Shown: positions 1 to 35,748 of the stretch, one piece after another
How the letters are laid out: each line of letters starts with the position of its first letter
How positions within the stretch are numbered: position 1 is the stretch's first letter
From: Caedibacter sp. 37-49
Lineage (GTDB): Bacteria; Pseudomonadota; Alphaproteobacteria; Caedimonadales; Caedimonadaceae
NCBI GenBank assembly: GCA_001898725.1
Contig: MKUV01000073.1
Coordinates: forward strand, 1-35,748
Length of the DNA stretch: 35,748 bases
Direction of reading: 5' to 3'
Notes under the pieces: model-generated
Seen by the model: the letters and a program-made list of their open reading frames with translations, nothing else
Database searches by the model: none
Told to the model about the DNA's origin: nothing
Program-made: the position numbers and the translations under genes

Positions 1-248
1 AAAATAATTCTCTGTACTATAGGCGCTTCCTTGCTTTTCTTCATACTTCAGAATCGACTACTTAACAATTCAGTAAAACAAAAAATGTTTTTGACTTTTT
101 GTCTTGAATAAGATGAAAGGCATCCTATATCAATAGTATTCAACAACTCATTAAAAGATTTATGATGAAATTTATTCGATTATTCACAGCAGCTTCTTCT
201 TATCTCAAAGCTTCTCACTTAGTCGGGCAACTGATATGACTTCACAAA

Positions 249-665
249 ATGACGACAATAAAGCTCCTAGGACAACGCCTATTGTTTCACAAGTGTAAGC
301 GTTTACCAAACAGCATATGTTCAGTATCTACACTTGAAAAATTAATCGTGAAAAATTCTCACTTAAATCAAGTACCTGAGGGAATTATTAACCTTAAGAA
401 TCTTGTTCATATTAGCTTGCATAATAATGAACTAATATGCCTCCCCCGTGAAATGAGCTTGTTGCCCAATCTTGAATCTATTGATATCAGTCATAATGAG
501 TTAATCGATTTACCTCCTTTTGATCCAAGGGTGAAAGTCATCAACTTTGTTAAACAAGATAATCTTGTTATTGGGCAAGTAAGTAACGCAAATCATGGAC
601 CAGCCTCTATATGGGCGGGACCGTCGCTAGTAATTGACCGAAGAAATCTTACTATGCCGAATTAA
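249..665 (+). CDS. Short leucine-rich-repeat protein, probably 5' truncated
   Basis: The 138-residue product carries about three and a half leucine-rich repeats of 23 residues (roughly residues 17-95). The pattern is LxxLxxxxxxLxxLPxxIxxLxN, seen in LEKLIVKNSHLNQVP and LVHISLHNNELICLP. Such repeats form a curved protein-binding surface, and no partner can be named. The C-terminal 45 residues are not repeats. There is no convincing ribosome site before the ATG at 249. An ATG at 162 lies in the same frame but is cut off by a TGA at 237-239, so the present gene may be the 3' part of a longer damaged one. A weak promoter-like pair (TTGAAT at 104-109, TATATC at 126-131) lies upstream. Intracellular bacteria often carry such repeats as effectors, but no secretion signal is visible. 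The repeat assignment is firm; whether the gene is functional is uncertain. Confidence 0.6.
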   Translation: MTTIKLLGQRLLFHKCKRLPNSICSVSTLEKLIVKNSHLNQVPEGIINLKNLVHISLHNNELICLPREMSLLPNLESIDISHNELIDLPPFDPRVKVINFVKQDNLVIGQVSNANHGPASIWAGPSLVIDRRNLTMPN

Positions 666-1010
666 AATCTTTGGGATTACACCAGGGATAGCGCAAATCT
701 TAACCGTTGAGCACTATAATTTTCAGTCGGCCAATGTTTTCTTAGATATCTTGAGATGCTTTACTCTTTTCCTAATAATAAGAGATTAACAGCTCAATAG
801 GTCAACGTCCCAGAAATAAAACCTTCAAGCAGTCATTTTTCTTGATCACAAAGGAAAATGGCTGCTTCACTGCTTATTCCTTATATTTCTTTGGAAAACT
901 TAACTTTATAGTTTTAATCCCATAAAAATTATTCGTAAGATTCTATTTGACCTTATAATACCATGTAGATACAATGAGTTATCAAATTGTATATTGGGAG
1001 TGTAAAAATT
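666..1010. other. Intergenic gap with one hairpin and the ihfA promoter region
   Basis: No coding sequence is supported here. A long imperfect hairpin spans 827-867 (AAGCAG and CATTTTTC on one side, GAAAATGG and CTGCTT on the other) and could end the upstream transcript. A -10 element TATAAT lies at 954-959, with only a poor -35 about 17 bases before it. It is placed to transcribe ihfA. Confidence 0.4.
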
Positions 1011-1304
1011 ATGCCAGTAAAGACCCTTACACGCGCTGAAATTAGTGATGCGATTGCTGAAAGTATTAACTTTCCACGCCATCGTGCTATGGAAATTTTA
1101 GAACAAATTCTTGAACAGATGATTGTTGGCCTTGTTAAAGAAGGTGAACTTAAACTTTCTTCATTTGGAAGTTTTAATGTGCGCAAAAAAAGCAACCGTA
1201 TCGGACGCAATCCGAAGACAGGCAAAGAAGTCATGATTACACCTCGTAAAACGATTTCTTTTCGAGCTTCTCACATCCTTAAGGATGGTGTGTCTAGGAA
1301 ATAA
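1011..1304 (+). CDS. ihfA: Integration host factor alpha-type DNA-bending protein
   Basis: The 97-residue product belongs to the HU/IHF family of small dimeric nucleoid proteins that bend DNA. The N-terminal helices (LTRAEISDAIAESI) are followed by the conserved core GELKLSSFGSFNVR and the flexible arm with GRNPKTGKEVMI, where the proline that intercalates into DNA sits. The KTLTRAEIS start and the RNPKTG arm fit the IHF alpha subunit better than HU, as known from alphaproteobacterial IhfA. The ATG at 1011 is chosen because GGGAG at 996-1000 is a good ribosome site 10 bases upstream; a TTG at 987 in the same frame has none. The gene stands alone. The partner ihfB is not in this window. Confidence 0.88.
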   Translation: MPVKTLTRAEISDAIAESINFPRHRAMEILEQILEQMIVGLVKEGELKLSSFGSFNVRKKSNRIGRNPKTGKEVMITPRKTISFRASHILKDGVSRK

Positions 1305-1579
1305 ATAAACCTTGCACGATAAAAAAACTTTTAATTGTTTTTAATAGCTTAATGAAATTGTAAGAATCAGCTTTTGGAATAACTTTTATCCGCGGTGAGA
1401 AAGCACTTTTTCTAGGTGAACCATCTTGATTATAAGCAAAATTTCGTTCAGGCGAATTTCGATCATTGTTATGATTAGCTTCAGGTCTTCTTGGAGAGGG
1501 CCTTACTGATATTTTTATACATTTGCTTTAGTAAATCTTCGTTTACTGGGCTGGCCTCTGTTGCTTGTCTAAAAGCCAT
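1294..1579 (-). pseudogene. Frameshifted remnant of an unknown gene
   Basis: Read on the minus strand from an ATG at 1579, a frame gives MAFRQATEASPVNEDLLKQM and ends at TGA 1481-1483. A second frame overlaps it (reading KISVRPSPRRPEANHNND and on) and runs to a TAG at 1294-1296. Joined by one frameshift near 1500-1530 they make a protein of about 90 residues, with a proline/asparagine/arginine-rich middle and a C-terminus ending in IKLLKTIKSFF. The 3' end overlaps the end of ihfA on the other strand. I do not recognise the family. This is a proposed decayed gene and it could be a chance pair of open frames. Confidence 0.35.
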
Positions 1580-1640
1580 GTTTATAAAGAATAACAAGAA
1601 AGGTGCTTTTTTCAATTTTATAACGACCTTAAAAAATATT

Positions 1641-1657
1641 CTCTAAATGAATTAGAG
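1641..1657 (+). terminator. Small hairpin followed by a T-rich stretch
   Basis: CTCTAA and TTAGAG form a perfect 6-bp stem around ATGAA, followed by TTCATTTTT. It lies 170 bases before ssb and could end a plus-strand transcript from ihfA. The stem is short and AT-rich, so this is weak. Nothing else is evident in the rest of the 1580-1828 gap. Confidence 0.25.
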
Positions 1658-1828
1658 TTCATTTTTACCTATCTCTTTAATAAAAATTCGTCTATTTCAA
1701 AAAAATCCATTTTCTAATCATCGTAAATGCTTGAAGTTCAAATAATCTAAACTTTTACTGCATTTTACGATAGCCAACCACGTTTGAATGTCCTATAAAG
1801 AGAGACACCATTATTGATGAGGTTTTTC

Positions 1829-2308
1829 ATGGCAGGTTCAGTAAACAAAGTTATTCTTGTGGGAAATCTTGGACGCGATCCAGAAGTTCGACATGCGCAA
1901 GATGGTACAAAAATTGTTCAACTTTCAATCGCAACTTCTGAAGCGTGGAAAGATCGTACAACTGGTGAGCGTAAAGATCGCACTGAATGGCATCGGGTTG
2001 TTGTCTTTAATGATCGTTTAACTGAAGTTTGTGAAAAGTACCTCCGTAAGGGTGCTAAAGTCTTTCTTGAAGGACAACTTCAAACACGCAAATGGACAGA
2101 TCAAAGTGGCCAAGAAAAGTATACCACTGAAATTGTTCTTCCAAAATTTAGAGGAGAACTTACGATGCTTGATGCGCGTTCAGAAGGTGGCTCCTCCTCT
2201 ACTTTAAGTGAGCCTTCATACGGAGGTGGACTTTCTTATGAACCCTCAGGTGGTAGTTCTCAAAGCAATCATGCTGAACCTGATCTTGACGACGAGATCC
2301 CTTTCTAA
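1829..2308 (+). CDS. ssb: Single-stranded DNA-binding protein
   Basis: The 159-residue protein coats single-stranded DNA as a tetramer during replication, recombination and repair. The N-terminal OB fold starts MAGSVNKVILVGNLGRDPEV and includes the typical TEWHRVVVFNDRL and GAKVFLEGQLQTRKW (about residues 1-115). A Gly/Ser-rich flexible linker follows. The last residues DLDDEIPF are the conserved acidic tip that recruits partner proteins. The ATG at 1829 is preferred because GAGG at 1819-1822 is a ribosome site at proper distance; in-frame TTG 1814 and ATG 1817 would swallow that site. gyrA follows after 34 bases, an order common in alphaproteobacteria. Confidence 0.96.
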   Translation: MAGSVNKVILVGNLGRDPEVRHAQDGTKIVQLSIATSEAWKDRTTGERKDRTEWHRVVVFNDRLTEVCEKYLRKGAKVFLEGQLQTRKWTDQSGQEKYTTEIVLPKFRGELTMLDARSEGGSSSTLSEPSYGGGLSYEPSGGSSQSNHAEPDLDDEIPF

Positions 2309-2342
2309 TAATTAATGATTTCATAACTAAAGGAGTTGGGCC

Positions 2343-5099
2343 TTGACGCAAGCCACTAGTCCCTTAAGCACAGATATTACCCCAGTTTCCCTCGAAGAGG
2401 AGATGCGACGTTCTTACCTTGATTACGCTATGAGCGTGATCGTTAGTCGTGCCCTTCCAGATGTGCGAGATGGCTTAAAGCCTGTGCACCGCCGTATTCT
2501 CTATGCCATGAAAGAATCAGGAAATAACCCTGATCGTCCTTATCGTAAATGCGCCAGCGCGGTCGGTTATGTGATGATGAAATATCACCCTCATGGTAAC
2601 GCCCCGATTTATGAAGCTTTAGCACGCTTGGCTCAAGATTTCTCGATGCGTCTGCCCCTTATTGATGGTCAAGGAAACTTTGGTTCCATGGACGGCGACC
2701 CGCCTGCAGCCGAACGTTACACAGAGGCACGTCTTGCAAAAGTCTCACACTTCTTACTTGAGGACATTGAAAAAGAGACTGTTCATTTTAAACCCAACTA
2801 TGATGGCACGACTTCAGAACCTACTGTTTTACCTGCCCGTTTCCCTAATCTTTTAGTCAATGGTGCAGGTGGTATTGCTGTTGGTATGGCCACAAACATT
2901 CCTCCCCATAATTTAGGGGAAGTTATTGATGCTTGTTTTGCCTACATTGACAATCCTGACGTTACTGTTGATGAACTTCTTCAATACGTTCCAGGACCTG
3001 ACTTTCCAACGGGCGCTGTTATTCTAGGCCGTGCAGGAATTCGTGAGGCTGCTCATAACGGTCGCGGCTCTATTATTATGCGTGGGCGTGTTCAAATTGA
3101 AGAAATTCGCAAGGATCGCACCGCCATTATCATCACTGAAGTGCCTTATCAAGTGAACAAAGCTCGTATGATTGAACGCATGGCTGAAGTGGTGAAAGAA
3201 AAGATTATTGAGGGCATTTCTGACCTTCGTGATGAATCTGACCGTGAAGGTGTTCGTGTTGTTGTTGAACTAAAGCGTGATGCCGTACCAGACGTTGTTC
3301 TCAACCAACTTTACCGTCATACGCCTTTACAAACATCTTTTGGCGTCAATGCGCTTGCTCTTGATAAAGGGCAACCCCGTCAAATGGGTCTTAAAGATGT
3401 TATCAAAGCTTTCATTGAATTCCGTGAAGATGTCATCGTGCGTCGCATTAAATTCGAGCTTAAAAAAGCACGCGAACGGGCTCATTTATTAATTGGTCTT
3501 GCGGTTGCAGTCGCTAATATTGATGAAATGATTGCCCTCATCAAAAATGCTGCTGATCCTCAAACAGCGCGTGAACAAATGATGGCAAGAACGTGGCCTG
3601 CATCTTCTATTGCGCCTCTTATTGAGCTTGTCGCTGAGCCTGGAAATACTTTTAGCAATGGGACTTATCGACTTTCCGAAGCGCAAGCCAGAGCCATTTT
3701 AGATCTAAGATTGCACCGCTTAACAGGCCTTGAACGTGATAAAATTGCTGAAGAGCTTCAACAAATTGTTGACCAGATTAAAGACTATCTTTCAACTCTT
3801 GGATCACGTGAAAAACTTTACGCTCTTATGCGTCAAGAACTTGTCGAAGTAAAAGATCAATTTGCGACACCTCGCCGTACAACAATTGAAGATGCTTCTG
3901 GAGAAGTGGATATTGAAGACCTCATCCAATGTGAAGATATGGTCGTCACAGTCAGTCAGAACGGTTACATTAAGCGTGTGCCACTCTCAACTTATCGTGC
4001 GCAAAAGCGTGGTGGTCGTGGTCGTTCAGGAATGTCAACACGTGAGGAAGACTTTGTGCGCGATGTCGTGGTCGCCGATACACATACGCCTGTTTTGTTC
4101 TTCTCTTCAGGTGGAAAAGCTTTCATGCTGAAGGTTTATCAATTACCGCAAGGCACGCCACAATCTTTAGGAAAACCCATTATTAACGTTTTACCTTTTG
4201 AGCAAGGCGAGACAATTGCGACCGTTCTTCCGCTTCCTAAAGATCCTGAAGAACTCAAGAATATGTCTATTGTATTTGCGACTTCATCAGGAACTGTTCG
4301 CCGTAACTCGATTGATGATTTCTTAAACGTTAGAGCTAATGGAAAAATTGCGATGAAACTTGAAGATGGCGAGCAACTGATTGCTGTTCGAGCTTGCCAT
4401 AATCATCAAGATATAATGCTTTCCTCCAAAGAAGGACGCAGTGTTCGTTTCCCTGTTGAAAGTCTTCGTGTGTTCGCAAGCCGCAGTTCGACAGGCGTAC
4501 TTGGAATTCGCTTAGCCTCGGGCGATCGCGTAATTTCCATGAGCATCCTTGAGAGCGCGCGTGCCACTATTGAAGAACGTGATGCCTATATTCGTCAATC
4601 TCGCAAACTTCGAGGTGGTGATGAAACTGAAGTTGAAGAAGTAGAAGAAATTTCAGGAGATTCAACTTTCGAACTCTCACCTGAACGTTTTGCTGAACTC
4701 GAAGCCAGTGAGCAATTCATTCTCTCAGTCACTGAAAACGGCCTTGGTAAAAGAACATCGGCTTATGAATTCCGTGTCACCAACCGTGGTGCGCAAGGCG
4801 TGACAAATACGAAATTAACCTCAAAAACTGGTAAGATCGTTGCCTCCTTTGTGGTTGAGAATGATGATCAGCTTGTTCTCGTGACGAATACAGGACAACT
4901 CATCCGTCTTCCTGTAAAAGATATTCGCATTTGTGGCCGCCAAGCCCAAGGCGTCATGCTTTTCCGAGTTGATAATAATGAACAAGTTGTCTCTATTGCA
5001 CGAATTCCAAGTCAAGGAAATGAAGAAGAAGACGAAGGAGAAGAAGGAGCAGAAGAAGAGGTTTTAGACTCTTCCCCTGAAGTTCCTTCCGCATCTTAA
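2343..5099 (+). CDS. gyrA: DNA gyrase subunit A
   Basis: The 918-residue subunit breaks and rejoins DNA so that gyrase can introduce negative supercoils. The breakage-reunion domain fills the first 500 or so residues with the catalytic tyrosine in ERYTEARL (Tyr126). The C-terminal beta-pinwheel carries a GyrA box QKRGGRG (residues 554-560), which separates it from ParC, and the chain ends in a long acidic tail. Start is TTG at 2343, with AGGAG at 2330-2334 eight bases upstream. The quinolone pocket is odd. Where E. coli has GDSAVYD, this protein reads GNAPIYE (residues 85-91). The usually invariant SARxVGDVxGK just before it reads CASAVGYVMMK. No frameshift is seen, so the gene should be active. 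Confidence 0.97.
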   Translation: MTQATSPLSTDITPVSLEEEMRRSYLDYAMSVIVSRALPDVRDGLKPVHRRILYAMKESGNNPDRPYRKCASAVGYVMMKYHPHGNAPIYEALARLAQDFSMRLPLIDGQGNFGSMDGDPPAAERYTEARLAKVSHFLLEDIEKETVHFKPNYDGTTSEPTVLPARFPNLLVNGAGGIAVGMATNIPPHNLGEVIDACFAYIDNPDVTVDELLQYVPGPDFPTGAVILGRAGIREAAHNGRGSIIMRGRVQIEEIRKDRTAIIITEVPYQVNKARMIERMAEVVKEKIIEGISDLRDESDREGVRVVVELKRDAVPDVVLNQLYRHTPLQTSFGVNALALDKGQPRQMGLKDVIKAFIEFREDVIVRRIKFELKKARERAHLLIGLAVAVANIDEMIALIKNAADPQTAREQMMARTWPASSIAPLIELVAEPGNTFSNGTYRLSEAQARAILDLRLHRLTGLERDKIAEELQQIVDQIKDYLSTLGSREKLYALMRQELVEVKDQFATPRRTTIEDASGEVDIEDLIQCEDMVVTVSQNGYIKRVPLSTYRAQKRGGRGRSGMSTREEDFVRDVVVADTHTPVLFFSSGGKAFMLKVYQLPQGTPQSLGKPIINVLPFEQGETIATVLPLPKDPEELKNMSIVFATSSGTVRRNSIDDFLNVRANGKIAMKLEDGEQLIAVRACHNHQDIMLSSKEGRSVRFPVESLRVFASRSSTGVLGIRLASGDRVISMSILESARATIEERDAYIRQSRKLRGGDETEVEEVEEISGDSTFELSPERFAELEASEQFILSVTENGLGKRTSAYEFRVTNRGAQGVTNTKLTSKTGKIVASFVVENDDQLVLVTNTGQLIRLPVKDIRICGRQAQGVMLFRVDNNEQVVSIARIPSQGNEEEDEGEEGAEEEVLDSSPEVPSAS

Positions 5100-5126
5100 C
5101 GAGGAAAACACTTAAGGAAAGTTTTT

Positions 5127-5723
5127 ATGCTAAAATTACTTAGCTTTTTAAGCCTGTTATGCTTCCCTTTTAATTCAGCTTACAGTCTTGAAAAAATTGG
5201 CTTCCCTCCTGCGTTGATTGGAGATAATACACACGTTGAAGTCTATACGTTTATTGCCAACGCTTTAAAAGAAGCCCCCACTTTCTCTCAAACTGAACTT
5301 CAGGGAAAAAAACAAGCAGAGATAGACCACCAGCATAATATGAATTGGAAAACTCATTATGCAGAAATTATTGAAGGTGAGATCGCCTCTTTATTAAAAA
5401 TTCTTTGCAACAATTATCCAACCTGCCAAGAGATTACAATTTACCAACGAGATGGGCTTGGTATTGCAACAAGCGGGCTTAAAACTTCACTTGATCTTTC
5501 TAAACGTAGTTCAGATTTTTCAAGAGGCATTTTAAGTGACCAATTGATGCGTGCGCTTGGCACATATTCTTACAAAGCTAAGAATGGCCATGAATATCAA
5601 GACTATCTGTTTGCTATTTATTTAGATTCAAGACAAAACGCTTATATTGCCAATACTCAACAACAGCCTCAAGATAAACTGATTGGATATGTCAGTTGCC
5701 TCATAAACTCAAAACCTTTCTAA
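5127..5723 (+). CDS. Exported protein of unknown function
   Basis: The 198-residue protein begins with a clear signal peptide (LLSFLSLLCFPFNSAYS, cleavage expected near residue 20), so it should be periplasmic or secreted. The mature part has no family I can name. The stretch around ITIYQRDGLGIATSG, followed by a conserved-looking TSLDLSKRSSDF, is loosely reminiscent of periplasmic Cache/PAS-like sensor domains, but that is only a resemblance. Two cysteines (LCNNYPTCQ) could form a disulfide. AAGGAAAG lies just upstream of the ATG. It sits 27 bases after gyrA on the same strand and before another exported protein. Confidence 0.7.
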   Translation: MLKLLSFLSLLCFPFNSAYSLEKIGFPPALIGDNTHVEVYTFIANALKEAPTFSQTELQGKKQAEIDHQHNMNWKTHYAEIIEGEIASLLKILCNNYPTCQEITIYQRDGLGIATSGLKTSLDLSKRSSDFSRGILSDQLMRALGTYSYKAKNGHEYQDYLFAIYLDSRQNAYIANTQQQPQDKLIGYVSCLINSKPF

Positions 5724-5799
5724 TTTTACGGATTGCTTATTAGTTCAGAATCAGTAAATAATCACCGATCATTTTGATCTCATCAAGGAGGAAATAATA

Positions 5800-7194
5800 A
5801 TGCGAAATAACTTATTGAAAAACAAAGTATTTTTTTCTTTTTTCAGTTTAGTATGCCTATGGTTTTCATCCTCTATTTATGCTTCTCCCAACTTAGAAGA
5901 ATTAGGTTCCCTAGAATGGGTGAAATCAAAAATTGCAACCTATCCTGAACTTGAATGGTTACTCGATAAAAATGTTCAACACACTCAAGAAGGGAAAGCC
6001 GAACAATTCTCACATAGTTGGTCAAAAAAGCTTACAGGCTTTCATTATCCCGAGTTTGAAAGAACGATTTTAAGTCTTGTTTGTCTTTATTTAATTGCAG
6101 ATGGGAGTGATATTGCTTATGACCGCTTTACGAATCTTCAACCTGCAACCGAGAAACTGACACGTGATTCTTTTCAAAAATTAAATAGTTTTGCTCAGTC
6201 GATTATTCAAAATGATCCTCAACAACTTCAACTCCTTGAAATCAACCTTATCTTGGGAGATATGGGTAAAACTAAAACGGCCCATGAAAAAGCTCTAAAA
6301 TATGGCATTACTGAGGCTGATCATGATCTCTTCTTGGACGAATGTCTGGAAAAATGTCCCGAAATTTTTATTACTTTTCAATCATTAACGCCTGAACAAC
6401 AAAAGAAAATTAAAAAAGCAAAAGGTCTTGTTCATTTAGGGCACGTTACCCATGTTGAAGGCGGTCCTGAAATTTTAACACAATTAAAGAAATCCGGCAT
6501 TCTTGAAGATAATCCTCAAGATTTTGACTTTGAAATGCTAACGCATATATGTGATGTCAGTGCTGCCCGAGGACATGAGGATAACACTAGTTCAAAAGTC
6601 ATGACAGAAAATGTTTTAAAAACACTTTTTGCCGTGAAAGAGGCGTTACATTATCTAGCCAATCATACTGAACATGAAGCTTTAAAGAAATACTTGGCCA
6701 CCCGTGCTGAATGGTTGGGATTAGATAAAGACTCAAATATAGCTTATCTTTTAGCGCGTGTAAGTGCGATGATAAGGCTTTATACGAAAGAAGATGGTAC
6801 AGCTCTTCAACACGCTTTTCAAAAACTTAACCCATCTCAGAAAGCCCTTATTGCTTCTGAATACGATCCTCTTATTTACCGAAAAGAACGAACACCAACA
6901 TATGTGCCCGCTGTACTCGTTAACCTCATGGGGACATATACAAAACAAAAACTTTCAAGGAAAATGGCAATCCATAAATCTTTGGAAAATGGCCTTACGT
7001 TAATTTCTCATATTTTACATGACTATCGTGATAACCGTGCCAATCATCCTTATGATCCTAATTTAACGCTTAGTTTCAACAAAGCCGCAGGCCAACTTAG
7101 AGACACCCCAGCATTAGCAGAAAACGCTAGTTTTATGATAGATACTCAGGGAAATGTAGAGCTTAAGTCGTTTATGGAGAAAAAGTATAAATAA
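5800..7194 (+). CDS. Exported helical protein of unknown function
   Basis: The 464-residue protein has an N-terminal hydrophobic segment ending in SSSIYAS, a likely signal peptide of about 28 residues. The rest looks almost wholly alpha-helical. The central part carries HLGHVTHVEGG and, some 35 residues later, HICDVSAARGHEDN. This spacing of His and Asp residues recalls metal-binding helical (HD-like) folds, but I cannot assign a family. A strong ribosome site AAGGAGG at 5785-5791 precedes the ATG by 8 bases. The TAA stop shares its last base with the ATG of coaD, so the two are probably translationally coupled although their functions look unrelated. Confidence 0.7.
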   Translation: MRNNLLKNKVFFSFFSLVCLWFSSSIYASPNLEELGSLEWVKSKIATYPELEWLLDKNVQHTQEGKAEQFSHSWSKKLTGFHYPEFERTILSLVCLYLIADGSDIAYDRFTNLQPATEKLTRDSFQKLNSFAQSIIQNDPQQLQLLEINLILGDMGKTKTAHEKALKYGITEADHDLFLDECLEKCPEIFITFQSLTPEQQKKIKKAKGLVHLGHVTHVEGGPEILTQLKKSGILEDNPQDFDFEMLTHICDVSAARGHEDNTSSKVMTENVLKTLFAVKEALHYLANHTEHEALKKYLATRAEWLGLDKDSNIAYLLARVSAMIRLYTKEDGTALQHAFQKLNPSQKALIASEYDPLIYRKERTPTYVPAVLVNLMGTYTKQKLSRKMAIHKSLENGLTLISHILHDYRDNRANHPYDPNLTLSFNKAAGQLRDTPALAENASFMIDTQGNVELKSFMEKKYK

Positions 7195-7712
7195 TGCCAA
7201 ATCAATCTTCACAAAGAATTGCCGTTTATCCTGGAACCTTTGATCCAATTACAAAAGGTCACCGTGATATTATTCAAAGAGCTGCATTGCTGTTTGATAA
7301 AATTATTATCGCGATTGCTATTAATGCTGGTAAGAACCCTATTTTCTCTCTACAAGAACGCTTGCAACTGGTGCAACATGAAATTGAAGCTCTTTCAACG
7401 GAAAAGAACATCAATAATCTTAGTGTGCAAACTTTTGATACGCTTCTCGTTAATTTTGCAAAACAGGTTAATGCTCGCATTTTGATTCGGGGTTTAAGAG
7501 CTGTATCTGATTTTGAATATGAACTCCAACTTGTTGGAATGAATACTTCGCTTTATCCTGAACTCGAGACTATTTTCTTAATGTCATCAGAACGTTATCA
7601 ATTCATTTCTTCAAGCATGATTAAAGAAGTTGCTCAATTAGGAGGGGATGTTACCCCTTTCGTTTCTCATTTTGTGGCTCAAAAATTACTTGAAAAAGCA
7701 CTAATTATTTAA
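7194..7712 (+). CDS. coaD: Phosphopantetheine adenylyltransferase
   Basis: This 172-residue nucleotidyltransferase transfers AMP from ATP to 4'-phosphopantetheine, giving dephospho-CoA in coenzyme A synthesis. The family signatures are present: YPGTFDPITKGH (nucleotide-binding (T/H)xGH motif, His23), IRGLRAVSDFEYELQ for pantetheine binding, and the C-terminal ISSSMIKEVAQLGGD corresponding to the ISSTxxR element. The length is normal for the family. The start overlaps the preceding stop codon by one base and there is no separate ribosome site, which fits reinitiation. Confidence 0.96.
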   Translation: MPNQSSQRIAVYPGTFDPITKGHRDIIQRAALLFDKIIIAIAINAGKNPIFSLQERLQLVQHEIEALSTEKNINNLSVQTFDTLLVNFAKQVNARILIRGLRAVSDFEYELQLVGMNTSLYPELETIFLMSSERYQFISSSMIKEVAQLGGDVTPFVSHFVAQKLLEKALII

Positions 7713-7793
7713 AAGTTTCTTTACATCTTCTTTTTTTGCTTTAGTGTTATGTAAAATTTGAATTAATTTTTTTTAAATTTAAGGGAGGGAACC

Positions 7794-9767
7794 TTGAAAA
7801 AATTACATTTATCTTTAACTGCTATGGCTGTGCTTATGCTTACAGGTTGTATCGATGAGCCTGTATCTCAGTCTTCAGAAAAAGCATTGACTCAAGAAAA
7901 ATCATTGGAGCAAATTCTTTCTGAAAAAGCCAACTCTGAAGAGAAAGGGCTTGTCAAAGAAGGAATTCAAGCCTTACTTGCAGCTAACTATGAAGAAGCT
8001 TCACAGAAGTTTAACATTGCTCTTGTAGATGATCCTACAAACTCTTGGCTCCATACGCTTAATGCGATGGCTTATCAGCTATTAGCTCGTAAAGGCGATG
8101 TCTCTCAACTTGAAATTGCCGAAGCAGGTTATAATCAAGCGCTTAAGTTTGAACCTTCAAACAGTATCGCTTCTTTGCAATTAGGCCGTGTTAAAAAACA
8201 ACAAAAAGACTACAAAAGAGCGCAAGAAGAGTTTGCAAATGTTCTTTTAATTGAACCAAATAGCTTACCTGCTTTATATGAGCTTGCTTCAACCTCATAT
8301 TACCTTGGAGATATTAAAACTGCTCAAGCTGCTATTGAACGTTATGTTAAGGCAGCTCCTAATAAAGCAGAAGCTTATCGTGCTGCAGGCATGATTATGG
8401 CGGCCGCAGGTAAATCTCCAGAAGCAAATGCTTACATAAAAAAATATGAGAGTTTGGCAGAGAATAAATCTCAGGCCAAATTTGCTAAGCGCCGTGCAGA
8501 TGAATGGAAGCGCCTCTATGACAGCGGCATGATTATGCTTGCTCAAGCTGATGCTACTGCTGCTGGAGGTGATGCTCCTAGTGCTACTACTGCCCCAGAT
8601 CAGAATGCAAGCGCTACAGGTCCAGCGAATGAGGGCTCACCTGGAAATACTCCAAAGCAAGCCGCAGTCCCTGAAGCACCTGCTGGTCCTCAACAAATGG
8701 TAGCTATTGACGCTATCGTTATGCGCGTGAGTGAATTAGGACAAACAAAAAAAGGGAATAATATTTTAGAAAACTTTTCCTTAACACTTGCACCAGGGAC
8801 ACATATGTACGCAAGGGCACGAGGTATTCCAGATCCTAATAATTCAAAAACTATAAACGCCGATGGAACAAGTACCACAACAATTAATGACCCTGGTAAT
8901 ATTGATTTCCAAGGCGTTCCAATGTTCCCTGGAGCTACTAATTTAGCAGCCACAATAGCGGGAGGTGGATCTCCTCTCTCAGTCTCACGCCTTTTTACTC
9001 AAGGAATTTCTTTTGGAAGTGTTAGTTATAGCTTGAATATTGCCAACGCTTATAATGAACGCATAAAAGTACTAGATCGCCCTTCAGTAACCACGATTGT
9101 CGGTAAGTCTGCTGAATTCTACGCTGGAACTGACCTGGCTTTAGGGTTGTCAGGCCAATTTGGTGGTAACGTTGCAAAAACACCAACAGGTATCACAGTT
9201 AAAGTGACGCCAATTGCTTTAGTAGGAGACCGTATTCTTCTTGAAATCGAAGTTCAGGGTAGTTTAACACCAGCAATCATTCCTGAAGATACAACGAAAA
9301 CTTTTACGCGAATTCAAACAAGCCATGTTAAAACAACTGTTGAAATGAAACTGGGCGAAACTCTCATGCTTGGCGGAATTAACTCTCATGAGGATCAAAA
9401 TTCAAAGGATGGCTTCCCTCTTCTTCAAGACATTCCTGTTATTCAGTATCTCTTTTCACAAGAAGTAACCAGTAGCTTCCGTAAGTCCGTTACATATCTA
9501 ATCACGCCAAGATCCCATGAAAAGAACATGGCCGCTATTAAACAGGCCTTTACGAACCCAACAGATGGTCCAACAAATCTCACTGAGCTTGAGATGCGTA
9601 ATAAAGATTGGTTTGCTCCCTATAATAATAATCAAGTCATGATTCTTAAATACGCTGCTCCTTTTTATCGTGAATTCCGCACGGGCGACATTACTCCCAT
9701 TGTTTGGTGGCAAGATGAAGATTTCAACGAGCAAATTACTCAGATCGCAAGCTTTTTATACTACTAA
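7794..9767 (+). CDS. Lipoprotein fusing TPR repeats to a secretin domain
   Basis: The 657-residue protein starts at TTG 7794 after the strong site AAGGGAGGG (7781-7789). A lipobox MLTGC gives a lipidated Cys19. Residues about 52-215 are TPR-like repeats (for example YEEASQKFNIALVDDPTN and YKRAQEEFANVLLIEPNS). An Ala/Gly/Pro/Ser-rich linker covers about 250-301. A C-terminal secretin domain follows (about 303-573), with VLDRPSVTTIVGKSAEF, GITVKVTPIAL, TTVEMKLGETLMLGGI and FPLLQDIPVIQYLFS, plus an 85-residue tail. Secretins form ring pores in the outer membrane for type II/III secretion or type IV pili; lipoprotein secretins occur in type IVb pili. No other secretion or pilus gene is nearby. 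The usual N0/N1 ring-building domains are not evident, and the TPR part seems to take their place. Confidence 0.85.
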   Translation: MKKLHLSLTAMAVLMLTGCIDEPVSQSSEKALTQEKSLEQILSEKANSEEKGLVKEGIQALLAANYEEASQKFNIALVDDPTNSWLHTLNAMAYQLLARKGDVSQLEIAEAGYNQALKFEPSNSIASLQLGRVKKQQKDYKRAQEEFANVLLIEPNSLPALYELASTSYYLGDIKTAQAAIERYVKAAPNKAEAYRAAGMIMAAAGKSPEANAYIKKYESLAENKSQAKFAKRRADEWKRLYDSGMIMLAQADATAAGGDAPSATTAPDQNASATGPANEGSPGNTPKQAAVPEAPAGPQQMVAIDAIVMRVSELGQTKKGNNILENFSLTLAPGTHMYARARGIPDPNNSKTINADGTSTTTINDPGNIDFQGVPMFPGATNLAATIAGGGSPLSVSRLFTQGISFGSVSYSLNIANAYNERIKVLDRPSVTTIVGKSAEFYAGTDLALGLSGQFGGNVAKTPTGITVKVTPIALVGDRILLEIEVQGSLTPAIIPEDTTKTFTRIQTSHVKTTVEMKLGETLMLGGINSHEDQNSKDGFPLLQDIPVIQYLFSQEVTSSFRKSVTYLITPRSHEKNMAAIKQAFTNPTDGPTNLTELEMRNKDWFAPYNNNQVMILKYAAPFYREFRTGDITPIVWWQDEDFNEQITQIASFLYY

Positions 9768-9781
9768 AGAACTTTCAAGAT

Positions 9782-9812
9782 AAAAAAGGGCCGGGGTTTT
9801 AACACCCCGGCC
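9782..9812 (-). terminator. Strong intrinsic terminator acting leftward
   Basis: GGCCGGGGT (9789-9797) and ACCCCGGCC (9804-9812) form a perfect 9-bp GC-rich stem around TTTAAC. On the minus strand the stem is followed by six T residues (9787-9782), so it is a canonical terminator for leftward transcription. In the plus direction no T run follows, so it ends the secretin transcript less convincingly. Confidence 0.8.
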
Positions 9813-10047
9813 AAGTTTAAACAGGGAGGCTTCACGTCTGGGAGACGTAGGACCAAAGAACTTGTCTTTGCCCCTTTTTCAAGCTTTGCGCTCGAAAACT
9901 CAAAAACTCTTTGAGAGTAAAACTCTCTATGCTTTTGTTGTAATACTTTTCGTCAAGAATGAGCAGCATAATTTTTGCAGACCCCCTCCTCTAAAAAAGC
10001 ATAACCTTCTAAAAAGAAGACGAATTTTGTATTTAACTCTAGAATAT
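9782..10047 (-). ncRNA. Candidate structured small RNA of about 265 nt
   Basis: The stretch between two convergent genes contains five local hairpins. They are the terminator stem (9789-9812), ACGTCT/AGACGT with a 3-base loop (9834-9848), CAAAGA/TCTTTG (9854-9870), TTCAAGC/GCTCGAA with one wobble (9878-9896) and GAGAGT/ACTCTC (9913-9927). On the minus strand a good promoter lies just upstream and a T-tailed terminator closes the unit. GGGGC and GCCTC can close a three-way junction around the second and third hairpins. No open frame with a ribosome site is convincing on either strand. I do not recognise the family; a partial likeness to the 6S RNA string GAAGCCU...UUAAACU was seen but not accepted. 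Confidence 0.5.
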
Positions 10048-10053
10048 TATCTC

Positions 10054-10082
10054 ACTATACTAAGAAAGGAAAGAATTTTCAA
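10054..10082 (-). promoter_or_regulatory. Sigma-70-type promoter for the candidate small RNA
   Basis: On the minus strand TTGAAA (10082-10077) is separated by exactly 17 bases from TATAGT (10059-10054). Transcription would start near 10047 and run to the terminator at 9782. Apart from this promoter, nothing is evident in the stretch 10083-10315. Confidence 0.5.
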
Positions 10083-10315
10083 ATTAGTGCTTTCAAATAC
10101 TTAACATATAACTTCTAAATTGATCTTTGACGCATAGCATCAAAAAATAAATCTCCCTCAAAGTGACTTTAAGCTATAATTTAATCTCATTATGCTGATG
10201 AAAAAATTTAGTAATTTGGGTAAGGCAGAATGAATTTTAAAGAAAAGTGTAAGCTTTCCTAAAATAATCGTCTCAGCTTGAACCTTAAAAGAAATTACAG
10301 TCTAAAACTTCTTTA

Positions 10316-11665
10316 TTAATTCGTTGCTTCTACTTTAGCTTCTTCTATATTTGTACTTAAGTTTTTAGAACGATGATTCCATGTTAAAGAGAAAAAGAAA
10401 GCACCAATAAGAGATGTTATGATAAAAAGAATGAAACCTCCAGGCCATCCATAATTTTCTACAATAGCACCAATTCCTACCCCTGAAATCGCCGACCCCG
10501 CGTAAGCAAAGCTTCCTGTGAAGCCAATAGCCATCCCTACGGCACGTTTTGAGGTTAAATCAGCACATGCAACCCCAGCAAGAACCTGTGGACCATAAAC
10601 AAGAAAACCGGCAACCATGAGAGCAAGTGTATCTAAGAAAGGATGTCCTTTGGGAATAAGCCAGATCGCAAAAAGGCAAAGAGAGAGCCCTAGAAGGAAT
10701 AAAGCACCAACAGGACCTCTTCTCCCTCCAAATACTCGATCAGAGAACCAACCAGCAAGAATTCCTCCTAATAACCCCGCAACTTCAAAACCAGCTGTTT
10801 GCCAACCAGCAACAAGCAAAGTAACACCCTTAAACTCTTTAAGAAATGTAGGTGCCCATGTAAAAACACCTATCCGAGGAATATAAAGACACATATTTGC
10901 AATGCCGATGTACCAGACAAGTTTATTTCCAAAAACTTCAGTAAGTACTTCGCGAACTGTTATTCTTTCACTTGATTCGTTATTAACACCATCTCCTTTA
11001 TATTCTTCAACAGGAGGTAACCCGACTTCCTGCGGCGTGTCTCTAAGACGATTAAAGATATATATCGAAAAGACTAAGGCAAGAATAGAAGGAACGATAA
11101 AGGCTGCGCGCCAGCCAAAAATCTCTATAAGATATCCTGCTAAAATAAGTATGACAGCCGCTCCAATTTGATGGGAAGAAGCACATAAACCCCATTTTGT
11201 TCCTAATTCTTTAGGACTAAACCAATGCGTTAACATGCGTGCTGCTGGCGGCCATCCCATCGATTGGAACCAGGCATTTATTCCCCAAATGAATCCCATG
11301 GTCCCTAACCCCACACCTAATCCCATAAAAATACTTACGATGGCAGATAGAAATAAACCTATGGACATGAAATAGCGCGCATTTGATCGGTCGCTTAAGT
11401 AACCATTAAAGAATTTTCCAACCCCATATACAATTGAGAAAATTGTAACCACCCAACCGAGTTCAACTTTTGTATATCCAAACTCTTCCATTAAACCAGG
11501 CATCGTCATCGAAAAGTTCTGCCGCACCAGGTAATAAGCAGCATAGCCAATGATAGTTGAATATAAAATGCGAATCCGCCAATAACGGTAGCTATTCTTC
11601 TCTATATTAGAAAGCTTCTGAAATGTTTCATAAAGATCTTGAGTTATCGCTTTGGCGATGGACAT
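10316..11665 (-). CDS. Organophosphate/phosphate antiporter of the major facilitator superfamily (UhpC/GlpT-like)
   Basis: The 449-residue inner-membrane protein has about 12 hydrophobic segments and the signatures of the organophosphate:phosphate antiporter family. YYLVRQNFSMTMP carries Arg48 and YIPRIGVFTWAPTFLKE carries Arg264, matching the two phosphate-binding arginines of GlpT. WFQSMGWPPAARML is also typical. Family members import glycerol-3-phosphate or hexose phosphates in exchange for phosphate; the substrate here cannot be read from sequence. UhpC-like members serve Chlamydia and related intracellular bacteria to take sugar phosphates from the host, which fits an intracellular lifestyle. 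An AGAGGA ribosome site precedes the ATG. The gene diverges from hemB. Confidence 0.88.
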   Translation of the reverse strand: MSIAKAITQDLYETFQKLSNIEKNSYRYWRIRILYSTIIGYAAYYLVRQNFSMTMPGLMEEFGYTKVELGWVVTIFSIVYGVGKFFNGYLSDRSNARYFMSIGLFLSAIVSIFMGLGVGLGTMGFIWGINAWFQSMGWPPAARMLTHWFSPKELGTKWGLCASSHQIGAAVILILAGYLIEIFGWRAAFIVPSILALVFSIYIFNRLRDTPQEVGLPPVEEYKGDGVNNESSERITVREVLTEVFGNKLVWYIGIANMCLYIPRIGVFTWAPTFLKEFKGVTLLVAGWQTAGFEVAGLLGGILAGWFSDRVFGGRRGPVGALFLLGLSLCLFAIWLIPKGHPFLDTLALMVAGFLVYGPQVLAGVACADLTSKRAVGMAIGFTGSFAYAGSAISGVGIGAIVENYGWPGGFILFIITSLIGAFFFSLTWNHRSKNLSTNIEEAKVEATN

Positions 11666-11822
11666 TTTTTATCCTCTTTAATCTAAAACGTGGCATGATC
11701 CTAACGAATCGTGTGCGAAATGCAACCCAGTTTTTTACATTGACCAACTCGGCAATCTTTTTTAAGTTGTTTCTAAAGAAAAATCAAGGTAGTGAAAAGA
11801 AAACAAAATTAAAAGGTTTGAT

Positions 11823-12836
11823 TTGACAATACCTCACTCTTATTCAATCAGTCAGTTCCCTGCGATACGCCTACGTCGGCATCGTCGTACAGAATGGATA
11901 CGTCAGCTTGTAGCAGAGACAGCTTTAAGTTCAAACGATCTTATTTGGTCCGTTTTTGTCCGTGAAGAAAGTGTATCACCAAGAATTAAAGGCATGCCTG
12001 ATGTCGAGCGTTTTACGATTCCACAACTTCTTGAGGCTGCAAGTAAGGCTCAAGATCTAGGAATCAATGTTTTAGCCCTTTTTCCAGTTATTCCTTTTGA
12101 AAAAAGATGTGAACAAGCGGCAGAAGCGCTGAATGCAGAAAATGTGCTTTTAAAAGCTATTCGAGCTCTTAAGCAATCCTATCCTAATCTCGGGATTATT
12201 TCAGATCCTGCTTTAGATTCTTTCACAAGTCATGGACATGATGGACTTCTTGGAGATGACGAAGATGTTGCGAATGATGAAACGATACAAATTTTATGTA
12301 AACACGCTTTGTTTCAAGCAGAAGCCGGCGCAGATATTGTTGCGCCTTCTGACATGATGGATGGAAGAATTGGTATGATTAGACAGTATCTTGATACTTA
12401 CGGATATAAAGATGTTGCAATTATGTCTTATGCAGCGAAGTATGCATCAGCTTTCTATGGTCCCTTCAGAGAAGCTTTAGGGTCAGATAAATGCTTGGGC
12501 AAAAAAAATAAAAAAACTTATCAGATGGATCCTGCAAATGCACTTGAAGCTCTTCGTGAAGTTGCATTAGATATTGCAGAAGGAGCAGATTCTGTTATGG
12601 TCAAGCCTGGACTTGCATACTTAGACATCATTCAACAAATTAAGCAAAAATTTATGGTTCCAACCTTTGCTTTCCACGTAAGTGGTGAATATGCTATGCT
12701 TAAGGCCGCAGCAGCTCAAGGAATGATTGACTACAACAAAACACTTCTTGAGGTTATGTTATCATTTAAAAGAGCTGGGGCAGATGGTGTTCTTTCATAC
12801 AGTGCTTGTGAAGTGGCTAAACTTTTAAATGAATAA
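11823..12836 (+). CDS. hemB: Delta-aminolevulinic acid dehydratase (porphobilinogen synthase)
   Basis: The 337-residue enzyme condenses two 5-aminolevulinates into porphobilinogen in heme synthesis. The two active-site lysines are visible in SYAAKYASAFYGPF (Lys206) and MVKPGLAYLD (Lys261, the Schiff-base lysine). The metal site reads DPALDSFTSHGHDG with no cysteines, so it should be of the zinc-independent, magnesium-type group typical of alphaproteobacteria. The start is TTG at 11823 with AAAGG six bases upstream. The gene overlaps the next small lipoprotein gene by 8 bases. Confidence 0.96.
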   Translation: MTIPHSYSISQFPAIRLRRHRRTEWIRQLVAETALSSNDLIWSVFVREESVSPRIKGMPDVERFTIPQLLEAASKAQDLGINVLALFPVIPFEKRCEQAAEALNAENVLLKAIRALKQSYPNLGIISDPALDSFTSHGHDGLLGDDEDVANDETIQILCKHALFQAEAGADIVAPSDMMDGRIGMIRQYLDTYGYKDVAIMSYAAKYASAFYGPFREALGSDKCLGKKNKKTYQMDPANALEALREVALDIAEGADSVMVKPGLAYLDIIQQIKQKFMVPTFAFHVSGEYAMLKAAAAQGMIDYNKTLLEVMLSFKRAGADGVLSYSACEVAKLLNE

Positions 12837-13080
12837 AATTATTTTATTTTCTTTTTGTTGCGTTCTTTCAAGTTGCGTTGGTTCTTATATTGTTTTTGAA
12901 GATGATGATCCTAAAGCTTTTGAAACTTTACATGCGGTTCCAGAACGCTATAATTTTACACCTCTAGAAGTATATACAAAAGAAGAACAACAGCTTAAAA
13001 ATGAGTATCAAAAAAATCTTCTCGAAGGTGAAGAGATAAGAAAAAAGGCGCCCTTGTTAGGAGATCCCCCTCACAAGTGA
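12829..13080 (+). CDS. Small lipoprotein of unknown function
   Basis: The 83-residue product has a short signal with lipobox VLSSC, giving lipidated Cys16. The mature part is polar and charged (YTKEEQQLKNEYQKN) and probably partly helical. I recognise no family. The ATG lies inside the last codons of hemB (8-base overlap), so the two are likely co-transcribed and translationally coupled. Many alphaproteobacteria carry small lipoproteins of this sort, and no role in heme synthesis can be claimed. Confidence 0.65.
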   Translation: MNKIILFSFCCVLSSCVGSYIVFEDDDPKAFETLHAVPERYNFTPLEVYTKEEQQLKNEYQKNLLEGEEIRKKAPLLGDPPHK

Positions 13081-13088
13081 CGCCTTCT

Positions 13089-13140
13089 AAAGAGAAGTTA
13101 TTAGTTGCTATTCGCTTATTTTAACAAAGTACTTCTCTTT
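13089..13140. terminator. 10-bp inverted repeat after the hemB operon
   Basis: AAAGAGAAGT (13089-13098) and ACTTCTCTTT (13131-13140) are perfect inverted copies around a 32-base loop, 9 bases after the lipoprotein stop. It is well placed to end the hemB transcript, but the loop is long and no pure T run follows. Confidence 0.4.
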
Positions 13141-13515
13141 ATCTCAAAGTCATTCACATAAATTTAATTTGTGGGGGTTGTCTATAAATTGACTTTTGGC
13201 TTCCCTCTCCTCTTATTTAGAATAAGTCTCGAAGCTCGCGCAGCCCCCTCCTGCAATAAAACCCACTTTATTTAATGAGTTTAAGATAGAAAAAGAAACA
13301 GGTGTAGAAAAGTTTAAAAGATAAATTGCTTTCTACTCAAGGATTCATTCACGATAAGTATGCATGATACTTTAAAACTAAGTGTATATGACGTCCATAT
13401 TTTTAAAAAATTCTATAAATCTAGTATTGCAAAAAAGCAAGGTTTTTTACTTAAACATCTAAAAAGATTAGAAAATTTAAACTTCTTCTGAACACTTTAT
13501 TTTATACAAATTTAT
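13141..13515. other. Gap with a possible small gene
   Basis: This AT-rich stretch holds no recognisable gene. An open frame of 43 codons runs from ATG 13360 to TGA 13491 (starts MHDTLKLSVYDVHIFKK, ends LENLNFF) without a good ribosome site; it may be a remnant or chance. A C-rich string GCAGCCCCCTCCTGC at 13239-13253 resembles GCAGACCCCCTCCT at 9977-9990 and may belong to a dispersed repeat. Confidence 0.25.
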
Positions 13516-13547
13516 TTGTTAACCACAAAAAAAATAGTGGTTGACCA
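13516..13547. promoter_or_regulatory. Candidate BirA operator
   Basis: TTGTTAACC (13516-13524) and GGTTGACCA (13539-13547) are imperfect inverted arms separated by 14 bases. The inner AC/GT pairs extend the symmetry. The known BirA box is TTGTAAACC, 14 to 16 bases, then GGTTTACAA. The left arm differs from it at one base and the right arm at two. The site overlaps the -35 element of the promoter of the biotin-domain gene, so a bound BirA would block it. The neighbouring BirA has a DNA-binding domain. That this is a real operator is inferred. Confidence 0.5.
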
Positions 13548-13569
13548 ATTAATCATCTTTGCCTATTGT
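13541..13569 (+). promoter_or_regulatory. Promoter of the biotin-domain protein gene
   Basis: TTGACC (13541-13546) and TATTGT (13564-13569) are 17 bases apart. Transcription would start near 13576, about 30 bases before the ATG at 13607. The -35 lies within the right arm of the candidate BirA operator. Confidence 0.5.
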
Positions 13570-13606
13570 TTTTGAAAAATAGAAACCAGGAAGAATCTTA
13601 ATCAAG

Positions 13607-14950
13607 ATGATTCAAAAAAAATTGAGTACAATTTTATTTTTTATGAGCTTTGCAGAGATAATAAGAGCTGTCATTTGTGTATCATATGCCACAGTAATTT
13701 CAGACGAAACAGACGCTCAAAATCCTATACTAGCGCATAACCTTCAAATTCCTATTAGTTCAAGTGAAAGAACCATTGATTATCTTACGGCACCAGCTGG
13801 TACATCCCTTATAGAAATACCCCACCAAATTTCTCAAGCAAGACAAAGTAAAGGATTATCTCCTTATATACCCTTAAATCAACAAGATGAGCTTTTGAAC
13901 TATACTTGGTACGTAAATAATAACTTGTGCGAGGAATGTCCTATGCCTGGCAAGATAATTAAAATATATAGCCAAAAAGGACAAAATGTCACACCTGGGC
14001 AAGAGCTTTGTAAGATTGAATCCATGAAAATGGAACATACTATTAAATCTACAATTGATGGAGAAATAATTGATATTTTAGTGCAAGACGGAGATCAAGT
14101 TGGAATACAACCAATCTTAAAATTGCGCCCTTTAAAATGGAAATCTATAAATTTTCAAGATATTTTAGATAATCAAAAAATTTTAAGTACCTTCTTTCCT
14201 TGGGAATCATCTCGTGTAAATGTGCCACCTGCAGAAGACTTAACAACTATTTTATCTGAAAATACAGAAAAGCAAGCTGAGCCTTATGAACCTGTTTCTA
14301 TTCCAGAAATTACAGATGCCGAATCTGTCGTTGTCATCATTGATCAATCAATTAAACCATCCTTACCTTTTAATTCAATAGAAGAAAGCTTAGTACCTAT
14401 TATATCTAAAAATAATAACTTTCCTTCTAAAGACTTAAAGATATCCAAACAACTGACCTTGTTACCCTTTGTTTCTAAACTTCAACCAGAAATGGATTCA
14501 GCGTTTCCTGAAAAAATGGTGCCCCTTTCTACGACAGCTGAAAAACAAATAGCTCTCTCACCGCTTATTTCTGTTGCTCACGCAACAAAAACTAAATCTA
14601 TAATTTTAACTAAGGTGGAACTCTTCAAAGCCTCTTTACTTAGAGATAGAATTAAGAAAAAAACTTATTCTGTCCAAAACAAGAATATTACTGCCAGAAA
14701 ATATTATAAGGATTGGTTTAGAAATTTTCCGCCCCAAAAACTAAACCTACCAAACTTTATGACGTTTAAAAAAATCCCTAAAAATCTTTATTTATTAATA
14801 ACTTTATATTGTTTTGCTTTATTTATAGCACGAGTTAAAAGAAGAGAGATTTCTCTACAAACTAAGCAGCCAAAAAAATTCATACAAATGTTCCATAAGC
14901 AAGCTCTAAATCAGAATTTCTCTTCTGTAAGACACATTAAACTTGCTTAG
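13607..14950 (+). CDS. Membrane-associated or exported protein with a biotin-attachment domain
   Basis: The 447-residue protein contains a complete biotinyl domain at about residues 108-175. It starts PMPGKIIKIYSQKGQNV and has the attachment motif ESMKMEH, with acceptor Lys141, then GEIIDILVQDGDQV. This matches the biotin carrier domain of carboxylases. Around it nothing resembles a carboxylase. Residues 1-28 form a hydrophobic segment ending in VSYA that looks like a signal peptide, although Glu17 and Arg20 interrupt it. Residues about 180-390 are low-complexity, Ser/Pro/Lys-rich. A membrane segment lies at about 394-410 (LYLLITLYCFALFIA), followed by a basic tail. The ribosome site AGGAAG (13588-13593) is rather far from the ATG (13 bases). 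The gene meets birA tail to tail with overlapping stop codons. Function unknown. Confidence 0.75.
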   Translation: MIQKKLSTILFFMSFAEIIRAVICVSYATVISDETDAQNPILAHNLQIPISSSERTIDYLTAPAGTSLIEIPHQISQARQSKGLSPYIPLNQQDELLNYTWYVNNNLCEECPMPGKIIKIYSQKGQNVTPGQELCKIESMKMEHTIKSTIDGEIIDILVQDGDQVGIQPILKLRPLKWKSINFQDILDNQKILSTFFPWESSRVNVPPAEDLTTILSENTEKQAEPYEPVSIPEITDAESVVVIIDQSIKPSLPFNSIEESLVPIISKNNNFPSKDLKISKQLTLLPFVSKLQPEMDSAFPEKMVPLSTTAEKQIALSPLISVAHATKTKSIILTKVELFKASLLRDRIKKKTYSVQNKNITARKYYKDWFRNFPPQKLNLPNFMTFKKIPKNLYLLITLYCFALFIARVKRREISLQTKQPKKFIQMFHKQALNQNFSSVRHIKLA

Positions 14951-15921
14951 TCCTTTAAAAGAGAGGTATCACCATACGAAAACTTCTGAATGCTTCCTGC
15001 CGCATTTTCTACAAGAAGAAAACCTTGATGATCTATCCCACGAGAAATTCCAACTACTTTACTTCCCCCTATATCAAGAGAAACTTTCTGATTTTTAAGT
15101 AAATCATACTTTTCCCATTCAGCTAGAAAAACTTCCAGGCCTTTATGATTAAATACCTCTAGACCTTCAAGCATGGTGAGTAATATATTTCCTATAATAA
15201 TATTGCGATCTAATTTTTCTTGAACAACATGCTCTAAAGAAATCCATGGTTGGTCAAGATCAACAAGTTCAATATCCTTCATATTTACATTTAAGCCAAT
15301 ACCTATAATTGCCTGACAATTCCCATAAGCTTCTCCCATTAACTCGATAAGAATACCTCCCATTTTTCGATTATTTATGTAAAAATCATTTGGCCATTTT
15401 AATTGTATTTTAATTTTAGGATTACACGCTTCAAGAGCATTTGCTGTTAATATAGCGACAACTAAACTAAGCCCTGACATTTCTCCGATATCTTTTTTAA
15501 AAACACCTGAGAAACTACAGTAGATATTGCGTCCAAAAGGCGATACCCATTTTCTTCCTAAACGACCTCGCCCCTTTGATTGATACTCAGAAAGACAAAT
15601 TGTTTGAGTTTTGAAGGGCATTTTGCTTTTTAAATAATGACTTGTTGATTCAAGTGATTCAAAAATTTCTAAAGAAATTTTTTTGTCTGAAAGAAAAGGC
15701 TCTATTTTCTTTTGATCCAATAACAGTAGGGGCTCTTTTAACTGATATCCTTGAGGCTTGGACTGAATATCAATGTTGTATTTGTGGAGCCGTTTAACAA
15801 CTTTCCAAACAGCTGTACGTGAAATTCCTAAAGCATTGCCAATATCAATACCAGAGTGACTTGTTCCATCATTGAGAATATTAAGAACTTGAGTGACTGT
15901 TGAAGAAAGTTTATGAGACAT
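14947..15921 (-). CDS. birA: Biotin-protein ligase and biotin repressor, bifunctional type
   Basis: The 324-residue enzyme makes biotinyl-AMP and attaches biotin to the acceptor lysine of carrier domains. The catalytic core shows the ESTSHYLK region, the biotinyl-AMP loop GRGRLGRKW (residues 117-125), KWPND (175-179) and RKMGGIL with the expected lysine. A C-terminal SH3-like domain ends the protein. Residues 1-62 form a winged helix-turn-helix (GIDIGNALGISRTAVWKVVK), so this is a class II BirA that can also act as a repressor. Many alphaproteobacteria have the short form without it. The stop overlaps the stop of the convergent biotin-domain gene. No biotin synthesis genes are in the window. 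Confidence 0.95.
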   Translation of the reverse strand: MSHKLSSTVTQVLNILNDGTSHSGIDIGNALGISRTAVWKVVKRLHKYNIDIQSKPQGYQLKEPLLLLDQKKIEPFLSDKKISLEIFESLESTSHYLKSKMPFKTQTICLSEYQSKGRGRLGRKWVSPFGRNIYCSFSGVFKKDIGEMSGLSLVVAILTANALEACNPKIKIQLKWPNDFYINNRKMGGILIELMGEAYGNCQAIIGIGLNVNMKDIELVDLDQPWISLEHVVQEKLDRNIIIGNILLTMLEGLEVFNHKGLEVFLAEWEKYDLLKNQKVSLDIGGSKVVGISRGIDHQGFLLVENAAGSIQKFSYGDTSLLKD

Positions 15922-16024
15922 TATACATTCAAGAATTAAAACAGTTAATAATATTCTTTTTCATATACAATATTTCGTACCAATTGATAAACATATCTAT
16001 GACAAAACTAAAAAAGCTTTTAAA

Positions 16025-16587
16025 TTAAGATTTTTTTAAGGGACAATCTAACATTTCTTCTCTTAAAATTGAATAGACATCCATATCCCAATGCTTATCA
16101 TGTCGGAATAAGCGTCCTCTAAGACATCCTTCAAACGTCATGCCAAGCTTTTGCATAACCCGTGAAGATGCTTTATTCTCTGAGATACACTAGGCCATAA
16201 TAAGATGAGGCTTTTGACTTTCAAAAGCATAATCCACGAGTGCTTGGGCCGCTTCAGTCATCAATCCTTGGCACCAATATTCCTTAGCCAAAGCATAGCC
16301 TAGTGACATTACATTATCTTTTTTTGCTGCCAACTACATCCAATCGTACCGATAACAAAATTTTTTTCTTTAAGTACAATGCCATATGGTTCTAATTCAC
16401 CTTGAGCATACTTTTTAAAAGCATAATTTTGTACAAACTCCTGCGTATCTGTCTGAGTTTTATGCGTCTCCCAAGTTACATACTTACTAACCTCTGAATC
16501 TTTAGCATAAGCATAAACATCCTCAACATCTTCAAGTGTTAAAGGTCTTAAATAAAGACGAGACGTTTTAATAAGCTTAAGGGTCAT
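16025..16587 (-). pseudogene. GNAT acetyltransferase pseudogene (RimJ/RimL-like)
   Basis: From ATG 16587 the reading MTLKLIKTSRLYLRPLTLED is the typical start of a RimJ/RimL-type N-acetyltransferase. The frame ends soon after GTIGCSWQQKKIM, at a run of seven T (A7 on the coding strand, 16319-16325). After shifting frame there, the family's continuation follows: LGYALAKEYWCQGLMTEAA, the acetyl-CoA-binding region. Then comes an in-frame TAG (16190-16192) where the family usually has a Trp or similar codon, and after it CISENKASSRVMQKLGM up to TAA 16025-16027. One frameshift and one nonsense codon make it a pseudogene; a slippery A7 could allow some readthrough, but the TAG would still stop it. 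Confidence 0.85.
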
Positions 16588-16617
16588 TTTTTACTCTACT
16601 CATTTTACATTTATAAA

Positions 16618-16647
16618 AAAAATGCCTTAACAAAATAAGGCATTTTT
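16618..16647 (-). terminator. Terminator of the division and cell wall cluster
   Basis: AAAAATGCCTTA (16618-16629) and TAAGGCATTTTT (16636-16647) form a perfect 12-bp stem with a 6-base loop. It starts 39 bases after the ftsZ stop in the direction of transcription, with T residues on its far side. It can also work in the plus direction. Confidence 0.8.
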
Positions 16648-16685
16648 AAAACTTTTTATGAACAAAAATTTAAGGAGATAAAAAC

Positions 16686-18146
16686 TTATTTTTTAGCACC
16701 TCGTCTTAAAAAGGTTGGAATTTCTAATTCCTTTTGTTCAGTATTTGCGGCCATCCCTTGAGCAGACAACTCTTGATCATCACTATCAAGTGAGTCAGTA
16801 ATAATCATAGGTTCAATTTCAGACTTCTGCGGTTTTGATCCTCTCATGGTTTCTGCAACTCTCTCAAAAAAGCCAAGTTTACGTGATTTTTGTGCCTCAA
16901 AATTAACTTCTTTATTCTCTCCAAATACCTGTCCTTCTTCAGTATCAAGAATAAGAGGTTTTGGTTCTTCTGAAGAAAAAGATTCTTCTGTAGGTTGCTC
17001 TCCCTCAAAAGCATTAACTTCATAATCATCAGGTTTATAAGTGGGATTAAAAAGATCGTTTTCTTCTTCTTTCTTACGCGTAAAAAAGCCATGGACAACA
17101 GACTTGTCGATTTTCGTCTCGTGCAAAACATTAGCTTTTTGTTTTGCTTCTTCAGCTTTTCTTGCTTTCATTGCTTCACTTTCAATGCCTGTCGCAACTA
17201 CAGATACACGCATACGACCATTCATTTGTTCATTAAAGGTTGAACCGAAAATGATATTCGCATCTGGATCAACTTCTTCACGAATACGGTTGGCAGCTTC
17301 ATCAACTTCAAACAAAGTCATGTCCATTCCACCCGTAATATTGATCAGTAGAGCTTGTGCACCCTTCATTGATACATCATCAAGCAAAGGATTTGAAATA
17401 GCTGCTTCTGCCGCTGCAATCGCCCGGCCCTCACCTTCTGCTTCTCCTGTGCCCATCATGGCCTTACCCATTTCCATCATAACGGCTCGAATATCAGCAA
17501 AATCAAGGTTGATAAGCCCCGGCATAATCATAAGATCAGTTATCCCACGAACACCAGAATGTAAGACGTCATCTGCCATTTTAAAAGCTTCAGCAAATGT
17601 TGTTTTATCATTCGCGACCCGAAAGAGATTTTGGTTAGGAATCACAATTAAAGTATCAACATACTGCGCAAGTTCCTCAATCCCATACTCAGCAGTTCTC
17701 ATACGATGACGCCCTTCAAAATGGAATGGCTTTGTCACAACAGCAACTGTGAGAATCCCTTGTTCACGAGCAAATTGAGCAACAACTGGAGCAGCTCCTG
17801 TCCCAGTTCCTCCACCCATTCCTGCTGTAATAAAGACCATATTGCTGCCCGTTAAGAGTTGAGATAATTCTTCATGTGATTCTTCAGCCGCAGCCCGTCC
17901 AACTTCAGGTCTTGAACCTGCGCCTAATCCTTGGGTAACTTTTGTCCCTAATTGGATACGATAAGGCGCTGCAGCTTGCTCTAGCGCTTGAGCATCTGTA
18001 TTGCATACAACGAACTCAACACCTTGTAGATTCGAACGTATCATGTTGTTAACGGCATTTCCTCCTGCTCCACCAACGCCAACAACTGTAATTTTTGGTT
18101 TCAACTCTACGTTTTGATGAACTGATGACGTGCTGGCTCTACTCAT
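16686..18146 (-). CDS. ftsZ: Cell division GTPase FtsZ
   Basis: The 486-residue tubulin homologue polymerises into the Z ring at mid-cell. The nucleotide site shows [15 protein letters not shown] (residues 21-35) and the tubulin signature [10 protein letters not shown] (111-120). The T7 loop reads [11 protein letters not shown] and supplies the catalytic Asp to the neighbouring subunit. After the core (to about 330) comes a long acidic linker. The C-terminal peptide [13 protein letters not shown] is the binding site for FtsA and other partners. It is the last gene of the cluster, 75 bases after ftsA, the largest gap in the operon, which could hold an internal promoter. Many alphaproteobacteria have lpxC next; here a GNAT pseudogene and birA follow. 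Confidence 0.98.
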
Positions 18147-18221
18147 ATTTTTTCTCCAATTTGTCGATACTAAAGGGTCATTATTTTATTGATGCAGTCT
18201 AAAATATATTTTTATTAAATG

Positions 18222-19496
18222 CTACAAATTCTCACGCAACCAAGAGCCAATTTGACTAAAAAATTGATTAACTCCATTTTGGCCTTGTTTTTCAGGTAAT
18301 TCTGTCAAATTATTCTGCGTCGTTTTACCATACATCATAAGGCCAGCACAGGTTGAAAACATTGGGTTTCTCGATCCTTGTTCTAGGCCTAGTAAATGCA
18401 GAGGTTTTCCAAGACGACCTTGCTTTTCAAGAATCAAGTTAGCAAGTTGATTTACACCTGCTAATTGGCTTGCTCCCCCCGTTATCACTAATCTTTTACC
18501 TGCAATTTTATGAACGCCCGCTGCTTTTATACGATCTCTGATAAGCTCGAACGTCTCCTCAATTCTGGGACGAATAATTCGAACTAACTCACCTCTCGTT
18601 ATTTGGCTCCCTTTATGGTTTTCATCCTCTCCTATTTGAGGCACAACGATTTTTTCACGATCATCATTTGAAGACACCATTGCACTTCCATAAAGAGCTT
18701 TAAGGCGCTCAGCATGAATCATAGGTGTTGCAAATCCTCTAGCAATATCTGCCGTAACGTGCGCTCCACCAACTAGAATAGTATCTGTATAATAGAGCTG
18801 AGAATCATGAAAGACTGCAATAGAGGTTGTTCCTGCTCCCATATCAATTAATGTTGTGCCCAGTTCAAGCTCATCTTCAACTAATGTAGCAAGACCTGAT
18901 GCATAACTTGAAGAAACAAATCCTGAAACAGCTAGATGACATCTTTCAACACAAGCCGCAAAATTGCGCAAAATGGAAGGATGAACTGAGATAAGAGAGA
19001 TTGAAGACCGTAAAGTCTCACCAAACATTCCTCGAGGATCTTTAATCCCATGTGAATCGTCAATATCATAACCCATGGGAATCATATGAATAACATGATT
19101 ACCACTTCTTTCAACTTCTTGACATGCTTGTGCTGCGATCTTTTTGAGATCCGCAACATCAATAGCATGACCTGAAATATTTGCTTCTATTCGTAAAGAG
19201 TGGGCTTTAGTAATTGCAGGTGATACACTTAGAAAAACTTCTTGCAATGTTTCTTCTGCCATCTGTTCTGCTGCATGAATCGCTCTCACTACAGAGGCCG
19301 TTAATGCTTCCATATCAACAATCATTCCAGCTTTGAGTCCACGAGATGCCTGATGACCATAACCGATGATTCTAAGTTTCCCACTAGCATCTAAACGCGC
19401 AATTCCACAAGAAACTTTAGATGTCCCAATATCTAATCCAGCAATTGTATCCTTGACGGCTAATTTTCGATGTTTACGAAAAGATAAAAGGCTCAT
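18222..19496 (-). CDS. ftsA: Cell division protein FtsA
   Basis: The 424-residue actin-like ATPase anchors FtsZ to the inner membrane and recruits later division proteins. The actin-fold phosphate motifs are GLDIGTSKVSCGIA (near residue 20) and TTLIDMGAGTTSIAVF, and the adenosine motif is LVITGGASQLAGV. The last residues, VNQFFSQIGSWLRENL, form the amphipathic membrane-targeting helix. It begins 7 bases after ftsQ ends, in the conserved order ftsQ-ftsA-ftsZ. Confidence 0.97.
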   Translation of the reverse strand: MSLLSFRKHRKLAVKDTIAGLDIGTSKVSCGIARLDASGKLRIIGYGHQASRGLKAGMIVDMEALTASVVRAIHAAEQMAEETLQEVFLSVSPAITKAHSLRIEANISGHAIDVADLKKIAAQACQEVERSGNHVIHMIPMGYDIDDSHGIKDPRGMFGETLRSSISLISVHPSILRNFAACVERCHLAVSGFVSSSYASGLATLVEDELELGTTLIDMGAGTTSIAVFHDSQLYYTDTILVGGAHVTADIARGFATPMIHAERLKALYGSAMVSSNDDREKIVVPQIGEDENHKGSQITRGELVRIIRPRIEETFELIRDRIKAAGVHKIAGKRLVITGGASQLAGVNQLANLILEKQGRLGKPLHLLGLEQGSRNPMFSTCAGLMMYGKTTQNNLTELPEKQGQNGVNQFFSQIGSWLRENL

Positions 19497-19503
19497 GGTA
19501 TAC

Positions 19504-20379
19504 TCATGTTTGCTTTGATGATAATTTAACTTCAGCTGCTTCAGGAGCTAACTGGAAATAGACTTTATCCTCAAATCTCAAATCAATAGCAATAACATTT
19601 TTATCGCTGATCTTGCGACTTTCTTCTAGGTTTACAAAGTGCGTAAGGCTTTGTTTAATTTTTCCTTCTCCAAGCTTAAGCTTTAAACGGTTATCTAACA
19701 TGAGATCCCACCTTCTTTTCCCTAAATAAATTGCACCTGTCACTCTTCCAATAATAGTTGGAAACTCTCTTAAGACTGAAAATAATTGAGGCGCATTTTT
19801 AGGTGCTTCTTCTCCTGTTAAAATTGGCAAACTTTGGAAAGGACTATCTTTAGGAATTGCAAAATGATGACCTTGATCATCAACCAAATAAAATATTGCT
19901 TTTTGCTGCCATAAAGCAATTGGCTTATATTCTGCAAGCCGTACATAGATTGTAAAAGGCCAACGCCTTTGAACCGTTGCTGTTCGAACCCAAGATAAAG
20001 CCTCAAGGCGCTTTTTTATTTCATATAAATTTGATGCAAAAAGTGAATCTCCTTGTTGAATGTTAACAGCGTTCAGAATATCTTTCTGCAAAGTCAGACT
20101 TCGTCCTTCCACAATTAAATCATTAACTTGAAAACCAATTCGTTTAAAAAAAGTATGTCCTCTCAAAGTGACATTGTTCGCAAAAGCATCTATAGTTGTC
20201 ATTAAAGGTTTCCATAACAAGACACCACTTATTATGAGCGCTGCTAATGATATTAGCCGCCAATTTTTCTTATCTTTCCATAGAGGATAAGTTTGTGTCT
20301 TTGATGAAGACGTTCTCGCCATTGTTTTGGGTTTAGAACGAGGATTTAGTGAGGATATCGGGGATTTTCGATCATCCAT
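19504..20379 (-). CDS. ftsQ: Cell division protein FtsQ
   Basis: The 291-residue single-pass membrane protein links cytoplasmic and periplasmic parts of the divisome (with FtsB and FtsL). A basic N-terminal tail is followed by one membrane segment (about residues 41-60, SLAALIISGVLLW). A POTRA domain lies at about 84-151 (VNDLIVEGRSLTLQKDI to FTIYVRLAEYKPIALW), followed by the FtsQ beta domain. The start at 20379 lies inside the end of ddl (34-base overlap) and has GGAG 10 bases upstream. An internal Met at residue 20 is an alternative start just beyond the ddl stop. Confidence 0.94.
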   Translation of the reverse strand: MDDRKSPISSLNPRSKPKTMARTSSSKTQTYPLWKDKKNWRLISLAALIISGVLLWKPLMTTIDAFANNVTLRGHTFFKRIGFQVNDLIVEGRSLTLQKDILNAVNIQQGDSLFASNLYEIKKRLEALSWVRTATVQRRWPFTIYVRLAEYKPIALWQQKAIFYLVDDQGHHFAIPKDSPFQSLPILTGEEAPKNAPQLFSVLREFPTIIGRVTGAIYLGKRRWDLMLDNRLKLKLGEGKIKQSLTHFVNLEESRKISDKNVIAIDLRFEDKVYFQLAPEAAEVKLSSKQT

Positions 20380-21272
20380 TCCAACAAGTCTCCATAATTC
20401 ATCCCGTGATAGGCCACAATTTCAGGAACGAGTGATAAGGGGGTTAGTCCTGGTTGGGTATTCACTTCCAAAACATAAAATTTAGCGGGGTTTTGCGTAT
20501 CATCATATCTTAAATCCACTCTCGTTACGCCTTCACATCCAAGAGATTTATGCGCTTTGAGTGCCCATTCTAGCGCTTCTTGATAAGCATTTTCTGGAAT
20601 CGCCGCAGGCATAATATGCTCTGCATAACCATCTGAATATTTTGCGGTATAATCATAAAACTGCTGTTTAGGACGGATTTCAATGGCGCCTACTGCTTGA
20701 TCTCCTAAAATTGCGACTTGCACCTCTCGACCTGGGATATACACCTCAACTAAACATTGATCACCATACTGCCAATCTTTTTCAATATTTTTAAGATCTT
20801 TGTGAGTTTGAATAATATGGACACCTAAACTTGAACCTTCTCGTAAAGGTTTAATTACAAAAGGAAGTGGTAGAATTTCTTTTTCAAAAAGCTCTTTTAT
20901 CCTTACAACTTTTCCGTTAGGACAAGGGATGCCAGCTTCTCGAAAAACCTTTAAAGCCATTGGTTTATCCATAGCAAGAGCAGATGATAATGGACTTGAG
21001 TTTGTATAGGGAATACCTAAAATTTCAAACATACCTTGTAAACAACCATCCTCAACCCATCTCCCATGAAGCGAGCACATAAATATAACATCAGGCTTTG
21101 GATCAAGCATTTCAAGTAAGAAAGGTAAATTTCGTGTTAGCTCAATTGGAACAACATCATATCCACGTTCCTGCAAAGCATTCACAACACCACGTCCACT
21201 TGATAAAGAAACTTCTCGTTCTCCATTCCATCCGCCCATCAAAACGGCAACTCTTTTCTTGCCCTTAGTCAT
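20346..21272 (-). CDS. ddl: D-alanine--D-alanine ligase
   Basis: The 308-residue ATP-grasp enzyme makes the D-Ala-D-Ala dipeptide that MurF adds to the peptidoglycan precursor. Visible are VLMGGWNGEREVSLSSG at the N-terminus, the loop EGSSLGVH and YDYTAKYSDGYAEH, whose tyrosine is that of true D-Ala:D-Ala ligases. VTRVDLRYD and the metal-binding VLEVNTQPGLTPLSLVP are also present. With Tyr in the selectivity position and no D-lactate-type changes, ordinary vancomycin-sensitive termini are expected. The ATGA overlap with murB and the longer overlap with ftsQ show tight coupling. Confidence 0.96.
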   Translation of the reverse strand: MTKGKKRVAVLMGGWNGEREVSLSSGRGVVNALQERGYDVVPIELTRNLPFLLEMLDPKPDVIFMCSLHGRWVEDGCLQGMFEILGIPYTNSSPLSSALAMDKPMALKVFREAGIPCPNGKVVRIKELFEKEILPLPFVIKPLREGSSLGVHIIQTHKDLKNIEKDWQYGDQCLVEVYIPGREVQVAILGDQAVGAIEIRPKQQFYDYTAKYSDGYAEHIMPAAIPENAYQEALEWALKAHKSLGCEGVTRVDLRYDDTQNPAKFYVLEVNTQPGLTPLSLVPEIVAYHGMNYGDLLEWMIENPRYPH

Positions 21273-22213
21273 GCTGCTCTTGCTTCCACTGCATAATTTT
21301 TACTTGATCCAATACGTACTATTTCCCATCTAAGATCAACGCCTGAGGTTTCTTTAACGCGTCTTCTTACTGTTTCTCCTAAAATTTCTAGATCTTCTGC
21401 TGTTGCATCTCCAGTATTAATTAGGAAATTGCAATGTTTTTCAGAAACTTGAGCACCACCTATTTTGAGACCGCGACATCCGGCTTTATCAATAATTTCC
21501 CATGCCTTTAAGCCTTCTGGATTTGCAAAAGTGCTTCCTCCGGTTCGCGATTTTACAGGTTGGGCTTCTTCACGTTCTGCAAGTAAATTCTCAATACGCG
21601 CAGTTATTTCTTTTGAAGAACCTGATTTTGCTTTAAATCTAGCTCCTACAAAAATCCAATCATGAGGAATTTCGCAGTGACGATAAGAAAAGCCCATATC
21701 TTCAGCTGTCAGTTTATGGATTTTTCCTTGTCCATCAATAGCTAAGGCTGAAACCAAAATATCTTTTATTTCAGTTCCGTAACAACCAGCATTCATACGT
21801 AACGCTCCCCCAATAGTACCAGGGATCCCTGCTAAAAATTCTAAATTTTGTAAGCTTTCATCTTGAGCGACAAGAGCAAGAGTACGATCTAAAACACCTG
21901 CTCCTACTTCAATTTCATTACCTTGAACAACAATATTATTAAATCCTGACAAACGCATAACAACACCTTGAATGCCGCCATCTCGAACTAATAAGTTAGA
22001 TCCTACCCCAAGTGTAAAGATAGGAATTTCTTTAGATTTTTGCTTAAGGAAGAAGCTTAAATCTTCTAAGTCTTCAGGTTTATAAAGAATTTCCGCAGGA
22101 CCTCCAACTCGGAACCAAGTGAGTTTTGAAAGTTCAGCTCTTTCCGTGTAACGACCTCGGACAGAAGGTAATTTTTGTAGAAGGTTATGCATGTTATCCA
22201 TTATTTTACCCAT
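21269..22213 (-). CDS. murB: UDP-N-acetylenolpyruvoylglucosamine reductase
   Basis: The 314-residue FAD enzyme reduces UDP-GlcNAc-enolpyruvate to UDP-MurNAc with NADPH. The FAD-binding part has FRVGGPAEILYKPED, LGVGSNLLVRDGGIQGVV and AGIPGTIGGALRMNAGCYG. The catalytic serine is in SRTGGSTFANP. GLKIGGAQVSEKHCNFLIN and the compact size indicate the type II form without the extra tyrosine loop. The start at 22213 follows a good GGGGAG site; Met5 and Met8 are weaker alternatives. It overlaps murC by 8 bases and ddl by 4. Confidence 0.97.
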   Translation of the reverse strand: MGKIMDNMHNLLQKLPSVRGRYTERAELSKLTWFRVGGPAEILYKPEDLEDLSFFLKQKSKEIPIFTLGVGSNLLVRDGGIQGVVMRLSGFNNIVVQGNEIEVGAGVLDRTLALVAQDESLQNLEFLAGIPGTIGGALRMNAGCYGTEIKDILVSALAIDGQGKIHKLTAEDMGFSYRHCEIPHDWIFVGARFKAKSGSSKEITARIENLLAEREEAQPVKSRTGGSTFANPEGLKAWEIIDKAGCRGLKIGGAQVSEKHCNFLINTGDATAEDLEILGETVRRRVKETSGVDLRWEIVRIGSSKNYAVEARAA

Positions 22214-23675
22214 TTTTTTCTCCCCTCTTCGCCAATGAATTTTGATCCTGGTTGTTCCATTCTTTTAACTCTTCTGGTAAGGTTTGAGCCCACCCAGAAA
22301 TACTTCCAGCCCCTAAGCAAACAACCATGTCTCCTGAACTTCCTAATGTCATGATTGTTGGCGCAAGCTCTTCTTGCGATTGAATTGCAAGGACACTTTT
22401 ATGACCTTGCTTCATAATATCATTTACTAATTGCATATGATGCAAAGTAGGAATAGGTTCTTCACCTGCCGCATATATTGGGGCTACAATCACATGATCC
22501 GCTTCTTTAAAGCAAGTACAAAAACTATGATAAAGATCTTTTAATCGAGAATAACGATGCGGCTGTAAAACCGCAATAACTTTACCTTGTGAAACTTGCC
22601 GAGCTGTTTTTAAAACTGCTTCTATTTCAACAGGATGATGAGCATAGTCATCAATAATGGTGATTCCGTTTACTTCACCTGTTTTTGTAAAACGTCGTTT
22701 AACGCCTTTAAAACTTGAAAATCCTTTATTTATATCAACAGGATTAATGCCTAACTCTAAAGCGAGCGCAACAACAGCAAGAGAGTTTTGGACATTATGT
22801 TCACCAAACATGGAAAGATGCATCCTTGGAAGATGATTTACACGCGCAGCATTCTTACAAATCGTAAAAAAGCGATCAGAAATTCGAATATCAAATTGCG
22901 ACCCAGAAAGATTAAATTCGATATTCTCGGCTCTAATATCAGCATTTGACGATAACCCGTAAGTAACAATACGTCGATCAGTTAAGCGAGGTAATATTGC
23001 TTGGATTTCTGGATGATCAATACAAACAATTCCTAGACCATAAAATGGAATATTAGAAAGAAAGCTATAAAAGGCCTCCTTTAGAACTTCAAAAGAGCCG
23101 TAATGAATTATGTGCTCGGCATCAATGTTTGTCACGATCGCATGCGTTGCAGGAAGTTTTATAAAAGTACCATCGGACTCATCTGCTTCAACGATGATCC
23201 ACTCCCCCGATCCAAGTCTTGCATTTGTCCCATAAGCATTAATAATTCCTCCACTAATAACTGTAGGATCGAGACTTCCTGCTTCAAGTACAGTAGCACC
23301 CAAAGATGTTGTAGAGGTTTTTCCATGCGTCCCAGCAACAGCAATCGATGGTTTCAATCGCATTAACTCGGCTAACATTTCTGCGCGTCGAACAACTGGC
23401 AAAGATAACGAACGAGCTTTCTGAAGTTCAATATTGTCTGATTTTATATCAGAAGAAACGACAACAAGAGCAGCATCTTCAACATGCTGAGCTGCATGCC
23501 CTATAAAAACAGGAATTCCTAACTTCTTTAAACGTTGCACGTTAGCACTTTCAGCTATATCACTTCCTCGCACTGAATACTTAAGACTATGCAAGACTTC
23601 AGCGATACCACTCATTCCTATACCACCAATACCAACAAAATGGATGACGCCAACTGACTGTGGACACACTCTCAT
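22206..23675 (-). CDS. murC: UDP-N-acetylmuramate--L-alanine ligase
   Basis: The 489-residue Mur ligase adds L-alanine to UDP-MurNAc, the first amino acid of the stem peptide. The N-terminal UDP-binding Rossmann domain starts IHFVGIGGIGMSGIAEVL. The ATP loop is VAGTHGKTSTT (about residues 113-123). IVEADESDGTFIKL, IDDYAHHPVEI and VLQPHRYSRLKDL are typical of MurC. The length is normal. ATG overlaps the murG stop by 4 bases. Confidence 0.98.
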   Translation of the reverse strand: MRVCPQSVGVIHFVGIGGIGMSGIAEVLHSLKYSVRGSDIAESANVQRLKKLGIPVFIGHAAQHVEDAALVVVSSDIKSDNIELQKARSLSLPVVRRAEMLAELMRLKPSIAVAGTHGKTSTTSLGATVLEAGSLDPTVISGGIINAYGTNARLGSGEWIIVEADESDGTFIKLPATHAIVTNIDAEHIIHYGSFEVLKEAFYSFLSNIPFYGLGIVCIDHPEIQAILPRLTDRRIVTYGLSSNADIRAENIEFNLSGSQFDIRISDRFFTICKNAARVNHLPRMHLSMFGEHNVQNSLAVVALALELGINPVDINKGFSSFKGVKRRFTKTGEVNGITIIDDYAHHPVEIEAVLKTARQVSQGKVIAVLQPHRYSRLKDLYHSFCTCFKEADHVIVAPIYAAGEEPIPTLHHMQLVNDIMKQGHKSVLAIQSQEELAPTIMTLGSSGDMVVCLGAGSISGWAQTLPEELKEWNNQDQNSLAKRGEKNG

Positions 23676-24793
23676 AAAACTTTCGTCCTTCTTTTTTTTA
23701 TATTTTGGGTTAAAACGATATTCAAAATTAAATCTGCTAATGCTTCACTGGCTTTATGACTTTTAAGTCGATTTAAAGCTTCACTTGCCGCTAAAAGAAC
23801 TTCAGGTTTTTTAAGTGCTGCTTGTAAAATATAGTTAAGCCTTTGAACTGTAAAACAGGCCTGTGGAATAATCCAAGCTGCGCCTATATTCGCAAAATTC
23901 AAAGCATTTGCTGTTTGATGATCATCTTTTGCATACAGGTAGGGAACAAGAACAGCGGGCAGTCCTGAAGTTGCGACTTCACCGAGTGTTGAAGCTCCTG
24001 AACGACTAATCATAAAATTAATTGTTGAAAGAAGCTTGGGAATATCCTTAAAAAAGGGTCTCAAATCGACTGCAGCTTGGGTCTTTTTATAAGCTGCTCT
24101 TACAGATATAATCTCTTCTTCTCGACATTGATGAAAAATTTCAAGACGATGTTGCAAAGTTTCAGGTAAAAGACTTAAGGCTTGGGGGATAAGTGAATTA
24201 AAGACTTGCGCTCCTTGACTTCCACCAAGGATTAGTACTTTGAAAGTTTCATCTTTTCGAGATATATCGTAACGATGCTCATGAAGTCTTCCTATCATCT
24301 TACGTATAGGCAAACCTGTCATCTTGAGTTTTAAGGAAGGATATAAAGGTAAATTCTTTGTTTCAGGCCAAGAATAAGCAAGACACTTTGCAAAACGAGA
24401 AAAGAAATAATTTACTCGCCCCACAACAGCGTTTTGTTCATGTAAAACAAAGGGATATCTTAATAAAATTGCGGCTCCCAGAGCAGGAAGTGTTGGATAA
24501 CCTCCAAACATAACAACAACAGAAGGCTTGACACGCATTAACAGTCGGCAACAGTGAATAAAAGAAGTAATGAGAGAAATAGTAAAAATCAAAATGCCTT
24601 TTAAATTTTTCTGCAGCGGCTTAATAGAAAGAACTTGAATATTTTCCCAAGTTGAGGGCCAATAAGAAATGGCTCTGGAATCTGTTAGGATAAAAAGCCG
24701 TTCACCTTTTTCTTGAAGCGTTTCGCCAAGAGAAATAGCTGGAAATACATGTCCTCCTGTTCCTGCGCTTACAATAAGAATAGATTTATTCAT
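23672..24793 (-). CDS. murG: Lipid II-forming GlcNAc transferase MurG
   Basis: The 373-residue peripheral membrane glycosyltransferase moves GlcNAc from UDP-GlcNAc to lipid I, giving lipid II on the inner face of the membrane. The donor/acceptor loops are SAGTGGHVFPA (residues 9-19, with Ala where GGTGGH is usual), LHEQNAVVGRVN and ILGGSQGAQVFN. The UDP-GlcNAc site is SRSGASTLGEVATSGLP and DDHQTANA. The ATG at 24793 is chosen: AGGGGAAG lies just upstream and the start overlaps the ftsW stop by 8 bases. The open frame extends 13 codons further upstream but without support. Confidence 0.97.
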   Translation of the reverse strand: MNKSILIVSAGTGGHVFPAISLGETLQEKGERLFILTDSRAISYWPSTWENIQVLSIKPLQKNLKGILIFTISLITSFIHCCRLLMRVKPSVVVMFGGYPTLPALGAAILLRYPFVLHEQNAVVGRVNYFFSRFAKCLAYSWPETKNLPLYPSLKLKMTGLPIRKMIGRLHEHRYDISRKDETFKVLILGGSQGAQVFNSLIPQALSLLPETLQHRLEIFHQCREEEIISVRAAYKKTQAAVDLRPFFKDIPKLLSTINFMISRSGASTLGEVATSGLPAVLVPYLYAKDDHQTANALNFANIGAAWIIPQACFTVQRLNYILQAALKKPEVLLAASEALNRLKSHKASEALADLILNIVLTQNIKKRRTKVL

Positions 24794-25928
24794 GGTTAGC
24801 TTCCCCTTGCAAACGACGACGTGTAAGCCCAAGAATCATTCCGAAACTCATGGCTAAAGCTAACATAGAAGAACCACCGTAACTGATAAAAGGAAGTGTC
24901 ATTCCTTTTGTCGGAATCAGACTTAATGTTGATGCGATATTAATCATGGCTTGTAAACCTAGCTGCATAATGAGACCTGATACAGCAAGCACGATAAAAA
25001 AGTTATTCTCGTTAAGCATACGACTAATTGTTCTTAAGACAAGGAATGCGAACAAGCCTAAAATAATAATGCAAAGAACAAATCCAAATTCCTCTGCAGC
25101 TACAGCATAAATAAAATCAGCATGAGCATCTGGTAAATGCTTTTTAATGATACCTTCGCCAGGACCTTGCCCTAAAAAACCTCCATTCATAAAGGCTTCT
25201 AAAGATTGTGTTATTTGATATCTATCAGAATATTTATCTCCAGCATCACGTGCTAAAAAACGATCTATGCGCTGCGTCACGTGAGGGAAGAGAAAATAAG
25301 CACTACACAACCCACCTATACTTAGTGCTGCTGCCAATAAAACCCATAAAATAGGCAGACCAGCTAAAAAGAACTGCCCAAACATGGTTATAGTCATTAA
25401 CACGACCATTCCCATGTCTGGTTGTAAAAGAAGTAAAGCAATTGCAAAACCATAAAACCCTAAAGCTAAAATATTCCCAGGGAATTGTGAGTTAATTTCA
25501 CGTTCTGCTAACATCCATGCACTTAAAACAACAAGAGCAGGTTTTATAAATTCTGAAGGTTGAATAGAAAAACCTCCAAAATTTAACCAACGTCGCGCCC
25601 CTTTAATTTCGACACCAAAAAAAAATGTTACTATTAAAAGTAAAATCCCAATACTATAAATAATAAAAGAAAATCGACGAATTTTTTGAATATTCATTGT
25701 TGAAACAAAAAATATAATCAATAAAACAGGCAACAGATAAAAAGCATGGCGTTTCACAAAATAGAAAGAGTCTAAATGGAGACGTTCTGCAACGGCTGGG
25801 CTTGCCGCCATTGTTAATAAAAATCCTATTCCAAGCAAAAAGCTAACAGTTGCAAGTAACCAGTGATCAACAGTCCACCACCATCTGCCTAATAAGCTGT
25901 TATCTGTTCTTGCAAAAGGTGCTGTCAT
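24786..25928 (-). CDS. ftsW: Septal peptidoglycan polymerase FtsW (SEDS family)
   Basis: The 380-residue integral membrane protein polymerises lipid II into glycan strands at the septum together with the transpeptidase FtsI. About ten membrane segments are visible. Family marks are RRWLNFGGFSIQPSEFIKPA, LLLQPDMGMVVLMT, EEFGFVLC and the C-terminal LPFISYGGSSMLALAMSFG. The N-terminal cytoplasmic part is short. ATGA overlap with murD; overlaps murG by 8 bases. Confidence 0.97.
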   Translation of the reverse strand: MTAPFARTDNSLLGRWWWTVDHWLLATVSFLLGIGFLLTMAASPAVAERLHLDSFYFVKRHAFYLLPVLLIIFFVSTMNIQKIRRFSFIIYSIGILLLIVTFFFGVEIKGARRWLNFGGFSIQPSEFIKPALVVLSAWMLAEREINSQFPGNILALGFYGFAIALLLLQPDMGMVVLMTITMFGQFFLAGLPILWVLLAAALSIGGLCSAYFLFPHVTQRIDRFLARDAGDKYSDRYQITQSLEAFMNGGFLGQGPGEGIIKKHLPDAHADFIYAVAAEEFGFVLCIIILGLFAFLVLRTISRMLNENNFFIVLAVSGLIMQLGLQAMINIASTLSLIPTKGMTLPFISYGGSSMLALAMSFGMILGLTRRRLQGEANHE

Positions 25929-27307
25929 GATATTTTCCGCTCTTGTGGTAGCTTGCTGACTAGCTCTTTAAAAACTTCGCCTCTATGCTCGAAATCTTTG
26001 AATTGATCCCAACTCGCACATGCTGGAGAAAGTAAGACATAAGCAGGCCGTTCTGCATAAGAAATAGCTTCATAATAAGCTTCTTGAACTGCTCTTGAGA
26101 GCTCATGACACTGAAGATAAGATACTTTCCCTTCTAATATTTTCGAAAATCGTTCTTCAGCTTCACCGACAAGAAATGCCTTTTTAATACGCGAGAAATA
26201 TTGATCTAACCCATTTAGACCGTTATCCTTGGCACGTCCTCCCAAAATCCAGAAAATATTCTTTTCATAACAGGATAAGGCTTTTGCAGCAGCATCACTA
26301 TTCGTCGCCTTGCTATCATTGATAAAATGTACATCATCAATAACAGTCACTTCTTCAAGGCGATGTGGAAGATTTTTAAAAGTTCTAAGGCCTTCAATAA
26401 ATTGATCTTTACTAAGGCCTTCAAGCATAACAGCTGCATAAGCAGCAGCAATATTCTGCCAATTATGGTCACCAGGTAGATTATGGAAGGTTTTGAGATC
26501 TAAAACTTCTTCGTCCGTATTCTCTCTATTATCCATTAGCATGCCATTTAAAACATATATTCCCTTTGGAACCCGTGCTTTTACAGAAAATGGAATAATA
26601 GCATAAGATTCTTCATTTAGGAGTACACGATAAAGATTTAAACATTCTTCATCATCAATACTAATAATAACATTTTTAGGTCCTTTTTGAAGGCTAAATA
26701 TTCTTTGTTTAGCTTTCACATAACCTGCCATATCTCCATGACGTTCTAAGTGATCTGGGGTAATATTTAAAAGGAGTGATGTCTTCAAGAACGGTGTAAA
26801 AATTCGCTCGAGTTGGTAAGATGATAATTCAAGTACATAGGTCCCATCTTTTCCTAAAGAATTTAAATTCAAAGCGGCTTTACCAATATTACCACCGACT
26901 TCAATTTGGCGCTTTACTGTCCTAAGAAGATGAGCAATAAGCCAAGTTGTCGTTGATTTACCATTTGTCCCAGTAATTCCAATAAAGTTGGCTTCAAGTT
27001 GTGTTTGTGCAAGTAATTCAATATCACATATAATAGGTACACCTGCTTTATTTGCCAGCACTGCATATGGATGTGATGCCGCAATACCAGGACTTAATAA
27101 CAAAGCAGATATTTGATCCCAATGAAGAGTGGCTAAATCAACAACAGATATCCCTTGATCTTCTGCGTCCTTGCGAGAAAGACTATTATCATCCCAAGCA
27201 AAAACATGAGCATTTCCTGCTGTAAGCGCCAAAGCAGCCGAGTTTCCAGTCCGCCCAAGCCCAAGAATAGCAACTTTTTGATGTTCAAATCCTTTAACTT
27301 TTATCAT
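25925..27307 (-). CDS. murD: UDP-N-acetylmuramoylalanine--D-glutamate ligase
   Basis: The 460-residue Mur ligase adds D-glutamate to UDP-MurNAc-L-Ala. VAILGLGRTGNSAALAL opens the UDP-binding domain, ITGTNGKSTTWL (residues 111-122) binds ATP, and LNITPDHLERHG and INDSKATNSDAAAKAL are family signatures. The ATG at 27307 lies one base after the mraY stop and is preferred over an in-frame TTG at 27337 inside mraY, since the protein then starts shortly before its first fold strand. Neither has a strong ribosome site. Confidence 0.96.
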   Translation of the reverse strand: MIKVKGFEHQKVAILGLGRTGNSAALALTAGNAHVFAWDDNSLSRKDAEDQGISVVDLATLHWDQISALLLSPGIAASHPYAVLANKAGVPIICDIELLAQTQLEANFIGITGTNGKSTTTWLIAHLLRTVKRQIEVGGNIGKAALNLNSLGKDGTYVLELSSYQLERIFTPFLKTSLLLNITPDHLERHGDMAGYVKAKQRIFSLQKGPKNVIISIDDEECLNLYRVLLNEESYAIIPFSVKARVPKGIYVLNGMLMDNRENTDEEVLDLKTFHNLPGDHNWQNIAAAYAAVMLEGLSKDQFIEGLRTFKNLPHRLEEVTVIDDVHFINDSKATNSDAAAKALSCYEKNIFWILGGRAKDNGLNGLDQYFSRIKKAFLVGEAEERFSKILEGKVSYLQCHELSRAVQEAYYEAISYAERPAYVLLSPACASWDQFKDFEHRGEVFKELVSKLPQERKIS

Positions 27308-27308
27308 T

Positions 27309-28397
27309 TTATCGTAACTTAAGAGTAGAAAGGCCAATAAGCGCTAAAATAGTTGCAATAATCCAGAAACGAATGACTACTGTCTGTTCTGTCCATCCTT
27401 TTTTCTCAAAATGATGATGAATTGGTGCCATAAGGAAGATACGCTTCTTGGTCATTTTATAATATCCCACTTGCAGGATCACAGAAACCGCCTCTAAAAC
27501 AAATAATCCTCCAATAATTGCAAGAACAAGCTCATGTTTTATCACAACGCTCACTGTACCAAGGGCACCTCCTAAAGCTAAAGATCCTGTATCCCCCATA
27601 AAGACTTGTGCTGGAGGCGCATTAAACCATAAGAATCCTAAACTTGCCCCTACAATGGCAGCACAAAATACTGCAAGCTCACCTGCGCCAGGGATATAAG
27701 GAAGTTGAAGATAATTTGAAAATATGTGGTTACCAACAATATAGGTAATAAGGGTAAAACATAAAGCAGCAATCATAACAGAACCAATTGCTAATCCATC
27801 TAAACCATCCGTTAAATTAACAGCGTTAGAAGAACCAATTATTACGCACAATCCAAAAGGAACAAAAAACCAACCGAGATCAAAACTTAAAGTCTTTAGA
27901 AATGGAACAGAAAGTATAGTTTTGAATTCATTAGGACTGCCTTGCAAAATAAACCCTATGGCAATACCTGAAACAAGTCCCTGCCATAAAAGTTTTCCTT
28001 TACCAGAAAGACCTTTCGAATTGCGTTTTGTTAGTTTTAAATAATCATCTATGCTGCCTAATATTCCAAAGCCTAGCATCACAAATAAAACAGCCCAGAT
28101 ATAAGATTCCGTGAGGTTAGACCATAACAAAACACTGCAACTAATTGCAAAAAGGATTAAACCTCCCCCCATAGTAGGCGTTCCTTTTTTTGTAACTAAA
28201 TGCGATGCTGGACCATCTTCTCTAATAGGTTGACCCTCGCCTTGCTTACTTTTAAGCCAGCGAATGAACTTGGGACCTAAAACAAAACTAATTAAGAGAG
28301 CGGTCAAAATAGCTCCGCCCGTTCTAAAAGTAATATATCTGAAGAGATTAAATGGTTGGAAAAAAGCAGCATACGGATAGAGAAAATGATATAACAT
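27309..28397 (-). CDS. mraY: Phospho-MurNAc-pentapeptide transferase MraY
   Basis: The 362-residue enzyme with about ten membrane segments attaches phospho-MurNAc-pentapeptide to undecaprenyl phosphate, giving lipid I. The conserved cytoplasmic loops are present: TMGG near the N-terminus, the metal-binding [46 protein letters not shown] and [12 protein letters not shown] with its triple histidine. The length is normal for the family. It follows murF by 3 bases. Confidence 0.98.
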
Positions 28398-28400
28398 GGC

Positions 28401-29828
28401 TTATATACCAACCGCACTTGCTTTATGATCTAAATTTAAAAGAGCCTCAACAAAAGCATACATCCGACCTCGATGTGCATATTGTCCTTTAGAACCTTTG
28501 ATCATTATTATATCACCCGGCTGTACACATCGAACCACTGAAGGAATAAGATCAGCTACTTCTAACGCATGCGCTCCTCGCATCTTTTCTGGAAGGCTGC
28601 GGTGTAAATGCTCCATTTTTTCGCCACACGTAAAAACAAGATCTACTTTATTTGCAATTAAATCAGTCTTAAGCCCTTCATGAATTTCTTGTGCTTTAGG
28701 TCCTAATTCTCTCATATCGCCTAAAATGGCAATTCTTTTTCCTGTTCCTGCTGGCACCAAAGTTCCAAGAACTTTAAGAGCAGCTTTCATTGAATCAGGC
28801 CCAGCATTATAGCTTTCATCAATAATTGTAATTTTACCCTGTTTAAAATTCACTTGGTGCTGAACTCCTCGACCTTCAGGGAGAACCAACTTCAAGAATA
28901 CTTTTGAAGCTTCAATTACATCTAAACCAAGAGCTTTGATTACCCCTAAAACACCTAAACTGTTGAGTGCCCAATGCTCTCCAACAACAGGGATGCGGTA
29001 CGTAAAAAGTGTCTTGTCTACCATTGCTTCTGCCCAAAGCCATCCTTCATCTATGGTGCATTTTACTAAGCGGCAATCTGCTTCTTTATGAGTACCAAAA
29101 GTTATAACTTTTAACTTTTTTGCTTTGGCCGCTGCATGTACTTTAGGAAACATTAAATCATCACGATTAAGGATAGCTGTCCCTCCTTCAGCCATGCCTG
29201 CAAAGATTTCTGATTTTTCAGCGGCAATATTCTCTAAAGAACCCATATGCTCAATGTGCATTTCACGAATTGTTGTAATCAAAGCAACATCGGGACGAGC
29301 AACACGTGAAAGAGGTGCTATCTCACCTGCATGATTCATTCCTATCTCGATCACACCAAAATCAAGTTTTGGCGAGATATTTGAAACAGTAAAAGGAACA
29401 CCCCAATGATTGTTAAAGCTCCTCTCACTTGCCTGTACAGAACCAAAATGAGACAATAAAAGAGACGTTGCATCTTTTGTTCCAGTTTTTCCAAAACTAC
29501 CTGTAATAGCTATAATTTTAGCCTTAGAGCGAGCACGAGCAGCTTTCGCTAAGTCATTTAAAGCCTGAAAAGTATCCTTTACCAGAATAAGACGAGAATC
29601 TTTCTCATAACCGGTAGGTATACGATCAACAATAGCACCTGCGGCGCCTGCTTCTAAGGCTGAGGCAACATAGTCAGTACCTTCAACCTTCGGCCCTTTT
29701 AAGGCGATAAAAAGATCCCCAGGATTTAATTCTCTAGAATCCTTTGAAACACCAGTCGCAACCCACTCTCCCTTTGTTTCAGCGCCAACAGCTTGTGCGA
29801 CTTCGTGTGCCGTCCATGTTGTCTTCAT
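28401..29828 (-). CDS. murF: UDP-MurNAc-tripeptide--D-alanyl-D-alanine ligase
   Basis: The 475-residue Mur ligase joins the D-Ala-D-Ala made by Ddl to UDP-MurNAc-tripeptide, completing the pentapeptide. SKDSRELNPGDLFIALKG is the N-terminal substrate domain. IAITGSFGKTGTKDAT (residues 107-121) is the ATP loop, and SFNNHWGVPFTV, EIGMNHAGEIAPL and IDESYNAGPDSMKAAL are MurF signatures. The ATGA overlap with murE indicates coupling. Confidence 0.97.
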   Translation of the reverse strand: MKTTWTAHEVAQAVGAETKGEWVATGVSKDSRELNPGDLFIALKGPKVEGTDYVASALEAGAAGAIVDRIPTGYEKDSRLILVKDTFQALNDLAKAARARSKAKIIAITGSFGKTGTKDATSLLLSHFGSVQASERSFNNHWGVPFTVSNISPKLDFGVIEIGMNHAGEIAPLSRVARPDVALITTIREMHIEHMGSLENIAAEKSEIFAGMAEGGTAILNRDDLMFPKVHAAAKAKKLKVITFGTHKEADCRLVKCTIDEGWLWAEAMVDKTLFTYRIPVVGEHWALNSLGVLGVIKALGLDVIEASKVFLKLVLPEGRGVQHQVNFKQGKITIIDESYNAGPDSMKAALKVLGTLVPAGTGKRIAILGDMRELGPKAQEIHEGLKTDLIANKVDLVFTCGEKMEHLHRSLPEKMRGAHALEVADLIPSVVRCVQPGDIIMIKGSKGQYAHRGRMYAFVEALLNLDHKASAVGI

Positions 29829-31333
29829 CCGTTATTTCCTTCCATTTTCATAAGGATCTTTTGAGCGACATCTCGATCACAAAAAGGATAAGTTATTGCA
29901 CCAATTGTTTGGCCTTCTTCATGCCCTTTTCCGGCAATTAAACAGATATCACCTGCTTCTGCTTTGTGAAGTGCAAAAGCGATTGCTTCTTCTCTAGACG
30001 CTATTTCATACGCTTCAGGAACACCTTCTAGAATTTGTTTGCGGATAGCTTGAGGGTCTTCAAAACGTGGATTATCATCAGTCACTATAATAGAGTCTGC
30101 ATAGTCTTTTGCAATCTCTCCCATCATTTTTCTTTTCGCTTGATCTCGATTACCACCACATCCAAAAATGACAATGATTTGCCCTTGCACATGTGCACGA
30201 AGAGATTTTAGAACTGTTTCTAATGCCAAAGGTTTATGGGCATAATCAACAATGACCGAAGCACCCGTCTTTGTTTTGCCGACAAGCTCCATGCGACCAT
30301 TGACACCTTGAAGTTTTTCTAAAGCTTTAACAGCCTGTTCACAAGGCATTCCGGTACTTACACTAATCGCGAAAGCTGTTAATACATTTTCGACCTGGAA
30401 CTGCCCAATTAAAGGCAGAAAAATCGTATAATTTTTTCCAAAGGCTTGAAACGCAATACGGCTTCCTCGTGCTTCAGTTACAATATTTTTGACATAAATA
30501 TCACTTTTTTCGCGCCCTAATGTAACCAAGCGTAAGCCTCTTTGTGCACAAACTTTTGCAATTTCTTGCCCAAAAACTGTGTTAGTATTTACGACAGCAG
30601 TTCCATCAAGACTTAGAACTTCTTTAAAAAGGCGTACTTTTGCTTGGAAATAAGCTTCCATTGTTTTGTGATAGTCAAGATGTTCATGACTTAAATTTGT
30701 AAAAGCTGCGACTTTAAAATGAACATGTTCTGCTCGATACATATCAAGCCCATGACTTGAGACTTCCATAGCAAGGTGATTGATCCCATTGTGAGCTAAT
30801 TGCTCTAAAAGAGGATAAAGAACTAAAGGTTCTGGGGTTGAAAATGAAAGATTGTGAAGTTCATTTTTTCCTAAATCTTTCCCTTGTACGCCCAAAGTTC
30901 CAATTGATGCAGATTTTTCTCCTAACAACTCCCATAATTGGCGTGTAAAAGAAGTTACTGATGTCTTTCCATTTGTGCCTGTAATGCCTGCAATAATATT
31001 TGGTTGAGAAGGAAAAAGACGGCTTGCTAAGGAACTTGCCATCAAGCGACTATCTAAAACTTCAAAAACGGCTATCTTCCGATTCTCTATAAGCGAAAGA
31101 AGATCAAAGCTTAAATGCATTCCTTGCGGAATTAATATAATGCTTGCTCCTTTCTGGATTGCCTCAAGTACATAGGGTTCATTGCTTGCCGCTGAAAGAG
31201 AAGGAATAACAAGGAAAAGATCTTGCTCTTGAACTTGGCGTGAATCGTCACGAAAAGTTTTAAATAGAAGCGATGCAGGAACAGGTTTTCCTCTTACTTC
31301 TTCTGGTGTTAAAAAATCAATAAGTCGCTTCAT
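29825..31333 (-). CDS. murE: UDP-MurNAc-dipeptide--meso-diaminopimelate ligase
   Basis: The 502-residue Mur ligase adds the third stem-peptide residue. GITGTNGKTSVTSF (116-129) binds ATP, and the N-terminal domain has DSRQVQEQDLFLVIP. The motif DNPR at residues 420-423 is the one that selects meso-diaminopimelate and not lysine, so the wall should be of the Gram-negative DAP type. LAMEVSSHGLDMYR and VIVDYAHKPLALETVL are further family marks. It lies 8 bases after ftsI. Confidence 0.97.
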   Translation of the reverse strand: MKRLIDFLTPEEVRGKPVPASLLFKTFRDDSRQVQEQDLFLVIPSLSAASNEPYVLEAIQKGASIILIPQGMHLSFDLLSLIENRKIAVFEVLDSRLMASSLASRLFPSQPNIIAGITGTNGKTSVTSFTRQLWELLGEKSASIGTLGVQGKDLGKNELHNLSFSTPEPLVLYPLLEQLAHNGINHLAMEVSSHGLDMYRAEHVHFKVAAFTNLSHEHLDYHKTMEAYFQAKVRLFKEVLSLDGTAVVNTNTVFGQEIAKVCAQRGLRLVTLGREKSDIYVKNIVTEARGSRIAFQAFGKNYTIFLPLIGQFQVENVLTAFAISVSTGMPCEQAVKALEKLQGVNGRMELVGKTKTGASVIVDYAHKPLALETVLKSLRAHVQGQIIVIFGCGGNRDQAKRKMMGEIAKDYADSIIVTDDNPRFEDPQAIRKQILEGVPEAYEIASREEAIAFALHKAEAGDICLIAGKGHEEGQTIGAITYPFCDRDVAQKILMKMEGNNG

Positions 31334-31341
31334 AAAATTCT

Positions 31342-33039
31342 CTAAAATTTTACATTTCGGAAAAATGCATCAGGCATTTCTTCTTCCTTTTCACTAGGGA
31401 GAACTCCTAGTATCGGAGCCATTCTGGCAATAATCCTACCACCTACTGGAGCAGCATTCCATCCAGCATTATTAAATCCGTAAGTTTTTTGCAAGCGTTT
31501 TGGATCATCAAGCATCACATAAACGATATATTGCGGTGTCTCATACCCTTTCCCAAGCACACCAATAAAGTTAGCCATTACTTTGTCTTTTTGGTAACCC
31601 CTACCAGAACGTAAGTTTGCCGTTCCTGTCTTTCCAAAAATCATATACCCAGGAATATTGGCTTTTCTACTGGTCCCATTTGTTACAACAAACCGCATTA
31701 ATTCACGCATAATACGAGATGTTGCCTCTGAGACCACGCGCGTTCCTTGAGATTCTTTGCCATGGGATTTAAGTGCTGTTGGAAATTTCCTTAATCCTCC
31801 GCCAACAACTGTTGCAACGCCTGAGACAAGCTGAAGAGGACTAATTGACAGACCGTATCCATAAGAGATTGTAATGGTCGCAGGATCATTCCATTTTTTT
31901 GGAAGCATTGGCGCCCCTACTTCAGGAATTTCAAAACGTGGAGCTTCTAAATACCCCAATTTTCGCATAAATTCCTTTTGCTTATCAGAACCACTTAATA
32001 AGGCCATTTTAGCCGCCCCAATATTTGAAGAATAAACAAAAATTTCGGCAACATTAAGCCATGCATTTTTTCCTCTGAAATCAGTCACTTTAAATCTTCC
32101 AACTTGAAGCGGATGAGTGGCATCAAACTTTGTTGCTAAGTTCACACTGCCTGTTTCGATAGCCATAGCCGTGTTCATAATCTTCATCGTTGAACCCATC
32201 TCATAAATGCCTAAAGTAACTTTATTAAAAAGCTCTTCTTCCGTTGCTTGAGAAGGATGATTGGGATCAAAATCTGGTAAAGAAGTCATGGCCAAGATCT
32301 CACCAGTTGAGACGTTCAATATAACGCCACATCCTCCACGCGCACCGAACTCCTGAATCCCCTTAGAAATTTCATCTTTAAGTACGTGCTGCAAACGAAT
32401 ATCTAGACTCAACTGTACGGGCTCAGCTTTTGCCCTAAGCTCTGCATCTAAGCCTTTTTCGATTCCAGAGATTCCATAATTATCGACATCTGTATAACCT
32501 AGAATATGTGCAGCAAGGCGCCCTTGCGGATAAATACGACGCTCATCTCGCATAAAATTAAGCCCTGGAATTCCTAACTTTAAAATATTATGGCGTTGCC
32601 CTGGTGTTAGATGGCGCGCAATCCAGATAAAACGACGATTAGATGAGAGTCTTCTAATAAGATCAGCTCTTTTTAAATTAGGTAGAACTGTCAAAAGTCT
32701 GTCTGCAACTGCTTGAGGATTCTGAATCACTTTGCAATTGGCATGAAGAGAAGAAGTAATAATTGTTGTGGCAAGTATTTCACCATTTCGATCGACGATA
32801 TTTGCACGCCCCATATAAACAGGTTTTGACAAATCTTGATCTGCTAACGCTGGCTCAACACCATCGCTTAGAACAGTCACCATAAAAAGACGGCCAGCAA
32901 TGATCAAAGTTGCAAAACAAAAGAAAACTGACGCAATTAGAAGTCTTGTACGGGCGCAATCTAATGCACCTTGCAAAGGGGCAATAGCTTTTTGACGATT
33001 AAATGATGAGGCGGCGGGAGAAAAAGTACGAAGCTCCAT
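31342..33039 (-). CDS. ftsI: Septal transpeptidase FtsI (penicillin-binding protein 3)
   Basis: The 565-residue class B penicillin-binding protein crosslinks septal peptidoglycan as the partner of FtsW. One N-terminal membrane anchor is present (LLIASVFFCFATLIIAGRLF). The dimerisation/pedestal domain includes GRANIVDRNGEILATT. The penicillin-fold active site has Ser283 in GSTMKI, SSN at 337-339 and KTGT at 470-473. All three motifs are intact. It is the target of beta-lactams. It starts 9 bases after ftsL. Confidence 0.97.
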   Translation of the reverse strand: MELRTFSPAASSFNRQKAIAPLQGALDCARTRLLIASVFFCFATLIIAGRLFMVTVLSDGVEPALADQDLSKPVYMGRANIVDRNGEILATTIITSSLHANCKVIQNPQAVADRLLTVLPNLKRADLIRRLSSNRRFIWIARHLTPGQRHNILKLGIPGLNFMRDERRIYPQGRLAAHILGYTDVDNYGISGIEKGLDAELRAKAEPVQLSLDIRLQHVLKDEISKGIQEFGARGGCGVILNVSTGEILAMTSLPDFDPNHPSQATEEELFNKVTLGIYEMGSTMKIMNTAMAIETGSVNLATKFDATHPLQVGRFKVTDFRGKNAWLNVAEIFVYSSNIGAAKMALLSGSDKQKEFMRKLGYLEAPRFEIPEVGAPMLPKKWNDPATITISYGYGLSISPLQLVSGVATVVGGGLRKFPTALKSHGKESQGTRVVSEATSRIMRELMRFVVTNGTSRKANIPGYMIFGKTGTANLRSGRGYQKDKVMANFIGVLGKGYETPQYIVYVMLDDPKRLQKTYGFNNAGWNAAPVGGRIIARMAPILGVLPSEKEEEMPDAFFRNVKF

Positions 33040-33048
33040 GTAAGTTTC

Positions 33049-33372
33049 TCAACGAGGTTCGGTAAAAGTAGCAAGATGAATAGGGGCCGTTTCCTCAAAA
33101 GTACGTGATGGTAATTGCTCATACGAAACAAGCTGCGTTCCTTTTAAAGGAGCTGCCCCTAAATGGTTCTCAACCAATAGCTGTAGACGACTAGGCTCAT
33201 TTAAATAACTCCATTCTGCACCTAAGAGTTGCAGTGTTTCTTCTGTTTTACGTATATTTCCTTGGGCGATAATTAAAGTATTTTCAATCGCAATAACACG
33301 CTGTTTTACAGTATAATTTATGATACCTAAAACGAGTGCGATTAAAATAAAAATAAGCGTCGACTTTCTCAT
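33049..33372 (-). CDS. ftsL: Cell division protein FtsL
   Basis: The 107-residue bitopic protein has a basic N-terminus, one membrane segment (LIFILIALVLGIINYTV, about residues 5-21) and a periplasmic helix with heptad character, as expected for the FtsL/FtsB/FtsQ complex that activates FtsW-FtsI. Sequence conservation in this family is poor, and the assignment rests on topology and position between rsmH and ftsI. ATGA overlap with rsmH. Confidence 0.88.
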   Translation of the reverse strand: MRKSTLIFILIALVLGIINYTVKQRVIAIENTLIIAQGNIRKTEETLQLLGAEWSYLNEPSRLQLLVENHLGAAPLKGTQLVSYEQLPSRTFEETAPIHLATFTEPR

Positions 33373-34355
33373 AGTGAAAGCTCTCCTTGTCTTTCTATGG
33401 TAATATTTATTTTTTCTGCAGCTCTTAATTTCGCTGAACGCGAACGAGGATTATCCTGCATCTCTTCTATAGTTGCTTGCAGAGGTTTTGTTGTTAAGAT
33501 CTTCAAAGTTGCGTCATTAACTGTTGGGGAACTTGGTAGATGACGGGATATTGGCCTTGATGTTTGAGATTTTTTTCTGAAAAAATCTTTTACAATTCGA
33601 TCTTCTAGTGAATGAAAACTAACCACAACCAAATGACCGCCTGGCGCTAGCAAATCTTCGGCTGCTTGCAAGCCTTGTGAAAGTTCTTCAAGCTCACGAT
33701 TGACATAAATTCTAAGCCCTTGAAAAGTGCGCGTTGCCGGATCGATTCCATCTCGGCTTCTCGGCACAACGGACCGAACGATTTCTGCAAGTTGCAATGT
33801 CGTTGTAATTTTTTCTTGAGCACGTGCTTTTACAATCGTGCGCGCCACACGTCTCGCAAGACGTTCTTCTCCGTAAGTATAAATAATATCGCTTAGTTGA
33901 GCCTCAGAATATTGATTCACAACATCTTCTGCAGAAAGCCCTTCTTGACTCATACGCATATCCAAGGGCCCGTCAAATCTAAATGAAAAACCGCGTTTAC
34001 TTTGATCAAGTTGGGGGGATGAAACACCAAGGTCTAATGCAATTCCATCAACTTCCTTTATGCCCTTCCCTTCAAGAAGTTCTTTCATTTGGCTAAAACG
34101 CCCATGAAGGATGTGGAAATTTGGATTTTCTTTTTCTAATTCATAACCAAGTTGGACGGCTTCAGGATCACGATCAATTCCAAAAACCTTACAAGACGCG
34201 TGCTTCAAAATAGCCTGCGAGTAACCTCCCATGCCAAACGTGCCATCGACATAAATTCCTTCTTCATGCAACGCAAGAGAAGTCAAAACTTCTTGCAACA
34301 TAACAGGGACATGGGAATTGTTTGACACGTGAGAAGAAGGTGCTTTCCATACCAT
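33369..34355 (-). CDS. rsmH: 16S rRNA m4C1402 methyltransferase
   Basis: The 328-residue enzyme (MraW) methylates N4 of cytidine 1402 in 16S rRNA using S-adenosylmethionine. HVPVMLQEVLTSL opens the protein. VDGTFGMGGYSQAIL is the SAM-binding loop, and DGIALDLGVSSPQLD, RGFSFRFDGPLDMRM and VVSFHSLEDRIVKDFF are family signatures. It is the second gene of the cluster, 3 bases after mraZ. Confidence 0.97.
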   Translation of the reverse strand: MVWKAPSSHVSNNSHVPVMLQEVLTSLALHEEGIYVDGTFGMGGYSQAILKHASCKVFGIDRDPEAVQLGYELEKENPNFHILHGRFSQMKELLEGKGIKEVDGIALDLGVSSPQLDQSKRGFSFRFDGPLDMRMSQEGLSAEDVVNQYSEAQLSDIIYTYGEERLARRVARTIVKARAQEKITTTLQLAEIVRSVVPRSRDGIDPATRTFQGLRIYVNRELEELSQGLQAAEDLLAPGGHLVVVSFHSLEDRIVKDFFRKKSQTSRPISRHLPSSPTVNDATLKILTTKPLQATIEEMQDNPRSRSAKLRAAEKINITIERQGELSL

Positions 34356-34358
34356 CAG

Positions 34359-34829
34359 TTATGCTACCTCATTCACAGATGGAGGCGCTAATTTTAAAGT
34401 CGCCTGACGTTCCTGTATTCGCGTTCGCGCTATCTCTTGATGTGTTTCAAAATGTTCTGGACGCCAAATTTGAAATGTGGCACCTCGTCCAACAAAAGCG
34501 GCTGTATCTTCAATTCCAGCAAACGTAATAAGATCTTTAGGCAAAATAATTCGCCCGTCACCATCAAAAGGAATTTGCTCAGCATCTGCAAAAATGGCTG
34601 CTGAAAAATCGTCTTGCGCTTCTGAGAAAATATCGAGCTGATCAACGCTCTTACTCATTTGTTCCATACGTGCAAAACTATAGCATTCAATAGCGAGGGA
34701 TTTATAAGAACGAAAAGCAACAAACCCAGAATAACCTTCTTGAGAAAGCACAGAGCGATAAGAGGCAGGAACTGAAATTCGTCCCTTCTTATCAAGTTTG
34801 TTCAAATAGGTTGAGAGAAACAGAGCCAT
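34359..34829 (-). CDS. mraZ: Transcriptional regulator MraZ
   Basis: The 156-residue protein has the two AbrB-like swapped-hairpin repeats of MraZ: LDKKGRISVPASYR at about residues 12-25 and FDGDGRIILPKDL at about 88-100. It forms a ring-shaped oligomer and binds phased TGGGN repeats upstream of its own gene, usually repressing the division and cell wall operon. Such an array is present just upstream. It is the first gene of the 16-gene minus-strand unit. Confidence 0.96.
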   Translation of the reverse strand: MALFLSTYLNKLDKKGRISVPASYRSVLSQEGYSGFVAFRSYKSLAIECYSFARMEQMSKSVDQLDIFSEAQDDFSAAIFADAEQIPFDGDGRIILPKDLITFAGIEDTAAFVGRGATFQIWRPEHFETHQEIARTRIQERQATLKLAPPSVNEVA

Positions 34830-34880
34830 CTTCTACTCAATACTTTCTCTTGCCAAATAAAAGTTAAAGTTACGGTTGCT

Positions 34881-34936
34881 TGGTCTTTTATGGGATAGCA
34901 TGGGATTATCTGGGAGTCAATGGAGTTTTTTTGGGA
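34881..34936. promoter_or_regulatory. MraZ operator: phased TGGGN repeats
   Basis: On the plus strand TGGTC (34881), TGGGA (34891), TGGGA (34901), TGGGA (34911), TGGAG (34921) and TTGGGA (34931) follow at an exact 10-base period. The three central copies are perfect. MraZ of other bacteria recognises TGGGN boxes with 5-base spacers. Here they read on the strand opposite to mraZ and cover its likely promoter, so autorepression is expected. Confidence 0.8.
34892..34920 (-). promoter_or_regulatory. Likely promoter of the mraZ-ftsZ cluster
   Basis: On the minus strand TTGACT (34920-34915) and TATCCC (34897-34892) are 17 bases apart. The -35 is good and the -10 is poor. Both lie within the MraZ repeats. 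Transcription would begin about 55 bases before mraZ. Confidence 0.4.
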
Positions 34937-34956
34937 AATTTATCATTTCCACAGAC

Positions 34957-34965
34957 TTATCCACA
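34957..34965 (+). promoter_or_regulatory. Perfect DnaA box
   Basis: TTATCCACA matches the DnaA consensus exactly. A weaker copy (ATTTCCACA, two mismatches) lies 12 bases upstream at 34945-34953. The sites are next to the mraZ promoter and to a very AT-rich stretch. Confidence 0.5.
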
Positions 34966-35118
34966 GCACAACCAATAAGAATTACAAAAATTTTTTAATT
35001 TAAAATCAATATATTAATTGTTAAAATGTGACCGAATTGACGCTATTTTAAGATTTTTTCTAAAAAAAATTCACAGGGATTGTAATGATCATTTAAAGAT
35101 TAAAATATTCACTAAATA

Positions 35119-35165
35119 TTAATCTTCGTTAATTTTTAGTTAAAAATTTATTAACAAATGGTTAA
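35119..35165. promoter_or_regulatory. Array of CtrA-like TTAA-N7-TTAA sites
   Basis: TTAA occurs at 35129, 35140, 35151 and 35162, each separated by exactly 7 bases, giving three overlapping matches to the CtrA box TTAA-N7-TTAA. A fifth TTAA at 35119 is one base off phase. CtrA is the alphaproteobacterial cell-cycle regulator. The region is AT-rich, so part of this may be chance, but the regular 11-base period is unusual. Confidence 0.45.
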
Positions 35166-35422
35166 TTATTAGATGGACAACGTTCTGTTAAAACGTTTTT
35201 TAAATATAAATATGGTCAAAATTGTAAAGTAATAGCTTTGCGCCTGCAAAGAAGTGATAAAATTTTACTTCTGCAACATAAGACTTTTTTAACAATATGT
35301 CTCTACTCTAACATTCTTTGGCCTTGCACAAAAGATGATGATAAGGTTAAAGCATTACCTTCTATGCTTGCTAAAGAGAATCTTCTTTCATCTATTTTTG
35401 CTTTTCTTTTATCATCTTCGTA
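35166..35422. other. Intergenic, no gene supported
   Basis: An open frame of 61 codons from a TTG at 35238 has no ribosome site and no recognisable features. Nothing else is evident apart from AT-rich DNA. Confidence 0.4.
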
Positions 35423-35641
35423 GAAGCGGGAATCCATCTACAACAGCGAAAAACTTCTCCAAGTTTTAAGTATCGTTGCTTCTTCACTCTTTCGCCGTGC
35501 CTTTCACACACGCTTATGACTTGAGAGCATCGTTCTCCCGATCTCATCCCCGCGAAAGTGGAGGTCTATTGCAGAAAGAGAAGAACTTTTCCAAGTTCCG
35601 CACCCATTTACTTCCATCCCTTTTCACACACTTGCTATAAA
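35423..35641. repeat. Two degenerate copies of an intergenic repeat
   Basis: Copy one starts GAAGCGGGAATCCATCTAC at 35423 and copy two GAAAGTGGAGGTCTATTGC at 35554. Both continue with ACTTCTCCAAGTT or ACTTTTCCAAGTT and later CCTTTCACACACGCTTATGA or CCTTTTCACACACTTGCTAT. They are about 131 bases apart, and the match fades between the blocks. The opening CCCGCGAAAG and GCGGGAATCC strings are typical of dispersed repeats in intracellular alphaproteobacteria. Confidence 0.55.
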
Positions 35642-35687
35642 CGCTAAGAACACTCTGACACCTAGTCATATCTTCAAGCTGCCTGAG

Positions 35688-35710
35688 ATCCTCAGTACAT
35701 GACTGAGGAT
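35688..35710. repeat. Palindromic repeat unit
   Basis: ATCCTCAGT (35688-35696) and ACTGAGGAT (35702-35710) form a perfect 9-bp stem around ACATG. Strings of the form GATCCTC...GAGGATGACG are common dispersed palindromes in genomes of this type. It could also fold as a terminator, but no T run follows directly. Confidence 0.55.
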
Positions 35711-35748
35711 GACGAAGAAATAGTTACCTAATTTTATTGTCATCAACC

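Follow-up and report, generated by a model that had tools for sequence, protein, structure and literature searches.

A predicted biotin-responsive pair of a repressor-type BirA and a biotin-acceptor protein in Caedibacter sp. 37-49

In a 35,748-nt stretch of the Caedibacter sp. 37-49 genome (contig MKUV01000073.1; hereafter the window), we identified a convergent gene pair that is best explained as a self-contained biotin-responsive unit, a reading to which we assign a probability of about 70%. The pair consists of a second, repressor-type BirA and a predicted biotin-acceptor protein whose promoter carries a putative BirA operator. The predicted circuit of BirA, operator and acceptor is well supported by sequence comparison, and our search of the open-access literature returned no report of a circuit of this kind.

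The acceptor gene is an open reading frame with an ATG start (13607–14950, forward strand) that encodes 447 residues. It is not a chance frame, since full-length homologues exist at 54–62% identity, dN/dS across the three acceptor proteins is 0.43–0.46 overall, and residues E138, M140, K141 and M142 are invariant in all three copies. An earlier note on this DNA had described a biotinyl domain with the motif ESMKMEH and Lys141. Profile searches upheld that description, as PF00364 (Biotin_lipoyl) matches residues 111–167 (E=1e-13, 51.3 bits against a cut-off of 22.1) within a domain that we delimit to residues 108–175 (13928–14131, forward strand) from the profile, a structure model and PDB relatives. 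ESMKMEH spans residues 138–144, and its conserved lysine codon (14027–14029, forward strand) marks the predicted biotinylation site. A lipoyl domain was considered and rejected, given the motif MKM rather than DKA and the adjacent biotin ligase. With true carrier proteins in the alignment, AlphaFold2 modelled the domain at a pLDDT of ~96, the model being partly steered by those added sequences; it places Lys141 between two strands and matches P. horikoshi BCCP (2evb/2d5d) at 0.7–0.8 Å over 68–70 columns. Among solved structures, the domain comes nearest to the methylmalonyl-CoA decarboxylase carrier (MmdC-type, the best match in the PDB) and to carrier domains from pyruvate and propionyl-CoA carboxylases. 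We consider biotinylation of Lys141 likely.

The remainder of the protein is distinctive. Residues 31–107 (13697–13927, forward strand) form its best-conserved region, with dN/dS of 0.14–0.27, and returned no significant match in Pfam or PDB searches; no relatives of residues 1–107 were found by Pfam, PDB or hhalign comparison, and homology to the N-termini of carrier proteins was rejected at an hhalign probability of 0.3%. Because the biotin domain itself evolves under looser constraint (dN/dS 0.41–0.77 versus 0.14–0.27 for residues 31–107), biotinylation is perhaps not the central activity of the protein. The hydrophobic segments reported earlier at both ends are real (residues 9–25 and 394–408) but modest, with Kyte–Doolittle (KD) values of 2.2 and 2.4, respectively. 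At the N-terminus (residues 1–28; 13607–13690, forward strand), a possible signal peptide or amphipathic anchor ends in a conserved S-[HY]-A/T at positions 26–29 and is interrupted by charged residues at 17 and 20, whose position is conserved in every copy; the C-terminal segment (14786–14830, forward strand) is only ~15 residues long and precedes a basic tail. These conserved charges and the shortness of the C-terminal segment leave export and membrane anchoring unproven. A full-length AlphaFold2 model built from the three-sequence alignment was uninformative (mean pLDDT 30.6) and was discarded as too poor. We consider an envelope location slightly better than an even bet. The predicted topology would have the N-terminal part, including the biotin domain, exported, with a short C-terminal anchor and the basic tail inside. 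In principle a biotinylated domain can be exported, as E. coli passes biotinylated carrier domains through Sec (PMC3418276).

The partner gene (14947–15921, reverse strand) lies tail-to-tail with the acceptor gene, overlapping it by 4 bp, and encodes a bifunctional type of BirA, both ligase and operon repressor. It has the HTH, ligase and C-terminal domains of a Group II BirA (PF08279+PF03099+PF02237), aligns over nearly its full length with E. coli-type BirA chains (8f8u/1bia), and retains GRGRxGRxW, KWPND and the HTH. All six HTH-containing BirAs fall on one side of our tree, and a separate, HTH-less housekeeping BirA is present both in the source genome (G000) and in its congener G001. Both members of the pair are under purifying selection. 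The birA neighbour had been recognized in the earlier note, and the adjacency stands; what that note missed was the HTH repressor type of this BirA, the predicted operator on the acceptor promoter and the repetition of the pair.

The predicted operator, TTGTTAACC-N14-GGTTGACCA (13516–13547, forward strand), lies ~60 bp upstream of the acceptor start codon and carries three mismatches to the published BirA consensus, TTGTAAACC-N14/15-GGTTTACAA, of which TTGTcAACC-N14-GGTTgACgA is a natural Geobacter example (PMC545781). Searching for TTGTAAACC-N14-GGTTTACAA with ≤3 mismatches gave one match in the 35.7-kb window and 0 in 100 shuffles. Alignment with the second copy in the source genome, the G002 copy and a related locus in G249 defined a putative promoter (13541–13569, forward strand) in which the −35 box, TTGACC, falls within the right operator arm and is followed after a 17-bp spacer by the −10 box, TATTGT; this placement of the −35 box, with the −10 at 17 bp, recurs in all acceptor copies. 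The predicted layout, with the operator over the −35 box, is that of a repressor site.

Genome-wide searches placed the same arms in a narrow set of positions. Across ten genomes of the order, GTTAACC-N12-16-GGTTGAC matched four times (twice in G000, once each in G002 and G003), always at an acceptor gene (G000, G002) or at the divergent bioA/bioB promoter (G003), so that the window copy, its paralogue, the G002 copy and the G003 bio promoter share operator arms. A stricter pattern matched four times in 385 genomes of the class, and three of these four sites adjoin a BirA of the HTH type; the fourth, in G377, has a GC-rich spacer, and that genome holds no such BirA at E <= 1e-30. The BioY stretches of G000–G003 contain no operator at ≤3 mismatches except one degenerate string in L151. 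We consider it very likely that BirA regulates the acceptor gene.

Some further features of the window were recorded alongside. Between hemB and the acceptor gene lies a conserved non-coding element (13170–13285, forward strand; L108 7605–7721) that matches no Rfam family at the gathering score and whose folding energy is no better than that of shuffles. Directly after hemB, positions 12837–13080 hold a possible small lipoprotein-like ORF, also recognizable in G002 but absent from the ORF scan at its length setting. Positions 7794–9767 encode a possible secretion component, a protein that combines a secretin domain with TPR repeats and begins like a lipoprotein.

Homologues of the acceptor are few and occur together with the regulator. 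The source genome encodes a full-length paralogue (53% identical, contig C2), and the congener G002 encodes another full-length homologue; all three acceptor genes (3/3 loci) are convergent with an HTH-BirA through a 4-bp overlap, which answers in the affirmative the earlier question of whether homologues always sit beside birA. The two genes co-occur, with two pairs in G000, both genes in G002, and neither in the third congener, G001, whose hemB–ftsZ interval holds other genes. Outside the biotin domain, the relatives search across 93 genomes turned up no other similar protein, and viral contigs, phages and plasmids gave matches only to carboxylase-type biotin domains. The 80 best matches in the contig collection lie in frames of 147–205 or 513–990 residues, which, as ORF sizes rather than individual annotations, fit ordinary carriers and carboxylase subunits. 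One weak match, in G003 (contig C19), was dismissed as lying inside a pyruvate dehydrogenase E2 lipoyl domain, as read from its translation. The second pair (L107) shares contig C2 with umuDC-like genes and with resolvase, MobA/TraA-like relaxase and RecD-like genes, the last three identified from translations rather than by family search, and this gene content suggests a mobile element. A PADLOC search for anti-phage defence returned nothing.

The source organism appears unable to make biotin, judging from its gene content, and is probably host-associated, as gauged from its small genome and what that genome contains. No bioB was detected above cut-off in G000, G001 or G002, where the weak matches presumably represent lipoyl synthase, and BioY is present in all three. 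Throughout G000, the AccC encoded beside AccB is the only biotin carboxylase found, and no carboxylase partner adjoins any of the three acceptor copies. By contrast, G003, from the same family, carries a 51% identical HTH-BirA beside an intact bio operon in which bioA diverges from bioB, accompanied by bioF, a probable bioH, bioC and bioD (bioB passes the curated cut-off; the others were assigned from translations). The repressor therefore appears to have been rewired from biotin synthesis to the acceptor, given the operator at the G003 bio operon and a source genome that lacks a detectable bioB yet retains BioY, the housekeeping BirA and AccC. Elsewhere, G022 encodes a 42% identical HTH-BirA beside ychF (C7:20022-20981, L173); no recognizable operator lies near it, and no bioB exceeds the cut-off in that genome.

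Established BirA biology provides a template for how the pair would work: once acceptors are saturated, biotinyl-AMP accumulates and BirA dimers repress (PMC4016012). In the proposed circuit, the second BirA (14947–15921) would biotinylate Lys141 of the convergently encoded protein (13607–14950). With ample biotin and saturated acceptors, biotinyl-AMP-bound dimers would occupy the operator over the −35 box and shut the acceptor gene off; when biotin is scarce, the operator would be free and the acceptor made. We infer this direction of repression from the characterized systems, and the wiring probably derives from a bio-operon repressor, an arrangement still present in G003. We tentatively suggest that the acceptor serves in responding to biotin scarcity, whether by capture, by sensing or by dealing with a host, and not as a store or a new carboxylase. 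Counting against this best explanation, apo-acceptor made under starvation would vie with AccB for biotin, at an apparent cost.

The pair resembles several characterized systems in part. Like the E. coli bio operon and delta-proteobacterial BirA sites (PMC545781), it combines an HTH-BirA with a palindromic operator, AACC-N14/15-GGTT, over a promoter; unlike in those regulons, the only sites found in G000 adjoin acceptor genes rather than synthesis or transport genes, and the product under control is predicted to be a BirA substrate itself. B. subtilis BLAP (yngHB, PMC4016012) is likewise a stand-alone biotinyl domain accepted by BirA, as predicted here, but it is short (72 residues in PDB chain 1z6h) and encoded beside carboxylase genes, whereas the acceptor has 447 residues, hydrophobic ends and a regulator as neighbour. 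With MmdC, OadA and PCC carriers (2d5d, 3n6r) the acceptor shares the domain fold and the PMPG...MKM motifs, but it lacks an adjacent carboxylase, transferase or membrane decarboxylase partner and is unrelated to them outside the domain. Rickettsiales, also host-dependent alphaproteobacteria, show patchy biotin synthesis (the BOOM bio operon) and BioY import, and all rickettsial BirAs are reported to lack the repressor domain (PMC7750005); here, in contrast, a BirA of the repressor type has persisted in the absence of a bio operon.

A related arrangement with a different cargo occurs in G249, a genome from another family, where a 55% identical HTH-BirA is convergent with a gene for a 298-residue F-box protein (PF12937, E=4e-10) that begins with a classical-looking signal sequence. 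The same BirA operator lies ~55 bp upstream of the F-box gene (C66:4974-5957, L172), with a very similar promoter core, and no bioB exceeds the cut-off in this genome. Homology between the F-box protein and the acceptor was rejected, as no similarity was found; an EAMK string within the F-box sequence appears fortuitous, and Pfam detects no biotin domain in that protein. We regard as speculative the idea that, in some host-dependent alphaproteobacteria which have lost biotin synthesis, the repressor-ligase has become a scarcity sensor that turns on one convergent gene for an exported, host-facing cargo; this would be the envelope protein with the biotin domain in one genus and the F-box protein in a second family.

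Other accounts of the pair fare less well. The acceptor could be the carrier subunit of an unrecognized membrane carboxylase or decarboxylase, its CO2 loaded by AccC or another enzyme and used by an unlinked membrane subunit; sodium pumps of the OadA/MmdC/Gcd type are the model for such a carrier. Its domain does come closest to the carriers of decarboxylases, pyruvate carboxylase and PCC, with PMPG and an MmdC-type carrier as the top PDB match. We nevertheless judge this improbable, as the sole biotin carboxylase of the genome is the AccC beside AccB, and no copy of the acceptor has a partner gene beside it. The earlier claim that the rest of the protein resembles no carboxylase or decarboxylase subunit is also borne out: none of the NCBIfam carboxylase or decarboxylase models reaches its cut-off over the whole protein, and none of the homologues found is a carboxylase subunit accompanied by a partner gene. 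Storage of excess biotin, proposed in the earlier note, would fit an attachment site beside a ligase, but it has lost ground and seems to us even less probable than a carrier role: the operator implies that the gene would be repressed at high biotin, the opposite of what a store needs, and an amide-linked store calls for a release enzyme, none of which was seen in the neighbourhood. Least probable of all is decay, the pair being the biotin domain of a lost carboxylase beside a relic bio-operon BirA. The absence of a detectable bioB in G000 and the presence of this BirA type at the G003 bio operon agree with such a history, but three intact, full-length copies remain under the constraint described above (dN/dS 0.43–0.46 overall, 0.14–0.27 over residues 31–107), with motif, operator and promoter all conserved.

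A horizontally moving cassette, in which a repressor-type BirA, its operator and interchangeable exported cargo spread among host-associated bacteria, deserves more weight, although we rate it below an even chance; it is compatible with the biotin-responsive pair rather than exclusive of it. Such a cassette may be kept as much for its own spread as for the benefit of the host cell. Its presence is sporadic, one copy shares a contig with relaxase, RecD-like and resolvase genes, and the BirA shows higher identity to its counterpart in G249, from another family (55%), than to the one in G003, from the same family (51%). Synonymous divergence of the pair (dS 0.46–0.69) is lower than that of syntenic flanking genes (1.0–1.9), which makes horizontal movement likely, with the caveat that these NG86 estimates are rough. 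Against a cassette, no defined ends were found, and G000 and G002 are syntenic at the hemB–ftsZ site.

Known BirA regulons comprise biotin synthesis and uptake. For the biotin-responsive pair described here, the repressor seems to have outlasted the pathway, and its new target is itself a predicted substrate of the ligase, yielding a minimal feedback circuit. Should the acceptor reside in the envelope, it would be a naturally biotinylated protein of that compartment apart from the sodium-pump decarboxylases, and we know of no other. As the F-box case in G249 suggests, vitamin supply may steer host-facing proteins in host-dependent bacteria.
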